A stretch of DNA of 64,000 nucleotides from Verrucomicrobiota bacterium (GTDB lineage: Bacteria; Verrucomicrobiota; Verrucomicrobiia; Opitutales; UBA953), in the NCBI GenBank assembly GCA_030830965.1, contig JAURLX010000010.1, forward strand, positions 1 to 64,000, read 5' to 3'. Positions 1 through 64,000 of this stretch are shown here, in pieces; the first letter of the stretch is position 1, and every line of letters starts with the position of its first letter. Position numbers and translations under genes: made by a program. The notes under the pieces were generated by a model that was given only the letters and a program-made list of their open reading frames with translations, was not told the origin of the DNA and searched no databases.

Positions 1-1
1 C

Positions 2-421
2 GAGCTCGTCAAGGTGGGCTACGAGACCCTCGTCGAAGCCGGCTACCAGCCCGAGATGGCCTACTTCGAGTGCCTCCACGAGCTGAAGCTCATCGTCGAC
101 CTGATGGTCGAGTCCGGCATCTCCGGCATGCGCTTCTCGATCTCCGAGACTGCCAAGTACGGCGACATCACCCGCGGTCCCCGCGTGATCAACAGCTCGT
201 CGCGCAAGGCCATGCGCGAGATCCTGAAGGAGATCCAGACCGGCAAGTTCACCGCCCAGTGGGTCAAGGAATACAAGGGCGGCCTCAAGAACTACAACAA
301 GCTGCTCAAGAAGGGCGAGAAGCACCCGATCGAAAAGACCGGCCAGCGTCTCCGCTCCCTCATGCCCTGGGTCCAGAAGCGGAACATCCGCGGCGCCCAG
401 GCCGAGTACACGACCAAGTAA
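2..421 (+). CDS. ilvC: Ketol-acid reductoisomerase, C-terminal part (partial)
   Basis: This is the 3' end of the NADPH- and Mg-dependent enzyme that converts acetolactate to dihydroxyisovalerate in valine, leucine and isoleucine synthesis. The frame is open from the first bases of the window, so the gene starts upstream. The visible part is the all-helical knotted KARI C-terminal domain, recognised from [23 protein letters not shown] and the stretch around GPRVI. The family's C-terminal Glu and Ser ligand/substrate motifs are in this segment. A strong hairpin terminator follows 24 bp after the stop, so this is the end of its operon. The ilvB/ilvN genes cannot be seen here. Confidence 0.93.
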
Positions 422-444
422 GGGTCGCCGGATACCGGAAAGCG

Positions 445-472
445 AAAAGGTCGATGCAAATCGGCCTTTTTT
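445..472 (+). terminator. Rho-independent terminator after ilvC
   Basis: The stem AAAGGTCGAT pairs with ATCGGCCTTT (one G-T pair) around a GCAA tetraloop and runs into six T residues. It lies 24 bp past the ilvC stop codon. Confidence 0.85.
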
Positions 473-497
473 GCGCCCGGGCACAACGAAGGCAGGT

Positions 498-525
498 TTG
501 CCATCCAAAGGTTCCGAGACTAAAT
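498..525 (+). promoter_or_regulatory. Predicted promoter of PIG-L/glycosyltransferase pair
   Basis: TTGCCA at 498-503 and CTAAAT at 520-525 are separated by 16 bp. The predicted transcript starts about 6 nt before the ATG at 539, and there is no Shine-Dalgarno sequence. This favours 539 over the GTG at 527 as the start. Confidence 0.4.
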
Positions 526-538
526 CGTGCCCACGCAC

Positions 539-1309
539 ATGCACACGATGCTGGTCATCGGACACCCCGGGCATGAGATCAGGTGTCATGGATGGATGAG
601 TCGTTGCCGACCGATCGTCCAAGTACTGACCTCCGGCGGCGGCGCCTCCCGAACCGGAAGGATTGAGAGCACCCGCAGGACGGTGCAGGAGGCGGGCGCC
701 GCCTGCGGCCGTCTGTTCGGGAGCTACTCGGACCATGAGGTTTACGCGTTCATGCTGGCAGGCGAAGCCGGGGGCCTGGCGGACTGGGCCGAGGCCCTCG
801 CGATAGAAATCGTCGGTCACAGGCCGACGACCTTGGTCACGGACATGGTGGAGGGATACAACACCAGCCACGACCTGCTGGCCTACCTCGTCGACGCCGC
901 CGTCGCAAAAGCCGCGCGCCTCGCCGGCGTACGTACGAGGGTGCTCTGCCAGCCGCTGGTCGGGCGCCCGGACCAGGCCTGGCAGGGAAGAAGGAAGCCG
1001 TCGGAGCTCCTGGCCCTGGACGAGGCCACCTACGCCGCCAAGCTAAGCGCGGCCGGCGCCTACCCCGAACTGAAGGCGGAGGTCGAACAGGCGCTGCGTG
1101 AAACAGGTCCTGAAGCTTTTCGGACGGAGGCCTTCTACGACGCCCCAAGTGGGGAGTCGTTGCTGACCACGCTGCCCGATCCGACTCCCTACTATGAGAC
1201 ATTCGGCGAGCAGCAGGTCCGCCGCGGCAAATACAACCATGTCATCCGGCACAAGGAGCACCTCATCCCCCTGGCCCGCGACGTAAGGCGACGCATGGGC
1301 TTGGACTGA
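539..1309 (+). CDS. PIG-L (LmbE-like) family deacetylase
   Basis: The protein of about 256 residues is likely a zinc-dependent de-N-acetylase of the PIG-L/LmbE superfamily acting on an N-acetylated sugar. The N-terminal strand VIGHPGHE replaces the usual AHPDDE zinc motif. VLTSGGG, a GRIEST turn and TDMVEGYNTSHDL follow in the order seen in a PIG-L subfamily that carries HPGHE. The second Asp of the metal motif is therefore absent, and activity is not certain. No signal peptide is seen, so it should act in the cytoplasm. One base separates its stop from the next start (a glycosyltransferase), so the two probably make or modify one glycan, perhaps lipopolysaccharide. ATG codons at 539 and 548 and a GTG at 527 compete as starts. 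Confidence 0.65.
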   Translation: MHTMLVIGHPGHEIRCHGWMSRCRPIVQVLTSGGGASRTGRIESTRRTVQEAGAACGRLFGSYSDHEVYAFMLAGEAGGLADWAEALAIEIVGHRPTTLVTDMVEGYNTSHDLLAYLVDAAVAKAARLAGVRTRVLCQPLVGRPDQAWQGRRKPSELLALDEATYAAKLSAAGAYPELKAEVEQALRETGPEAFRTEAFYDAPSGESLLTTLPDPTPYYETFGEQQVRRGKYNHVIRHKEHLIPLARDVRRRMGLD

Positions 1310-1310
1310 C

Positions 1311-2342
1311 ATGCGCGTCCTCCTGGCCAACGGCAGGCTGGGCTTCCGTAGCGGCAGCGAAGTCCACACCCGCGATCTAGCCTTGGCGTTGCGGAAACGC
1401 GGGCATGACGTCGCCATCTTCGTAGGAGTGCTGCGGGATGACGATGATGTGCGGACACTCCGCGACGCCGGTGTACTCGTGACGGACGACCTGGAAACCC
1501 TCGCAGCGACCCCCGACGTGATCCAGGGACACCAATTGCCGGAGACGACTCTGGCCTGCCTACGCTTTCCCCGCGCGCCTGCGCTGCAGGTCTGCCATGA
1601 CGCCACGAACGCACGGGACGCGGCGGGAGGGAACTGGATGATCCAGCGCAGGGCGGCGGTGGACGACTACTGCCGCGAGCGGGTACGACGCGAGACCGGG
1701 ACACCCCTCGAAGAGATCGACGTCCTGTTCAACCCGATCGACCTAGCCTCCTTCGCCAGGCGCGGCCGCCCGCCCGCCACCCCGCCCTTGAGCGCGGCCC
1801 TGTTCCATAGTTCGAAGGAGACCGGCGCGATGATGGAGACCGTCGCCAGGGCCTGCCGTCGCGCCGGCATCAGCCTGGACGTGCTCGGACCCGGGGCCGG
1901 CCGGTTCGTGACCGATCCGGCCGCCTCGCTGCCGCGCTACGACTTGATCTTCGGCAAGGCACGATGCGCGCTGGAAGCGATGGCCAGCGGAGCCCATGTG
2001 ATCCTGGTCGGCCCCCACGGCCTAGGTCCGCGCCCCGACAAGGCGAACTTCGAAAGGCTGCTCAGGCGCAACTTCGGTCGAAGCCTGCTGACCGAACCTC
2101 TCGATGAGAATTGCATCGTGAGACGGATCCGGGAGCTCAGCCAGTCGGACTCCGGCGAGCTGACGGAACTGGTCCGGAGTCGCTGCGACAGCGCGAGACT
2201 GGCTGAGATGATGGAAGGCGTCTACCTGCGGATCAAGGGCGTCGAGACCCACCGGCGAGGCTTTCGCGCCTGGGCGTATGGCTGCTGGGCGGGCGCGCGC
2301 CTGGGCTGGCGCCGGCTAAGGCTCGCCAGGGCAGGCCGCTGA
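1311..2342 (+). CDS. GT-B fold glycosyltransferase (GT4-like)
   Basis: The 343-residue protein starts with an N-terminal Rossmann half typical of GT4 acceptor domains: MRVLLANGRL, then GSEVHTRDLALALRKRGHDV. It ends with a donor-binding half carrying FGKARCALEAMASGAHVIL, the Glu-containing loop that contacts the nucleotide sugar. The C-terminal 30 residues are Arg-rich with aromatic residues, as in peripheral membrane transferases. It starts one base after the PIG-L gene stop, in an operon. The sugar and acceptor cannot be read from the sequence. The pairing with a deacetylase suggests an amino-sugar-containing surface glycan. Confidence 0.75.
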   Translation: MRVLLANGRLGFRSGSEVHTRDLALALRKRGHDVAIFVGVLRDDDDVRTLRDAGVLVTDDLETLAATPDVIQGHQLPETTLACLRFPRAPALQVCHDATNARDAAGGNWMIQRRAAVDDYCRERVRRETGTPLEEIDVLFNPIDLASFARRGRPPATPPLSAALFHSSKETGAMMETVARACRRAGISLDVLGPGAGRFVTDPAASLPRYDLIFGKARCALEAMASGAHVILVGPHGLGPRPDKANFERLLRRNFGRSLLTEPLDENCIVRRIRELSQSDSGELTELVRSRCDSARLAEMMEGVYLRIKGVETHRRGFRAWAYGCWAGARLGWRRLRLARAGR

Positions 2343-2343
2343 A

Positions 2344-4020
2344 CTACTTATTTTCCGGCGCCTTGCCCTGCGGACTGCCGGGCAGGAACTCCGCGCGGCT
2401 CACGAACCCGTCGCCGTCGGCGTCGCGCCGGGCGAACCATTCGGCGGCGTCGGCGGGCGAACGGCCGGCGGAGAACTCAGCACGGGAGAGCCTTCCGTCA
2501 CCGTCGACGTCGAGCTTCTTGAAAAGGGGCGCACGGTCGGCGGCCTTGTCGGCCTTCTCCGCCTCGCCCTTCCCCTTGCCCTTCTTCTTCACCGGGGCCG
2601 CCGCGCCGGGAATCGCCGGAAGCGGCAGGTAGTCGAAGTCGGCGATCATCTTCTTCGCCATCGCCAGCCGGAGCTCGCGCTCAGCCGCGGCGACTTCAGG
2701 CCGGCCGCTCAGGTTCTCGAGCTCGAACGGATCCTTCTCGAGATCATAGAGTTCGTAGACAGGACGCGGGGTCGTAAAGTAGGTGGCCGCGAGGCCCGGA
2801 GCCAGGCCGCCCTTGGCTTGCAGCTCCTGGATGGACTTCCAGGCGGAACCCCCGGCGCTGTCCACGGGCGAATACGGGATCCACGGCGTGCAGTTGTAGA
2901 TCGCCTTGTAGCGTCCGCTGCGGACCGCGCGGGAGAGGTCGTAGCCGCCGTTGCTCATCCCGACCTGCACCGGGGCGCTGCCGTGCGGACCGCGCTCCAT
3001 GAAGACATGGTCACGCACCTTGGGGGCCTCGCCTTTGAGCAAGGGCAGGAAATTCACCCCGGTCATGCCGGGCGCGGACTTGACGCCGGCAGCGGCGAGC
3101 ACGGTGGGGCCGACGTCCTCGCCGCTGAGCAAGGCCGACGAATCGCCGCCAGGGGCCACGACGCCGGGCCAGCGCACGACGAAAGGCACGTTGCATCCCG
3201 GATCATAGAGCGAACCCTTGCCGTGCGGCAGGGCCTGACCGTTGTCGCCCGCGAAGATGACGAGGGTGTCTTTCGCGAGTCCGAGACGGTCGAGCAGCGC
3301 GAGCACCTTGCCCATGGTCTCATCGGCGCGGTTCACCTCCGCGCAATAGTCGGCATACTGCTCGCGCACCCCGGGCAGGTCGGGCACGTGACCGGGCAGC
3401 TTGAGCGAGGCGGGGTCGGGGCGGTAGGAGGCCGGGGCGTTCCAGACATGATGGGGGTCGCTGAAGTTCACCCAGAGGCAGAAGGGCTTGTCCTTGGGAC
3501 GCCCCTCGAGGAAGGCCTCGGTCTGGGCCACCGCCTGCGTGTCGGAGCCGCCCTCGACCACGTCGAAGCGGTCCTTGAAGGTCTTGTAGCCCCCGTCCAT
3601 GAGAAAGCGTCCCAGCTCATCATCCCCCTTGGCCGAACCGTCGAGGTGATAGGAACGGCCGACGACGCCTACATAATAGCCGGCCTCCTTCTTCAGGACT
3701 TCCGGGAACGTGACCACGTCACGCGGCAGCGGCGACGAGAAGCGCGTGATGCGGGCGGCCACCGGCGAGCGCCCGCTTAGGAAGGCCGCGCGCGAGGGCA
3801 CGCACTGCGGGGCCGAAGTGAAGAACTTGCGGAACTTCATGCCCTCTCCGGCGAGGCGGTCCAGCGCGGGCGTCCGCACGTTAGGATCGCCGTAGCAACT
3901 CAGGTAGGGATAGCTGTGGTCGTCGGAAAGGACGAACAGGACGTTGGGCCTGTCCGCGGCGAATACGGATGCGGCCAAGGAGAGGAACAGGACGCGGAGA
4001 CACATGGGGGTGGCCAGCAT
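2344..4020 (-). CDS. Secreted sulfatase with C-terminal EF-hand pair
   Basis: A type I sulfatase that should hydrolyse sulfate esters or N-sulfate groups of a polysaccharide outside the cytoplasm. After a signal peptide ending near FAA, the alkaline-phosphatase fold begins with NVLFVLSDDH (metal-binding DD). Cys73 sits in CVPSR, the motif converted to formylglycine. VGRSYHLDG and FAGDNG supply further active-site parts. The sequence is closest in style to heparan N-sulfatase-like enzymes. A Lys-rich linker leads to two calcium-binding loops, DVDGDGRLSRAEF and DADGDGFVSRAEF, near residues 503 and 534. The start is taken at the ATG preceding the signal peptide; 4047 and 4005 are alternatives. 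The anaerobic or aerobic maturation enzyme is not in the window. Confidence 0.9.
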   Translation of the reverse strand: MLATPMCLRVLFLSLAASVFAADRPNVLFVLSDDHSYPYLSCYGDPNVRTPALDRLAGEGMKFRKFFTSAPQCVPSRAAFLSGRSPVAARITRFSSPLPRDVVTFPEVLKKEAGYYVGVVGRSYHLDGSAKGDDELGRFLMDGGYKTFKDRFDVVEGGSDTQAVAQTEAFLEGRPKDKPFCLWVNFSDPHHVWNAPASYRPDPASLKLPGHVPDLPGVREQYADYCAEVNRADETMGKVLALLDRLGLAKDTLVIFAGDNGQALPHGKGSLYDPGCNVPFVVRWPGVVAPGGDSSALLSGEDVGPTVLAAAGVKSAPGMTGVNFLPLLKGEAPKVRDHVFMERGPHGSAPVQVGMSNGGYDLSRAVRSGRYKAIYNCTPWIPYSPVDSAGGSAWKSIQELQAKGGLAPGLAATYFTTPRPVYELYDLEKDPFELENLSGRPEVAAAERELRLAMAKKMIADFDYLPLPAIPGAAAPVKKKGKGKGEAEKADKAADRAPLFKKLDVDGDGRLSRAEFSAGRSPADAAEWFARRDADGDGFVSRAEFLPGSPQGKAPENK

Positions 4021-4061
4021 GGTCGGACCGACCACCCTTCGGGTCAAACCTGCCTTGGCGC

Positions 4062-4313
4062 TCAGAACCCGCCGATCAGGGCCAGACGGAACTGGAGGGG
4101 CTCCACCGGGTGGAAGTGCATGCCATCGGCGCCGCCGGTGGCCGAGGACTCGTAATAGTAGGCTATGTCCTGGTCGAGACGGTCGAGCAGGTTGAGCACG
4201 CTGAGCATCGCCTGCCAGCTGGCGTTCAGCTGATAGCCGACCGAGGCGTTGAGCATGACAGTCTCATCCGAGCGGGCGGAGCCGGCGGCGATCAGCAGGA
4301 CCCTGAGACGCAT
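4062..4313 (-). pseudogene. C-terminal remnant of a TonB-dependent receptor
   Basis: Only about 65 residues of a receptor are left. ASVGYQLNASWQ, SVLNLLDRLDQDIAYYYES and HFHPVEPLQFRLAL match the last two or three beta-strands of a TonB-dependent outer-membrane barrel, including the terminal aromatic (GGF). Barrel, plug and signal peptide are missing, and the upstream codons MRLRVLLIAAGSAR do not look like barrel. It lies 26 bp beyond the stop of an intact receptor on the same strand but is not a copy of that receptor's own C-terminus. It is probably debris of a second receptor gene lost by deletion. Confidence 0.7.
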
Positions 4314-4339
4314 GATCGAAAAGCGGGGCGGCCGTCCGC

Positions 4340-6334
4340 TCAGAAGGTCAGCCTCAGGCCGAGCTCGACGCCCCGTCCAGGCAGCGGCACGAGGTCCTTG
4401 ATGAAAGAGGAAGGATTACGGGCCTCGCGGTCCAGAAGGTTGATGCCGCGCAAGGTCAGGCGGACGTTGGCTCCGGCCAGACGGAAGGAATGTCCCAAGG
4501 AGGCGCTGAGCATGGGGTAGCCCGAGGTGCGCGATTCGTCGGCGGCAGGGTCGTCCTGCGTGAGGAAGTAGGCCAGTTCAGTCCTCCAGTCCCAGCCGGA
4601 GAGGAGGCCATTGAGGCCGAGGCCGACGCGACCGGGCGAGATGCGGGGCAAGGCGCCGGCTCCGTCGCGCCGGGAAGCGTGGAGCGTATCCGCGAAGACC
4701 TCGACGTTCACCTTGGCGGACTCACCCTGCAGCGCAGCATAGTTCAACCTGGCCTCGGCTCCGTAAAGGTACGCAGGCACGGAAGTGAAATCGTAGCGGA
4801 CCAGTTCTTCCGCCCCGAGAAGGTCGTAGTTCGGCCCTCCGAACGGAGTGAGGTCGGGGCCGTAGCCGTTCTCGATCAGCGTGATGAACGAGGAATAGCG
4901 GTTGTAGAAGACCGAGGCGCTTCCGGTGACCCGGCCCGCGACCCGGGCGACCTCCCACTCGACGCCAAAGCCCCGCTCCTTGCCGAGGTCGCGATTGCCC
5001 ACCTCATAGGCGTCCGTACCCACGTGGGGCCCGTCGGCGAAGAGTTCCTGATAATTGGGTGAACGCTCCACGCGGCTGACCGTAAGGGTCGTGCGCCAGT
5101 CGGTTCCGAGGTCCTTCTCCAGCGCGGCGGAGAGGCCGAGCGGCGTTAAGGAGCGGCGTGCGGCGGAAGGATTGATGACCACGCCATCGTGCGTCCACGC
5201 GTCCGCGGAGACGGAATCACGCTGCACGCGGAAGCCGTAGCGCAGACGAAGTCCGGGGCTTTCGAAGGGCGTGACGAAGGAGCCGAAGAGCGCCGCGCTG
5301 CGGTTCGCCGTGGTCGGCAGGAAGGCCTCGTCACCGGCGACCTCGAAATCGAAGGCGCCGCCCTGCGCGCCGATGACCGCCTCCGTCGAGCCGATGCGGG
5401 CGAGGGTGAGGTCGATGCGCGTGTCAAATCCCTGGTTGGCGAAAGTGGATCCGGCGACGCCGGCCTCGAACTCCGTGTGCGCATAGTCCGTGATGCCGGC
5501 CCGCCAGGCCACCTTGCGGACCGCACCGTCGAGCCGCCACTCCCCGGCGATGTCCCAGCGCCGCTGGGTCTGGCCGATTACGACGTCCGGCTCGGCCACC
5601 CCGTAGTCGTTGTCGAGGCCCGACCAGGAGACCCCGATGAAGCCCCCGTCCCAGACCTTGCTGACGCCGAAGCCCCCGCCGAGCACGTCGGAACCGGTGT
5701 CGGCGACCCGTCCGACGGGCGTACGGAGGTCATCCGTCGTGCGGCCGAAATAGTCGGCCTGCACGACCCAATCGCCTGCGGTCGCATGGGCCTTGATGCC
5801 GCCCGTGGCCAGATTATCGACCGAGCCCGTGCGCGCGGCGAACGTTCCGCCGTTGCCCATGCGCTGCGGCGCGATACGCGTGTCGGTGAGATTGACCACA
5901 CCGCCGAGGATGCTGGAGGAATAGAGCAAGGCGGAGGGACCGCGGAAGACCTGCATCTCCCGCAAAGACAGAGGGTCGATGCCCACCGCATGGTCCGGAC
6001 TGGCGGCGGAAGCGTCCAGCAGCGCGGTCCCGTTCTGCAGGATGCGGATCTTGTCACCGTCGAGACCGCGGACGACCGGCCGGCCCGAGTTCGGTCCGAA
6101 CTGGCTGTTGGCCACGCCGGACAGGGAGCTGAGCGCATCTCCGACATTGTTCGAAGGCAGCAATGCGAACTCCGAGGGACCGATGAGCAGCGCCGGCGTG
6201 TCGGCGGACACGATTCCTCCGATGGAGGAGCCTTTCACGGTGATCGTCTCCATAGCCTTGGGCGTCTGAGCCGGTAACGACGGCAGAGAAACCGCGGAAA
6301 ACAGTAAAGCCGCTGAGAGACGTCTCATGAACAT
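4340..6334 (-). CDS. TonB-dependent receptor, ZnuD-like (putative zinc uptake)
   Basis: An outer-membrane TonB-gated transporter of about 664 residues. The signal peptide MFMRRLSAALLFSAVSLPSL leads to a TonB-box-like METITVKGS and a plug with RGLDGDKIRILQNG and DASAASPDHAV. This signature is shared with the ZnuD group of zinc/heme receptors. The plug ends at RGPSALLYSSSILGGVVN, and the barrel closes at LGLRLTF. An upstream extension to 6391 would start inside a palindrome and is unlikely. The chosen ATG has a -35/-10 pair at leaderless spacing, and two inverted repeats overlap or flank it, which fits a Fur/Zur-family repressor. Zinc as substrate is inferred from plug similarity only. Confidence 0.8.
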   Translation of the reverse strand: MFMRRLSAALLFSAVSLPSLPAQTPKAMETITVKGSSIGGIVSADTPALLIGPSEFALLPSNNVGDALSSLSGVANSQFGPNSGRPVVRGLDGDKIRILQNGTALLDASAASPDHAVGIDPLSLREMQVFRGPSALLYSSSILGGVVNLTDTRIAPQRMGNGGTFAARTGSVDNLATGGIKAHATAGDWVVQADYFGRTTDDLRTPVGRVADTGSDVLGGGFGVSKVWDGGFIGVSWSGLDNDYGVAEPDVVIGQTQRRWDIAGEWRLDGAVRKVAWRAGITDYAHTEFEAGVAGSTFANQGFDTRIDLTLARIGSTEAVIGAQGGAFDFEVAGDEAFLPTTANRSAALFGSFVTPFESPGLRLRYGFRVQRDSVSADAWTHDGVVINPSAARRSLTPLGLSAALEKDLGTDWRTTLTVSRVERSPNYQELFADGPHVGTDAYEVGNRDLGKERGFGVEWEVARVAGRVTGSASVFYNRYSSFITLIENGYGPDLTPFGGPNYDLLGAEELVRYDFTSVPAYLYGAEARLNYAALQGESAKVNVEVFADTLHASRRDGAGALPRISPGRVGLGLNGLLSGWDWRTELAYFLTQDDPAADESRTSGYPMLSASLGHSFRLAGANVRLTLRGINLLDREARNPSSFIKDLVPLPGRGVELGLRLTF

Positions 6335-6339
6335 CGACT

Positions 6340-6367
6340 CGAATAAAAAAAGGTTGCGACTTCGCAA
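6340..6367 (-). promoter_or_regulatory. Promoter of the ZnuD-like receptor
   Basis: On the minus strand TTGCGA (6367-6362), a 16 bp spacer and TATTCG (6345-6340) end 5 nt before the chosen ATG, so transcription should begin at or next to the start codon. The -35 box is one half of an inverted repeat. Confidence 0.45.
6354..6367. promoter_or_regulatory. Inverted repeat over the receptor -35 box (operator candidate)
   Basis: TTGCG-ACTT-CGCAA is a 5 bp inverted repeat covering the -35 box of the receptor promoter. A repressor bound here would block RNA polymerase. Fur/Zur-type control is a guess based on the gene controlled. Confidence 0.4.
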
Positions 6368-6374
6368 TTCATAA

Positions 6375-6391
6375 ATGCAACTTTGTTGCAT
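6375..6391. promoter_or_regulatory. 17-bp palindrome (Fur/Zur-like operator candidate)
   Basis: ATGCAAC-TTT-GTTGCAT is a perfect 7-3-7 palindrome between the divergent receptor and DUF485/symporter genes. Its size and the TGCAA/TTGCA arms resemble operators of Fur-family metalloregulators. It lies upstream of the receptor -35 box and 12 bp before the ATG at 6403. Confidence 0.5.
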
Positions 6392-6402
6392 CTGAAGGAC
6401 GG

Positions 6403-6756
6403 ATGGTTGCAGTCCCTGCCTTCCTTTCGCTGGATGGAGTGCCCACCCCGATGAAAGAGCCCCCGACCGACCATGTCCATTCGGACGCCTTCCTGGCGAA
6501 ACTGATGCGAGACCAGCTCAAGCTTTCCATAGCCTGCGCCCTATGCTTCGCCGTCGCCCTGATCGCCCTACCCCTCCTGAACTACTGGCAGCCGGAGCTC
6601 ATGGCCCGCCGCATCGGCGGGTTCACCCTTACGTGGCTGATTCTCGGCGTGCTCTTCTTCCCCTTCGTATGGGTCATCTCCTATGTCTTCATCCGGCGCT
6701 CGATCGCGCTGGAAGAGGCCGAAGCTCAAGCCGCGAAGGACGGCTCCCGTTCCTGA
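6403..6756 (+). CDS. DUF485 membrane protein (symporter partner)
   Basis: A small inner-membrane protein with two predicted transmembrane helices, around ACALCFAVALIALPLLNYW and FTLTWLILGVLFFPFVWVI. A short charged tail follows. It belongs to the DUF485 (YjcH) group, which is typically encoded just before acetate-type sodium/solute symporters. That arrangement is present here, with 3 bp between the genes. The role is probably to support or regulate the symporter. The ATG at 6403 has GAAGGA four bases upstream. The ATG at 6451 (MKEPPTDHV) would give the usual family length of about 100 residues and is also possible. Confidence 0.8.
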   Translation: MVAVPAFLSLDGVPTPMKEPPTDHVHSDAFLAKLMRDQLKLSIACALCFAVALIALPLLNYWQPELMARRIGGFTLTWLILGVLFFPFVWVISYVFIRRSIALEEAEAQAAKDGSRS

Positions 6757-6759
6757 GCC

Positions 6760-8508
6760 ATGAACGTCCTGCTCGCCATGACCGTCGACCCCTGGATCGC
6801 CGCGCTCGCCCTGGCCACCGTGGCCGTCACGGTCGCGATGGGTTTCTGGTCCGCCGGCAAGTCCAAGAGCGCCGGCGACTTCTTTGTCGCCGGACGGTCC
6901 GTCTCCGTTGGCTGGAACGCCTCCGCCATCTCGGGCGAATACCTGTCGGCCGCGTCCTTCATGGGAGTGGCTGGCATGGTGATGCTCAACGGCTACGACG
7001 CGCTCTGGTACCCCGTCTGCTACGCCTGCGGCTACCTCTTCCTCCTGCTCTTCATCGCCGGCCCCCTCCGCCGTTTCGGAGCCTACACCATACCGGATTT
7101 CGCCGAGGGCCGCTATGACTCCCCGCTGTTCCGCAAGATCGCGGTGTGCTTCGTCCTCTTCATCGGTTTCTTCTATACTATGCCCCAGATGAAGGGGGCG
7201 GGCACCACCCTCGCCTACATCTTCCCCGGCCTCCCCTACTGGGCGGGCGTCGTGGTGGTGGGCGCCGTCATCACGCTCAACGTCTCCCTCGGCGGCATGA
7301 AGGGCATCACCCTCGTGCAGGCCTTCCAGTACTGGCTCAAGATGTTCGCGATCGCCCTGCCAGTGTTCGTCCTGGCCTCGGTCGTCGGGCATTACCACGA
7401 GCATCTCGGCGCCAACGCCAGCGCGGCCCCCGCCGCGGTTGAGCGGAAGGCGCTCCCCGGCAAGGCCCCGGGGGACGCGCAGTGGCTTGCGCCGTTCGGC
7501 AGCCTCACCACCAAGGCCGTCGACAACGCCCTCAAGTCGGCCCCGTCCCCGGAGGCCAAGGCCGAGCTCGAGGCCGCCCGCCGACCCTACTCGCTGCTCT
7601 ACACCTATTCGCTCATCATCGCGCTCGTCTGCGGTACCGCCGGCCTGCCGCACATACTCGTCCGGTTCTACACCAACCCTGACGGCGTTGCCGCCAAACG
7701 CACCACGATGTGGGTCATGATCCTCATCGGCGTCTTCTACGTCTTCCCGCCCGTCTACGGCGTGCTGGGCCGATCCCTCACGCCCGAGCTCTACGACGCC
7801 GTCGGCGCCAAGGGCACCGACAAGGTCGTGCTCGAGCTACCCACGCTGCTGGCCGGAAAGGACCACCCGCTCCTCGGATCGATCCTATCGGGCATCACCT
7901 GCGCGGGCGCCTTCGCGGCCTTTATGTCCACCTTCTCAGGCCTGCTCGTATCCATGACCGGAGCGCTCGCCCACGACATCTACGGGCGCATCCTGCGTCC
8001 GCAATCCACCCCGGAGCAGCGCCTCAAGGCCTTCAAGTGGTCCGCGGTCATCGTGGGCGGCCTGGCCGTTGCGCTGGGCACCCAGGTGGAGAAGCCCAAC
8101 ATCAACTTCCTCGTCGGCCAGGCCTTCGCCATCGCGGCGGCCAGCTACTTCCCGTTGCTCTTCATGAGCGTCTGGTGGCGCGGCATGACGATGAAGGGCG
8201 CCGCCGCCGGAATGCTGGGAGGCGGCCTCGCGGCGCTGGCCGCGATCACGCTGACCACGCTCTCCGACGTCTACTCCGTGAAGTCGCTCGCCGACTTCTG
8301 GGTGGCGCACCCGCTCCTGCGCATCCTCTGCGAACAGCCCGCCATCTGGGCCGTGCCGCTCTCCATCGGACTCATGATCGTCGTCTCCAAGGCGACCTCG
8401 GCCCAAGTGCCCGCCGACGTACGGATGAAGATGCTGGTGCTCCACGCGCCTGAGGCGCTCGGGCTCAAGCAGGAATACATCAAGGAGCACGAAGGCCTGG
8501 GGCACTGA
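6760..8508 (+). CDS. actP: Sodium:solute symporter, acetate permease type
   Basis: A 582-residue SSS-family transporter with about 13 membrane helices, most like the cation/acetate symporter ActP. Supporting stretches are DFFVAGRSVSVGWNASAISGEYLSAASFMG, here given only as its ends DFFVAGRSV and GEYLSAASFMG, then TMPQMKGAGTTLAYIF and GLPHILVRFYTNPDG. A soluble insertion of about 60 residues around KALPGKAPGD between helices is also found in family members. It should bring in acetate or another short monocarboxylate with Na+ or H+. The gene follows the DUF485 partner directly. The symbol rests on family likeness plus this pairing; another small acid cannot be excluded. Confidence 0.85.
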   Translation: MNVLLAMTVDPWIAALALATVAVTVAMGFWSAGKSKSAGDFFVAGRSVSVGWNASAISGEYLSAASFMGVAGMVMLNGYDALWYPVCYACGYLFLLLFIAGPLRRFGAYTIPDFAEGRYDSPLFRKIAVCFVLFIGFFYTMPQMKGAGTTLAYIFPGLPYWAGVVVVGAVITLNVSLGGMKGITLVQAFQYWLKMFAIALPVFVLASVVGHYHEHLGANASAAPAAVERKALPGKAPGDAQWLAPFGSLTTKAVDNALKSAPSPEAKAELEAARRPYSLLYTYSLIIALVCGTAGLPHILVRFYTNPDGVAAKRTTMWVMILIGVFYVFPPVYGVLGRSLTPELYDAVGAKGTDKVVLELPTLLAGKDHPLLGSILSGITCAGAFAAFMSTFSGLLVSMTGALAHDIYGRILRPQSTPEQRLKAFKWSAVIVGGLAVALGTQVEKPNINFLVGQAFAIAAASYFPLLFMSVWWRGMTMKGAAAGMLGGGLAALAAITLTTLSDVYSVKSLADFWVAHPLLRILCEQPAIWAVPLSIGLMIVVSKATSAQVPADVRMKMLVLHAPEALGLKQEYIKEHEGLGH

Positions 8509-8528
8509 CCGAACGCAGCACTTGAAAC

Positions 8529-8555
8529 TTGGAAAGGCGCCGCCCGCGGATTTGC
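8529..8555 (+). promoter_or_regulatory. Weak predicted promoter upstream of the hem cluster
   Basis: TTGGAA at 8529-8534 lies 34 bp before the ATG at 8563, and an AT-richer ATTTGC lies at 8550-8555. The -10 match is poor. The block AAACTTGGAAAG here recurs before the gene at 19130. Confidence 0.3.
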
Positions 8556-8562
8556 TGGAGGG

Positions 8563-8898
8563 ATGAACGGCGCCGTCCGCGACGAGGAGGAGCTCGGGGC
8601 CTACCGCAAGGTCCAGGCGGCCGCCCTTCTCGTGCCTGCGGGCACGTTGTGGGCGGCCGGTCGCATGGCGGCGGGCGGACTTGAGGTCTGGCTCGGCCGA
8701 ATCAACGACGCCTCCGGCCGGATGCTCATGGTGGGGGTAAAAGTCGCCGTGCCGGCCGCGATCTGCGGCGCCGTGGCCGCCTATCTCTGCGGCCAGGAGC
8801 ACCCCTCGGCCCTCGTGCGCTGGTCGGCCCGCGTCCTGCTGGCGGGCAACCTGATGATTCCTCTCGCATGGGCCGTGCTCTGGCTCATCAAGGGCTGA
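8563..8898 (+). CDS. Unrecognised small membrane protein
   Basis: A 111-residue protein without a family I recognise. It has three hydrophobic segments (around residues 19-40, 56-77 and 87-108) separated by short polar loops, so it is probably an inner-membrane protein. A GGAGG lies just before the ATG, and its stop is 3 bp before hemC. It is therefore likely co-transcribed with the heme genes. That position hints at a role linked to heme synthesis, but nothing in the sequence proves it. Confidence 0.55.
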   Translation: MNGAVRDEEELGAYRKVQAAALLVPAGTLWAAGRMAAGGLEVWLGRINDASGRMLMVGVKVAVPAAICGAVAAYLCGQEHPSALVRWSARVLLAGNLMIPLAWAVLWLIKG

Positions 8899-8901
8899 CC
8901 T

Positions 8902-9750
8902 ATGGCCGGCCCCGTCGTCATCGTCACCCGCGGCAGCCCGCTCGCCCTGCAGCAGGCCCACGACGCCGCCGCCAAGGTGCGCGCGGCCCTCGACGTCGAG
9001 ACCGAGGTACGCGTGCTCGTCACGACGGGCGACCGTCAGGCGGGCTGGTCCCTCGAAAAGCAGGGCGGCAAGGGACTGTTCACCGCCGAGCTCGAGCAGG
9101 CCCTGCTGCGCGGCGAGGCGGACCTCGCGGTGCACAGCGCCAAGGACCTGCCGACCGAGATGCCCGCCGGGCTCGCGATCGCCTGCTGCCTGCCCCGGCA
9201 GGACGCCCGCGACGTGCTGGTGCGGCGGCGGTCCTCGGTCGCCCTGTCCCGCATCGCCACGGGCAGCCCGCGGCGACGCGGCCAGGGCGCGCTCATGTTC
9301 CCGCAGGCGACCTGGACGGAGCTTCGCGGCAACGTCGACACGCGCCTGCGCAAGGTCGCGGCGGGCGACGCGGACGGATCGTTCCTCGCCGCCTCGGGAC
9401 TCGACCGGCTCGGCATCCGCGAATGGGAAGGCCTGGACTTCGAGCGGGTGGAGCTCGACCGCATGGTGCCCGCCGCGGGTCAGGGCGCCGTCGCCCTCCA
9501 GACCCGCACCGCCGACGCCCGGCGCTTCGCCGCCGCCGGCTGCCCGGACACGGGCTTCTCGGTAACCGTGGAGCGGCTGTTCCTAGCGAAGCTCGGCGAG
9601 GGCTGCCACACGGCCTTCGCCTGCCATCACGCCGGCGACCGCGTACGGCTGTTCCGGGACGACTTCGGGCACCGCTCGCTGCCCTTCCCCGCCGCCGACG
9701 CATCCAGGCTGGCGGATGAGGTCCTCCGCCAGATACTCCCCGCCCGATGA
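8902..9750 (+). CDS. hemC: Hydroxymethylbilane synthase
   Basis: Cytoplasmic enzyme joining four porphobilinogens into hydroxymethylbilane for heme synthesis. Visible motifs are VTRGSPLALQQA at the N-terminus, KGLFTAELEQAL, the catalytic loop VHSAKDLPTEMP (Asp82) and TELRGNVDTRLRK. Cys235 in GEGCHTAFACH is at the place where the dipyrromethane cofactor is attached. Two departures are clear: the usual GTSSLRR loop reads GSPRRRGQ, and the C-terminal domain is short (282 residues against about 310). All key residues remain, so it should be active. It overlaps hemD by 4 bp (ATGA). Confidence 0.93.
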   Translation: MAGPVVIVTRGSPLALQQAHDAAAKVRAALDVETEVRVLVTTGDRQAGWSLEKQGGKGLFTAELEQALLRGEADLAVHSAKDLPTEMPAGLAIACCLPRQDARDVLVRRRSSVALSRIATGSPRRRGQGALMFPQATWTELRGNVDTRLRKVAAGDADGSFLAASGLDRLGIREWEGLDFERVELDRMVPAAGQGAVALQTRTADARRFAAAGCPDTGFSVTVERLFLAKLGEGCHTAFACHHAGDRVRLFRDDFGHRSLPFPAADASRLADEVLRQILPAR

Positions 9751-10531
9751 GCAGGCTACCGCTCCGCGACCGTCTGGTGGTGCTGACCCGTCCCGAAGGA
9801 CGCGGCGCCGACTGGAAGTCGGCGCTCGCCGACGCCGGCGCGGCGGTCTCGGAGCTGCCGCTCATCGCCATCAGCTTCCAGCCGGAGGACGCCGTGCTGA
9901 CGGAGGTCCTCGACGGCATGGGCGAGTACGACTGGATCGTCTTCACCAGCGCCAACGGCGTCCGAGGGTTCTTCGACCGGCTCTTCGAGAGGTTCTCCGA
10001 CATCCGCGCGGTGGGCGGGGCCCGCTTCGCCTGCGTGGGGCCGGCCACGGAGCGCCAGCTGCGCTCCTACCACCTGCCCTCCGACCTCACGGCGGCCCAT
10101 GCCGACGCGCGGGCCCTCGGGCAGGAGCTGATCGAGAAGCACGACGTCGAGAACCAGAAGGTCCTCGTCGTGACCGGGAGCCTCAACTCCCCCGAGTTGC
10201 CCCGACTGCTGGCGGAGGGCGGCATGGCCATCGTCGACACCCTGCGCGTCTACGCCACCGAGGAGAATCCGGTCGGCACCTCGCCGGAGGCCGCGGAATT
10301 CCGCCGGCGCGGGGCCGATGCGATCGTGTTCGCCAGCCCTTCGGCCGTGGAATCCTTCGTGCACCAGGCGGCCTCGCTGAGGCCCGACGTCGGCGCCCGC
10401 CAGCCGAAGGCCGTGGCGGTCGGGACCACCACGGCCGACGCGCTCCGTCGGGCGGGCATCCCGCTCGGCGCGACGGCCTCGGCCCCCACCGCCAGCGCGA
10501 TACGGGACGCGGTGATCGCCGCGCTGGCCTC

Positions 10532-10535
<4 letters not shown>
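9747..10535 (+). CDS. hemD: Uroporphyrinogen-III synthase
   Basis: 262-residue enzyme that closes hydroxymethylbilane to uroporphyrinogen III with inversion of ring D. The family is poorly conserved, but the start (VVLTRPEGRGADWKSALADA), the domain-linker region YDWIVFTSANGVRGFFDRL, the segment VVTGSLNSPELPRLL and the C-terminal VAVGTTTADALRRAG are all characteristic. It overlaps hemC and trpF by 4 bp on either side, so the three are translationally coupled. Confidence 0.92.
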
Positions 10536-11610
<1,075 letters not shown>

Positions 11611-11631
11611 GGCCGGACGGCGGTCTGAGGC

Positions 11632-11662
11632 GAAGGGCGGCCCTCGGCCGCCCTTCCTTTTT
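11632..11662 (+). terminator. Rho-independent terminator after glnB
   Basis: GAAGGGCGGCC pairs perfectly with GGCCGCCCTTC around a CTC loop, followed by C and five T residues. Confidence 0.9.
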
Positions 11663-11665
11663 GCG

Positions 11666-12178
11666 TCACTTCGAGGATGCGCCGGCCCCCGCCTTGGCCG
11701 CTTTGATCTCGGCCTTGATGACGTTGTTCCTCTCCAGCATGCCGGGCGAGTTCCACTTGAAGACGTGGTAGGTGGCGGGCGTGTCGCCGGCGTTGCGGAT
11801 GGTGTGCTCGACGCAGGAGGCCTGGAAGATGACCGAGCCCGGGCCGAGACGTCTCCACTCGCCGGCCACCAGGGCCTCGACGATGCCCTCCTTGACCACC
11901 ATGATCTCCTCGTCCGGATGGATGTGCGGCTCATGCGAGGTCTCGCCGCGGTTGAGGGTGGTGATGTGGCACTCCAGTTCGTCGAGCGTGGGCGTGGGCG
12001 CCCGCAGGACGTGTCGCACGCCGCCCTTGGCGGTCGGACGGAACTCCAGCTTGTCCCAGTCGAAGGCGGTGGAGGTCATCACCGGCGGCCGGTTCGCCGT
12101 CCTTGTGGGGGCGGATGTTCCGGCACAGCCCGCGAGCGCGACGGCCAGGGACAGGACGAATAGGACACGGGAGCGCAT
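11666..12178 (-). CDS. Exported cupin-domain lipoprotein
   Basis: 170-residue protein with a lipoprotein signal (LSLAVALAGC, Cys18), so it is probably attached to a membrane facing the periplasm. The rest is a single cupin barrel. HEPHIHPDEEIMVVKEG supplies the His-x-His and Glu metal ligands of motif 1, and VEHTIRNAGDTPATY supplies the motif 2 His. The substrate is unknown; such small cupins include sugar-binding, isomerase and dioxygenase types. A predicted promoter at leaderless spacing precedes it (TTGTCT at 12213-12208 and TATCCC at 12190-12185). The gene is convergent with glnB and seems monocistronic. Confidence 0.75.
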   Translation of the reverse strand: MRSRVLFVLSLAVALAGCAGTSAPTRTANRPPVMTSTAFDWDKLEFRPTAKGGVRHVLRAPTPTLDELECHITTLNRGETSHEPHIHPDEEIMVVKEGIVEALVAGEWRRLGPGSVIFQASCVEHTIRNAGDTPATYHVFKWNSPGMLERNNVIKAEIKAAKAGAGASSK

Positions 12179-12233
12179 GGTCGAGGGATAGAACCCTCCG
12201 GACCGACAGACAAGCCATGCCGCTCAAGCCGCC

Positions 12234-12261
12234 TTGCTCCGGCGGGACGCTCGCCCATAAA
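12234..12261 (+). promoter_or_regulatory. Promoter of the OppA-like gene
   Basis: TTGCTC (12234-12239), 16 bp spacer, CATAAA (12256-12261), then 7 nt to the ATG at 12269. The -10 box matches four of six consensus bases, and the geometry predicts a leaderless transcript. Confidence 0.5.
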
Positions 12262-12268
12262 TGGCCCC

Positions 12269-13918
12269 ATGACCGCCCCCTCCCGCCTCGCCGCCTTGCT
12301 TCTCCTGTCGGCGGCCCTGGCCAGCTGCGGCGACGCCGAGACGACCGCGGACCGCAAGGCCCGCGAGGGGGTGCTGGTCATCAACAACATGGCCGAGCCC
12401 TCGGCCCTGGACCCGCAGGCCGTCACGGGACTGAGCGAAAGCCGCATCATGTACGCGCTGTTCGAGGGACTCGTGAACTATGATCCGGTCGACCTCAGCC
12501 CCGTGCCGGGCGTCGCCGAAACGTGGATTTCGTCGCCCGACGGACGCATCTGGACCTTCCGCCTCCGGCGCGAGGCGCGATGGTCGAACGGCGATCCGGT
12601 GACTGCGGCCGACTTCCTCTTCAGCTGGCGTCGCATGCTCATGCCGAGCTTCGGCGCGGAGTACGCCTCGATGCTGCATCCGGTGAAGGGCGCGAAGGCC
12701 TTCAACGAAGGCAGGTCGCAGGATTTCACCCAGGTCGGATTCCGGGCCCCCGACCCGCACACGGTCGTGATCGAGCTGGAATACCCCGTGCCCTACTTCC
12801 TCGGACTGCTCTGCCACCACAGCTGGCTTCCGGTGCACCCCCCCACGATCCTCAGACACGGGACGATCGATGCGCTGCACACCCCTTGGACGCGGCCGGG
12901 CTCGCTGGTGGGCAACGGCGCCTTCAGTCTCGAATCGTGGGCCGTCGCGAGGCACGTGACCCTGCGCCGCAACCCCCTCTACTGGAACGCCGCCAAGGTG
13001 GGCCTCAACGGCGTGGAGTTCCGCGCCATCCCCGACCTCTTCGCCGAGGAGCGCGCCTTCCGTGGCGGCGAACTGCACATCACCGGCGCCGTGCCGCCCT
13101 ACAAGGTCAAGAAACTGCGCGAACAGAACGCACCGCACCTGCGCCTCGACCCCTTCCTCGCCACCGGCTTCATCTGGGTCAACTGCGACTACCGAGGCAA
13201 GGACCCTGCGGTGAGGAAGGCGCTCGGCGATGCGCGCGTGCGCCGCGCCTTGGGAATGGCCATCGACCGGCAGCAGATCGTGGACAAGGTCCTGCGGGCC
13301 GGGGAGACGCCCGCGCTGCACTTCACCCCGCCGGGCACGGGGGGCTTCCAGGCCAAGGCCCGTTGGCGCCCCGGATTGGACGAAGCCCGCCGCCTGCTGG
13401 CGGAGGCGGGTTATCCGGGCGGAAGCGGCTTCCCGCGGCTGGACTACCTCTACAACACCTCCGAGGGGTCGCAGATGGCGGCGCAGGCCTACCAGGAGAT
13501 GTGGCGCAACGGGCTCGGCATCGAGGTCGAGCTGCGCAACCTCGAATGGAAAGTCTACCTCTCGGCGATGCACAAGGGCGAATACCAGATCGGCCGCGGC
13601 GCCTGGGTGGGCGACTACAACGACCCCAACACCTTCCTCGAGATGCTGCAGACCGGCAACGGGCTCAACCAGTCCCGCTGGAGCCACGCCGAGTATGATC
13701 GGCTGCTGGGGCTGGCGGCCCGCGAGACCGACCCCACCCTCCGACACACGCATTTCCAGGCCGCGGAGGAGATCCTGGTACGCGAGGCGCCGGTGATCCC
13801 GGTGGCGTTCGGCCGCAACAAATTCCTCATCAGCCCGCATGTGAGAGGCTGGCACCCGACCCTTCTGGACCAGCACCCCCTCAACGGCGTGACCCTCGGG
13901 ACGAGCAAAGGAGATTGA
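12269..13918 (+). CDS. Peptide ABC transporter substrate-binding lipoprotein (OppA-like)
   Basis: 549-residue periplasmic solute receptor of the SBP_bac_5 family, which delivers oligopeptides to an Opp/Dpp permease. A lipoprotein signal ends at LAALLLLSAALASC, giving lipidation at Cys19. Family landmarks are EPSALDPQAVTGLSESRIMYALFEGL, here seen as EPSALDPQ and ALFEGLVNYD, then WTFRLRREARWSNGDPVTA and YNDPNTFLEML. No permease or ATPase gene lies beside it, so it may serve a transporter encoded elsewhere. It lies 37 bp upstream of an unrelated small exported protein gene. Confidence 0.9.
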   Translation: MTAPSRLAALLLLSAALASCGDAETTADRKAREGVLVINNMAEPSALDPQAVTGLSESRIMYALFEGLVNYDPVDLSPVPGVAETWISSPDGRIWTFRLRREARWSNGDPVTAADFLFSWRRMLMPSFGAEYASMLHPVKGAKAFNEGRSQDFTQVGFRAPDPHTVVIELEYPVPYFLGLLCHHSWLPVHPPTILRHGTIDALHTPWTRPGSLVGNGAFSLESWAVARHVTLRRNPLYWNAAKVGLNGVEFRAIPDLFAEERAFRGGELHITGAVPPYKVKKLREQNAPHLRLDPFLATGFIWVNCDYRGKDPAVRKALGDARVRRALGMAIDRQQIVDKVLRAGETPALHFTPPGTGGFQAKARWRPGLDEARRLLAEAGYPGGSGFPRLDYLYNTSEGSQMAAQAYQEMWRNGLGIEVELRNLEWKVYLSAMHKGEYQIGRGAWVGDYNDPNTFLEMLQTGNGLNQSRWSHAEYDRLLGLAARETDPTLRHTHFQAAEEILVREAPVIPVAFGRNKFLISPHVRGWHPTLLDQHPLNGVTLGTSKGD

Positions 13919-13943
13919 AGCACGGCCCGGGCGGCGCCAGCAT
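13915..13943 (+). promoter_or_regulatory. Promoter candidate for the small exported protein
   Basis: TTGAAG at 13915-13920 overlaps the stop of the OppA-like gene. A 17 bp spacer leads to CAGCAT at 13938-13943, which predicts a start about 6 nt before the ATG at 13956. Confidence 0.35.
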
Positions 13944-13955
13944 GAGCGGACCCTC

Positions 13956-14465
13956 ATGCGATTCCTCACCGCAGCCCTGCTCGCCGCCGCCGCCCTTCTC
14001 CCCGCCCAGGAACCGGCCCCCGCCCGGGGGCTGCCCGCCGACACCAGCATCAACAAGCTGCGCGGAATCACGTTCCTCTTCATCGACGTCAAGGTGAACG
14101 AGCTCCGCAGCGAGGACGGCGACCTCCGGGGCGACCTCCGCGACGTGGTCGAGCTCGAGCTTCGCCGCAACAACATCGCCCCCAAGGAGGCCCCGCTCAG
14201 CCCGGCCGACACCGCCGTGCCGCTGCTCGTCATCGAGGTCAAGTTCGACCGAGCCCTCGGCCGCTCCGCCGCCGACATCGAGCTGAGCATCCGCGACACC
14301 GCCACCGTGGTCCGCAACAACGAGAAGGTCCTCGCCGTGACCTACTCCCAGGTGAAGAAGGCGATGTCGGCCTCCGACACCGGCCTGCCCCGCGAGGTCA
14401 AGGCCAAGACGCGCGACCTCGTCGTGGAACTGATCGACGGCATGCGCAAGGCGAACGGGCGCTGA
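13956..14465 (+). CDS. Exported protein of unknown function
   Basis: 169 residues with a clear signal peptide (MRFLTAALLAAAALLPAQ) and no membrane segment after it, so it should be periplasmic. The mature part is alternating strand and helix, with many charged residues and no motif I recognise. DVVELELRRNNIAP and PLLVIEVKFDRAL resemble the repeating strands of periplasmic lipoprotein-like folds that bind other envelope parts, but this is only an impression. The next gene, a RidA homologue, starts 7 bp later. Confidence 0.55.
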   Translation: MRFLTAALLAAAALLPAQEPAPARGLPADTSINKLRGITFLFIDVKVNELRSEDGDLRGDLRDVVELELRRNNIAPKEAPLSPADTAVPLLVIEVKFDRALGRSAADIELSIRDTATVVRNNEKVLAVTYSQVKKAMSASDTGLPREVKAKTRDLVVELIDGMRKANGR

Positions 14466-14472
14466 GCACGGT

Positions 14473-14937
14473 ATGTCGTCCATCGAAGCCCGCATCGCAG
14501 AGCTCGGCCTGGCCCTGCCGACGCCCCCTCCGGCCGCGGGCGCCTACGTGCCGGCCGTCCGGTCGGGCGCGCTGCTCTTCCTGGCCGGCACGCTGCCGGT
14601 GCGGGAGGGCCGGGTCGTCTCCCTCGGCAAGGTGGGGCGCGAGGTCGACCTCGCGCAGGCGGCCGAGGCCGCCCGCCTGTGCGCGCTCAACGCCCTCGCC
14701 AACGCCAAGGCGTCCCTGGGCTCGCTCGAGCGCGTCGAGCGCGTCGTGATGGTGAACGGCTTCGTCAACGGCGTGGACGGATTCAGCGACAGCCCGAAGG
14801 TGCTCAATGGCGCATCGGAATTCCTCCTCCACGTCTTCGGCGAGGCCGGCCGGCACGCCCGCGCGGCGGTCTCGGTGAACGGCCTGCCGCTCGGGGCCTC
14901 GGTCGAGGTCCAGCTGACCCTGCAGGTGCGCGACTGA
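14473..14937 (+). CDS. RidA/YjgF-family enamine/imine deaminase-like protein
   Basis: 154-residue member of the YjgF/YER057c/UK114 family, trimers that hydrolyse reactive enamines and imines formed by PLP enzymes. The family motif appears as GALLFLAGTLPVREG, with AARLCALNALANAKASLG in the middle and AGRHARAAVSVNGLPLGASVEVQ at the end. The Arg that binds the substrate carboxylate in RidA (here within AGRHARAAVS) seems to be kept. The length is longer than RidA itself (about 128), matching the TIGR-type variant with an N-terminal helix. It is convergent with the TolA-like gene 3 bp away. Confidence 0.85.
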   Translation: MSSIEARIAELGLALPTPPPAAGAYVPAVRSGALLFLAGTLPVREGRVVSLGKVGREVDLAQAAEAARLCALNALANAKASLGSLERVERVVMVNGFVNGVDGFSDSPKVLNGASEFLLHVFGEAGRHARAAVSVNGLPLGASVEVQLTLQVRD

Positions 14938-14940
14938 TCC

Positions 14941-15726
14941 TCAGCCTCCGCTGACGGAGATGTTGGGGAAGTCGATCCCGAAGCCCTTCCCGCCAGGAGG
15001 CGGCCCGCAGTTGCCGATCCGGGCGCAGGCGCGGCGGACGAGCTCGGCCATGCGCGTGTCGGAAGGCTGCCGGATCCAGGAGCCGAAGCGTATGTTGCCG
15101 GAGGCGTCGACGGTGACCGTGACACCGCAGCCACCTGCGTCACGGATGTCCATGCCGTCCTCGTTCACGATGTCGACCCAAGCGCTGCGGAACCGCGCAA
15201 GCACCTCGCCGGCGTAGAGCTGCATGGCGGTCGCGCCGCCACCATCCCCGCCGTTGTCGCCCGCCCCCTGGGGCCGGCCGCGGACGGAGACGCCCCCGAT
15301 TAGGCCGGACTTGCCCGAGGCTCCGGTCCGGCCGCCCTTCTCTTTGAGAAATTGGCCCAGCGAGGTCTTGCCGGTCTTGGACTGGGTCTTGGGACCCTTG
15401 GAGGTCGTCGGGACGGTCTTGGTGGAGACCGAGGGAGAAGGTCTTGCCTCGGCCTCCTGGGCGCGGGCCACCGCCGCCATGTCGAGCCGCGGGATGTTGA
15501 TGCGCTTGATGCCCTTCGACGCCTCCGGCGTGCCGCGCGCGACCCCGGGCGCCTTGCCCACCTCCCCGGGACGCCGGCGAGGATCGCCGGCAAGATCGAC
15601 CACCAACGCAGGCTCCGTCGGGGCGCCGCCCCTGCCGGCCGCGAACCAGGAGAACGCCACGAAGGCCCCCGCGATGAGGAGATGGACCAGCACCGAACCG
15701 ACCATTCCTCTCGCGCCGCCGGACAT
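14941..15726 (-). CDS. TolA-like energy-transducing envelope protein
   Basis: 261 residues: one N-terminal membrane helix (VGSVLVHLLIAGAFVAFSWF), then a long Lys/Gly/Ser-rich disordered spacer (about residues 40-165), then a compact C-terminal domain. The C-terminal part, beginning LYAGEVLARFRSAWVDIV and containing GCGVTVTVDASGNIRF with later Cys residues, resembles domain III of TolA rather than TonB. It is the last gene of a three-gene set with a TolQ and a TolR homologue (3 and 6 bp gaps). It should therefore transmit proton-motive force to the outer membrane. A TonB role for the nearby receptor is an alternative. TolB and Pal are not in the window. Confidence 0.65.
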   Translation of the reverse strand: MSGGARGMVGSVLVHLLIAGAFVAFSWFAAGRGGAPTEPALVVDLAGDPRRRPGEVGKAPGVARGTPEASKGIKRINIPRLDMAAVARAQEAEARPSPSVSTKTVPTTSKGPKTQSKTGKTSLGQFLKEKGGRTGASGKSGLIGGVSVRGRPQGAGDNGGDGGGATAMQLYAGEVLARFRSAWVDIVNEDGMDIRDAGGCGVTVTVDASGNIRFGSWIRQPSDTRMAELVRRACARIGNCGPPPGGKGFGIDFPNISVSGG

Positions 15727-15729
15727 GAT

Positions 15730-16155
15730 TCAGCGTATCTCCGTGTCGAGCCCGACCTTGGACAGGCCCTTGGACTTGGCCAGCGACATGACGTCGACGA
15801 CCCTCTGGTAGGGGATCGAGCCGTCGCCGCGCACGCGCACGACGGGCTGGTCGGCCTCGGAACGCGCGGCGATCGACGCGAACTCCTCGCCCAGCTCCTC
15901 CTTGGTGACCTTGCGGTTGCCGAGGCTGTAGCTGCCGTCCGCCTCGATCACGACGAAGCGGTACTGCGTCTTCGGGTCCGGGTCACGCCCCGCGCCCTTG
16001 GGGGCCTGTGGTAGGTTGACGGCGGTGGTCTGCTCGAGCACCGGGGTGGCAATCATGAAGATGATCAGCAGGCAGAAGCACAGGTCCAGCATCGGCGTGA
16101 CGTTCAGCTCGTTCATCACGTGCAGACGATGGGGCTTGGAGAAGGAGCGTGCCAT
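15730..16155 (-). CDS. TolR/ExbD biopolymer transport protein
   Basis: 141-residue inner-membrane protein with one N-terminal helix. The conserved Asp lies at the start of the membrane helix (LNVTPMLDLCFCLLIIFMIATPVL), the proton-carrying residue of the ExbD/TolR family. The periplasmic domain has FVVIEADGSYSLGNRKVTK and ends at SKVGLDTEIR. It lies between the TolQ-like and TolA-like genes, so it most likely forms the motor stator with them. Confidence 0.92.
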   Translation of the reverse strand: MARSFSKPHRLHVMNELNVTPMLDLCFCLLIIFMIATPVLEQTTAVNLPQAPKGAGRDPDPKTQYRFVVIEADGSYSLGNRKVTKEELGEEFASIAARSEADQPVVRVRGDGSIPYQRVVDVMSLAKSKGLSKVGLDTEIR

Positions 16156-16161
16156 GCGCGG

Positions 16162-17022
16162 TCACTGGGCGTCCTCCCATCCGGGAGGACTGAAGGAGCC
16201 ATCGTCGGGCGAGGGCGGCTCCGGGGCGGCGGGCGCGACGGCGGAGGGGGCCGGGACGGCGGGCGCAGCGGCGATCCGGCGGGCGGCCTCGCGCTCCTGA
16301 TGCTGCGCGAAGTTGCGGCGGGCCTCGCCTTCGAGCTCGAGCTCGACGCGGTCGGCGAGCGAGCTGGCGAAGTTCTCGAGCTCCGTCGTCATCAGTTTCA
16401 CGCGGGTGAGCAGGTAGTTGTAGCCGAACGTCGCGGGAATCGCGACGAGCAGCCCGAGGGTCGTCGTGACGAGGGCGCCGGAGACGCCGGGGGCGAGCTG
16501 GGAGATGCTGGCCTTCTCGGTGAGCGCGCCGAAGGTGACCATCACGCCCCAGACGGTGCCGAGCAGCCCGAGGAAGGGACCGCCGGAGACGAGGGAGGAG
16601 AGCAGCACCATCTTGTCCTCATATTTGACCATGGTCCGCGAGACGCCCCGTTGCAGGGCGTTCTCGACATGACCCATGCAGAGCGTGACGTCGGACTGGC
16701 GGAGCAGGCGACCCTTGTGCCGCTGGACGGCGGAGACGGCCTCCGCGACCAAGTACTCGTAAGGCGCCAGACTGGTACCGCGCGGGAAGTTAAGCGCGAC
16801 GACCGCGGGCTCGTCGCGGAGGCGGCGCTCGAACGAGAGGTTCCGTCGCCGCAGTTCCTGGACGTCGCCCCACTTCTGGATCATGGCGCCCCAGCCGATG
16901 AACGAGCAGACCAGCAGGACGCAGGCGACGGCAAGGCCGACGGTGTCCATCTGCTGGAAATACCATAGGGCCCCCTTGGTCTCGGCCTCGGCCAGAACTG
17001 AGAGGGTGAGGAGGGCTGACAT
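16162..17022 (-). CDS. TolQ/ExbB/MotA-family proton channel
   Basis: About 286 residues with three membrane helices: VGLAVACVLLVCSFIGWGAM near the N-terminus, VSGGPFLGLLGTVWGVMVTF and SGALVTTTLGLLVAIPATF. The last two carry the conserved GLLGTVWG and TTTLGLLVAIP motifs of the MotA/TolQ/ExbB core. The C-terminal tail is Ala/Pro-rich (residues 250-286). The ATG at 17022 is chosen because reading further upstream would run into the divergent gene at 17117. TTGATG lies 36 bp upstream, so a leaderless start is possible. The set tolQ-tolR-tolA is probably one transcript. Confidence 0.9.
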   Translation of the reverse strand: MSALLTLSVLAEAETKGALWYFQQMDTVGLAVACVLLVCSFIGWGAMIQKWGDVQELRRRNLSFERRLRDEPAVVALNFPRGTSLAPYEYLVAEAVSAVQRHKGRLLRQSDVTLCMGHVENALQRGVSRTMVKYEDKMVLLSSLVSGGPFLGLLGTVWGVMVTFGALTEKASISQLAPGVSGALVTTTLGLLVAIPATFGYNYLLTRVKLMTTELENFASSLADRVELELEGEARRNFAQHQEREAARRIAAAPAVPAPSAVAPAAPEPPSPDDGSFSPPGWEDAQ

Positions 17023-17079
17023 CACCTGACAGGCAATCCGAGAACAAGGCGGCATCAACAGGAAAAGCCCCGGTGGCGC

Positions 17080-17108
17080 TTGAACCCGGAGCCCCGGACG
17101 GTCATGGT
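17080..17108 (+). promoter_or_regulatory. Promoter of the UVR-motif gene
   Basis: TTGAAC (17080-17085), 17 bp spacer, CATGGT (17103-17108), then 8 nt to the ATG at 17117. No Shine-Dalgarno sequence is present. Confidence 0.4.
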
Positions 17109-17116
17109 AGACCGCG

Positions 17117-17608
17117 ATGGTGCCTCGCCCGTCCAGCTGCCAGGGTTGCCTCAAGCCCCCCTCGGTGTTCTTCAGCCTCGTGGCGGGAGCCAAGGCGCAG
17201 CTTTACGCCTGCTGCGGCGCCTGCCCCTGCCTCATGAAGGCCTCGGCCGGGACGCTCCCGTCGCTCGCCCTAGGCGTGAACCTCCAGGTGCCCTGCCCCG
17301 TCGGCCGGGGCCGCTGCCCCGCCTGCGGCTTCCGCTGGAGCGACTTCGAGCGGATACGGCGGCTCGGCTGCCCCTCCTGCTACGAGTCCCACCTGCGCGA
17401 GACCATGGCCGCCATCGCCAAGGCCCAGCCGGGCCTGTTGCATACGGGCCGCAAACCCTCTCCGGAGCCGGCGCTCGATGTGAAGCAGCACATCGACGCG
17501 GCGCGCCAAAAGCTCAAGGAGGCCCTCGCCGTGGAGGACTATGAGACGGCCGCCGTCCTACGGGACCGCATCGCCGAACTCGAATCCGACGCCACCGGCA
17601 CGCCTTGA
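17117..17608 (+). CDS. UvrB/UvrC-motif zinc-binding protein (McsA-like)
   Basis: 163 residues. The first two thirds hold four Cys pairs (CQGC, CC..CPC, CPAC, CPSC) expected to bind zinc. The C-terminal 45 residues form a UVR coiled-coil hairpin (KQHIDAARQKLKEALAVEDYETAAVLRDRI). This layout is that of McsA, which in Firmicutes activates the arginine kinase McsB for protein quality control. No mcsB or clpC is next to it. Its TGA overlaps the ATG of surE, so the two are translationally coupled. Confidence 0.8.
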   Translation: MVPRPSSCQGCLKPPSVFFSLVAGAKAQLYACCGACPCLMKASAGTLPSLALGVNLQVPCPVGRGRCPACGFRWSDFERIRRLGCPSCYESHLRETMAAIAKAQPGLLHTGRKPSPEPALDVKQHIDAARQKLKEALAVEDYETAAVLRDRIAELESDATGTP

Positions 17609-18375
17609 TGAAGCCCACCGCCCTCCTCACCAACGACGACGGCGTAGGCGCCGCGTTCCTGCACGCCTTGGCCGCCGGCCTGCGCGACGCAGGCTTCCGG
17701 GTGGCGGTGGTCGCACCCTCCGGGGAGCGGAGCTGGATCGGCCGGGCGTTCAGCCGGCACCGGGAAGTGGCCGTGACCGAATTGGCGGGGCCCGGGGACG
17801 AGACCTGGTCGATCGACGGCACGCCCTCGGATTGCGTGAATATCGCGCTAGGACACCTGCTCAAGCGACGTCCTGACGTCGTAGTCTCGGGCATGAACAT
17901 CGGCTTCAACGCCACCATGCCCCTCTGCCTGAGCTCGGGCACCCTGGCCGGAGCCACCGAGGGCACGGCGTGGGGCCTGCCCTCCGTCGCCTGTTCGCTC
18001 GACCTAGACCAGGCGGATTTTGAGAAAGCCCATCGCCACGCGTCGGAATGTCCTGCCGCGTTGCTACCCCACTTGGAGGCCGCATGCCGTCACGCGGCGG
18101 CCTTCGCGCGGTCGCTGGCAGGCTGTCCGCCCCAAGGCATGCAGGTGCACAGCCTCAACTATCCGTCCACCATGGTCGATGGCGCCCTGATGACCCGCAC
18201 GGTGCCCGCCCTTGTGCGGCACGGTTCGCTCTTCCGGCCCTCCGAGATGGGCTACCGGTTCGCCTGGAACGACGGCGACGTGATGGAATCGGGGCCGACG
18301 AGCGACCTCGCGGCGCTGGAACGCGGCGAAATCAGCCACACGGTCTTCGACTTCGGACGGACCGCCCCGGCCTGA
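17608..18375 (+). CDS. surE: 5'/3'-nucleotidase SurE
   Basis: Metal-dependent nucleotidase acting on nucleoside 5'- and 3'-monophosphates, linked to stationary-phase survival. The first metal motif TNDDG holds Asp10 and Asp11. The Ser of PSGERSWIGRAFSRH and SGMNIGFNATM complete the active site (usually SGIN.G.N). SSGTLAGATEGTAWGLPSVA is another family block. The start is the ATG sharing its A with the upstream stop; a TTG one codon earlier is less likely. Length (255 residues) is normal. Confidence 0.92.
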   Translation: MKPTALLTNDDGVGAAFLHALAAGLRDAGFRVAVVAPSGERSWIGRAFSRHREVAVTELAGPGDETWSIDGTPSDCVNIALGHLLKRRPDVVVSGMNIGFNATMPLCLSSGTLAGATEGTAWGLPSVACSLDLDQADFEKAHRHASECPAALLPHLEAACRHAAAFARSLAGCPPQGMQVHSLNYPSTMVDGALMTRTVPALVRHGSLFRPSEMGYRFAWNDGDVMESGPTSDLAALERGEISHTVFDFGRTAPA

Positions 18376-18384
18376 GCAAGGCAC

Positions 18385-19044
18385 TCAGTGGGAATGACCA
18401 TGACCATGGTCGTGGTCATGATCGTGGCTATGACCGTGACCGTGGTCGTGGTCGTGACCCGAACGGCCTCCTTCCGCCAGGAATACCGGCAGGAGCAGCA
18501 GCACGCCGGCGATCGGGGCGAGAGCCCAGGCCTTGACGGCCCCGAGCTTGGAGAGGTGCGGGAGGAAAGCGATGAAGGCGCCCAGCGCCAACGCGCCGAG
18601 ATGGTTGGGCACGAGCCAGAGTCCCTGCATGCCGGCGTCATTCGCCCGACGCTGCACGTAGACGCCGAGCAGACCGGCGCCAAGAATCGCGGACAAGATC
18701 AGCAGGAATATCGAGAAAGGAGCCCAGGTCGCCTCGGACTCGTGGTGCAGCTCCTCCTCCTTCTTCTTGATCTCGTCGGACGCTTCGGCGTCGGCCTTGA
18801 TCTTGGCGGCCTCGGCGTCGAATGCCTTGCCCTTGGCGGCCGCCTTGGCCTTGGCGAAAGCGGCGGCGGAGACCTTCGCCCAGAGGGCCTCCTGCTTCTT
18901 CTCCAGGCCCCGGTGCGGAAGGGTCTGGGTCATGTAGACGTAGGAGAAGTGCGCGGCCGCGAAGGTGACGGCGGCGGCGACGAGCGAGGCCAGCAGAAGG
19001 CCGGCGCGGCCCAGGGGCTTGTTGAGGTCCAAGGAAAGGCTCAT
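18385..19044 (-). CDS. Membrane protein with histidine-rich tail (metal-linked, unknown)
   Basis: 219 residues with no family I can name. Topology: one N-terminal helix (LLLASLVAAAVTFAAAHFSYVYM), an Ala/Lys-rich helical domain of about 75 residues likely to be periplasmic, then three helices. The last 24 residues contain 12 His and several Asp, written as GHDHDHGHGHSH twice over. Such tails bind zinc, nickel, cobalt or copper in carriers and chaperones. A predicted promoter (TTGCAG, then TACGTT) lies 42 and about 20 bp before the ATG. It is convergent with surE and divergent from the HAD gene. A metal-transport or metal-buffering role is inferred from the tail only. Confidence 0.6.
   Translation of the reverse strand: MSLSLDLNKPLGRAGLLLASLVAAAVTFAAAHFSYVYMTQTLPHRGLEKKQEALWAKVSAAAFAKAKAAAKGKAFDAEAAKIKADAEASDEIKKKEEELHHESEATWAPFSIFLLILSAILGAGLLGVYVQRRANDAGMQGLWLVPNHLGALALGAFIAFLPHLSKLGAVKAWALAPIAGVLLLLPVFLAEGGRSGHDHDHGHGHSHDHDHDHGHGHSH
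18388..18459. repeat. Degenerate tandem repeat encoding the His tail
   Basis: A run of about 72 bp made of imperfect 6-bp units (ATG/GTG-ACC/GTC type on the plus strand), translated on the minus strand as His-Asp and His-Gly pairs. Codons alternate CAC/CAT, so selection is on the protein rather than on exact DNA repetition. Confidence 0.7.
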
Positions 19045-19094
19045 GGTGCGGAAGCCGCAACGTAGGTGGAGACCCATCCCCTGCAAATCCAAAC

Positions 19095-19125
19095 TTGGAA
19101 AGCGCCCGCAGGGCCGCCCTATTGG
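19095..19125 (+). promoter_or_regulatory. Promoter candidate of the HAD gene
   Basis: TTGGAA (19095-19100) lies 35 bp before the ATG at 19130, and TATTGG (19120-19125) lies just before it with a long 19 bp spacer. The TTGGAA is inside AAACTTGGAAAG, a block also found before the gene at 8563. Confidence 0.3.
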
Positions 19126-19129
19126 GAGC

Positions 19130-19789
19130 ATGTCGAGCCCGCAGACCGAGACCGTGCTGTTCGACCTCGACGGGACCCTGGTGGACAACTTCGAGGCCAT
19201 CCATCGCTGCTACGACGACGTCATGCGCCTGATGGGGCTGCCTGGCGTCACGCTGGAGCAGGTGAAGCGGGCCGTCGGCGGGTCGGCCAGTGTCACCATC
19301 GTGAAGCTGGCCGGCGAGGCGAACGCCCCGACCGCGCTCCGGATGTTCCGGGAGCACTTCCCTTCGGTCATGTTCCACGGCCTGAGGCCCTACCCCGGTT
19401 GCCGTGAGATCCTCGTCTCCCTGCGGGCAAGGGGCGTCCGGACCGCGGTCTACACCAACAAGGACGACGCCTGTACCCGAGCCATCCTCGCCCGCCTGGG
19501 CATCGACGCGCTCGTCGACGGGATCTTCGGTACCAACGTGCATCCCTGGCGCAAGCCGCAGCCCGAGTTCACGCGTTACGTCCTCGACTCCATGCGGGCC
19601 AGCCCGGACCGGACGATTATGGTCGGCGACTCGCCCTTCGACATCGCCGCCGCGCGCAACGGCGGCCTGGCCGGGGTGCATTGCGTGACCACGGGCAGCC
19701 ATGCCGCGGAGGAGCTGGCCGCCCACGGGCCCGACGGCATCCACGCCGACCTGGCGTCGCTGGGGCGCGCCGCCCTCGGACTGGGGTGA
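19130..19789 (+). CDS. HAD-superfamily hydrolase (phosphoglycolate phosphatase-like)
   Basis: 219-residue HAD phosphatase. Motif I is LFDLDGTLVDN (nucleophile Asp), motif II is VYTNKDD, the Lys of motif III lies in WRKPQPEF, and motif IV is MVGDSPFDIAAARN. A helical cap of type C1 follows motif I. The overall sequence is closest in style to Gph, which removes 2-phosphoglycolate, but pyrophosphatase or beta-phosphoglucomutase activities are common in this group. It stands alone between a divergent membrane-protein gene and recD2. Confidence 0.85.
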   Translation: MSSPQTETVLFDLDGTLVDNFEAIHRCYDDVMRLMGLPGVTLEQVKRAVGGSASVTIVKLAGEANAPTALRMFREHFPSVMFHGLRPYPGCREILVSLRARGVRTAVYTNKDDACTRAILARLGIDALVDGIFGTNVHPWRKPQPEFTRYVLDSMRASPDRTIMVGDSPFDIAAARNGGLAGVHCVTTGSHAAEELAAHGPDGIHADLASLGRAALGLG

Positions 19790-19831
19790 TTTTCGCTTCG
19801 CTCCGGCGGCGCGCGGCGATTGCATGAGCCC

Positions 19832-22021
19832 ATGCCGCAGCCGCGCGACCCGAAGGACCGCGGACCCGAGATAAGCCTCTCGGGCGTGGTGGAGCGCATC
19901 CTGTGGCTCGACGAGGAAACCCACTTCACCATCGCCGAGCTCTCGCCTGAGTCCGGTGAGAAGACCGTCGTCCTCGGCAACATGGCCGGGCTGCAGTGCG
20001 GCGAGACGGTCGATGTCTCCGGCCACTGGGAGCGCCACCCCTCGCACGGCCCGCAGCTGCGGGTGAAGTCCTTCAGTTCCCGCCTGCCCTCCTCCGTGCA
20101 CGGGATACGCAAGTACCTCGGCAGCGGGCTCGTCCGGGGTATCGGCAAGACCTACGCCGACAAGATCGTCGCCAAGTTCGGCGTACGCACGTTCGACATC
20201 ATCTCAAACCAGTCCGCCCGCCTGCGTGAGGTCGACGGGATCGGCCCCGGACGCGCCAAGTCGATCAAGGAGGCGTGGGAGGAGCAGAAGTCGCTGCGCG
20301 AAGTGATGGTCTTCCTGCAGACCTACGGCGTCACCAACGCCCTCTGCCTGCGCATCGTCAAGGCCTACGGCCAGGAAGCCAAGAAGGTGCTCACCTCCGA
20401 ACCCTACCGCGTCTGCCGCGAGGTCGACGGCGTCGGCTTCCGCACGGCTGACAAGATCGCCCGCAACCTCGGGCTGCCCACGGCGGGTCCCCAGCGCGTC
20501 GACGCCGGGATCCTCCATGCGCTCGAGGAGCTCGAAGGCGAGGGACACAGCGCGTTTCCCGAGGAGGGCCTGCTGGAGCAGGCGACCGAGCTGCTCGAGG
20601 TCGACCGCGCGATCGTCCACGAGCGCCTGCGGCGGCTCATCGCCGAGGCCGTGGTCGGGGTGCTGGACGCCCGCGGCGTGCGCCTGATCCAGCTGCGTGC
20701 CCAGGAGTCGGCGGAGAAGTCCGTAGCCCTCTCGGTGCGTCGCATCGCGGCCGCGCCCTCGGGCCTGCCGCCCATCCAGGCCGAGCGGGCGGTGGAGTGG
20801 GCGCAGGGCCGCGCGGGCTTCGCTTTCTCCACGGCGCAGACGGAGGGCCTCAGGATGGCCCTCGGCGCCAAGGTCTCCGTCCTGACCGGCGGACCCGGCA
20901 CGGGCAAGACGACCATCCTGCGGGCGCTGTGCGACATCCTCTCGGCCAAGCGCGCCCGCCTCGTGCTCGGCGCGCCCACCGGCCGCGCGGCCAAGCGCAT
21001 GACGGAGGCCACGCGCTGCGCGGCCGCGACCATCCATCGGCTGCTCAAGTTCGACCCGGCGGCCGGAGGCTTCACGGTCAACGCCGACAGCCCCCTCGCG
21101 GCGGACTTCGTCATCATCGACGAGTCCAGCATGCTCGACACGAAGCTGGCCGCCGCGCTGCTGCGGGCGGTGCCCGCGCAGGCGCACCTGCTGCTTGTCG
21201 GCGACGTGAACCAGCTCCCTTCGGTCGGGGCCGGCAACGTGCTGGGGGACCTGATCGACTCGCGGGCGGCGGCGGTCACCCGGCTGGACGCGGTCTTCCG
21301 GCAAGGCGCCCGCAGCGGCATCGTCTCCGTGGCGCACGGCATCCTGCACGGCGAGACGGCGCCACCTGAGCCCGTGGCGGACCCGGCCGCGCTGGACTTC
21401 GCCCACGACATACACTTCGTGCGGGCGGACGACCCCGAGGCCTGCGTGGCGATGGTCACCCGGCTGTGCTGCGAGACGCTGCCCCGGGCGCTCCGCCTCG
21501 ACCCGCTCCGCGACATCCAGGTCCTGGCGCCGATGCACAAGGGCACGGGCGGGATCCAGGCGTTCAACCAGGCCTTGCAAGGCCGGCTCCGCGGGGCCGA
21601 CGCACGGCCCGGCCGCATCCAGCCGGGCGACAAGGTCATCCAGACGCGCAACAACTACGACCGAAACGTCTTCAACGGGGACTTCGGCGTGGTCCTAGGA
21701 CAGGACGAGGAAGGCACCCTGCTGGTGGATTTCGACGGGGCGCGCGTGGAGCTCGAGCGCGGGGAGCAAGGCGACCTTCACCTGGCCTACGCGGTCAGCA
21801 TCCACAAGTCCCAGGGGTCCGAATTCCCGGCCGTCGTCGTGCCCCTGCTCCGCCAGCACAGCATCATGCTGGCCCGCAATCTCGTCTACACCGCCGTGAC
21901 GCGCGGCCGCAAGCAGGTCATCCTCGTCGGCGACCCGACGGCCTACGCGATGGCCGTGCGCAACGCGGCGGATTCCCGCCGCGTGACGGGGCTGCTTCCG
22001 CGCCTGCGCGACGACGGCTGA
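19832..22021 (+). CDS. recD2: RecD2-type ATP-dependent DNA helicase
   Basis: About 729-residue 5'-3' superfamily 1B helicase acting without RecBC. An OB-like N-terminal domain is followed by tandem helix-hairpin-helix units (GLVRGIGKTYADKIV and REVDGIGPGRAKSI). The motor then has Walker A TGGPGTGKTT, Walker B FVIIDESSML, the VGDVNQLPSVGAG loop, and the UvrD-type C-terminal lobe with SIHKSQGSEFPAVVV and VYTAVTRGRKQVILVG. The ATG at 19832 is preferred to a TTG four codons earlier. It is convergent with the U32 gene and ends 2 bp from it. Confidence 0.93.
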   Translation: MPQPRDPKDRGPEISLSGVVERILWLDEETHFTIAELSPESGEKTVVLGNMAGLQCGETVDVSGHWERHPSHGPQLRVKSFSSRLPSSVHGIRKYLGSGLVRGIGKTYADKIVAKFGVRTFDIISNQSARLREVDGIGPGRAKSIKEAWEEQKSLREVMVFLQTYGVTNALCLRIVKAYGQEAKKVLTSEPYRVCREVDGVGFRTADKIARNLGLPTAGPQRVDAGILHALEELEGEGHSAFPEEGLLEQATELLEVDRAIVHERLRRLIAEAVVGVLDARGVRLIQLRAQESAEKSVALSVRRIAAAPSGLPPIQAERAVEWAQGRAGFAFSTAQTEGLRMALGAKVSVLTGGPGTGKTTILRALCDILSAKRARLVLGAPTGRAAKRMTEATRCAAATIHRLLKFDPAAGGFTVNADSPLAADFVIIDESSMLDTKLAAALLRAVPAQAHLLLVGDVNQLPSVGAGNVLGDLIDSRAAAVTRLDAVFRQGARSGIVSVAHGILHGETAPPEPVADPAALDFAHDIHFVRADDPEACVAMVTRLCCETLPRALRLDPLRDIQVLAPMHKGTGGIQAFNQALQGRLRGADARPGRIQPGDKVIQTRNNYDRNVFNGDFGVVLGQDEEGTLLVDFDGARVELERGEQGDLHLAYAVSIHKSQGSEFPAVVVPLLRQHSIMLARNLVYTAVTRGRKQVILVGDPTAYAMAVRNAADSRRVTGLLPRLRDDG

Positions 22022-22022
22022 C

Positions 22023-24578
22023 TCATGGCCTCACACGCAGCGTGCCGCGGGTGACACCCAGCTGGTTGAGCACCTTGAGGTCGTTCCAGAGCGCGGTCCC
22101 GTCGAGGTCGCCCTTCAGCAGGGCCTGATACTTCTCGAGCGTGCGCGTGACGGTGGAGGCGTCCTCGTCGACGAACTCGACGCGAAAGCGACGGACGCCG
22201 AGGGCGAGGAGCTGGGTGACGTACTCGGCGCCGGTCTGGGCGCGAGAATTGAAGAGCGTGTTCCGGCAGCCGGCGTCGGCCTTGAGGATGTGCTCGGCGC
22301 CGACGCGGTCGCGCAGCTTGACGCGGTGCTTCTCGCAAGGGCGGCCGCAGTCACGGTAATCCTTGCCCTTCGAGAGGAAGGTGCAGAAAACGCAATGCTC
22401 CATATGGAACATCGGCATATGCTGGTGGATCGTGACCTCGAACCACTCCGGCGGCGCGGACTGGAACAGGGCCGTGACCTGTTCGGAGTTGAGATCGTAG
22501 GAGGCCGTCAGCCCCTCGAGGGCGTGCTCGCGCATGAGCCATTCGGCCGTGAGGCCGTTGGCGACGTTGAGGGAGAAGTCGCCGCGCAGGCGCTTGCCCT
22601 TGAAGGCGCACAGATGCTCGTGGTTACGCACCAGATAGCCGTCGGCCTCACAGGAAAGGACGATCTCGCTGATGCGATCCTCGCCCTGCTTGTGGATACG
22701 CGGACCCATGACCCAGAACTCGACCGTGCGGCCGGTTTCCCGCTCATGGGCGCGGACGCGGGCGACGGCGGCGCGGAACTTCTTGGGGTCCTCGTATTCG
22801 GCGTAGATGACGCGGACGCCGCTCGCGAGGGCCGGCTCAAGCTGTTCAGGTTCGCGGATGACGACCACGATCTCGACTTCGCCCGGACGTCTCGGGTCGC
22901 AGGGGGCGACCTTCGTCGCCGCTTCGTCGTAAGGCAGGAGCGTCCAGCGGAGCGGCTGGCGGCGGAGCTGCGTGATCTGCTCGGCGAGGTCGCGGCGGAG
23001 GCGGTTGAGCTCGCTGACGGGCACGATGAGGGCGCCGTCGAGGTCGGCCTGCAGCTCGCCCAGCTCGAAGCCGGTATCGCCTAGGCGTCCCAGCTGGTCG
23101 CGAAGCGTCGTGACGTCCATCGGACGCTTCTCGGCCGCGGCGCAGGGCATCGTGCTCTCGCCGGCGACGACATGCCCCTCGCCGTCGTTGAATTCGACGC
23201 GCAAAGGCTGCCCGAGACGGCCGATCACCTTGGCGTGCAACGGGCGACGGTAGTTGGCTTTCTCGCGGTCCCAGGAGTCATGGAGACGCTTGTCGAGTTC
23301 CTGGTCCTTGGTCTTCCAGAGGATGGCGCCAGGCCTCACCTGCGACCACTCCACGTCCTCGCGGCCGAAGCGGATGAACGTCAGGCCGCCACGGGCTGGC
23401 TCGAGACCGTGGACGAAGCCGCCCTGCTCGCGCTCGGCCGGCTTGCCTTGGTCGAAGACCACGCCGTCGCCGGGCTTGAGCGGGCCTTCGAGGCGCATCG
23501 TCACGCCGTTCGTGGCGACGTCGACGACCGTGCCGAGGTAGGCGCCGCGCTTCTTGCCGAAGCGCGCGTGGACGAGCTGCTGGTTGTCGATGCCGCGGAG
23601 CCAGCCGGTATGCAGGCCGCGGGAGAAAGTCATCTGCATCGCGTAATCCTCCTCCTGACGGACCTGGAGCGCCGCCCGATCGGCATCGGCGCCCTTCGTC
23701 AGGGCGTCCCAGGCGGCGTCCACGGCGCGACGATAGGCCTTGGTGATGGCGGCGACGTATTCCGGGGACTTCAGCCGGCCCTCGATCTTCAGCGAGCGGA
23801 TGCCGGCGCGGATCAGGTCGGGGACGACCTCGATGCCGGCGAGGTCCTGCGGGGACAACAAGTAGGCCTTATCGCCCAGGTCGCGGACGGCGCCGTCGAC
23901 CACGAGCTCATAAGGCAGCCGGCAGGCCTGGGCGCATTCGCCTCGGTTGGCGGAACGCCCGCCGAGGGATTCGCTGGTCAGGCACTGCCCGGAATAGGCG
24001 ACGCAGAGAGCGCCGTGGACGAAGACCTCGAGGTCGAGCGGCGCGCCCTTGGCGGCCTGCGCGGCCTGCAGCTTCTGGATCTCGGGGACCGAGACCTCGC
24101 GGCCCAGGACGGCAAGCGAGGCGCCGAGGCCGCGGGCATAGTCGACGCCGGCGGCGCTCGTGACCGTCATCTGCGTGGAGGCGTGGATCGGGAAGTCGGG
24201 CGAGATCCGGCGGATGAGCCGGCAGATGCCGGCGTCCTGCACGATGGCGGCGTCGACGCCGGAGGCGACGATCGTCCGGAGCGTACGGGCGGCCTCCGCG
24301 AGCTCCTCGGGGAAGATCAGCGTGTTGAAGGTCACGTAGCCCTTGAGCCCTCGGCCGTGCAGGTAGGCCATGAGCGCGGGGAGGTCGGCCTCCTCGAAGT
24401 TCTTGGCCCGCACGCGCGCGTTGAACCGGCCCACGCCGAAGAATACGGCGTCGGCTCCGTTCTCCACGGCCGCACGGGCGCAATCCCAGTCCCCGGCCGG
24501 GGCCAGGACTTCCGGCTTCCTCAGTCTGTCGGCCTCCGCGTCGGTCACGCCGGAAGCAAGCCAGACTACCGCCGGCAT
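22023..24578 (-). CDS. U32-family protein, RlhA-like with DUF3656
   Basis: About 850 residues. The N-terminal part is a U32 TIM-barrel-like domain: KPEVLAPAGDWDCARAAVENGADAVFFG, seen here as PEVLAPAGDWD and NGADAVFFG, then the signature EVFVHGALCVAYSGQCL with Cys residues for a cluster (RGECAQACRLPYEL). A DUF3656 middle part and a second U32-like half (GDFSLNVANGLTAEWL, HCVFCTFL) follow. Family members of this size include RlhA, which hydroxylates 23S rRNA C2501 using prephenate-derived steps, although annotations often say peptidase. The start is uncertain: the ATG at 24578 lacks a Shine-Dalgarno, and a GTG at 24632 is in frame. Confidence 0.85.
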   Translation of the reverse strand: MPAVVWLASGVTDAEADRLRKPEVLAPAGDWDCARAAVENGADAVFFGVGRFNARVRAKNFEEADLPALMAYLHGRGLKGYVTFNTLIFPEELAEAARTLRTIVASGVDAAIVQDAGICRLIRRISPDFPIHASTQMTVTSAAGVDYARGLGASLAVLGREVSVPEIQKLQAAQAAKGAPLDLEVFVHGALCVAYSGQCLTSESLGGRSANRGECAQACRLPYELVVDGAVRDLGDKAYLLSPQDLAGIEVVPDLIRAGIRSLKIEGRLKSPEYVAAITKAYRRAVDAAWDALTKGADADRAALQVRQEEDYAMQMTFSRGLHTGWLRGIDNQQLVHARFGKKRGAYLGTVVDVATNGVTMRLEGPLKPGDGVVFDQGKPAEREQGGFVHGLEPARGGLTFIRFGREDVEWSQVRPGAILWKTKDQELDKRLHDSWDREKANYRRPLHAKVIGRLGQPLRVEFNDGEGHVVAGESTMPCAAAEKRPMDVTTLRDQLGRLGDTGFELGELQADLDGALIVPVSELNRLRRDLAEQITQLRRQPLRWTLLPYDEAATKVAPCDPRRPGEVEIVVVIREPEQLEPALASGVRVIYAEYEDPKKFRAAVARVRAHERETGRTVEFWVMGPRIHKQGEDRISEIVLSCEADGYLVRNHEHLCAFKGKRLRGDFSLNVANGLTAEWLMREHALEGLTASYDLNSEQVTALFQSAPPEWFEVTIHQHMPMFHMEHCVFCTFLSKGKDYRDCGRPCEKHRVKLRDRVGAEHILKADAGCRNTLFNSRAQTGAEYVTQLLALGVRRFRVEFVDEDASTVTRTLEKYQALLKGDLDGTALWNDLKVLNQLGVTRGTLRVRP

Positions 24579-24611
24579 GCAAAGCGCAATCGGCGCGGGG
24601 CGCTTACGGTG

Positions 24612-24640
24612 TTGCCCCCGCCGCGGGACCACGCCAGCAT
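24612..24640 (+). promoter_or_regulatory. Promoter of the dUTPase-like gene
   Basis: TTGCCC (24612-24617), 17 bp spacer, CAGCAT (24635-24640), then 6 nt to the ATG at 24647. This geometry predicts a leaderless transcript. Confidence 0.45.
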
Positions 24641-24646
24641 GGAGCC

Positions 24647-25021
24647 ATGTCCGACAAGCTCGAGGAGATCTTCAAGATGCAGGAGGCCCTGAACGCGCGC
24701 ATCGGCGTCGTCACGCAGGGCATGACGGAGGAGGAGAAGGTCCGATGGACCCTGAACTACCTCCGGGCCATGCAGCAGGAGATGGCCGAGCTCACCGACT
24801 CCGTGCCCTGGAAGTGGTGGGCCAAATACCAGAAGTTCGACGAGCAGAACGCCCGCGTCGAGGTCGTCGACCTCTTCCACTTCCTGATCTCCATCGCCCA
24901 GGTGCTGGGCATGTCGGCCGACGACGTCTACCAGGCCTACCTCAAGAAGAACGCCGTCAACCACCAGCGCCAGGACTCGGGCTACGCCAAGAAGGACGAG
25001 AACGACTCCCGCCACATCTGA
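24647..25021 (+). CDS. Dimeric dUTPase-like / MazG-type NTP pyrophosphohydrolase
   Basis: 124-residue all-helical protein of the dUTPase_2/MazG superfamily, which removes pyrophosphate from dUTP or a related nucleotide. The metal-binding acidic pairs appear in EMAELTDSVPWKWW and in ARVEVVDLFHFLISIAQ (E..xD on one helix). The C-terminal YLKKNAVNHQRQDSGYAKKD is the usual conserved tail (KN..N..RQ..GY), which closes over the substrate. The pilin-like gene follows 4 bp later. Confidence 0.85.
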   Translation: MSDKLEEIFKMQEALNARIGVVTQGMTEEEKVRWTLNYLRAMQQEMAELTDSVPWKWWAKYQKFDEQNARVEVVDLFHFLISIAQVLGMSADDVYQAYLKKNAVNHQRQDSGYAKKDENDSRHI

Positions 25022-25025
25022 CACC

Positions 25026-25784
25026 ATGAACCGCCCCGTCCGAGCCCGCCGCGGCTTCACCCTCATCGAGCTGCTGCTCGTGATCGCCATCATCCTCATC
25101 CTGGCCGCCGCCTCCTTCGGCCTTTTCCGCGCCGCGAGCAACGCCCGGTCCAAGTCGGTGGCGCGCGGCGCGATCCAGGCCATCTCCATGGCGGCCGAGT
25201 CCTACCGGAAGACCTACGGGGACTACCCGGTGGCCTCGCCCGGGACGGCGGCGACCAACGGCCCCAGGTTCCGGCAGGACCTGTATGACCAGCTGAGCGG
25301 CAGGAAGGTGCTGCGCCAGAGCGCCGCCACGGGGGGCGGGACCGCCGTGAACCTGGTCCCTTTCGACGACGCCAGCCTTCCCGGCGGGACCAACCGAAAG
25401 CCCAAGCCTTTCCTCGGCATCGGGGCCGTGGAGACCAACAACGACGCAGCCGCCGGCGACCGCTCCGTGCTCCTGCATTTCGTGGACCCCTGGGGCAACC
25501 CCTTCGACTACCGCTACCGCGTGCTCATCGGCGGCACCACCGCGATCCAGAACCAGAGCACGGGCGCCTTCAACGGCGTTTACGGCAACTGGAAGACATC
25601 AGGCTACCTGCTGGTCAGCTGCGGGATCAACTATGTAGACCCCGCGGGCGGGGAGCCGGCCGCGGCCGAGTACTGGGACCCCGCCGGAGCGATGACCGCC
25701 AACGGTGTGGTGCCGGCGTCCTACTTCGAGGACGGGACGAACGGCCCCTACCGGACCGACAACATCGTCAACTGGGCGAACTGA
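25026..25784 (+). CDS. Type II secretion / type IV pilin-like protein (GspG-like)
   Basis: 252-residue pseudopilin-like protein. The N-terminal sequence RRGFTLIELLLVIAIIL is a prepilin peptidase site with Gly, Phe+1 and Glu+5 followed by the 20-residue hydrophobic assembly helix. SYRKTYGDYPVA right after the helix is typical of GspG-like major pseudopilins. The remainder contains Gly- and Asn-rich loops and WGNPFDYRYRV, also common in these proteins. No secretion machinery genes are nearby; single pilin-like genes are numerous in Verrucomicrobiota. Its 3' end overlaps the convergent PAP2 gene by 17 bp. Confidence 0.88.
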   Translation: MNRPVRARRGFTLIELLLVIAIILILAAASFGLFRAASNARSKSVARGAIQAISMAAESYRKTYGDYPVASPGTAATNGPRFRQDLYDQLSGRKVLRQSAATGGGTAVNLVPFDDASLPGGTNRKPKPFLGIGAVETNNDAAAGDRSVLLHFVDPWGNPFDYRYRVLIGGTTAIQNQSTGAFNGVYGNWKTSGYLLVSCGINYVDPAGGEPAAAEYWDPAGAMTANGVVPASYFEDGTNGPYRTDNIVNWAN

Positions 25785-26457
25785 CCTCGCGGCCCAGCGG
25801 GCCGCGCATCGCCCAGGCCAGCAGCGCGCAGAGCAGCCAGGCCAGCAGGGCCGTCGCGACGGTGTGCGAAAGGAAGTGCTCGCCCCGGGCGACCTGGTAG
25901 AGGCCCATCCACGCCCCCATGCCGAGGCCCAAGGCCAGTCCGCGCCAGCGACGTTCGGTCTGGATCCAGTAGAACGCGATGAGCGCGAAGCCGCCGCTGG
26001 CGTGCCCCGCCGGGAAGGCATGACAGGGATAGCCGGCGGGCTTGGCCTGGAACAACAGCAAGTGCTCATGGGCGCCGCCGTAGAGTTTGAGCTCGAGGGG
26101 CGTCGCCATGTGGGTGACGGCCCGTAGCTGCGTGCTGACGACGGTCACCAAGGCGAGGCAGGCCAGCAGGAAGAGGGCTCGGACGCGGATCCGGGGCCGG
26201 AACAAGGCGGCCCCGATGAGACCAAGCGCAAGGAGGATGACCAGGCCCTTGGGACCGCGGTAGGCGAAGAGCAGTCCGGCCGGATGATCGTGAGGGACGA
26301 GCCAGGCGCGGCCATCCCAGAACAACGACTGGAACCAGAGGTCGGCTGCCTCGCCGCCGAGGCCAGGCAGGCCGAAGAAGACCACCGTGGCCGCCAGCAG
26401 GCCCGCCGGCAGTAGCAGGGCGCGCGGCTCAACGTGCGGGATTCTGGAGTCCACCAT
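25768..26457 (-). CDS. PAP2-family membrane phosphatase (LpxE-like)
   Basis: 229 residues and about six membrane helices. The PAP2 acid phosphatase motifs are visible: C2 as HAFPAGHASGGFAL and C3 as GLYQVARGEHFLSHTV, with the Arg and His needed for the phosphohistidine mechanism. Substrates of such proteins are lipid phosphates such as undecaprenyl pyrophosphate, phosphatidylglycerophosphate or lipid A. It overlaps the LtaS-like gene by 29 bp, so they are co-translated. Both probably modify the same envelope lipid or glycan. Confidence 0.85.
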   Translation of the reverse strand: MVDSRIPHVEPRALLLPAGLLAATVVFFGLPGLGGEAADLWFQSLFWDGRAWLVPHDHPAGLLFAYRGPKGLVILLALGLIGAALFRPRIRVRALFLLACLALVTVVSTQLRAVTHMATPLELKLYGGAHEHLLLFQAKPAGYPCHAFPAGHASGGFALIAFYWIQTERRWRGLALGLGMGAWMGLYQVARGEHFLSHTVATALLAWLLCALLAWAMRGPLGREVSSPS

Positions 26458-28471
26458 GGTTGAAAAGCTCGTCAGCGCCCTGATAGTGGATGATCGCCTC
26501 GCCCACCGCCGCGGCGTCCGGAGAGGCCACCGGCGTCAGCCCGCCCGTCGCGAGGTCGGCCTTGTACTGCACCGCCTGACGTACCGGTTTCAGCACAGTC
26601 AGGAGGCCGTCCGGACGGAGCACGGCGACCTTCTGGTAGTTGCTGATGAAGGCGCGGGGACGGAAGGAAGGGGCCAGCGCGTCGCTGCCGACGAAGCGCG
26701 AGAGATATTCCACGCCGAGCAGGCCGAGGACCGTCGGAGCCACGTCGATTTGGCTCATCATTGTGTCGAACTTGCGCGGGGCGATGTTGCCCGGCGACCA
26801 GATGAAGAGCGGAATCTCGTATTTCCGGACCTCGAGCTCGCGCTTGCCGGCGACGGAAGCGCAGTGGTCGGCCACGATCACGAAGACCGTGTCCTTGAAC
26901 CAGGGCTTGGCCTGCGCGGCCCGGAGGAAGGCGCCGATCGCGTAATCGGTGTACGCCACCCCGCCCTCGCGGTTGGCAAGCTTCGGGTCGATCCTGCCCG
27001 CCGGCCAGGTGTAGGGACGGTGGTTGGAGGTCGACATCACGAAATGATGGAACGGCTTGCCGGCCGCATGGGCCTTGTCGGCCTCCTCCAGCGACCAGCC
27101 GAAAGCATCCTCATCGCAGGCGCCCCAGGCGTTGGCGAAGGTCGGCTGCTTGCCGGCCGCCAGCTGGCGCGGGAGATCGACGACCTGGTAGCCGTTGGCC
27201 CCGAAAAAGTAGTTCATGTTATCGAAGAAACCGTCGCCGCCGTAGATGAAGGCCGTGTCGTAGCCCTGCGTGCGGAGCACGGAACCGAGGGTGGTCAGGT
27301 TTTCGCAACCCTTGCGGCGCAGGACGGACTGGCCCGGGATCGGCGGGATCGACAGCGCGAGCGCCTCCATGCCGCGCACAGTGCGCGTGCCGCCGGCGTA
27401 GCAACGGGAGAACCAGAGCGACTCGCGCGCGATGCGGTCGAGGTTCGGCGTGAGATTCTTGGCGGTGTAATCAGGCGAGCCGTAGCAGCCCAGGAACTCG
27501 GCGCTCAGGCTCTCGATCGTGATCTGGATGACGTTGAGGCGACGGACGGACGCGGACGGCCGGATGCGCCGCGTGATGTCGTTCTGGTCGGCGTTCGTCG
27601 GCGCGCCGCCTTGGGCGAGCAGCGTCGCGCGCAGTTTGGCGACGGCGTCGGGAACCGACGGGTAGAAACGCTTCCACTCGAGCTGGTTGGCCCAGAAGGC
27701 CGCCAGGAAGGCGTATTCGCCGTTCTTCGCGAGCTCGGTGTCGTAGCTGTTGTCCCAGCCCGGATGCAGATCGCCCATGTGGCGCAAGCCGGCCGTAAGA
27801 CGCTCGCCAACGGAAGTATGGGCGGTCGAGGCGGCCTTGAGGTCCCATCGGCCGACGAGATAGGCGGCGAGCAGGATGGCGAGCAAGGGCGCGAGCAGCG
27901 CGACGAAGTCACGCCAGCGGGGCGCGGCGTCGGCGACGGCTCCCTCCTCCCAGGCGCGCACGAAACCCAGGCGACGCCAGAGCAGGAAGAGGCCCGCCGC
28001 GACGGCGAGCACGATGACGGCGATCAGCGGAAGGTTGTAGGACTCCTGGATGTTCTTCACCACCTCGGTCGTGTAGACGAGGTAGTCGACCGCGATGAAG
28101 TTGAAGCGGACGCCGAACTCCTCCCAGAAGAGAATCTCGGAGACCTTCCAGAACGTGAAGAGGAATGCGCCGAACAGCCAGGCGCCGCGCAGCGGCAGGC
28201 GGAGCCAGCGCAAGGCAGACCAGCCCGCCGGCCAGATCGCGCCGAGCAAGCCCATCGGCAAGGTCAGGAACCACGCCATGAAAACGTCGAAGAGCAGGCC
28301 GACGAACAAGGCCGCGAACGTCGCCACGCCCCAGGAGACCTCCCCGGCGACGGCCGCCAACAGGCCCAGACGGAGCAGGAAGCCCATCAGGACGTAGCTC
28401 AGGGCCAGAAGCAAGGTGCCACCCTGGCGCGAGGACAAGGCCCTGTGAAATCTCTCCTTCACGCCGAACAT
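26429..28471 (-). CDS. LtaS-like sulfatase-fold phospho-transferase
   Basis: 680-residue inner-membrane enzyme with five N-terminal helices (to about residue 220) and an extracytoplasmic alkaline-phosphatase-fold domain. VIQITIESLSAEFLG gives the first metal Glu. GGTRTVRGMEALALS carries the catalytic Thr position of LtaS/EptA-type transferases. IYGGDGFFDNM, TSNHRPYTWP and IVADHCASVAG supply the remaining metal ligands. LtaS proteins move phosphoglycerol from phosphatidylglycerol; in a Gram-negative cell the acceptor could be a periplasmic glucan or lipopolysaccharide. It is followed by a PAP2 phosphatase and preceded by yidD. TTAATA lies 36 bp before the ATG. Confidence 0.85.
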   Translation of the reverse strand: MFGVKERFHRALSSRQGGTLLLALSYVLMGFLLRLGLLAAVAGEVSWGVATFAALFVGLLFDVFMAWFLTLPMGLLGAIWPAGWSALRWLRLPLRGAWLFGAFLFTFWKVSEILFWEEFGVRFNFIAVDYLVYTTEVVKNIQESYNLPLIAVIVLAVAAGLFLLWRRLGFVRAWEEGAVADAAPRWRDFVALLAPLLAILLAAYLVGRWDLKAASTAHTSVGERLTAGLRHMGDLHPGWDNSYDTELAKNGEYAFLAAFWANQLEWKRFYPSVPDAVAKLRATLLAQGGAPTNADQNDITRRIRPSASVRRLNVIQITIESLSAEFLGCYGSPDYTAKNLTPNLDRIARESLWFSRCYAGGTRTVRGMEALALSIPPIPGQSVLRRKGCENLTTLGSVLRTQGYDTAFIYGGDGFFDNMNYFFGANGYQVVDLPRQLAAGKQPTFANAWGACDEDAFGWSLEEADKAHAAGKPFHHFVMSTSNHRPYTWPAGRIDPKLANREGGVAYTDYAIGAFLRAAQAKPWFKDTVFVIVADHCASVAGKRELEVRKYEIPLFIWSPGNIAPRKFDTMMSQIDVAPTVLGLLGVEYLSRFVGSDALAPSFRPRAFISNYQKVAVLRPDGLLTVLKPVRQAVQYKADLATGGLTPVASPDAAAVGEAIIHYQGADELFNHGGLQNPAR

Positions 28472-28523
28472 CAGAGCGAAATCCCGCCCGCTGCGGCGAG
28501 CCTATTAAGCGAGGACGGAGGCG

Positions 28524-28775
28524 TCATCGTTCAGGCACCTCGTCGACGCCGGAGCCGCCCCACGGATGACAGCGACAGATGCGGCGCAATCCGAGCCAGC
28601 CGCCCCTGAGCAGCCCGAACCGCGAGAGCGCGGTGGCCATGTAGCGCGAGCAGGTGGGATGATAACGGCAGCCGGACCCGGGGATGAGATGGAGCGGACG
28701 CGAAAGGAACCGCTGGTAGAATCGCACGAGCCCGAGGGCCAGCCGGACCGGCCACGATGGGCGCGGCCCGGTCAT
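28524..28775 (-). CDS. yidD: Membrane protein insertion efficiency factor YidD
   Basis: 83-residue protein that helps YidC insert membrane proteins. The signature [15 protein letters not shown] matches the YidD core (usually CR..PTCS.YA), and [18 protein letters not shown] matches the C-terminal block. A short amphipathic N-terminus ([14 protein letters not shown]) would hold it on the inner membrane surface. Its ATG overlaps the rnpA stop (ATGA). In most bacteria yidC would be next; here an LtaS-like gene is. Confidence 0.93.
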
Positions 28776-29128
28776 GCGGAGGGGCCAGAGGCGGTGATTC
28801 GGGCGGCGGCCGCGGCGTAGACTCTGCGCAGATCGGCAAGCGGACGTCTCAGCATCCCTGACCGGACCACCAGCACCACCTCCCACCCGGCCGGAAAGGC
28901 GGCGGGATCGGTCCGGAACAGTTCGCGGGAAAGGCGCTTGGCCCGGTTTCGGTCGACCGCCAGCGGCAGGCTCTTCTTCGCCGCGATGACCGCGAAGCGG
29001 GCGGGCGCACCTGCGGCGGACTTCCGACAGTTGAGCAGGAAGGCCCCGCAATCGACGCGGGAGCCCTCCTTGCGCAGGCGGCAGAATTCGTCCGAGGCGC
29101 GAATCCGGCGCTCCCGCGGGAGACGCAT
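28772..29128 (-). CDS. rnpA: Ribonuclease P protein component
   Basis: 118-residue protein subunit of RNase P, which removes the 5' leader of tRNA precursors. [18 protein letters not shown] at the N-terminus and the RNR motif in [16 protein letters not shown] are the family hallmarks; [10 protein letters not shown] follows. The ATG at 29128 fits the usual length and lies 5 bp after the rpmH stop. The rpmH-rnpA-yidD order is the conserved one. Confidence 0.93.
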
Positions 29129-29133
29129 CGCCC

Positions 29134-29271
29134 TCAGGACGCGCCGAGCCGCTTGCGTCCCACGCGACGGCGGTTGGCGAGCACCTTGCGGCCGCCACGA
29201 GTCTTGGAACGAGCGCGGAAGCCGCACTTACGGGCGCGGGCGATCTTGGACGGGCGGTAGGTAGGCTGCAT
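29134..29271 (-). CDS. rpmH: 50S ribosomal protein L34
   Basis: A 45-residue, highly basic protein read directly from the minus strand: [18 protein letters not shown], then the conserved [19 protein letters not shown] and LGAS. This is ribosomal protein L34 with its typical TYRPS start and [13 protein letters not shown] core. It is the first gene of the rpmH-rnpA-yidD operon. A TTGACA promoter lies about 40 bp upstream. No Shine-Dalgarno sequence is present. Confidence 0.96.
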
Positions 29272-29285
29272 ATTTTCGAAAAACA

Positions 29286-29314
29286 AGGCAACGGAGCCCC
29301 TCCGAGGCTGTCAA
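29286..29314 (-). promoter_or_regulatory. Promoter of rpmH operon
   Basis: On the minus strand a perfect -35 TTGACA (29314-29309), 17 bp spacer and TTGCCT (29291-29286). The spacer holds an inverted repeat CGGAG-GGG-CTCCG (29304-29292). The predicted leader is only about 8 nt. Confidence 0.55.
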
Positions 29315-29331
29315 GCCCCGTGCTTCCCGGC

Positions 29332-29358
29332 TTGGCAGGGCCGGACAGGGGGTAAAGA
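29332..29358 (+). promoter_or_regulatory. Promoter of the LOG/cutA pair
   Basis: TTGGCA (29332-29337) and TAAAGA (29353-29358) are 15 bp apart, ending 7 nt before the ATG at 29366. Confidence 0.4.
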
Positions 29359-29365
29359 TGCCCCC

Positions 29366-30226
29366 ATGGAGCCGGCCAAAGGAAACCAGAGGCCCACGCC
29401 GCCCCGGGCCTACCTGAACGCTGAATTCATGCTCAGTCCCCAGGCCCGCACCCTGCGCGTCATGGCCGAGATGGTGGAGCCCCACCTGCGGTTCAAGAAG
29501 AACGGGGTGCGCAACACGGTGGTCATGTTCGGCTCCGCGCGCACGCTGCCCCGCGCTCGGGCCGAGGCCGAGCTCGCCGCCGCGCGGGAGGCCGCCCGGC
29601 TGGGCACCTGCGACGGCAACGAATGCGCCGCGCGCCTGCGGGTCGCCGAACTGGCGCTGCGCAGCTCCGCCTACTACGAGGCCTGCCGCGAGCTGGCCCA
29701 CGAGATGACCCGCTGGTCCATGGGCCTGCCCGAATGGCAGCGTTTCCTGATCTGCTCCGGCGGGGGGCCGGGCATCATGGAGGCGGCGAACCGCGGCGCG
29801 CACGAGGCGGGCGGACGCTCCGTCGGCCTCGGCATCGCCCTGCCCTTCGAGCAGAGCCACAACCCATACATCACCGAGGGGCTCGACCTCGAGTTCCACT
29901 ACTTCTTCGTCCGCAAGTACTGGTTTCTCTACCTGGCCAAGGCGCTCGTGGCCTTCCCCGGCGGCTTCGGCACCTTCGACGAGCTCTTCGAGATGCTCAC
30001 CCTCATCCAGACGGGCAAGACGAAGAAGAAATTCCCCATCCTGCTCTTCGGGTCGCCCTTCTGGAAACGCGTCATGGACCTCGAGGTCATGCAGGAGTGG
30101 GGCATGGTCTCGCCGGAGGATCGCGACCTCTACGTGCATGTCGACTCGGTCAAGGAGGCGCGCGACCTACTGGTCAGCATCATCACCGAGAAGTACCTTT
30201 CGGACGCGGACCAAGGACATGACTGA
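29366..30226 (+). CDS. LOG-family / TIGR00730-like nucleotide-binding protein
   Basis: 286-residue Rossmann-type protein of the LOG/lysine-decarboxylase-like family. Both signature blocks are present: [19 protein letters not shown] and [19 protein letters not shown]. Some family members are cytokinin riboside 5'-monophosphate phosphoribohydrolases, others PpnN nucleosidases that degrade nucleotides. This one has an extra N-terminal helical part of about 50 residues and the longer layout typical of a bacterial subfamily, so a nucleotide hydrolase is more likely than a decarboxylase. It overlaps cutA by 8 bp. Confidence 0.87.
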
Positions 30227-30533
30227 AGTCCGGATCGCCTTCACCACCCTTCCCTCCCGCGAGGAGGCCGACCGGCTGGCCGCCGAGTCGGTCGCGGCCG
30301 GACTGGCCGCCTGCGCCCAGGTCGAGGGCCCGATCCGCTCCCACTTCACCTGGGAGGGCCGCGCCGAAAGCGAGGAGGAGCACCGCGTCACCTTCAAGTT
30401 CGCGGCCGCCAAGGAGCGCGACCTCGAGAGCTGGGTGCACGCAAGGCACCCCTACGCCGTGCCGCAGTGGCTGACCTTCGCCGCCGACCACGTCTCGCCC
30501 GCCTACCGCGCCTGGATCGGGGGCGTGCGCTGA
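30219..30533 (+). CDS. cutA: CutA-like protein
   Basis: 104-residue trimeric ferredoxin-like fold protein first linked to divalent metal (copper) tolerance. The strands IAFTTLPSREEADRLAAESV, LAACAQVEGPIRSHFTWEG and HPYAVPQWLTFAAD follow the CutA order (TT.P....A..LA, L.ACVN, YEVPE). The usual E in VPE is Q here. The ATG at 30219 overlaps the previous stop. Confidence 0.9.
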   Translation: MTEVRIAFTTLPSREEADRLAAESVAAGLAACAQVEGPIRSHFTWEGRAESEEEHRVTFKFAAAKERDLESWVHARHPYAVPQWLTFAADHVSPAYRAWIGGVR

Positions 30534-30539
30534 CCCAGG

Positions 30540-31112
30540 ATGGACCCGACGCTCGCCGCGACCCTCTACTGCCTGCTGGCGGGCGGAGTGCTGCTCGGGT
30601 GGCTGCGGGAGCGGGCAGCCCGGACGACGACGGGCGCCGGCGAAGGCTTCTGGCCGGGCACCACCTCCGCGCCCGCCGCGGCGCACTTCGCGGCCGCCGC
30701 GGCGACGCTGCTCATCACCGTGGCCGAGTCGGTGGTCGAGATACGCGCGGACGTCTCCCAAAGCCAGTCGGTGCTCACGGGCCTCTCCCTCCTCGCGCTG
30801 CTCGCGGCGGCGATCATCGAGGAGGTGGTCTTCCGCGGCTTCGCCGCGCCCGCCTGGCTCGCCGGCGGCCGGCTGCTCACGGTCATCGTGGCCGGCTCGA
30901 CGGTCTTCGCGCTCGTGCACGGCTTCGACCTCGGCACCGTACACGGCCGCGTCAGCCTCGCCTTCGCCTTCGTGACCTCGCTCGGCCTCTACGTGGCGCG
31001 GTTCAATCCCTTGAACCCCGGACGCTCGCTGACGCCCTGCTTTACGGCCCATATCGTGCGTAATCTCGCCGTCTTTGGCATCAAGTGGGCGCAGGGTTTC
31101 GTGACCTGGTGA
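30540..31112 (+). CDS. CPBP-family intramembrane metalloprotease
   Basis: 190 residues, about five membrane helices. The motifs of the Abi/CAAX protease family are visible: EEVVFRGF (Glu-Glu pair and Arg), FALVHGFDLGTVH (His) and FTAHIVRNLAVF (His, Asn). These should form a zinc-type site in the membrane. Substrates are unknown; members cleave prenylated proteins or process peptides in immunity. It follows cutA by 6 bp, probably in the same transcript. Confidence 0.85.
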   Translation: MDPTLAATLYCLLAGGVLLGWLRERAARTTTGAGEGFWPGTTSAPAAAHFAAAAATLLITVAESVVEIRADVSQSQSVLTGLSLLALLAAAIIEEVVFRGFAAPAWLAGGRLLTVIVAGSTVFALVHGFDLGTVHGRVSLAFAFVTSLGLYVARFNPLNPGRSLTPCFTAHIVRNLAVFGIKWAQGFVTW

Positions 31113-31141
31113 CAAAAGCCGGCGCCTTGGCCGCTTGGGAC

Positions 31142-31169
31142 TTGTCGCTGCGTCGGGCGACAAATAAGG
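31142..31169 (+). promoter_or_regulatory. Promoter with inverted repeat before the GH109-like genes
   Basis: TTGTCG at 31142 lies 35 bp before the ATG at 31177, and an AATAAG stretch is at 31163-31168. TTGTCGC (31142-31148) and GCGACAA (31157-31163) form a 7 bp inverted repeat over the -35 box, a possible operator. A consensus-like AAGGAGGA sits at 31167-31174, so this gene may also have a true ribosome binding site. Confidence 0.4.
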
Positions 31170-31176
31170 AGGATGC

Positions 31177-32625
31177 ATGGATCGCCCCGTCCATACCTCG
31201 CGCCGCGACTTCCTGAGGCTGGCACCCTTCGCCGCGCTCGGCGCAGCGGCCGACGCGGCGCCCGACCCGCGCAGAATCCTGCAGGGCGGACGGTCCGCGG
31301 AGACCGGCGCCACGCCCCCCCGCCCGGCCGGCAGCCGCCCCGTCTGGGACCTGACCACCGAGCCGATCGAGAAGGTACGGGTCGGCATCATCGGCCTCAA
31401 CCGGGGCCGCGCCCACGTGAACTCCTGCGTCTCCCTGCCCTGGGTCGAGATCAAGGCGCTCTGCGACATCAAGGACGACGTCGCCCGCGCGCAGGCCGAG
31501 GTGGTGCGCAAAAAGACGGGCAAGTCCCCCGACCTTTACACGGGCTCGGAGGACGCGTGGGAGCGGATGGTCGCGCGCGAGGACATCGACGTCGTCTACA
31601 TCGCCACCCCTTGGGAATGGCACACGCCCATGGCCGTGCGCGCGATGGAGCTCGGCAAGCACGCGTTCGTCGAGGTCAACTGCGGGGTCTCGGTGAAGGA
31701 GTGCTGGGAGCTCGTCGACGCCTCCGAGAAGCACCGCCGCCACTGCCCCATCCTGGAGAACTGCGCCTACGGCGAGGAGGAACTCTTCGTGCGGCGGATG
31801 TCCGCGGAGGGACTCTTCGGCGACCTGAAGCACGCCGAAGGAGCTTACATCCACGACCAGCGCGGGACCGCGCCCGACGGCACGTTCATGCGTCCGCAGC
31901 GGGACTGGCGGCGCAAGTACCACACCCTCATCGACGGGAACCCCTACCCGACCCACGCCATCGGCCCGCTCGCGACCTACCTCGGACTCGGCAGGGGTGA
32001 CGTCATGACGCGGGCCGTCTCGGTCTCCTCGCCTGAAATCGGCCTTTCGCAACTGCGGGAAAAGGCGGGCGCCGACCGGGCCCGCACGGCGGACGAACGC
32101 TACACCTGCGGCGACATGAACACGACGCTGATCAAGACCGCGCTGGGCCGCTCCATCGTCATCCAGCACGACAACACCTCGCCGCGCCCCTACTCCCGCG
32201 GCAACGCCCTCTGCGGCACCGAAGCCACCTTCTTCGGCTACCCCGCCCGCCTCGCCATCGACTCAGGCAACCGTCACCCGCTGCTCGACCCGAAGGAGAA
32301 ACGGAGCAGCCATGCCTGGACCTACGAAGGGGACAGGCTGAAGAAGTTCATGCAGGCCCATCCGCACCCGCTCGTGAAACTGGCCGGAGAGGACGCGAAG
32401 AAGGTCGGCGGGCACGGCGGCATGGACCATCTGATGAACTTCCGCCTCCTCGACTGCGTGCGGCGAGGGCTGACGCCCGACCTGACGGTGTATGACGCCG
32501 CCGCCTGGTCTTGCCTGCTCGAGGTCTCGCACCTGTCCGTCGCCTCCGGCAGCATGCCGGTCGAGGTCCCCGACTTCACCCGCGGCGGCTGGAAGACCCT
32601 GGGCCCCCTGCCTCTCATCACCTGA
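31177..32625 (+). CDS. GH109-like Gfo/Idh/MocA-fold glycosidase, Tat-exported (copy 1)
   Basis: 482 residues with a twin-arginine signal (SRRDFLRLA), so it is exported folded with its nucleotide. The NAD-binding Rossmann start is VRVGIIGLNRGRAHVNS, with VYIATPWEWHTPM. The later blocks LENCAYGEEELFV, NPYPTHAIGPLATYLGLG, CGDMNTTLIKT and VIQHDNTSPRPYS are those of family GH109, NAD-dependent retaining enzymes such as alpha-N-acetylgalactosaminidase. The PTH His is the proposed acid/base. Ordinary sugar dehydrogenase activity remains possible. A paralogue follows 7 bp downstream. Confidence 0.82.
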   Translation: MDRPVHTSRRDFLRLAPFAALGAAADAAPDPRRILQGGRSAETGATPPRPAGSRPVWDLTTEPIEKVRVGIIGLNRGRAHVNSCVSLPWVEIKALCDIKDDVARAQAEVVRKKTGKSPDLYTGSEDAWERMVAREDIDVVYIATPWEWHTPMAVRAMELGKHAFVEVNCGVSVKECWELVDASEKHRRHCPILENCAYGEEELFVRRMSAEGLFGDLKHAEGAYIHDQRGTAPDGTFMRPQRDWRRKYHTLIDGNPYPTHAIGPLATYLGLGRGDVMTRAVSVSSPEIGLSQLREKAGADRARTADERYTCGDMNTTLIKTALGRSIVIQHDNTSPRPYSRGNALCGTEATFFGYPARLAIDSGNRHPLLDPKEKRSSHAWTYEGDRLKKFMQAHPHPLVKLAGEDAKKVGGHGGMDHLMNFRLLDCVRRGLTPDLTVYDAAAWSCLLEVSHLSVASGSMPVEVPDFTRGGWKTLGPLPLIT

Positions 32626-32632
32626 CCCCTCC

Positions 32633-34087
32633 ATGAACCCCCAAGCATCCACCAACCGCCGCGACTTCCTGAAGCTGGGCGCCCTCGGCGCCGCAGCACT
32701 CGGCCTCAAAGCCACGTCCGCCGAAGCCGGCCCCGACCCCAAGGCGCTGAAACTCCTCGGCTCCCAGGAGATCGGCGCCACCCGTCCCCGCCCGGCGGGG
32801 AACAGGCCCGTCTGGGACCTGTCCACCAAGCCCCTCGAGAAGGTGCGCTGCGGCTACATCGGCCTCAATCGCGGGCGCGGCCACGTCAACTCCGCCGCCA
32901 ACATCCCCTTCGCCGAGGTCGTGGCCGTCTGCGACATCGTCGAGCAGCGGGCCAAGGGCGCGGCCGAGAGCGTGAGGAAGAAGACCGGCAAGGAGCCCGC
33001 CGTCTACTTCGGCGACGAAAACGCCTGGGAGAAGCTGGTGGCCCGGGACGACATCGACGTCGTCTTCATCGCCACCCCCTGGGAATGGCACGTGCCGATG
33101 GCCCTCAAGGCGATGGAGATGGGCAAGCACGCCTTCGTCGAGGTCTCGGCGGCCGTCACCGTGGACGAGTGCTGGCAGCTGGTCGACGCCTCGGAGAAAC
33201 ACCAGCGTCACTGCTCCATCCTGGAGAACTGCTGCTACGGCGAGGAGGAGCTCTTCGTCCTGCACATGGCCCGCCAGGGCCTCTTCGGCGAACTCAAGCA
33301 CGCCGAGTGCGCCTACATTCACGACCTCGGCAAGGGCGTGCTCTGGGCCCTGGGCAGCGAGGGCGACTGGCGCCGCAACTACCACACGTTCATGGACGGC
33401 AACCTCTACCCGACCCACGGCCTGGGGCCGGTGGCGCAGTACCTCGGCATCGGCCGCGGGGACGCCTTCAAGTTCGTGGTGTCCGTCTCTTCCCCCGAGC
33501 TGAACCTGACCCAATTCCGGGACAAGGCTCAGCCGAACAAGGGCCGTCACAAGGACGAGAAGTTCGTCTGCGGCGACATGAACACCTCGATCATCAAGAC
33601 GCAGCTCGGCCGCACCATCATGATCCAGCACGACGTCGTGAGTCCCCGCCCCTACTCGCGCATCAACGGGCTCTGCGGCACCGAGGCCACGTTCTTCGGC
33701 TATCCCGCCCGGCTCGCCATCGACGCCGGCAACAAGCACCCGCTGCTCGACCCCAAGGAGAAGCGCAACAGCCATGAATGGACCTACGAGAAGGAGAGGC
33801 TCACGAAGTTCATGCAGGCCAACCGGCATCCCCTGGTGACCAAGGTCGGCGAGCTGGCCAAGAAGGTCGGCGGCCACGGCGGCATGGACTTCATCCTCAA
33901 CTACCGGATGCTGGACTGCGTGCGGCAGGGCATCACCCCCGACATGACCGTCTACGACGCGGCCGACTGGTCGGCGATCCTCGAGCTCTCGGTCCGCTCG
34001 GTGAAGGACGGGAGCATGCCGGCCCAGTGCCCGGACTTCACCCGCGGGGGCTGGAAGAACATCAAGCCCCTCGGCATCGTCTCCTGA
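32633..34087 (+). CDS. GH109-like Gfo/Idh/MocA-fold glycosidase, Tat-exported (copy 2)
   Basis: 484 residues and clearly a paralogue of the previous gene across its whole length. The Tat signal is NRRDFLKLGALGAAAL. GYIGLNRGRGHVNSA opens the Rossmann domain. It matches GH109 members even better than copy 1: LENCCYGEEELFVLHMARQG, NLYPTHGLGPVAQYLGIG, CGDMNTSIIKT, MIQHDVVSPRPYSRI, GHGGMDFILNYR and CPDFTRGGWK. It probably removes alpha-GalNAc or a related sugar outside the cytoplasm. A terminator follows, closing a two-gene operon. Confidence 0.85.
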   Translation: MNPQASTNRRDFLKLGALGAAALGLKATSAEAGPDPKALKLLGSQEIGATRPRPAGNRPVWDLSTKPLEKVRCGYIGLNRGRGHVNSAANIPFAEVVAVCDIVEQRAKGAAESVRKKTGKEPAVYFGDENAWEKLVARDDIDVVFIATPWEWHVPMALKAMEMGKHAFVEVSAAVTVDECWQLVDASEKHQRHCSILENCCYGEEELFVLHMARQGLFGELKHAECAYIHDLGKGVLWALGSEGDWRRNYHTFMDGNLYPTHGLGPVAQYLGIGRGDAFKFVVSVSSPELNLTQFRDKAQPNKGRHKDEKFVCGDMNTSIIKTQLGRTIMIQHDVVSPRPYSRINGLCGTEATFFGYPARLAIDAGNKHPLLDPKEKRNSHEWTYEKERLTKFMQANRHPLVTKVGELAKKVGGHGGMDFILNYRMLDCVRQGITPDMTVYDAADWSAILELSVRSVKDGSMPAQCPDFTRGGWKNIKPLGIVS

Positions 34088-34107
34088 GAGCACCCGCAGG
34101 CGCCCAC

Positions 34108-34138
34108 GGACCCGGCCGCCCGGCCGGGTCCTTCGTTT
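34108..34138 (+). terminator. Terminator after the GH109-like pair
   Basis: GGACCCGGCC pairs with GGCCGGGTCC around a GCCC loop, followed by a short T-rich TTCGTTT tail. Confidence 0.7.
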
Positions 34139-34143
34139 GCGGT

Positions 34144-34173
34144 TTGCGTGGATGACTGCGGCGGGCTGAGACT
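34144..34173 (+). promoter_or_regulatory. Promoter of tsaE
   Basis: TTGCGT (34144-34149), 18 bp spacer, GAGACT (34168-34173), then 6 nt to the ATG at 34180. Confidence 0.35.
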
Positions 34174-34179
34174 GGAGCC

Positions 34180-34629
34180 ATGGGCCAGATTGCCTCGCTC
34201 GAATCCTGGAAGACAGGCCTCGTCACGCGGTCGGGCGCGGAAACCGAACAGGCCGCCGAGGCCTTCGCAGACCTGCTGCCGCCGGACACCGTGCTGTCGC
34301 TTTCCGGCGAGCTGGGCTCGGGCAAGACGACCTTCGTGCGCGGGCTGGCCCGGGGCCTCGGCTACGCGGGCGACGTGACCAGCCCCTCCTTCTCGCTCCT
34401 CAACGTGCTCGAGGGGCGGCGACGGCTGCTCCACGTCGACGCCTACCGCCTGAAGACCCCGGAAGCCTTCGACGGGCTGATGGTCTGGGACCTGGCGAAG
34501 ACCCCCTGGAACCTGGTCGTGGAGTGGCCGGAGCGCGTCGAGGGACGGCTGCCGGCGGAATCCTGGCGCATGGAGGCGGCGATGCTCCCGGATGGGGCGC
34601 ACCGCTACCGGCTCGTCCAGCCCGCCTGA
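34180..34629 (+). CDS. tsaE: tRNA threonylcarbamoyladenosine biosynthesis ATPase TsaE
   Basis: 149-residue P-loop ATPase that assists TsaB/TsaD in making t6A37 on ANN-decoding tRNAs. Walker A is SGELGSGKTTFVRGLARGL, followed by the switch block VTSPSFSLLNVLEG, LHVDAYRL and VVEWPERV, all canonical. It ends 3 bp from the convergent typA. Confidence 0.94.
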   Translation: MGQIASLESWKTGLVTRSGAETEQAAEAFADLLPPDTVLSLSGELGSGKTTFVRGLARGLGYAGDVTSPSFSLLNVLEGRRRLLHVDAYRLKTPEAFDGLMVWDLAKTPWNLVVEWPERVEGRLPAESWRMEAAMLPDGAHRYRLVQPA

Positions 34630-34632
34630 GGA

Positions 34633-36534
<1,902 letters not shown>

Positions 36535-36610
36535 CGTAAAAACGTCCTACGCATAGTAAAACCCCCCTCTGTGCAAGGGGAATAAGTCCGGCCGGACCGG
36601 CGCCGATGCC

Positions 36611-38716
36611 TCAAGCCAGCCCGTCCCGCACGAGGAGGGCCTCGGGGTCGAGGTCGCGGCCCATGAAGTCCCGGAAAAGCTTCTCCGCCGGCTCGGAGTT
36701 CCCCTTGGCAAGGATGCGCGTCCGGAGCTCCCGGCCCGTCCGGGCGTTCAGGACGCCCTCGGCGAGGAACCGCGTGAAGGCGTCGGCCTCGAGGGCCTCG
36801 GCCCACTTGTACGAATAATAACCCGCGGCGTAGCCCGTGGCCTCGGAGAAGAGATGATTGAACCGGCGTGCCATGGCCGGGCCCCGGCGGCTCGTGCGGG
36901 CCTGCCAGTCGGCGAAGTCTTCGTTCCAATGGGCGTCCAGGTCGCGGCCACGGAGCTCCTCGGCCCGGATGTGCAGGTCGAGGTCGAGCTTGGAGAACGC
37001 CAGCTGGCGCATGCAGACCGAGGCCGAGCGGAAATTGGCGGCGGCGTCGAGCTTGGCCAAGAGGTCCGACGGCAGCGGGGCGCCGGTCTCGTGATGGCGC
37101 GCAAAGACGGCGAGGGATTCCTCCTCCCAACACCAGTTCTCGAGGATCTGCGAAGGCAGCTCGACGAAGTCCCAGGCGACGCGCACGCCGGAGAGGGATT
37201 CGACCTCGACCTCGCTGAGGAGGTGGTGGAGCAGGTGTCCGAACTCGTGGAAGACCGTGGTGACCTCGTCGTGGTTGAGCAGCGCCTGCCTGCCGGCGAC
37301 GGGCGGCGTGAAGTTGCCGCACATCAGGCCGAGGTGCGGGGCGAAGGAGCCGTCGGCGCGCGGTCCGCCGGTACGGAAGAAATTCATCCAGGCCCCTCCC
37401 CGCTTCGATTCGCGCGGGAACCAGTCGGTATAGAAGGAGCCCAGCAGTCGGTCGCCGTCGCGCACCTCGTAGAAGCGGACCTCGGGGTGCCAGACGCAGA
37501 TCGGGGCACCCTCGGCGCGGGGCTCGGCGGCGCGGACGACGGTCTTGGCGCCGGTGGCCTGGTCGACATGGAAGGTGTCACGGGCGACGACCTGGATGCC
37601 GAAGAGGCCGCCGAAGAGACGGAACATGCCGGCGATCACGCCGTCGACCGGGAACCACGGACGCAGGGCTTCGTCGTCGAAATCATATTTCTCCCGGCGC
37701 ATCTTCTCGGACCAATACCCGAATTCCCACGGATGCAGCGGCCGGACCGCGTCGCCCGCCTTCGAAGCGCGGTACTGCTCGAGCTCGACGCCCTCGGCCA
37801 GGAACTTCGGGCGGATGCGCCGGCCGATGTCCTCGATGAACCTCAGCGCCGTCTCGCCCGTGCGGGCCATGCGACGGGCCGTGGTGAAGTCGGCGAAGTG
37901 CTGCTTGCCCAGCAGGCGGGCCTTCTCGTGGCGCAAGGCCAGGATCTCGCCGACCAGCGCGGTGTTGTCCCACGGCGCCTTCAGGCCGACCTGGCCAAGG
38001 CCTTCCCAGCACAGACGACGCAGGTCCTCGTCCTCGGCGTACTGCAGCACCGGGAAGACGGAGGGCGAATGCAGCGTGAAGCGCCAGGCCTCGGGCCTGC
38101 CCTTCGCGGTCGCGGCCTGCTTCGCCGCGGCGAGCGCGCTGGCCGGCAGGCCGGCGAGGCGCTTTTCGTCATCGATGAAGTGCTCCCAGGCGTTGGTGGA
38201 ATCCAGGACGTTCTCGGAATACTTCTGCGTCTTCTCCGCAAGGTCGGCGTTGAGCTTGGCCAGGCGTTCCTTTCCTTCGACCGGCAGGTCGGCGCCGTTC
38301 TCCATGAAGTCGGCCATGGTCTCCTCGAGGAAACGCCGGCGGACGCCGGTCAGGGCCTTGGCGTCGTCCGTGGCCGCGTAGACCTTGAAGACCGACCAAA
38401 GCCCGGGATCGAGCGTGAGCGAGGTGAAGAACGCGGTGACCTCGGGCATCATCGCGTTGTAGGCCTTGCGCAGCTCAGGCGAGTTGAGGACGGAGTCGAG
38501 GTGCGAGACCAGGCCCCAGGCACGGGTGAGCTCGCGCGTGGCCCGCTCGAAACCGAGGAGGACTTCATCGTAGGTCAGACGCGAGGGGGGGAGCGACTTG
38601 AAGACCTCGACCGCCGAACGTGCGCGGCGCAGGGCCTCGCGGACGTCGGGCTCGACCTGCTCGGGGCGCAGCCGGCTCCAGTCGAAGAGGAACGCGTCGT
38701 CCAGGAAGGGGTGCAT
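36611..38716 (-). CDS. M3-family zinc oligopeptidase (PrlC/Dcp-like)
   Basis: 701-residue cytoplasmic metallopeptidase that degrades short peptides. The zinc motif HEFGHLLHHLLSE is near residue 480, and the third ligand region ILENWCWEEESL follows. The N-terminal part has the helical M3 fold (WGLVSHLDSVLNSPELRKAYN), and GYAAGYYSYKWAEALEADAF is the conserved C-terminal block. The chosen ATG has TTGCTG (38751-38746) and CATCCT (38729-38724) upstream at leaderless spacing. Confidence 0.93.
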   Translation of the reverse strand: MHPFLDDAFLFDWSRLRPEQVEPDVREALRRARSAVEVFKSLPPSRLTYDEVLLGFERATRELTRAWGLVSHLDSVLNSPELRKAYNAMMPEVTAFFTSLTLDPGLWSVFKVYAATDDAKALTGVRRRFLEETMADFMENGADLPVEGKERLAKLNADLAEKTQKYSENVLDSTNAWEHFIDDEKRLAGLPASALAAAKQAATAKGRPEAWRFTLHSPSVFPVLQYAEDEDLRRLCWEGLGQVGLKAPWDNTALVGEILALRHEKARLLGKQHFADFTTARRMARTGETALRFIEDIGRRIRPKFLAEGVELEQYRASKAGDAVRPLHPWEFGYWSEKMRREKYDFDDEALRPWFPVDGVIAGMFRLFGGLFGIQVVARDTFHVDQATGAKTVVRAAEPRAEGAPICVWHPEVRFYEVRDGDRLLGSFYTDWFPRESKRGGAWMNFFRTGGPRADGSFAPHLGLMCGNFTPPVAGRQALLNHDEVTTVFHEFGHLLHHLLSEVEVESLSGVRVAWDFVELPSQILENWCWEEESLAVFARHHETGAPLPSDLLAKLDAAANFRSASVCMRQLAFSKLDLDLHIRAEELRGRDLDAHWNEDFADWQARTSRRGPAMARRFNHLFSEATGYAAGYYSYKWAEALEADAFTRFLAEGVLNARTGRELRTRILAKGNSEPAEKLFRDFMGRDLDPEALLVRDGLA

Positions 38717-38723
38717 GCGGCGC

Positions 38724-38751
38724 AGGATGCCCCTTGGCCCCGGTCCAGCAA
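38724..38751 (-). promoter_or_regulatory. Promoter of the M3 peptidase gene
   Basis: On the minus strand TTGCTG, 16 bp spacer, CATCCT, then 7 nt to the ATG at 38716. No Shine-Dalgarno sequence is present. Confidence 0.45.
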
Positions 38752-38788
38752 GTTCGCAGGCGGGATTGTGGGGCGCCCGGGAGCGGGC

Positions 38789-38818
38789 TTGCGGGAGGGG
38801 GCGCCCACGCCCCATTCT
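38789..38818 (+). promoter_or_regulatory. Promoter of the bifunctional-nuclease gene
   Basis: TTGCGG (38789-38794), 18 bp spacer, CATTCT (38813-38818), then 5 nt to the ATG at 38824. Confidence 0.4.
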
Positions 38819-38823
38819 GCGTC

Positions 38824-39267
38824 ATGAACGCCGAAGAGGCAGTGCCCGTGCAGTCCATCGAGGTGGCGCCCGTCCAGGGGGCCGCGGCCGTGTTCCTCGT
38901 GACCCCGCTCAAGACGATTGTCATCCAGGTCGACCCAGCCGTCGGGGAGGCCCTGCAGTCCTCGCTGGCGGGCCGCCTGTCCGAACGCCCCATGTCGCAC
39001 GACCTGATGCTGCACCTCCTGCTGGGGCTCGAGGCCGCCGTCTCACACGTCGCCGTGGTGGGCGTGAAGGACGGGGTCTTCTACGCCCGCGTTCTGGTCG
39101 CGCAGGACGGGCCCGTCGCGCGCAAGGTCGCGGAGGTCGATGCCCGGCCGAGCGACGCGCTGGTGCTCGCGGTCAAGGCCAAGCGTCCCGTCTTCATCGC
39201 CCGCGCGGTGCTCGAGGCCTGTGAGGACATGTCGGCCCAACTGGCGAAGCTCCGTAAGCAGGCGTGA
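38824..39267 (+). CDS. Bifunctional nuclease-domain protein (DUF151)
   Basis: 147-residue protein of the BFN/DUF151 family, which in some organisms has RNase and DNase activity. Typical segments are FLVTPLKTIVIQVDPAVGEAL, RPMSHDLMLHLL, VGVKDGVFYARVLVAQDG and DARPSDALVLAVKAKRPVF (the conserved DARPSDA.AL). It shares GTGA with the dus gene, so they are coupled. The cellular role is not established in this phylum. Confidence 0.9.
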   Translation: MNAEEAVPVQSIEVAPVQGAAAVFLVTPLKTIVIQVDPAVGEALQSSLAGRLSERPMSHDLMLHLLLGLEAAVSHVAVVGVKDGVFYARVLVAQDGPVARKVAEVDARPSDALVLAVKAKRPVFIARAVLEACEDMSAQLAKLRKQA

Positions 39268-40325
39268 GGCCGGCGCTCCCCCAGCCCGCCGTCGAAGGTA
39301 CGCGCCCTTCGGTGCTCGCACCGATGCAGGACGTGACCACAACCGCCTTCATGCGCGTCATCGGCCGGCGCGGAGCGCCCGACTGGTTCGTGACCGAATA
39401 CTTCCGGGTGCACGAGAGCTCGACGCCTGAGAAGCACATCGTCGACTCCGTCGTCAACCACGGCACCGGCCGGCCCGTGTTCGCGCAGCTCATCGGAGAG
39501 GACACGCCCCACATGCTGCGCACGGTCCGGGAGCTGCTAAGGCTCCCCGTCGCCGGGATCGACCTCAACATGGGCTGCCCGGCGCCCAAGGTCTACCGGA
39601 AGAACGTCGGGGGCGGCCTGCTCCGCGATCCGGCGAAGGTCGACGAGCTGGTGGGGGCGCTCCGGCAGGCCATCCCCGGTCTCTTCACGGTGAAGATGCG
39701 CATCGGGTTCGACGGCACGCAGCGGTTCGACGAGCTGCTGGCCGTCCTCGCCCGCCACCAGGTCGACCTGGTGACCGTCCACGGGCGCACGGTGAAGGGG
39801 CTCTACTGGTCCGAGGTCGACTACTCCGCCATCGCGCACGCCGTCCGCTCCCTGCCCTGTCCCGTCATCGCCAACGGCGACGTGGCCAGCGCCGCGAAGG
39901 CCTCCCGGCTGCTCGAGGAGACGGGCGCCCGTGGGATGATGATGGGGCGGCACGCCATCCGGAACCCCTGGATCTTCGCGCAGTGGCGCGACCTACAGCT
40001 AGGACGGGCGCCATTCCGTCCCGTCCTGGCCGACGTGCGCGACTATGTGCAGGACCTCGCCGACCATTGCTGCGACCAGGCCATGACCTCCGAGCAGCGG
40101 GCGGGGCGCCTCAAGAAGTTCCTCAACTTCATAGGACTCGGGGTGGACGCCGACGGGGCCTTCCTCCACGAGATGCGTCGCTGCTCCAACATGGAGGAAC
40201 TGCTCGCATGCTGCGACCGGAGGCTGCTGCAGGGCGGACGCGGCGCGGAGCCCTATGCGGACGAGCCCTACCGGGGGCTGGTGGCCCGGCCGACCCGCGA
40301 GACGCAGCAGGGCTGCGAGCTCTGA
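39264..40325 (+). CDS. dus: tRNA-dihydrouridine synthase
   Basis: 353-residue FMN-dependent enzyme that reduces uridines in the tRNA D-loop. LAPMQDVTTTAFMRVIGRRG is the FMN-binding start. DLNMGCPAPKVYRKNVGGGLL holds the catalytic Cys. VKMRIGFD, VTVHGRTVKGLY and GMMMGRHAIRNPWIF complete the barrel. A helical domain ends the protein. The GTG start overlaps the previous stop by 4 bp. Which uridine it modifies (DusA, B or C type) cannot be assigned with certainty; the sequence looks DusB-like. Confidence 0.93.
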   Translation: MRPALPQPAVEGTRPSVLAPMQDVTTTAFMRVIGRRGAPDWFVTEYFRVHESSTPEKHIVDSVVNHGTGRPVFAQLIGEDTPHMLRTVRELLRLPVAGIDLNMGCPAPKVYRKNVGGGLLRDPAKVDELVGALRQAIPGLFTVKMRIGFDGTQRFDELLAVLARHQVDLVTVHGRTVKGLYWSEVDYSAIAHAVRSLPCPVIANGDVASAAKASRLLEETGARGMMMGRHAIRNPWIFAQWRDLQLGRAPFRPVLADVRDYVQDLADHCCDQAMTSEQRAGRLKKFLNFIGLGVDADGAFLHEMRRCSNMEELLACCDRRLLQGGRGAEPYADEPYRGLVARPTRETQQGCEL

Positions 40326-41018
40326 TCAGCGGAGCGAGGCGCGCAGGCGTCGCTCACGCGAAAGGAACAGCAGCAACGGACCGCCGACCACGAGCAGCGA
40401 CCAGAGTCCGAGGGCTAGGGCGTAGAAAGTGCCCAGGGCACATTGGCAGGCCTGCTTGCGACGCAGCACGAGATACCAGGGCAGGCAGAGCGCGAGTCCG
40501 ACGGCGGAGCCCTTCACAGAACGGGCGACAAACCGCTCCAGCCCATCCGCGTCCTTGGAGCTGCGATGGAGCAGGACCGGTATCCAGACCGCCCAGGAGA
40601 CCACCCAGACGCCGAATGCGCCCAGGAGGCAGGATGCGGCGTCGAACCTTCTGGGGTCGACCGAGGGAAGGTAGTAGGCGACGTCGATCAGGGCGAAGAC
40701 CGGCAGGGCGATGAGCAGCCCTCCAAGGAAGGCGGCTCCGGCGACCCTTGGGAGCAACGCAGAAGCACGGGCCGGAGCGGGATTCACCGGCAGCGGAACG
40801 GACACCAGCACGGACTGGGCGAAGGCGAGGATCCAGACGACGGCCGGCAACAGAAACTCCCAGGGGTCCTCGACGGAAAGATAATGCATGCCGAGCAGCC
40901 GATCGGCCCTTAGCACGCCGATGTCCCACATGAACAGGCCGATGATAAGCCAGAACAGGCCGTTGAAAAGGAAAGCCAGCGGGATGGATAGGAGAAACGC
41001 GCGGAGGACAGCGTTCAT
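40326..41018 (-). CDS. Unrecognised multi-pass membrane protein
   Basis: About 230 residues with roughly six predicted membrane helices (for example AFLLSIPLAFLFNGLFWLIIG and WSLLVVGGPLLLFLS). There is one Cys pair in KQACQCALG. I do not recognise the family. There is no gap to the convergent dus gene. The ATG at 41018 is chosen because the preceding in-frame codons do not look like signal or membrane sequence. Function cannot be assigned. Confidence 0.55.
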   Translation of the reverse strand: MNAVLRAFLLSIPLAFLFNGLFWLIIGLFMWDIGVLRADRLLGMHYLSVEDPWEFLLPAVVWILAFAQSVLVSVPLPVNPAPARASALLPRVAGAAFLGGLLIALPVFALIDVAYYLPSVDPRRFDAASCLLGAFGVWVVSWAVWIPVLLHRSSKDADGLERFVARSVKGSAVGLALCLPWYLVLRRKQACQCALGTFYALALGLWSLLVVGGPLLLFLSRERRLRASLR

Positions 41019-41079
41019 GAACGGGACGTGGAAAGCATGCTCCGGCCCGGGACAGTTGCCATCCAAAAGCCCCCGCCCC

Positions 41080-41107
41080 TTGACTCCGGCCGTCCGGCCC
41101 CGAAAAT
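41080..41107 (+). promoter_or_regulatory. Promoter of the A-type carrier/msrB pair
   Basis: TTGACT (41080-41085), 16 bp spacer, GAAAAT (41102-41107), then 6 nt to the ATG at 41114. This is one of the best consensus matches in the window; AAGGA lies between the box and the ATG. Confidence 0.5.
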
Positions 41108-41113
41108 AAGGAC

Positions 41114-41428
41114 ATGATCCATCTGACGCCCGAAGCCGCCGCCCAGATACGGACCCTCCATGCCAAGCAGGATCCCGCCACCCTCCTCCGCGTCCTCGTC
41201 GAGGCCGGCGGATGCTCCGGCTTCGAATACGGCATGTCCTTCGACGCCCGCAAGGACGGCGACCTGGAGTTCGAAAGCCAGGGCGTACGCATGCTCATCG
41301 ACCCCGCCAGCCATGCCTATCTGGACGGATCCACCGTGCACTTCGACGACGGCCTGCACGGCAAGGGCTTCGAAGTCCGCAACCCCAACGCCAGCAGCAC
41401 CTGCGGCTGCGGCAAATCCTTCAGCTGA
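41114..41428 (+). CDS. A-type iron-sulfur carrier (ErpA/IscA family)
   Basis: 104-residue HesB/IscA-type protein that carries Fe-S clusters to target enzymes. The three cluster cysteines are present: Cys34 in AGGCSGFEY, and Cys97 and Cys99 in [11 protein letters not shown]-type start ([12 protein letters not shown]) and [15 protein letters not shown] fit ErpA or SufA. It lies 2 bp before the secreted methionine sulfoxide reductase gene. No other isc or suf gene is nearby. Confidence 0.92.
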
Positions 41429-41430
41429 CC

Positions 41431-41991
41431 ATGAGCCCCGCCCTGCCCCTCGCCCTGCTGCTCGCCCTCACCCTCACCGCCAAGGAACCTGTCAAGCCCG
41501 TGGAAACCGAGAACGAGAAAGTCCCCGCCGGCAAAGTCCGCGTCACCCCGGATGACGGCAAGGGAGGCGTCGGCAAGCCCGCGGTCGTCGACAAGGTCGT
41601 GAAGTCCGACGCCGAGTGGCAAGCGCTCCTCCCGCCGGAGACCTACCGGATCCTGCGGGCCAAGGGGACCGAGCGCCCTTTCTGCGGCAACCTGCTCGAC
41701 AACAAGAAGCACGGCACCTACCACTGCGTCGGCTGCGAGCTCCCGCTTTTCTCCTCCGACTCGAAGTTCAACTCCGGCACCGGCTGGCCGAGCTTCTTCC
41801 GTCCGGTCTCGAAATACAACGTGGCAACCATCGAGGACCGCAGCCACGGCATGACCCGCACCGAGATCCTCTGCGCCCGATGCGACGGGCACCTCGGACA
41901 TGTCTTCGAGGACGGGCCGCCGCCCACCGGACTGCGCTACTGCCTGAACTCCGAATCGCTGAAGTTCAAGGAGCTCAAGCCGGCCAAGTGA
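41431..41991 (+). CDS. msrB: Peptide-methionine (R)-S-oxide reductase MsrB, exported
   Basis: 186-residue enzyme that repairs methionine-R-sulfoxide in proteins. A signal peptide ([17 protein letters not shown]) and a 45-residue linker precede the catalytic domain, so it should work in the periplasm. [15 protein letters not shown] and [19 protein letters not shown] are family landmarks. Cys pairs CVGC and CARC bind zinc. The catalytic Cys is in [13 protein letters not shown]. The periplasmic electron donor is not visible nearby, though a thioredoxin gene is found at 54357. Confidence 0.94.
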
Positions 41992-41994
41992 CGC

Positions 41995-43140
41995 TCAGCG
42001 CCGGCGCGAGGCGCCGCGCGACGACGTCCTGCGTTTCGCGGCGGGCTTTCGGCGAGACGCCTTCACGACCTTGCGTACGGCGGCCTTGACGACGGGCTTA
42101 CGGCGAGCGCGAGCGGGCCTGGCGCGGGGCGTCCGGAGCGAGGGCAGCCCCCCGCCGCGGACGGCCTTCCAGACCGACTCCTTGAACGCCTCAAGCCCGG
42201 CGCCGTCGTGGCACGAGATGGCCAGTGCGCCCGCCGGGACCTTCTTCCCGAAGACCTTCAGGTTCGCGGCCGCCGCGGGCAGATCCATCTTGTTGGCGAC
42301 CACGAGGCGCGGCTTCGCCGCGAGCACGGGCGAGTAGAGGCGGAGCTCCCGTTCCAGTACCTTGAAGTCGTCCCACGGACGGCGACCGTCATGGCCGGCC
42401 ATGTCGATCAGGAAGACGAGCAGCGAGCAGCGCTCGATGTGACGCAGGAACTGGTGACCCAGCCCGCGGTTCTCGTGCGCCCCCTCGATGAGTCCGGGAA
42501 TATCCGCCATCACGACGCGGCCGTGGCGGTCCTGGTACTCGATGACGCCCACGTTCACATGCAGGGTGGTGAAGGGATAGGGCGCGGTGCGCGGACGGGC
42601 GGCGGTGATGAGGTTGGTGAGCGTCGACTTGCCCGCGTTGGGGAAACCGACCAGCCCGACGTCGGCGATCGTCTTGAGCACCAGGCGGAAAGTCCCCGTC
42701 TCTCCCGGCTGGCCGGGCGTGCTGCGGCGAGGAGCCTGGTTGACCGAGCTCTTGAAGTTCATGTTGCCCAGCCCGCCGCGGCCGCCGGCCAGCAGGACGA
42801 CTTTCTCGCCATGCTCGGTCAGCTCGGCCACCAGACGGCCCGAGCCCTCCTCGAGCACCTGCGTCCCGGGAGGCACGGGGAGGATCAGGTCGGCTCCGTC
42901 GGGGCCGGCGCACTGGCGGCCCATGCCGGGCGTGCCGTTCCTGGCCGAGCGGTGGGGCTGCCACCGATAGCTCTCGAGGTCGCCCTCATTACGGTCGCAG
43001 CGCAGCACGACGTCCCCGCCCTTGCCGCCGTTGCCGCCGTCGGGACCGCCCTTGGGGATGAACTTCTCGCGACGGAAGCTGACGCACCCGTGGCCGCCGT
43101 CGCCGGCACGCAGGATGACCTTGGCCTCGTCGATGAACAT
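41995..43140 (-). CDS. obg: GTPase Obg/CgtA with basic C-terminal tail
   Basis: 381-residue ribosome-assembly GTPase. The glycine-rich Obg domain (GDGGHGCVSFRREKFIPKGG and following) occupies residues 1-158. The G domain has GFPNAGKSTL, DIPGLIEGAHENRGLG and VVANKMDLP. After the G domain the usual OCT domain is absent. Instead the last 40 or so residues are almost all Arg, Lys, Ala, Pro and Ser (for example RKPVVKAAVRKVVKASRRK). Such a tail may touch rRNA. It is located downstream of the ABC transporter genes on the same strand with a 49 bp gap. Confidence 0.94.
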   Translation of the reverse strand: MFIDEAKVILRAGDGGHGCVSFRREKFIPKGGPDGGNGGKGGDVVLRCDRNEGDLESYRWQPHRSARNGTPGMGRQCAGPDGADLILPVPPGTQVLEEGSGRLVAELTEHGEKVVLLAGGRGGLGNMNFKSSVNQAPRRSTPGQPGETGTFRLVLKTIADVGLVGFPNAGKSTLTNLITAARPRTAPYPFTTLHVNVGVIEYQDRHGRVVMADIPGLIEGAHENRGLGHQFLRHIERCSLLVFLIDMAGHDGRRPWDDFKVLERELRLYSPVLAAKPRLVVANKMDLPAAAANLKVFGKKVPAGALAISCHDGAGLEAFKESVWKAVRGGGLPSLRTPRARPARARRKPVVKAAVRKVVKASRRKPAAKRRTSSRGASRRR

Positions 43141-43189
43141 GCGCGGAAGGTGGGGAGGTCGACCGCGAGGGTCGAGCCGTAAAGGGCGC

Positions 43190-43960
43190 TCAGCGCTCGA
43201 GGCCCCGCGAGCGGCGCAGCCATCGCTCGGCGGGAGCGAAGAAGGCGAGGTCGGCGAGGAAGCCGACCAGCATGATGACGCCCATCACGCCCATGACCTG
43301 GTCCATGCGCAGCAGCTCGCGGCCGGCATGCAGGAGAGAGCCCAGCCCGAAGCCCGAGAGGATGACGACGAAGATCTCCGCCGCCATCAGCGAACGCCAG
43401 GCGAAGGCCCAGCCCTGCTTCAGGCCGCTGATGATGCCCGGGAGGGCGGCGGGCAGCACCACGTTCATCCACAGATGGACACCGCCGGACCCCATCGTCT
43501 GGGCGGCCCGCAGGTAGAGAGGCTGCACATTGAGGACCGACTCCCGTACGGTGGCGACGACGGCCCACAGCGTGCCCATGACCACGACGAAGACGACGGC
43601 GGACTCCTCAGGTCCGAACCAGAGCAGCGCCAGGGGAACCCAGCAGACCGAAGGCAGCGTCTGCAGCCCCAGCGCGATAACGCCGACCGTGTCGTTGATC
43701 CAGCGCACGCGGGCGCACAGGGCTCCGAGCGGGATACCGACGAGGCCGCCGATGACGAAGCCGAGGGCGAGACGGCGGACCGTGACCACGGTGGCAGAGA
43801 GAAGCTCCCCGCTCAGGAGGCCCTCCCAGCACCATTCCAGGACGTGCGAAGGCGAGGGGAAGAGCAGCTCGTCGGCCCGGCCGGAGCGCACGGCCCATTC
43901 CCAGCCGCCGAGCAGCAGCGCGGCGAGCATGAACGGGATGAAAAGACGGGGGAGCCTCAT
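43190..43960 (-). CDS. ABC transporter permease, SsuC/TauC type
   Basis: 256 residues with about six membrane helices. The EAA loop recognised by the ATPase is at LRAAQTMGSGGVHLWMNVVLPAALPGIISGL, seen here as AAQTMGSGG and VVLPAALPGIISG. WAFAWRSLMAAEIF and GLGSLLHAGRE are typical of permeases for sulfonates, taurine, nitrate or thiamine precursors. Its start overlaps the ATPase stop by 4 bp. It pairs with the ATPase and binding protein upstream. Confidence 0.9.
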   Translation of the reverse strand: MRLPRLFIPFMLAALLLGGWEWAVRSGRADELLFPSPSHVLEWCWEGLLSGELLSATVVTVRRLALGFVIGGLVGIPLGALCARVRWINDTVGVIALGLQTLPSVCWVPLALLWFGPEESAVVFVVVMGTLWAVVATVRESVLNVQPLYLRAAQTMGSGGVHLWMNVVLPAALPGIISGLKQGWAFAWRSLMAAEIFVVILSGFGLGSLLHAGRELLRMDQVMGVMGVIMLVGFLADLAFFAPAERWLRRSRGLER

Positions 43961-44748
43961 TCGACGGAGCCTCCGGCGAGGTGGGAGGACAGGGATTCGG
44001 TGATCCGGGCGGCGACCTCCGCGAGCGCAGGATCGTTGATCCGGCGCGGACGAGGAAGGTCGACCTCGAAGACCTCCCTCACCCGGCCTGGATTGGGTGA
44101 AAGGAGCACCACCCGGTCGCCCAGGCAGACCGCCTCGCGGATATTGTGGGTCACGAGGACGATGGTCTTTCTCCGCTTGGTGAAGATGGCCTGGATGTCC
44201 CCGTAGATCTGGTCGCGCGTGAGCGCGTCGAGGGCCGAGAAAGGCTCGTCCATCAGGAGAACCCGGGGATTAGGGGCCAGCGCCCTGGCCAAGGCGACTC
44301 GCTGGCGCATGCCGCCGGAGAGCTCATGCGGACGCGCCTTCTCCTTGAGGCCCAGCCCGACGAGGTTGAGGTAGTGCCGGGCGGATTCACGACGCTCGTC
44401 ATCCGAGAGCCCCGGCTTGAGCCGCAGGCCGAACATGACGTTCTCCAGGACATTGAGCCAGGGGAACAACGCATCCTGCTGGAACATCACGAGCCGATCC
44501 CGGCCGGGCCCCCGAACGGGAGCCTCGGCCAGGCGGATCTCGCCCTCGTCGGGCAGCTCCAGGCCGGCCAGCAGCGAGAGCAGGGTCGATTTGCCGCAGC
44601 CGGAGGGCCCCACGAGGACGAGAAACTCGCCTTCGCGGACATCGATGGAGATGTCCTCGAGCGCGGTGACGCGGCCGGATGCGCCGTCAAAGCGCTTGGT
44701 GACATTGCGCAGCGTGAGGGCTGCGGGCGGGGAGCCGGGGGAGTCCAT
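43957..44748 (-). CDS. ABC transporter ATPase, SsuB/TauB type
   Basis: 263-residue nucleotide-binding subunit. Walker A is VGPSGCGKSTLLSLLAGLE, the Q-loop is VMFQQDALFPWLNVLEN, the signature is LSGGMRQRVALARALA, and Walker B is VLLMDEPFSALDALTR. The Q-loop with FPWL is typical of the nitrate/sulfonate/taurine subfamily. The ATG is 1 bp from the upstream stop of the binding-protein gene. It supplies energy for uptake by the permease that follows. Confidence 0.92.
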   Translation of the reverse strand: MDSPGSPPAALTLRNVTKRFDGASGRVTALEDISIDVREGEFLVLVGPSGCGKSTLLSLLAGLELPDEGEIRLAEAPVRGPGRDRLVMFQQDALFPWLNVLENVMFGLRLKPGLSDDERRESARHYLNLVGLGLKEKARPHELSGGMRQRVALARALAPNPRVLLMDEPFSALDALTRDQIYGDIQAIFTKRRKTIVLVTHNIREAVCLGDRVVLLSPNPGRVREVFEVDLPRPRRINDPALAEVAARITESLSSHLAGGSVE

Positions 44749-44749
44749 T

Positions 44750-45754
44750 TTAGCGGGCAAGGGTCTCCCTCTGCAGGCCCTCCAGGAGGGGACCGAGGGG
44801 GATGGATTCGCGCAGGAGTCCGGCGGAGACGGCGTCCGCCATCGACTTGCCGAGGCTCGCCTCCAGACGGGCGAGGCGGGCGGAGGCGGGCTCCGCACCA
44901 TCGAGACGAAACCGACGCAGGGCGGAGTCGAGGAGGGCGTCAGGCATGGGCTTCGAGCGTGTCTCTGCGGCGAGTCCGGCGGAGAGCAGACGGCGGTGCA
45001 GTCGCGAATCGGCGATGAGCCGGTCGCGTAGATGGAAATGCGAGCGGACGAACGCGCGGACATCCTCACCGCGCCGATCAAGGGCCGCGGTGGAGCAGGC
45101 GAGAACCGTGACGACGGACGCAGCGTCCTCGGTCACGACGACGCCGCCGAAGTCGGAGATCAGGCGGGAGACCCATGGCTCGACGGTCCAGGCGGCGTCG
45201 ACCTGGCCGCGGGCGAACAGCATCATCAGCTCGGGATTGGCGGCGGGTATCACCTGCGCGTCACCACCGGACAGCGTGATCTTCAACCCGGCAGACCTCA
45301 GCCAGGCCCGGGCGGAGACGTCCTGCGAGTTGCCAAGCTGGGGAGTCGCGACGCGACGGTCGCGAAAGTCGCCCGGCCCGCTGACATCCAGACCTTTCCT
45401 GGCCACGAGTGCATTGCCTCCCGTCGCCACCGGAGCCAGCAGTCGAAGCGACTTGCCGCGGGTTCGGACGTATCCGTTGAGCAAGGGTGAGGCGCCGACA
45501 TAGACCACGTCGACGGACCCGTTCAGCAGGGCCTCGATGGCGGAGGGACCGGCGTTGAAGCCTCTCCATTCGACATTCACCGGGTCAAGGTGCGGATCCC
45601 GCCAGCTACTGCCCTCCCGTTCCAACTGGCGGGCTGCGATGGCGGGAGAATGGGTCAGATTCGGGAAAAAGCCCACTCTGAGCACCTCGGCATTCAAGGA
45701 CGAAGCCAAGAGGGCAAGAATTGCCAGAAACGCCTTTAGATATGGAGAAAGCAC
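44750..45754 (-). CDS. ABC transporter binding protein, SsuA/TauA/NMT1-like
   Basis: 334-residue periplasmic protein. The signal peptide runs LKAFLAILALLASSLNA. The mature part has VGFFPNLTHSPAIAARQ, AIEALLNGSVDVVYVGASP, ATPQLGNSQDVSAR and ARGQVDAAWTVEPWVSRL, the layout of sulfonate, taurine and nitrate receptors. Sulfonate is favoured because a sulfatase gene is divergent from it, but this is only an association. The gene begins with GTG, with AAGGCGG about 10 nt upstream as ribosome binding site, one of few in the window. It is the first gene of the three-gene operon. Confidence 0.88.
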   Translation of the reverse strand: MLSPYLKAFLAILALLASSLNAEVLRVGFFPNLTHSPAIAARQLEREGSSWRDPHLDPVNVEWRGFNAGPSAIEALLNGSVDVVYVGASPLLNGYVRTRGKSLRLLAPVATGGNALVARKGLDVSGPGDFRDRRVATPQLGNSQDVSARAWLRSAGLKITLSGGDAQVIPAANPELMMLFARGQVDAAWTVEPWVSRLISDFGGVVVTEDAASVVTVLACSTAALDRRGEDVRAFVRSHFHLRDRLIADSRLHRRLLSAGLAAETRSKPMPDALLDSALRRFRLDGAEPASARLARLEASLGKSMADAVSAGLLRESIPLGPLLEGLQRETLAR

Positions 45755-45777
45755 GGGTATACCGCCTTAAAGTTGAT

Positions 45778-45792
45778 AAGATTACTAATCTT
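45778..45792. promoter_or_regulatory. Inverted repeat over the ABC operon -10 region
   Basis: AAGATT-ACT-AATCTT is a perfect 6-3-6 inverted repeat that covers the -10 region of the predicted minus-strand promoter (TTGCTT at 45815-45810, 16-17 bp spacer, then AAGAT). This is where a sulfur- or metal-responsive repressor could bind. The regulator is unknown. Confidence 0.4.
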
Positions 45793-46189
45793 TAAAAGAT
45801 ATAGCCTAAAAGCAAGTCTATTCTTAAGCCAGCGACTCAGGACAGAAACTACAAATTAAACCTCGGTCACTGGCAATCTATGCGCCCCTGCGGGGCGCAA
45901 GGGAGGTCAACCGGGTCGCACGATGACCGTGACTGAGCGGGCCGGACCGGCGGCATCGGTGGCCGGCCCCAGGACGGCCTTCCTGCACGCCAGAGTCGGC
46001 CCCGCTCCGACTCATGCTAGCAGCGGCCGTATTGAAAAGCTGATGTCGCCTCATCTGACGCGGAGCGTGCGTCATCACTGGATCTGCTGAAACTAATCGG
46101 CCTGACCTGAGGCTGAGGTGCGAGACCATGCAGAGAAAGCCGACCTGTTTTGCCCTTTGCAGCAGGCCGACGGCTGATAGAAAAAGAAG
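45793..46189. other. Intergenic stretch, no confirmed gene
   Basis: The region between the ABC operon and the second sulfatase is about 430 bp. Its left part (to 45870) is clearly AT-richer than the rest of the window and holds the ABC promoter. A hairpin TGCGCCCC-TGC-GGGGCGCA is at 45881-45899, without a T tract. A short open frame with rare codons, ending DLLKLIGLT at 46110, may be debris of an unknown gene. TTGCCC (46150) or TTGCAG (46157) with a GATA stretch could serve as promoter for the sulfatase. Confidence 0.4.
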
Positions 46190-48019
46190 ATGCCCCTGCC
46201 CTTCTCCGGCCTGATCTGCACGTTGCTGGTCTTCTGCGCTGCGCTGAGCGCGCAGTCGACGCCCAATGTCGTCATCCTCTTCGCCGACGACCTCGGCATC
46301 AACGATCTCGGATGCTTCGGACGCAAGGACCAGCGCACACCCAACCTTGACCGTCTGGCGGCCGAAGGAGTCCGCTTCACGCAGGCCTATGCGGCCGCAT
46401 CCGTCTGCTCTCCGTCCCGCGCGGCCATCCTGACCGGACAGAGCCCGGCGCGCGTCAAGATCACGACTTTCCTCACCGGACGCCCCGACCGGGCCTCGCA
46501 TCGCCTGCTGGGCGCCAAGATCAATCTCCAGCTGCCCAAGGAGGCGAAGACGCTCGCGGAACTGCTCAAACCCAGGGGTTACGCGACGGCGGCGGTGGGC
46601 AAGTGGCATCTGGGCGGCAAAGGAAGCCAGCCGACCGACCGTGGCTTTGACGAATACTTCCAGGGCAAGGCCAACCCCGGCGCGGAGTCGCCACAGGGGG
46701 GCAAGGGCGAGCTCGGCCAGGCCGACTACGCGGTGAAGTTCATCGAACGCAGCAAGGACAGGCCTTTCCTGCTCTACCTCGCCTTCGACAACCCGCACAT
46801 CCCGCTCGCGGCGCCGGCCAGGGGCGTCGAGGCCAACGCGAGGGCCTTCCATCCGGTCTACGCCGCGCTCGTCGAGTCGCTCGACGCGGCCTGCGGACGC
46901 GTGCTCGACGCCCTCGAGAAGAACGGCCTCGCCAGGAACACGCTCGTCGTCTTCGCGTCCGACAACGGCGGCGTGCACATCTCCGAGCTCAAGGAGTCTC
47001 CGCCGACCTACAACGCGCCCAGCCGGGCCGGCAAAGGATTCCTCTACGAGGGCGGCATCCGCACGCCGCTCATCGTCCGCTATCCGCAGCGCCTCGCCCC
47101 CGGCGAACGGACCGATCCGGTGGTGCTCGGCGACCTTGTCCCGACGATCTGCGCGCTGACGGGCGTCCCGTCACCGGCCGTGCTCGACTATCAGGACCTT
47201 GCGCCGGTGCTCTTTGAAGGAAAAACCCTCGATCGGCCCCTGTTCTGGCATCAACCGCATTACATGAACCAGGGAGGGCGTCCGGGCGGGGTGGTGCGCG
47301 ACGGGCCGTGGAAGCTGATCGAAAACTACGAGGATGGCTCGCTCGAACTCTACGATCTCTCCCGGGACCCTTCGGAGACCAGGGATCTCGCCGCCGCCGA
47401 ACCCGCGCGCGTGGCCGCGCTGCGGGGCAAGCTCGAGGCGTGGCGCCGGTCGGTCGGCGCGGAAGGCATGAAGGCCAACCCCCAGTTCAGCCGTGCGGCC
47501 TGGGAGGCGTGCTTCGTCAACACCGACGTCACCCGACTGCAGGCACAGCCTAAGTCCGAGGACATGCGGCCGGCCTTGGCCGACTGGCGCAAGGCGATGG
47601 ACGACCGCGGCGAGAACGGCCCCAACGCCCTCATCCATCTCGAGGCGCGGGACGCCAAGGTCACCGGGACGAAACTGCTTTACGAAGTCCCGCCCCACAA
47701 GGACACCCTGGGCTACTGGGTGAACGTCGACGACACCGCCGCCTGGACCTTCGATGCCCCGAAGTCTGGAAGCTACCGGGTCACGGTGCTGCAGGGCTGC
47801 GGCAAAGGCCAGGGAGGCTCCGTCGTGGCCCTCGACTGCGGCTCCTCGACTCTCGAGTTCACGGTCGAGGAGACCGGCCACTTCCAGAGGTTCATGCCCC
47901 GTGAGGTGGGCAGACTGACTCTCGCCGCCGGTGAAAACACCCTCAAGGTCCGCCCGGTCAAGAAGGCGAAGAACGCCGTCATGGACCTGCGACGGGTGAT
48001 GCTCGAGCGCGTCGACTGA
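46190..48019 (+). CDS. Secreted sulfatase with C-terminal sugar-binding-like domain
   Basis: 609-residue type I sulfatase with a signal peptide (LICTLLVFCAALS). VVILFADDLGINDLGCFG gives the DD metal ligands. Cys73 in CSPSRAAILTGQSP is the formylglycine site. VGKWHLGGKG and FASDNGGVHI complete the active site. This is the A-type choline-sulfatase/arylsulfatase style found in polysaccharide degraders. After residue about 490 comes an extra beta-rich domain (YWVNVDDTAAWTFDAPKSG, YRVTVLQGCGKGQGGS), reminiscent of CBM6/CBM35-like or DUF5077 modules that grip sugars. It is divergent from a sulfonate-type importer. Confidence 0.9.
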   Translation: MPLPFSGLICTLLVFCAALSAQSTPNVVILFADDLGINDLGCFGRKDQRTPNLDRLAAEGVRFTQAYAAASVCSPSRAAILTGQSPARVKITTFLTGRPDRASHRLLGAKINLQLPKEAKTLAELLKPRGYATAAVGKWHLGGKGSQPTDRGFDEYFQGKANPGAESPQGGKGELGQADYAVKFIERSKDRPFLLYLAFDNPHIPLAAPARGVEANARAFHPVYAALVESLDAACGRVLDALEKNGLARNTLVVFASDNGGVHISELKESPPTYNAPSRAGKGFLYEGGIRTPLIVRYPQRLAPGERTDPVVLGDLVPTICALTGVPSPAVLDYQDLAPVLFEGKTLDRPLFWHQPHYMNQGGRPGGVVRDGPWKLIENYEDGSLELYDLSRDPSETRDLAAAEPARVAALRGKLEAWRRSVGAEGMKANPQFSRAAWEACFVNTDVTRLQAQPKSEDMRPALADWRKAMDDRGENGPNALIHLEARDAKVTGTKLLYEVPPHKDTLGYWVNVDDTAAWTFDAPKSGSYRVTVLQGCGKGQGGSVVALDCGSSTLEFTVEETGHFQRFMPREVGRLTLAAGENTLKVRPVKKAKNAVMDLRRVMLERVD

Positions 48020-48321
48020 TCAGAGTCCTGCCAGCAGGGCGCGGAGCTCCGCCTCGGGATCCTCATGGCCTTGGCCCACGGCGAGCTGGAGCGCGTCCTC
48101 GAAGGCCAGTCGGGCCTCGTCCCTGCGGTCGATGGCGAGCAGCGCTTTGCCAAGCAGGATCCTCGGCGCCATCCAGTCGGACTTCGAGACGGCGGCCCGG
48201 CGGAGATGCTCAAGCGCTTCGACGGCGGCGCCTTCGGCGAGCAAGGCCTGCCCAAGCGAGAAGCGGAAGAGCGGATTGTCCGGATCGGCCGCGACACGTT
48301 CCCTGAAAAGCGCCGACCTGC

Positions 48322-48325
<4 letters not shown>
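48020..48325 (-). CDS. Small TPR-repeat protein
   Basis: 101 residues, essentially two and a half tetratricopeptide repeats (PLFRFSLGQALLAEGAAVEALEHLRRA; PRILLGKALLAIDRRDEARLAFEDAL). It has no signal peptide, so it is likely cytoplasmic and protein-binding. The ATG overlaps the glgB stop by 4 bp, suggesting it is produced with the branching enzyme. A role in glycogen granules is a guess. Confidence 0.7.
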
Positions 48326-50577
<2,252 letters not shown>

Positions 50578-50633
50578 GCGGGGAGATTCCACGCCGAGGG
50601 AGCGTCCGCAAGCGCTCATTGCCCGAAAAAACC

Positions 50634-50661
50634 TTGTGGCAGAGGCCGGAGCGGCAACTCT
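50634..50661 (+). promoter_or_regulatory. Promoter of lptD-scpA
   Basis: TTGTGG (50634-50639), 16 bp spacer, AACTCT (50656-50661), then 6 nt to the ATG at 50668. The -10 match is weak. Confidence 0.35.
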
Positions 50662-50667
50662 CCGAGG

Positions 50668-52809
50668 ATGCCCGGACGACGACTCTGGCCCCTGATGGCC
50701 GCCCTTTCGATGGCGGCGGTCGTCCATGGCCAGCCGACTCCGGCCGCGGGGTCTCCGGTCATCGAAGGCGACGACCCGGTCTATTCGGAGAACGGCAAGG
50801 TCCTGACCGTCAAAAACGCCGTCGTCCGTTCGGGCTCCACCTCGCTCTGGGCTAAATTCGTCAGGGCCGACCTTGCCAGCGGAGTCATGCACGCGGAAGG
50901 AGACGTCATCTACTCGGGCGGTGAGCTCCGGATCTTCTGCCAGTCCATCGACATAGACCGTCGGCGGGACCTGATCGTGGCCCGCATGGTCCGCTTCGGC
51001 CGGGCTCCCGTCCACTTCACCGCCGACGAGCTCACCCTCCACGGTCAGGACCGCTCGATGCGGGGTCTCCGCGCCTGGTTCAACGAGCCGCATCCCGACG
51101 GCATGCACCTCAAGGCCCAGGAGCTCGACTACGTGGCCAGGACCGACCGTGCCAGCCTCGGCTCCGTCACGGGCTACGTGGCCGGAATGCCCTTCGCTCA
51201 CCTGCCGGGCTATGCGCAGAAGGGCTACCGTGAATTCCCTTACGAGATCTACCTCCGCACCGGCAGCAACGACATCCAGGGAGGATTCATCCGATCCACC
51301 GTGCTGGCCAGGCAGGGAGACCACCTCTGGGCCGGACCGGTGCTGGACTACTACGGCAAGTCCGGACTGCTCTACGGACCGGCGCTGCGTTACGACACCG
51401 GAAGATCCGCCGGCGGCAGCGGATGGCTGGGCAAGATCGAAGGCGGCTTTCTCGACGACCGCTCGACCCTTCCGGCCGACGCCTATGGACGCCCCATCGG
51501 CTCCGACCGCCACTTCTTCTTCGGGGAGATCGCGGGTCGCACCGAAGGAGGGGTGGAAGTGGCCGGGCAGCTTTTCGCACAGAGCGACCCCCTGATGCTG
51601 CGCGACGTTCGCCCGGGCCTCGTCAATGGCTCCGGCCGGCCGAGGGCCAACCTCGAGGCGACCGCATCTTTCGAGTCCGGCTACGCCTCGGCGGGCCTGG
51701 TGGCCAAAGTCGACGACTATCAGGACGTCGTGCAAAAGCTCCCGGAGCTCCGGCTCGTCCTGCCGACCGCGGCCCTGGGACGGTCCGGCCTCCAGAGCAG
51801 ATCATTCCTGACTTTCGCCTACCTGACCGAGCGTCCCTCGACCGAGCTGCCCCTTCCGGCTTTCCAGCAGCAGACCCTCCAGAACGGGGCCTGGGCCACG
51901 ACCCGCCTCGACGGCTACTACGGGATCGCCTACCCCATCCAAACCCAGGACTGGCTGACATTCAGGCCCGTCGTCGGCGCCCGGCTGACCGCATGGAGCG
52001 ACGGACTGAACGGCGGCGGCCCTGCGTCCAAGGCCATCGCGCAGGCAGGCTTCGACGTCGAAGGGCTCGTGACCGGACAGTGGGACGCCCGCTCTACCGG
52101 CTGGAAGATCGACGGCCTGCGCCACACGCTGCGCCCCTTCGTCCAGTACCGCGCCATGCCGGGGGCTGATCGTGAGCTCGGCATCGCCCCGCCTGCGGAA
52201 CGTGCCGTCGCGATCAATATCCTCGAGGAAGTCGACCTCGCCGACCGGCTCGATTCCGCCGCCACGCGCGACACCCAGTCCGTCCGCATGGGCGTCCGCA
52301 ACACCTTGGCCACGCGGGGTGAGAACGGAGGCTCGCGCGACCTCCTGCGTGCGGACTTCTTCACCGACTGGCGGGACGGGCCCACCGTCGCCGAACGGGG
52401 CCGCGGCGATTTCCACGCCCGGCTCCGCTATTCGCCCGCCGACTGGCTCACCCTGGACTCCGTGCAGCGGCTGCCCAACGGGGGCGGCGCGCCGTCGGAA
52501 TCCATCCAGAGCCTGGTGGTCAGGTCGGGAGACCTCTGGTCCGCCGAGATCGACTGGATCGAGCTCAACCAGGTCGAACCGGCCCGCCAGTTGGCGACCA
52601 CCGCCAATCTGCGGCTCAACTCGGTCTTCACCCTTTCCGGCACATCGATCTACGACGCCCGGGCCGGCGGCAACATCGGCCAGTGGCTGCGCCTGCAGCA
52701 GACGATCGGACGCACCTGGATGGTCGAATACGGCCTCGAGCGTTTCGCCGACCCGAGAGGATCCAGAAATCTTGGCTTCTACGTCGAGTTCCGTCTCTTC
52801 AGATTCTGA
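50668..52809 (+). CDS. lptD: LPS-assembly protein LptD-like
   Basis: 713-residue outer-membrane protein that places lipopolysaccharide in the outer leaflet. A signal peptide (WPLMAALSMAAVVHG) is followed by an OstA/LptA-like beta-jellyroll (VIEGDDPVYSENGKVLTVKNAV, MHAEGDVIYSGGELRIFC). A long beta-barrel with alternating strands follows (GWLGKIEGGFLDDRS, RHFFFGEIAGRTEGG) and ends in FYVEFRLFRF, with the terminal Phe typical of BAM substrates. Cys pairs used in E. coli LptD are not evident. This gene shows that the cell makes LPS. scpA begins 2 bp after it. Confidence 0.85.
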   Translation: MPGRRLWPLMAALSMAAVVHGQPTPAAGSPVIEGDDPVYSENGKVLTVKNAVVRSGSTSLWAKFVRADLASGVMHAEGDVIYSGGELRIFCQSIDIDRRRDLIVARMVRFGRAPVHFTADELTLHGQDRSMRGLRAWFNEPHPDGMHLKAQELDYVARTDRASLGSVTGYVAGMPFAHLPGYAQKGYREFPYEIYLRTGSNDIQGGFIRSTVLARQGDHLWAGPVLDYYGKSGLLYGPALRYDTGRSAGGSGWLGKIEGGFLDDRSTLPADAYGRPIGSDRHFFFGEIAGRTEGGVEVAGQLFAQSDPLMLRDVRPGLVNGSGRPRANLEATASFESGYASAGLVAKVDDYQDVVQKLPELRLVLPTAALGRSGLQSRSFLTFAYLTERPSTELPLPAFQQQTLQNGAWATTRLDGYYGIAYPIQTQDWLTFRPVVGARLTAWSDGLNGGGPASKAIAQAGFDVEGLVTGQWDARSTGWKIDGLRHTLRPFVQYRAMPGADRELGIAPPAERAVAINILEEVDLADRLDSAATRDTQSVRMGVRNTLATRGENGGSRDLLRADFFTDWRDGPTVAERGRGDFHARLRYSPADWLTLDSVQRLPNGGGAPSESIQSLVVRSGDLWSAEIDWIELNQVEPARQLATTANLRLNSVFTLSGTSIYDARAGGNIGQWLRLQQTIGRTWMVEYGLERFADPRGSRNLGFYVEFRLFRF

Positions 52810-52811
52810 CC

Positions 52812-53663
52812 GTGGCCGACGAGACCGCAGACCCCTCCCTCCCCGCCGACGGCGTCCTGCCCCCGGCCGACCTGCCCATCCGGCTGGACGTCTTCGAAGG
52901 CCCGCTGGACCTGCTGCTCTTCCTCATCCGCAAGAACGAAGTCGACATCTACGACATACCCATCGAGACGGTCACGAAGCAGTACCTCGAAATCCTGCGC
53001 ACGCAGGAGAAGGGGAACCTCGAGCTGGCCGGAGACTTCTTCGTCATGGCGGCGACGCTCATGTACATCAAGAGCCGCATGCTCCTGCCCGTCGAGAACC
53101 GGCCGGAGGAAGAGGTCTCCGCCGTCGACGAGGGCCAGGATCCGCGCTGGTCCCTCGTCCAGCAGCTCATCCAGTACAAACGGGTCAAGGAGACCGCCGC
53201 GATCCTGCGTGGCCTCATCGACGACCGCCTCGGCCTGCTCTCCCGGGTCGTTCAACAGCCGCAAGGAGAGGACGCCGTCGCCAGGCCGGTGGCCCCCACC
53301 GACCGGATCGAACTCTGGAATACCTTCAACCTCGTCCTGCGCCGGCTTGCCGAACGCATCCTCCCGGGGGACATCAGCGAGGAGACCGTCACCGTGGCGG
53401 ACCGGATGGAGATGATCCTTGAGCGGCTCAAGACCGAGAGCGCCTTTACCTTCACTTCCCTCCTGCCCGAACGCCCCAGCGTGAGGCAGTTGGTGGCCAC
53501 CTTCCTCGCCTGCCTCGAGCTGGCCAAGCTCGGCCACCTCTGCCTCGAGCAGCAGGAAGTCTTTGCCGAGATCTCCTGCACCAAGGGGGAGGCAGATGCC
53601 CCTGAAGCAGGCAAGCCCGATGCGGGCGGCTCGGAATTCGACGGGGCTCCGACCGCCGAGTGA
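52812..53663 (+). CDS. scpA: Segregation and condensation protein A
   Basis: 283-residue kleisin that joins SMC heads and, with ScpB, loads the condensin ring onto DNA. RLDVFEGPLDLLLFLIRKNEVDIYDIPI is the conserved N-terminal block, seen here as FEGPLDLLLFLIRKNE. YLEILRTQEKGNLELAGDFFVMAATLMYIKSRMLLP follows, of which GDFFVMAATLMYIKSRMLLP is diagnostic. A winged-helix C-terminus contains FLACLELAKLGHLCLEQQ. It starts with GTG 2 bp after lptD. scpB is not next to it. Confidence 0.93.
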   Translation: MADETADPSLPADGVLPPADLPIRLDVFEGPLDLLLFLIRKNEVDIYDIPIETVTKQYLEILRTQEKGNLELAGDFFVMAATLMYIKSRMLLPVENRPEEEVSAVDEGQDPRWSLVQQLIQYKRVKETAAILRGLIDDRLGLLSRVVQQPQGEDAVARPVAPTDRIELWNTFNLVLRRLAERILPGDISEETVTVADRMEMILERLKTESAFTFTSLLPERPSVRQLVATFLACLELAKLGHLCLEQQEVFAEISCTKGEADAPEAGKPDAGGSEFDGAPTAE

Positions 53664-53672
53664 CAGGACGGC

Positions 53673-53700
53673 TTGAAACGGAGCCCGTTTCAGGCAAATT
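53673..53700 (+). promoter_or_regulatory. Promoter with overlapping hairpin before a small gene
   Basis: TTGAAA (53673-53678), 16 bp spacer, CAAATT (53695-53700), then 6 nt to the ATG at 53707. The perfect hairpin TGAAACGG-AGC-CCGTTTCA (53674-53692) overlaps the -35 box. It could be an operator, or a terminator lacking a T tract for scpA. Confidence 0.4.
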
Positions 53701-53706
53701 GATGGC

Positions 53707-53952
53707 ATGGCCCGCAGGAAGCGCCAGCAGAACAGGCTTCTCGGCCTCGGCCTGGACGGCGCCGATGGTCGCAAACGCATCACCCGAGGCGAGGGCTTCA
53801 ACCTCGTCGGAGGCTCGGCGGAGACCCATGACAGGATGGCCGAGACGGTCATCAAGACCACCGAGGACCTCGGCCGCAAGGGGCGCACCCTCGCCGACGC
53901 CGACCCTCGCGAAGTGGCCGACCTGCTCCGCAAGCACGGCGAGGAAGGCTGA
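53707..53952 (+). CDS. Small hypothetical protein
   Basis: 81 residues, strongly charged, starting with MARRKRQQNRLLGLGLDG. The stretch RITRGEGFNLVGGSAETHDRM and a helical end (EVADLLRKHGEEG) look like a compact conserved fold, not random. I cannot name the family. It is a stand-alone gene with its own predicted promoter and lies between scpA and the proline-rich membrane protein. Confidence 0.5.
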   Translation: MARRKRQQNRLLGLGLDGADGRKRITRGEGFNLVGGSAETHDRMAETVIKTTEDLGRKGRTLADADPREVADLLRKHGEEG

Positions 53953-54010
53953 ACGCTCACTGTCTGTTTGACTCATCTCCCCGCCGGGGCTTGATTGACG
54001 ACCCCCGCCC

Positions 54011-54349
54011 ATGAGCTCCGAGTCGATTCCGCCGCCCCCGCCGCCCCCGCCTGAGGAAGAACCCGCATCCGCACCCAAGCTGCGTCTGGCCAAGCCCGTC
54101 TCGCCCGGAGCCGCCATCCCGCCCCCCCCGCCGCCCGTCGGCGGAGCCGCCATCCCGCCGCCCCCGCCGATCAGCGCCCCCGTCGTGCCCGCCGCTGCGG
54201 CTGTGCCTACCTTCAAGACCGCGTCCACCCGCTCCGAGCGCGGCATCAGCAAGCTCGTGGCGTCCGTCGACGTCCTGGTCATGCTCGTGTCCTTGAGCAC
54301 CGCCGTCTTCCTCGCCTTGGAGCTCTTCTCCAAGACCAAGGGCAGCTGA
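54011..54349 (+). CDS. Proline-rich single-pass membrane protein
   Basis: 112 residues. The first 60 are runs of Pro and Ala (for example PPPPPPPPEEEPASAPKL, then GGAAIPPPPPISAP). The last 35 include one hydrophobic helix (VASVDVLVMLVSLSTAVFLALELF) with a basic end. It resembles small membrane anchors with flexible tails. TTGACT at 53968 and TTGATT at 53991 could be its promoter. It ends 7 bp before the thioredoxin gene. Function unknown. Confidence 0.55.
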   Translation: MSSESIPPPPPPPPEEEPASAPKLRLAKPVSPGAAIPPPPPPVGGAAIPPPPPISAPVVPAAAAVPTFKTASTRSERGISKLVASVDVLVMLVSLSTAVFLALELFSKTKGS

Positions 54350-54356
54350 CCTTTCC

Positions 54357-54686
54357 ATGGCCTCCCCGCTCATCGCGAACCTGGACTCGTCCAACTTCGA
54401 GTCCGCCATCACCGCTTCCCCCAAGCCCGTCCTCGTCGACTTCTGGGCCACTTGGTGCGGGCCCTGCAAGCAGCTCGGCCCCGTGCTCGACCAGCTGGCC
54501 GAGGAGATGAAGGATACGGCGAGCATCGCCAAGGTCGACGTCGACAGCAACCAGGGACTGGCCCAGCAGTTCGGGATCGCCTCCATCCCCGCCCTGATCC
54601 TCTTCAAGAACGGCCAGCCGGTGGACAAAATCATCGGGCTGCGGCCGAAGGCCGACATCGCCAACTTCATCCGAAAGCACGCCTGA
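54357..54686 (+). CDS. trxA: Thioredoxin
   Basis: 109-residue thioredoxin with the redox motif WCGPCK (Cys34, Cys37). VLVDFWATWCGPCKQLGPVL and the cis-Pro turn SIPALILFKNGQPV are canonical. It reduces cytoplasmic disulfides and supplies electrons to reductases. A bidirectional terminator follows, separating it from the convergent cytochrome c gene. Confidence 0.96.
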   Translation: MASPLIANLDSSNFESAITASPKPVLVDFWATWCGPCKQLGPVLDQLAEEMKDTASIAKVDVDSNQGLAQQFGIASIPALILFKNGQPVDKIIGLRPKADIANFIRKHA

Positions 54687-54706
54687 CCATACGGTCAGCA
54701 GAATGA

Positions 54707-54733
54707 AAAGGCCCGGGCTGAGCCCGGGCCTTT
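54707..54733. terminator. Bidirectional terminator (trxA / respiratory operon)
   Basis: AAAGGCCCGGGCT and AGCCCGGGCCTTT form a perfect stem-loop flanked by T-rich bases on the plus strand and TTTT on the minus strand. It serves both the trxA transcript and the minus-strand ACIII/cytochrome operon. Confidence 0.9.
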
Positions 54734-54757
54734 CTGCTTCATCACCTTAGGGGCGGG

Positions 54758-55438
54758 TTACTTGCCCAGCGGATGCGCGTCGAGGATCTCCTTGGGAGAG
54801 AGCTGGCCGCGCGCCCCGAGCGCCTTGCGCACTTCGGCGACGGAGGTGTCCATCACGGGGTCGGCCGCGTTGCCCCACGCGGAACGCACGTAGGTCGCGA
54901 TGTTCGCGATCTGGGCGTCCTTGAGGGCGGACCCGACGTTGGGCATGTTGCCGTTGTACTTGGCGCCCGCGACCTCGACCTCTCCGGCCATGCCGAGAAG
55001 GATGATCTTGATCATGCGCTTCTCATCGCCCGCCACCCAGGGGGATTTGGCAAGAGGGGGGAACGCGCCGGGCAGGCCCATTCCGGTGGGCTGGTGACAG
55101 GCGGCGCAGTTGGCCAGGTAGAGCTTCTCACCCTTGGCGGCATCGGGCTCGAAGGCCACGGGACCGGCCGAGGCGGACACCACGGGGGCGTCGAGGTCGA
55201 AGGCGGAGGCCGAGAAACCGCGGGAATTGCGAGTGAGGTAGAGTCCGGCCCAGAAACCGAAGGCGCAGAAAAGGAAGACCACGAAGATCGGGGTCATCGA
55301 GAAGCCCAGCGCCGGCTCCTGCTTGTTACGGGCGATCTGGGAGTGCACCTCGACGAGACGTCCGTCGGAGAAGCCTTCAGGGCCGGGACCGCCCTGGCGG
55401 GGCCGGCTGCGGTCGGAATGGCGATTGCGGTCGTTCAT
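54758..55438 (-). CDS. Membrane-anchored mono-heme cytochrome c (operon end)
   Basis: 226 residues. A cytoplasmic, Arg-rich N-terminus leads to one helix (MTPIFVVFLFCAFGFWAGLYL) and a periplasmic cytochrome c domain with heme site CAACHQ. The heme is followed by PTGMGLPGAFPPLA and the Met ligand region YNGNMPNVGS. Domain and wording match the other cytochrome of the operon at 57377 (CIACHQPTGMGLPPVFPPL), so the two are paralogues. Position after ccoO-like suggests a CcoP-like part, but only one heme site is present rather than two. It is the last gene of the operon. Confidence 0.88.
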   Translation of the reverse strand: MNDRNRHSDRSRPRQGGPGPEGFSDGRLVEVHSQIARNKQEPALGFSMTPIFVVFLFCAFGFWAGLYLTRNSRGFSASAFDLDAPVVSASAGPVAFEPDAAKGEKLYLANCAACHQPTGMGLPGAFPPLAKSPWVAGDEKRMIKIILLGMAGEVEVAGAKYNGNMPNVGSALKDAQIANIATYVRSAWGNAADPVMDTSVAEVRKALGARGQLSPKEILDAHPLGK

Positions 55439-55442
55439 GGCG

Positions 55443-55979
55443 TCACTTCAGAGGGGCTTCGGGAGAGGGGTAGTCCTGCCGTAGCGAGCGCAGGTAGGCG
55501 GCGAGGGCGATGGCACGATCGGAGGGAACCTCGTGCTTGGCTCCGGAGTAGAGGAAGGCGAACTGGTCGCGACCTTCGACCCTGTGCAGGATCGCGCGGT
55601 GCACGCCGTCATCGTCCTTGATGCGCGCACCGTAGTTGGCGAGGTCCGGTCCGCGACGGCGGTCGCCGAGCAGGACGACCGGCTGCAAGACGTAGTCGCG
55701 CGCGACGGAAGGACGGGCGCCGAGTCCGCCGGCGATGTCACGCCCTTGACCCGCAGGGCGCACCTGCTGGGTATGGCAGCTCACGCAGCCGAGCGAGAGG
55801 TAGACCTCGCGGCCCTGGACGGCCTGACCGGGTTCCAACGGCGGCATCAGCGGGCCGCCTTCCTCGGCGGGGGCGCGCCCGAGCGGGCCGAGCTGGGCCT
55901 GCGCGCCGACTACCAGCCCGAGGAAAGGCAGGGCCGTGGCGGCAAGGGCGCCGAGGACGAGATAACGGAAGTTCTTCAT
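55443..55979 (-). CDS. CcoO-like mono-heme cytochrome c subunit
   Basis: 178 residues anchored by an N-terminal helix (FRYLVLGALAATALPFLGLVVG). The heme c motif GCVSCHTQQVRP, followed by RRRGPDLANYGARIKDDDGVHRAIL, is that of CcoO (FixO), the membrane cytochrome of cbb3 oxidases (GC.NCH.Q.IRP; GPDL...GG). It is shorter than typical CcoO (about 200). Its neighbour upstream is the CcoN-like protein, as in real cbb3 operons. Because that partner lacks metal ligands, this cytochrome more likely passes electrons on than delivers them to a heme-copper site beside it. Confidence 0.85.
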   Translation of the reverse strand: MKNFRYLVLGALAATALPFLGLVVGAQAQLGPLGRAPAEEGGPLMPPLEPGQAVQGREVYLSLGCVSCHTQQVRPAGQGRDIAGGLGARPSVARDYVLQPVVLLGDRRRGPDLANYGARIKDDDGVHRAILHRVEGRDQFAFLYSGAKHEVPSDRAIALAAYLRSLRQDYPSPEAPLK

Positions 55980-55988
55980 GACGGCGGG

Positions 55989-57380
55989 TCAGTCTTGAGC
56001 GGGATGGGACTCCGGGGCTGGCGAGCCCTTCAGGAGCGTGGCGAAGGTGTTGGCGGCGAAGGCGAGGTGTCCTGCCAGCAACAGACCAGTGGAAACCAGG
56101 CCGACGAAGGCCATGGTCTGGGACGCGCCGCCAATCTGGGCGAAAGCGGAGACGGCGGAACCGACCGCACCAAGGAACGAGGCCCAGAAGTGCGTGTGGA
56201 TGGCGGCGGCGGAAGGCCAGCGGCTTCCGGAGACGCGGGGCAGCGCGGCATAGGCGGCGCCGAAGATCGTCATGGAGACGCCGGCGTAGAGAAGCAGCAC
56301 CCCCTGCCCTTCGGCGAAGGAGGTGAACCTCAGCGCGGCGTTCACGGAGCGGTCGGCGGCCCAGGCCGCGAGCACCAGAGAGAAGAGAATCGCGACGACC
56401 CCGACGGAGATGAAGCGAAGGGCGGTACTGTTCCAGGCGCGGGACCAGCCGCCCTCCTGGGAGAGGGCGCCGAGCAGATTGAGACCCACGAGCAGCACGG
56501 GCACCAGCATCATCATCGAGCCGACCACGCCCGCGGATTGCACCCAGAGAGGCACGGGCGAACCGATGAGGGAGGCTGGGGCCGTCCAGCCGGCGAACAG
56601 GAAGTATGTCCAGAACGCCACGGAGGCGAGGTAGTAGGCGTGCAGGGGGCGGGCCAGCACCTTGGAGACAAAGTAGTAACCAAGTCCAAGGGCCGAGCCG
56701 CCGAGCCAGAGCAGAGTCGCGGTGCGGACGTACCAGGAATGCGCGACGGCCTGCGCCACGCCGGCGGCGGGCGCCCAGACCACGGTCACCTGCGCCAGGA
56801 CAAAGGCCAGGAGGAAGGAGACGGCGGCGGCGACCACGAACCACTGTCCGGCGAAACTATGTCCGGTGGGGCGCTTCGCGTAGGCGACGACCGGCCAGAG
56901 TCCGGCCAGCGCGAAGGCGACCGCCAGCACCGGACCGGCACCCGCGGGGAAGTCCAGCAGCGCGTAGGCTCCGGGCCCGCTGATAATCACGGAGACAGTG
57001 CTCCAGATCAGGGCAAGGTTCCAGAAAAGCCCGCCGATGGCGGCCATCCAGCCGTTGCGGATCTCGAAACGGCCAAGCTGCGAGAGCAGCCAGAGGTTGA
57101 GGGCGAAGAGCGCGTTGCCCGCCCAGCCGTAGAAGAACGCGTTGCGGGCCGCGGCCTCGAGACGCCCGAACGAGGTCCATTCGCAGGAGCCGAACCCCGC
57201 GGGCAGCAGCTTGAAGGCGGCCACCAGTGAAAGCGCCGAGCCGAGGGTCAGCCAGAGCACGGCGGAGCCGAAGAGGAGGAGGAAGGGGCCGCGCAGCGGG
57301 GCGTCCACGCGGGAGACGCGGGCACGGTCCTCGTCGGGTCGGCCGGATCGTTGTTCCTGAGTCATGGGAGAGTCGGTCAC
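55989..57380 (-). CDS. CcoN-like protein lacking all heme/CuB ligands
   Basis: 463 residues, about twelve membrane helices, clearly homologous to CcoN, the catalytic subunit of cbb3 oxidases. WTSFGRL (68-74) is identical, NALFALNLW, SWYVRTATLLWLGG, YYFVSKVLARP, and HTHFWASFLG align in order. However the low-spin heme His (in PLHTNA of CcoN) is Ala78. The CuB His of WYGHNAV is Arg219. The His pair of GPHHLHY is replaced by GWTAPAS (264-270). The HYTDWTIGHVH segment reads RFTSFAEGQGV (351-361). Only seven His remain, none at ligand places. The sequence is intact without stops, so it is under selection for a non-oxidase role. It starts with GTG overlapping the previous gene by 4 bp. Confidence 0.85.
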   Translation of the reverse strand: MTDSPMTQEQRSGRPDEDRARVSRVDAPLRGPFLLLFGSAVLWLTLGSALSLVAAFKLLPAGFGSCEWTSFGRLEAAARNAFFYGWAGNALFALNLWLLSQLGRFEIRNGWMAAIGGLFWNLALIWSTVSVIISGPGAYALLDFPAGAGPVLAVAFALAGLWPVVAYAKRPTGHSFAGQWFVVAAAVSFLLAFVLAQVTVVWAPAAGVAQAVAHSWYVRTATLLWLGGSALGLGYYFVSKVLARPLHAYYLASVAFWTYFLFAGWTAPASLIGSPVPLWVQSAGVVGSMMMLVPVLLVGLNLLGALSQEGGWSRAWNSTALRFISVGVVAILFSLVLAAWAADRSVNAALRFTSFAEGQGVLLLYAGVSMTIFGAAYAALPRVSGSRWPSAAAIHTHFWASFLGAVGSAVSAFAQIGGASQTMAFVGLVSTGLLLAGHLAFAANTFATLLKGSPAPESHPAQD

Positions 57381-58120
57381 TTGATGCCGAGTTCGGCGGT
57401 GTTCCAGGGGGCGGCGCGACCGGCGGTGGCGTCACGGACGGCCTTCACCTGCGCGGGCGTCACGGACGAACCCTTGTTGCCGAAGCTCTGCCGGACGAAG
57501 GTGAGCACGTCCGCGATGTCCTGGTCGTTCACTCCGGGGACGGGGGGCATGATGGAGTTGTAGGTCATTCCCTTGATGGTCACGGGACCCATGAGCCCGT
57601 GCAGGACAAACTTGATCGGCAGCGCCGGGTCGCCGTTGACCAGCGGTGATTCGACAAGGGGCGGGAACACGGGCGGCAGCCCCATGCCGGTGGGCTGGTG
57701 GCAGGCGATGCAGGTGCGGGCGTAGACGGCCTGACCGCGCTTCATGGTGGCGTCATCGGCGGCGACGAAGGCCCCGGCGGACGCGGGCGCGGGTGCGACG
57801 GGGCTGGCGGGCGGCGCAAGGCGTCCCAGAATCTCAGGGCGTTCGGCGGCGACACGCAGCGCGTCCTCGAGCGGGATGCGGTAGGTGCCGTCGTCGTTCC
57901 TGCCCGAGGAGGACAGCAGCGCGGAGGCCTTGGCCTCGGTCTCGGCGCGCAAGGCGACCTGCTGGCCGCGGCGGACGGCGGCGGGCGATTCGCCGCCGCG
58001 GAAGGACAGGTAGGCCGCGACGGAGGCGGCCGCTGCCGCGCCGACCAGCGCGACGACCGCCAGCCAAGAGGCGATCTGGCCGGGGATCAGGGGGCGGGAG
58101 CGGGGAGGAAGCTCACTCAT
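57377..58120 (-). CDS. Membrane-anchored mono-heme cytochrome c (first of two)
   Basis: 247 residues: one N-terminal helix (IASWLAVVALVGAAAAASVAAYL), an Ala-rich linker, then a cytochrome c domain with heme site CIACHQ and PTGMGLPPVFPPLVES. The Met ligand lies near YNSIMPPVPGV. It overlaps actF by 8 bp and the CcoN-like gene by 4 bp, so the three are tightly coupled. It is probably the electron acceptor from ACIII, as membrane cytochromes next to actF often are. Confidence 0.9.
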   Translation of the reverse strand: MSELPPRSRPLIPGQIASWLAVVALVGAAAAASVAAYLSFRGGESPAAVRRGQQVALRAETEAKASALLSSSGRNDDGTYRIPLEDALRVAAERPEILGRLAPPASPVAPAPASAGAFVAADDATMKRGQAVYARTCIACHQPTGMGLPPVFPPLVESPLVNGDPALPIKFVLHGLMGPVTIKGMTYNSIMPPVPGVNDQDIADVLTFVRQSFGNKGSSVTPAQVKAVRDATAGRAAPWNTAELGIK

Positions 58121-59387
58121 GATAGTTGATGGACTCGAGGATGCGGGGGTCGTGGACCGGCACAGTCTCATGACGGGAGGCGCCGCGGAGGAAGATCGCG
58201 GCCACGAGACAGCCGAAGCCGACGACCGCAAGGAGATCGAGGGCGAGGCCGGAGGAGAGGAATGGGGTCACGGTGAAGCCTTCCGGCGCGGCCTTGTCCG
58301 TGATCTGGCGGGGCACCGCGTTGAACCAGAGGTCCGCGAGGCCTCCGGCGAGGATGAGCCCGGCGACGGCGGCGAGACGCCCGGCCACGATCTTGGTGCG
58401 GTAGAAGAGCAGCGTCAGGAACGGCAGGACGAAGAACCCGAAGATCAGGTACATCGAGACGCCCCACCACTGGCTCTTCGCCCCGGTCAAGGGGTCGAAC
58501 TCTCGCAGGTTGTACCAGAAAGTCTCCTCGGGGATGTTCGCGGTGTAGATGAGGAAGTACTGGGAGAAGCTGATGTAGGCCCAGAAGACGGTGAAGGCGA
58601 GGCAGAGGCAACCGAGCACATGACGATGAGCCTGGTTCATGATGCCTTCGAGCCAGCCGCCCCGGGTGAGCAGGTGGGTCACCAGCACCGTCACCGCAAG
58701 GGAGATGCGGATGGAAAGGGCGAAGAACCAGACACCGTACATGGTGGAGAACCAGTGGTACGACAGGGCCATCAGGCAGTCGAACGCCAGCATGGTGAGC
58801 ATGATGGCGGACATCGGTATGCCGGCGGCGGAGATGGCGTGCAGACGGTGCGTGTGGCCGGCGGAGCGGTCGGAATCCTGCGCGATCGACCCGCGGCGGA
58901 GAAGCCACGCCAGGCCGCCGAAGAAGACGACGTAGAGGACGATGCGCGCGAGGAAGAAGGGCTGGTTGAGGAACCAGGACTTCGACTGGAGGATCGGGTC
59001 ATGACCGACTTCGTGGCCGCCGGGCAGGACGTGGTGTGCGTCCGTCCACTCCCAGAGCAGGTGCCGGAAATCAGGAAGCAGGGCCAGCGGCAGGACGCTC
59101 AGGGCGAGCACGACCGGCAGGCCGGGCAGCGCGAGCTCCCAGGACCGGCGGATGATGGGCGCCCAGCCAGCGTCGAAGACGCGGGTGATCATCGTCAGCA
59201 TGAGCATGCCGATGAGCGCGGAGACCCAGAAGAGGCCGCCCACGAGGACCGAGAGCGCAGGACGGTGCTCATGGCCGGAGAGCCCCTGGAAGGCGAAGCC
59301 CCAGGAGACCGCTAGGGCGGCCACGGCCACGACCAGGAACTTCTTCCACTGGGCCGTGACGGGATGTGCGGACGGGAGAGAGGTCAT
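58113..59387 (-). CDS. actF: Alternative complex III subunit ActF
   Basis: 424 residues and about ten membrane helices. ActF is one of the quinol-handling integral membrane subunits of the alternative complex III. It shares weak likeness with ActC but is distinct: LPDFRHLLWEWTDAHHV, FLNQPFFLARIVLYVVFFGGLAW, ALSYHWFSTMYGVWFFA and NIPEETFWYNLRE are typical ActF blocks. Placed after actE and before a cytochrome c gene, as in other ACIII clusters. Confidence 0.9.
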   Translation of the reverse strand: MTSLPSAHPVTAQWKKFLVVAVAALAVSWGFAFQGLSGHEHRPALSVLVGGLFWVSALIGMLMLTMITRVFDAGWAPIIRRSWELALPGLPVVLALSVLPLALLPDFRHLLWEWTDAHHVLPGGHEVGHDPILQSKSWFLNQPFFLARIVLYVVFFGGLAWLLRRGSIAQDSDRSAGHTHRLHAISAAGIPMSAIMLTMLAFDCLMALSYHWFSTMYGVWFFALSIRISLAVTVLVTHLLTRGGWLEGIMNQAHRHVLGCLCLAFTVFWAYISFSQYFLIYTANIPEETFWYNLREFDPLTGAKSQWWGVSMYLIFGFFVLPFLTLLFYRTKIVAGRLAAVAGLILAGGLADLWFNAVPRQITDKAAPEGFTVTPFLSSGLALDLLAVVGFGCLVAAIFLRGASRHETVPVHDPRILESINYHE

Positions 59388-59394
59388 TGTAAGG

Positions 59395-60111
59395 TCACTT
59401 GGTCTGGGACTTCACGGAGGCGGGCGCCGCCTCGGCCGGGCAGGCTTGGGACAGCTGGAGGGCGCGGACGTAGGCGACCACGGCCCAGCGCTCATGGGGG
59501 GACAGCTTATCCCCGTACCCCTGCATCGTGTTCTTGCCGTTGGTGATGACGTCGAAGATCTGGCCGTGCGGGTAGCCGCGGAAAAGCGGTGTGTGCAGGT
59601 TGGCGATGGTCGCGATGGCCACATCCCCTTCGACGGCCGAGCGCACCTTCATGATGCCGTTGCCGTCGCCGGCGGCGCCGTGACAGACGGAACAGTAGAC
59701 ACCGAACATCTGCCGGCCGGTCTCGAGGAGCGCGGCGTCGACCTTGAAGTCGGCGAGGGCGCCGCCAGGCAGCACGGTGAGCGACTTCGCCGGGAAGACG
59801 GCGAGAGGGGCGCCCTGGGCGTCCTTGCCGCTGACGAAGGAGGGGTTGAGCGACTCGGCTCGGCGGTAATCGGCGGAGAAGACCTTCTCGGGGGCGAGGT
59901 CGTCGCCGCGGGCGACGGTCCCGGCGACGGGCGGACGGGCGTCCCGTCGGTCGGCGAAGAAACGGTTCTCACCCTGCGGGCGGTAGCGGGCCTGAAGGTC
60001 CATGTCGTCGAACACCTGGACCGGAGGGTCCTTGGAGACGCGCCCCTGGAGGCCGAAGAAGCCCAGGAGGCCGACGACCACGACGGCGAGGGAGAGGAGG
60101 TAGCGGTTCAT
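59395..60111 (-). CDS. actE: Alternative complex III cytochrome c ActE
   Basis: 238 residues. An N-terminal helix or lipidated signal (NRYLLSLAVVVVGLLGFFGLQ) is followed by a mono-heme cytochrome c with CSVCHGAAGDGNG. The Met ligand lies in KNTMQGYGDKLSPHERWAVVAYVRAL. It sits in the periplasmic face of ACIII and transfers electrons from ActA/ActB to outside carriers. Start lies 7 bp before actF. Confidence 0.92.
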   Translation of the reverse strand: MNRYLLSLAVVVVGLLGFFGLQGRVSKDPPVQVFDDMDLQARYRPQGENRFFADRRDARPPVAGTVARGDDLAPEKVFSADYRRAESLNPSFVSGKDAQGAPLAVFPAKSLTVLPGGALADFKVDAALLETGRQMFGVYCSVCHGAAGDGNGIMKVRSAVEGDVAIATIANLHTPLFRGYPHGQIFDVITNGKNTMQGYGDKLSPHERWAVVAYVRALQLSQACPAEAAPASVKSQTK

Positions 60112-60121
60112 GGGCGTGGGC

Positions 60122-60664
60122 TCAGTCGCGGATCACGGTGATCTCCTGCCCGCCGAGCGACTGGAGGAAGCCACGGGCGTCATCCAGGCGGAACTGCGGG
60201 TCACGGGCCTCGAGGACCACCATGAAGGTGTCATCGGAAACGCGCGCGAACTGCGGGAGGTCGAAGAGGGGGTGGTGGTGGCGAGGCAGGCGGTTGAAGA
60301 TGAACTGCCCGAAGAATGTGCCGAAGGCCGCGAACAGGATGGTGCACTCGTAGAGCACGGGGAAAGGGTAGATCACGCTCCAGAAGGGCTTGCCGCCGAC
60401 GATCAGCGGATAGTCGTAGGAGTTCATGAACCAGGTCAGCAGGCACCCGGTGATGAAGCCGGTGACGCCGCCGAGCAAGGTGAGGCGCGGCACCGGCGAG
60501 CGAGGCAGGCCCATGGCGTGGTCGAGCCCGTGGATCGGGAAGGGGGTGTGCACGTCCCAGCGCTTCCAGCCCGCGTCGCGCACCTTCTCGGCCGCGCGGT
60601 AGACGTCGGAGGGCCTGCGGAAGGTGCAGGCCACGCCGAAGATGCGATCGTTGCGTTCGTTCAT
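60122..60664 (-). CDS. actD: Alternative complex III subunit ActD (DUF3341)
   Basis: 180-residue DUF3341 protein with two membrane helices (LLGGVTGFITGCLLTWFMN and VLYECTILFAAFGTFFGQFIF). DAGWKRWDVHTPFPIHGLDHAMGL at the N-terminus is the conserved block. ActD is a small subunit of ACIII with no cofactor. It lies between actC and actE. Confidence 0.93.
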   Translation of the reverse strand: MNERNDRIFGVACTFRRPSDVYRAAEKVRDAGWKRWDVHTPFPIHGLDHAMGLPRSPVPRLTLLGGVTGFITGCLLTWFMNSYDYPLIVGGKPFWSVIYPFPVLYECTILFAAFGTFFGQFIFNRLPRHHHPLFDLPQFARVSDDTFMVVLEARDPQFRLDDARGFLQSLGGQEITVIRD

Positions 60665-60683
60665 CGGAGGGTCGGAGCGAGGT

Positions 60684-62093
60684 TCAGTGGGCGTGCGGGT
60701 CGGCGTGCGGCGTCACCATCTTCACCTCCGCCATGGGCAGGAGGGGCAGGAATCGCACGAACAGCAGGAAGAGGACGGAGAAGAAGCCGAAGGTCCCGAA
60801 GAAGGTGAAGATGTCCACGATAGTCGGGCTGTAGTAGCCCCAGCTCGAAGGCAGGTAGTCGTTGGCGAGGGACGTGATCGTGATCACGAAGCGCTCGAAC
60901 CACATGCCGACGTTGACGAAGAGGCAGATGATCCAGACGAGCGAGTGGTTCTCGCGGACGCGGCGGAACCAGAAGAGCTGCGGGGTGATCACGTTGCACG
61001 ACACCATGATCCAGTAGGCCCAGGCGTACTGGCCGAAGGCCCGGTTGATGAAGGCGAACTTCTCGAACGGATTGCCCGAATAGGCCGCGATGAAGAACTC
61101 CGTGGCGTAGGCGTAGCCGACCATGCTGCCCGTCGCCAGGATGATCTTACACATGTTGTCGATGTGGTACTGGTTGATGACGTCGTGCAGGCGGTAGACC
61201 GCGCGCAGGGGGAGCATCAGGGTGAGCACCATCGCGAAGCCGGAGAAGATGGCTCCGGCGACGAAGTAGGGCGGGAAGATCGTGGTGTGCCAGCCGGGGA
61301 CGTTCGAGACGGCGAAGTCGAACGAGACGATGGTGTGCACCGAGAGCACGAGCGGGGTCGAGAGGCCGGCGAGCAGCAGGTACGCCATCTCGAAGTTGCT
61401 CCACTGGCGGTTGCCGCCGCGCCAGCCCATCGCGAGGACGGAGTAGAAGGCCTTGCGCCACCAGGTGCGGGCGCGGTCACGGATGGCCCCGAGGTCGGGG
61501 ATCATGCCCATGTACCAGAAGAGGGCCGAAACGGTGAAGTAGGTCGAGACGGCGAAGACGTCCCACTCGAGGGGAGAACGGAACTGAGGCCAGATGGCGT
61601 TCTGGTTGGGGAGCGGGAAAAGCCACCAGGCGAACCACACGCGGCCCACGTGGAAAAGCGGGAAGATGCCCGCGCACATGACCGCGAAGATCGTCATCGC
61701 CTCGGCGGCGCGATTGATCGAGGTGCGCCACTTCTGCCGCAGGAGGCAGAGGATGGCCGAGATCAGCGTGCCGGCGTGGCCGATGCCGACCCAGAAGACG
61801 AAGTTCACGATCGCCCAGCCCCAGCCGACGGGCGAGCGGAGGCCCCAGGTGCCGGTGCCGGTCGAGACGAGGTAGGCGAGGCCGGCGCCCGTGAAGGAGG
61901 CGACGAAGAGGGCCACGAGGAAGGTGATCTTCCACCAGCGGGGCGTGGGCTCTTCGACGATGCCGCAGACCTTGTCGGTGATCCAGTGGAAGCCCCGGTC
62001 GTTGAGGACGAGCGGGGAGCGGGGAAGCTCGGCCGGGCGGACACGGTCGAGGACCGCGGGGCGGTCGGATGAACTGTCGTGGGCGTGGGCCAT
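60684..62093 (-). CDS. actC: Alternative complex III quinol-oxidising subunit ActC (NrfD family)
   Basis: 469 residues, ten membrane helices of the NrfD/PsrC family, the main quinol-oxidising part of [61 protein letters not shown] and [18 protein letters not shown] are typical; [11 protein letters not shown] and [12 protein letters not shown] are conserved around the quinol site. The gene follows actB with a 21 bp gap. Confidence 0.95.
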
Positions 62094-62114
62094 GATTCGT
62101 CTTGCGGCGAGGGA

Positions 62115-64000
62115 TTACTTGTGGGCGCCTTCGGCGTGGGAAGGACCGTGGGCGCGTCCGTCCAGCTCGAGGCGGGTGTTGGGCGCCTTGCGGGCCCCGG
62201 GCATGCGGAGGTTGAGGTTGCGCAGGCGAGCCTGGTAGGTGGTGCGCGGGCGGGTGTTGAGGTAGGTCAACGCGCCGTAGCTGCGGGAGGAGGCCTTGGC
62301 CTTCGCCACGCGGGAGTTCGGATCGGTGATGTCGCCGAACTCGATCGCGCCGGCGGGGCAAGCCTGCTGGCAGGCGACCTGGACGGCGCCGTCGGCGACG
62401 CGGACGTCGCCGGAGTCCTTGGCGCGCACCTTGGCGCGGATCTTGGCCTCCTGGATGCGCTGCACGCAGTAGGTGCATTTCTCCATGACGCCGCGCATGC
62501 GCACGGAGACGTCAGGATTCTTCTGCATCTGAGGCAGGTCGGCGGGGTCCTTGACGGCCTTCTCAGGCCCGAGAGGACCCTCGTAGTAATGGCCAGCCTC
62601 ACGCTTGTTGTAGTCGAGGAAATTGAACCGGCGCACCTTGTACGGGCAGTTGTTCGCGCAGTAGCGGGTGCCGATGCAGCGATTGTAGGCCATGGTGTTG
62701 AGGCCCTGCTCGTCGTGGACGGTGGCGTTGGCCGGGCAGACGGTCTCGCAGGGGGCGGTCTCGCAGTGCTGGCAGGCGACGCCCATGAACGTGATCTGCG
62801 GATCCTCGGGGATCTCGAGACCGGCATGCTCGCGGCCGTCGGAGAAGTACCGGTCGAGGCGCAGCCAATGCATGCTGCGACCCTTGAACACCTGGTCACG
62901 TCCGACGACGGGGATGTTGTTCTCGGCCTGGCAGGCGGTCACGCAGGCGTTGCAGCCGGTGCAAGTGCTGAGGTCGATGGACATGCCCCACTGCTGGGGG
63001 GCGGGGAACTTGTCCTCATGCCCGCGCCAGACCGCGACGTTGGGAAGTACGGTATGATCGGGATGCTCGTAGGCGGAGTTGCCGCGGGGCGTCGTGACCG
63101 CCTTGAGGGCGGGCGTCATGGCGCCATCCTTGCCGTAAACGGCGGGAGCATGCCCATCGACGCCGAGCTTGGCGAAGTCGGTGCCGGCGCGGAGGTCCTC
63201 GACGGTGCCCTCGCGGAGGACGTCGCGGCCCTCCATGGACCAGTGGTCCTGGAGGTTGCAGACCTGGATACGCTCCGCGGTCAGCTCGAGACGGACACCG
63301 GTGCGGACGTCGGGCTCGGCCGCGGAGACAAGGGGATAGGCGCTGAAGCCGTTGCCGAGGACCTCTCCGCGCAGACGCGCGTCGACACGGGTGGCCACGC
63401 GGCCGCCGAGCCGGCGGCCGAAGCCGAGCTGCAGGCCGACGGTACCGTCGGCCAGGCCGGGCATGATGAAGAGCGGGCCGGTCACAGTCGCTCCGCCCAC
63501 GGTGAGCCGAGCGACGCGGCACATGAGCTTGCCGTCCTCGACGGCGTTGATGTTGCGGTTGAGGGCTCCGAGCTCGCTGATCTTGCTGGCGACAGGGTCG
63601 ATGGAGAGTTTCGCAGCCAGCCGGGGGCTGACGAGGATGACGTTCTCCCAGGCGGTGCGCGTCAAGGGGTCGGGCGCTTCGGAGAGCCAACCATTGTTGG
63701 CCAGAAGACCGTCGCCGGCGTGGGCGCTGGGGACGATGCGGGCCTCGAGCGAGTCAAGGGAGACGGCGGGCGCGGCGTAGTCGCCGGCGGCGGAGGCCGG
63801 CTCGACGCGAGCCGCGGGGAAGGCGGTGCCCCGGAGCACGCCTTCGGCGAGCCAGGCGGAGTAGGCCGCGTCGGATGCGTCCTTCGAGAGCTGCCCGAAG
63901 GTCTCGCGGACGAGACCGGCGGCGTCCTTGTCGGATCCGGCGAAGGGCGCGAGGACGTCGAGTTCGCCGAAGGACGGAAACAGCGGCTCGATCATGGGCT
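62115..64000 (-). CDS. actB: Alternative complex III subunit ActB, C-terminal part (partial)
   Basis: The C-terminal 630 or so residues of the large periplasmic iron-sulfur subunit. The N-terminal molybdopterin-oxidoreductase-like half and start lie beyond the window edge. The four-cluster domain is complete here: CTGCNACVTACQAENN, CQHCETAPCETVCP, CIGTRYCANNCPYKVRRF and CTYCVQRIQ with ACPAGAI. MGVACQHC, and NFLDYNKREAGHYY are ActB wording. It transfers electrons from quinol oxidation to ActA and ActE. actA, usually upstream, would be outside. Confidence 0.94.
   Translation of the reverse strand, partial: PMIEPLFPSFGELDVLAPFAGSDKDAAGLVRETFGQLSKDASDAAYSAWLAEGVLRGTAFPAARVEPASAAGDYAAPAVSLDSLEARIVPSAHAGDGLLANNGWLSEAPDPLTRTAWENVILVSPRLAAKLSIDPVASKISELGALNRNINAVEDGKLMCRVARLTVGGATVTGPLFIMPGLADGTVGLQLGFGRRLGGRVATRVDARLRGEVLGNGFSAYPLVSAAEPDVRTGVRLELTAERIQVCNLQDHWSMEGRDVLREGTVEDLRAGTDFAKLGVDGHAPAVYGKDGAMTPALKAVTTPRGNSAYEHPDHTVLPNVAVWRGHEDKFPAPQQWGMSIDLSTCTGCNACVTACQAENNIPVVGRDQVFKGRSMHWLRLDRYFSDGREHAGLEIPEDPQITFMGVACQHCETAPCETVCPANATVHDEQGLNTMAYNRCIGTRYCANNCPYKVRRFNFLDYNKREAGHYYEGPLGPEKAVKDPADLPQMQKNPDVSVRMRGVMEKCTYCVQRIQEAKIRAKVRAKDSGDVRVADGAVQVACQQACPAGAIEFGDITDPNSRVAKAKASSRSYGALTYLNTRPRTTYQARLRNLNLRMPGARKAPNTRLELDGRAHGPSHAEGAHK

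Follow-up and report, generated by a model that had tools for sequence, protein, structure and literature searches.

A CcoN-like subunit stripped of its metal ligands recurs beside alternative complex III in Verrucomicrobiota

Selected passages of work on Flavobacterium johnsoniae and Rhodothermus marinus describe an alternative complex III (ACIII) with an aa3-type oxidase at its side, to which it hands electrons directly (PMC5928083, PMC8552683), and passages of other papers report an ACIII-linked ‘C-type oxidase’ in verrucomicrobial methanotrophs and Opitutaceae (PMC8498564, citing Refojo 2010; PMC6688271). The window analysed here, a 64,000-nucleotide stretch of a verrucomicrobial metagenome-assembled genome (MAG), contains the same kind of gene cluster, published elsewhere as a cbb3 oxidase, in which the gene for a protein resembling CcoN, the catalytic subunit of cbb3 oxidases, appeared to an earlier note to have lost every metal ligand. 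What might such a protein be doing amongst the genes of ACIII, and is it more than an accident of a single genome? The genes concerned are arranged as follows:

54758..55438, minus strand: CcoP-like monoheme cytochrome c, with CXXCH and Met kept
55443..55979, minus strand: CcoO-like monoheme cytochrome c, with CXXCH kept and the axial Met lost
55989..57380, minus strand: CcoN-like (N-like) subunit lacking the ligands for heme and copper, 463 aa, probably starting at ATG 57365
57377..58231, minus strand: extra cytochrome c (cytX), with a conserved Met start near 58120
58113..59387, minus strand: ActF, membrane subunit of ACIII, without a Pfam match and named from position and synteny
59395..60111, minus strand: ActE, monoheme cytochrome c
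60122..60664, minus strand: ActD (PF11821, 203 bits)
60684..62093, minus strand: ActC (NrfD family)
62115..63995, minus strand: ActB, Fe-S part, 626 aa here

Genes for ActB, ActC, ActD, ActE and ActF are thus found together, as expected of an ACIII operon in a comparison that covers ActB to ActF, ActA being expected to fall outside the window. Since complete ActB frames in congeners run to about 1120-1200 aa, as against 626 here, the ActB gene probably continues past the window end. A thioredoxin gene (54357-54686, plus strand) is convergent to the cluster, as in the genus loci compared, and was not found beside the cluster in the order-level loci compared.

By both sequence and predicted fold, the N-like protein is a relative of subunit I of the C-type (cbb3) oxidases. 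It matches the Pfam COX1 family with 92.4 bits (cut-off 34.8), and TIGR00780 (ccoN) with 84 bits, far short of the equivalog cut-off of 583. Among PDB sequences it matches CcoN proteins best, and phmmer aligns residues 40-425 with the CcoN of 3mk7 (E 6e-27), including an identical WTSFGRL, which bears out the whole-length kinship first read from the letters alone. An AlphaFold model built with 28 sequences (mean pLDDT 91.3, pTM 0.92) has CcoN 8smr_E and 3mk7 as its closest PDB folds (TM 0.85-0.87), so that the protein is predicted to have a CcoN fold. The earlier note also took the gene to be translationally coupled to its upstream neighbour, and here the close spacing stands while the overlap is doubtful: a start at GTG 57380 would overlap the stop of the preceding gene by 4 nt, whereas ATG 57365, 11 nt past that stop, encodes a Met6 shared by 33 of 34 genus rows, which makes it the likelier start.

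When the ligand columns were read against a canonical CcoNO (L051), the six positions that hold the His ligands of heme b, heme b3 and CuB were found to be occupied in the window protein by A78, R219, A269, S270, Q359 and V361, so that none of the six His is present, and the active-site Tyr of helix VII, which is found in all 34 intact sequences described below, is replaced by Ala. These are the losses (Ala78, Arg219, the HH pair and the HxH) that had been proposed from the sequence, and of the checks suggested at that time, alignment shows the ligand His absent and structure prediction gives a CcoN fold. Misalignment was considered as a source of the apparent loss and rejected, as intact orthologues show every ligand in the same alignment; in addition, because the His motifs of an intact orthologue (L035) fall in register with those of the PDB CcoN 9g6b in a phmmer comparison, the reading is independent of any single alignment. 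The window protein therefore presumably lacks heme. Compared with the cbb3 CcoN of 3mk7 and 8smr, the protein is alike in its fold, in its full-length alignment and in the adjoining genes for CcoO- and CcoP-like cytochromes, but it lacks the six metal ligands and the active-site Tyr and is encoded with ACIII. Furthermore, the P-like protein has one heme motif, whereas canonical CcoP has two.

Could the heme pocket have been refitted rather than emptied? A new cofactor site, binding heme or metal through other residues, or an activity on another substrate, would be one way to account for a retained protein of this kind. The recurrence of particular ligand-column patterns in some families (QQRHQQ, HSQKFI and HNQRYH) and the retention of the active-site Tyr in two ligand-poor sequences both lean in this direction, as does His214. 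This is one of five His residues (174, 214, 395, 397 and 438) retained in at least 80% of the 34 genus rows, none of them at a ligand column, and it is the sole one of these in the periplasmic half of a transmembrane helix, by our own assignment of topology from the AlphaFold model; it is found in 32 of the 34 rows and replaced by Y or A in the other two. However, across these 34 rows we found no genus-invariant His, Met or Cys in the periplasmic helix halves, where the old pocket lay, the ligand-column patterns vary and are unlike between families, and the Tyr is gone in 92 of 94 ligand-poor sequences. We regard a new site or activity as quite improbable.

To what extent is the loss shared? 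A search for the subfamily among 57 relatives gave matches in 51, some of them to proteins other than this subfamily. We extracted 129 subfamily sequences from across the class, one of which (G045, cut by a contig end) was left uncounted, and the remaining 128 fall into two groups: 34 keep five or six of the His together with the Tyr, 94 keep between none and three, and none keeps four. In the intact group 33 sequences have all six His and one (G160) has five, while 0, 1, 2 and 3 His are kept in 53, 32, 7 and 2 ligand-poor sequences, respectively. All 34 rows from the genus, window included, keep no His or one; these rows were chosen for having the gene, other genus genomes having given fragments or no match, and G035b, an additional one-His copy from the genus genome G035, was grouped with the other 60 ligand-poor sequences. 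Frames of at least 430 aa are open in 128 of the 129 sequences, the remaining one being that cut at a contig end. The gene is therefore intact, as the earlier note had it, and no one-off decayed copy, its losses being shared by the 34 genus rows and in all by 94 sequences. Two individual cases may be mentioned here. The only five-His sequence (L168, from G160) has exchanged a CuB ligand for Arg, as at the window’s position, and possibly represents an early stage of ligand loss. In Chthoniobacter flavus (L245, about 14589-16086) the N-like gene is split over two overlapping frames, through either a frameshift or a sequencing error.

The genomic setting is as constant as the frame. Of 105 loci with 5.5 kb of sequence available upstream, 102 have ActC, ActD, ActE and ActF ahead of the N-like gene and on its strand, with 23 stretches, and the cut G045 among the 105, only as long as their contigs allow. 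The three exceptions are G059, in which ActD was not found, G165, in which ActE and ActF alone were found, and G057, in which a search of the 6.7 kb before the intact N-like gene gave no Act gene. In the 1.7 kb available downstream, a CcoO-like gene follows in 115 of 115 loci and a CcoP-like gene in 114 of 115. We also scanned named ACIII loci by way of ActC, judging the best 80 of at least 588, several of which end too near ActC for an N-like gene to be seen. Within these 80, the window’s nearest relatives by ActC are the Opitutales MAGs L203 (UppL5) and L204 (Baikal-deep), and 33 have a linked N-like gene (32 from Verrucomicrobiota and one from Planctomycetota), five of them intact and 28 ligand-poor (two of the 28 incomplete); some are probably the same genomes as those already counted (for example L215 and G155). 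Of the two phyla in which a search for a ligand-free form beside ACIII had been suggested, Verrucomicrobiota yields it, whereas the sole linked copy from Planctomycetota among these best 80 loci (MAG L279) has all of its ligands. Taken together, these counts confirm the loss and show that it reaches far more widely than the earlier note had envisaged.

The ligand-poor group includes cultured organisms. In Methylacidiphilum V4, Kam1 and SolV the Act genes are followed by a gene for a CcoN-like protein in which the Tyr is missing and a single one of the six ligand columns still holds His, and the ACIII-linked subunit I of two Cephaloticoccus strains likewise keeps one of six. In the three methanotrophs this is the only strong match to the N-like family profile, other matches scoring below 40 bits, while long CcoNO-type frames of other bacteria reach 192-232 bits on the same profile; the COX1 score of the protein in SolV and V4 is 50-51 bits. 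Published passages list the Methylacidiphilum cbb3 as one of three oxidase types (PMC8498564, PMC10205796) and tie the cbb3 oxidase beside ACIII to high oxygen affinity (PMC6688271). It appears from our comparison that this ACIII-adjacent ‘cbb3 oxidase’ of V4, Kam1 and SolV is the ligand-poor form. We found no published mention of the ligand loss at the level of titles and the openings of abstracts, or in selected passages, in a search lying largely outside the subscription literature.

We then asked how often the ligands were lost. On a tree of concatenated ActB, ActC, ActD and ActF proteins with 97 rows (30 intact, 66 ligand-poor and one uncounted; left out were most genus rows, G035b and eight loci for which too little sequence was available), the distribution of states requires a minimum of 18 changes, 14 of them forced by well supported branches. 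On a tree of 36 N-like proteins from which the ligand columns had been removed, seven changes are required, five of them forced; this smaller number may stem from long branches or gene exchange. A single ancient loss, with all ligand-poor forms in one clade, was rejected by AU tests on 36 rows picked after the ligand table had been seen, both for the Act proteins (p 1.4e-4) and for the N-like protein without its ligand columns (same rows, p 4.5e-10). We infer that the intact state is ancestral, because six His and a Tyr would otherwise have had to be regained repeatedly, which is implausible. The two states can be found in close relatives: within one family, the proteins of G087 and G224 are 60% identical, and the first has all six His, the second none.

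A slowly decaying relic, kept by an essential operon or for cytochrome assembly and having no role in electron transfer, would also leave such a record, and we think this unlikely, though less so than the other alternatives considered here. Ligand-poor rows do sit on long branches, there is one internal stop in at least five rows among the matches listed, the gene of C. flavus occupies two frames, and the CcoO-like Met is gone in 41 of 94 ligand-poor rows. Selection on the N-like protein is relaxed too: its dN/dS against four congeners is 0.17, 0.18, 0.24 and 0.31, as compared with 0.04-0.06 for ActC, and its dN exceeds that of ActC, ActD and ActF in each of the four comparisons. These ratios nevertheless lie well below 1, and the protein is under purifying selection, constrained but relaxed. 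A relic also sits poorly with the frames of at least 430 aa that stay open in nearly all sequences, with the presence of the gene in 34 of 34 genus rows (chosen for having it), and with the near-invariant residues found throughout the protein, W43, P60, G72, G85, P145, W216 and P277 being examples retained in all 60 ligand-poor rows outside the genus. Ligand-poor forms carry less mean information than intact ones in all regions, the fall being smallest in the periplasmic loops (2.98 to 2.30 bits) and, amongst helices and loops, largest in the cytoplasmic loops (2.93 to 1.71 bits). As proton uptake would begin in the cytoplasmic loops, this last fall counts against a heme-free bundle of 12 helices that adds to proton translocation as a conformational or proton-conducting element of ACIII, a reading which has the lasting genetic linkage with ACIII in its favour and which we consider very improbable.

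The partner cytochromes show a graded pattern. CXXCH is present in the CcoO-like protein in all 128 rows aligned; all 34 intact rows have its axial Met, as do 53 of 94 ligand-poor ones, with Cys, His, Lys, Asp, Arg or other residues in its place where it has been lost. The CcoP-like Met is found in 33 of 33 intact and 89 of 91 ligand-poor rows, both misses being gaps, and the ActE Met in 30 of 30 and 81 of 81, where for these two proteins the axial place was chosen by us and a Met counted if it lay within 2-3 columns. In cbb3 oxidases electrons pass from CcoP to CcoO, then to heme b and on to heme b3/CuB. Decay tracks this path, being near complete at its far end and partial in the middle, with none seen at the entry. 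Replacement of the CcoO-like Met by Cys recurs in several families (in loci such as L167, L176, L184, L186, L193, L194, L195, L197 and L200) and would be expected to alter the redox potential of the heme.

Calling A-type oxidases by a bit score of about 415 or more and the matched span (G181 and G232 by eye), we found that, outside the genus, 27 of the 34 genomes with an intact form have one, as do 58 of the 59 with a ligand-poor form, the single ligand-poor exception (G070) having a CcoNO-like frame. The association between ligand loss and a second oxidase has a Fisher p of 0.003 with ancestry uncounted. As proof it was rejected: over 14 independent pairs, 3.4 speak for it and 1.0 against, 9.6 show no difference, and the median p is 0.625. 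In a survey of 80 genomes, an A-type COX1 lies 1.6-2.8 kb past the N-like gene on the same strand, a gap wide enough for O and P, in 14 of 53 ligand-poor and six of 27 intact genomes; one further ligand-poor genome (G146), with its COX1 6 kb past N, brings the ligand-poor genomes with a close downstream aa3-type gene to 15 of 53. The aa3 genes thus adjoin intact forms as well, and in most surveyed genomes they lie elsewhere. Pfam confirms the downstream COX1 in G304, G191, G109 and G281, with COX2 or COX3 adjoining, and in SolV a Pfam COX1 lies about 0.1 kb after the CcoP-like frame. No A-type COX1 was found close after N in the 57 relative genomes, many of which are in short contigs.

Within the genus, 34 of 37 genomes have a COX1 match besides the N-like gene, some of them only fragments, and G000, G006 and G017 have none. 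Neither another COX1 nor COX2, COX3 or bd subunit I was found in the window’s own MAG (87% complete); that COX1, COX2 and COX3 are all unfound would fit one missing operon or, alternatively, a true absence. G046 (99% complete) yielded no COX1 besides its intact form and no bd subunit I, so that the intact form is probably a working oxidase.

These observations can be accommodated if the N-O-P genes encode a decommissioned cbb3 module within the ACIII operon, an explanation that we favour with some reserve. The ancestral N-O-P would have been a C-type oxygen reductase fed directly by ACIII. Many lineages would then have given up the oxygen-reducing centre in N but retained the subunit itself, now free of heme, to anchor the O- and P-like cytochromes c in the membrane next to ACIII. 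On this model, quinol would pass electrons through ActB, ActA and ActE to the CcoP-like heme, a c-heme outlet from which they would leave for either a mobile cytochrome c or an oxidase of the A-type (aa3). Gene order suggests that N-O-P may be bound to ACIII as a physical complex, and both this complex and the electron path are inferred. The earlier note had raised a scaffold or a relay to another oxidase, to which the direction of electron flow is added here as a proposal; since fold, operon and c-hemes are conserved and aa3 genes lie near in some relatives, this is the best explanation we have, albeit one that the genes suggest rather than establish. It would differ from the ACIII-aa3/caa3 supercomplexes of F. 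johnsoniae and R. marinus, for which the passages cited above mention no CcoN-like subunit, in that a ligand-free CcoN gene is placed between the genes of ACIII and, in some relatives, those of aa3.

A broader proposition, on which we are evenly divided, is that subunit I of heme-copper oxidases was turned more than once into a structural, metal-free part of a respiratory complex, giving a large family of ‘pseudo-oxidases’ that wire ACIII to a second oxidase, the supposed cbb3 of volcanic methanotrophs included. If true, annotations of a high-affinity cbb3 beside ACIII would be wrong in many Verrucomicrobiota, Methylacidiphilum included, and inferences of a low-oxygen lifestyle drawn from that cbb3 would need revision. 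Subunit I is commonly defined by its metal ligands, and one classifier, in the part of its description available to us, dropped sequences without six His (PMC3084760), a practice that could hide the N-like family. The natural series from intact to stripped forms may indicate what a supercomplex needs from an oxidase besides catalysis, and cultured strains of Methylacidiphilum and Cephaloticoccus make the pseudo-oxidase reading testable.

Two loci depart from the common arrangement. The near congener G035 carries a second, diverged N-O-P set (L040, G035:C165:1-4000; 36% identical, one His) and has two ActD genes, this set representing either a second ACIII cluster or contamination. At L313 (G086:C1, between 4847 and 12144) about 7 kb separates ActF from the N-like gene, and this insert may be a nitrous oxide reductase cluster like that reported, in the passage available, inside the ACIII genes of Methylacidiphilum caldifontis IT6 (PMC11102522).
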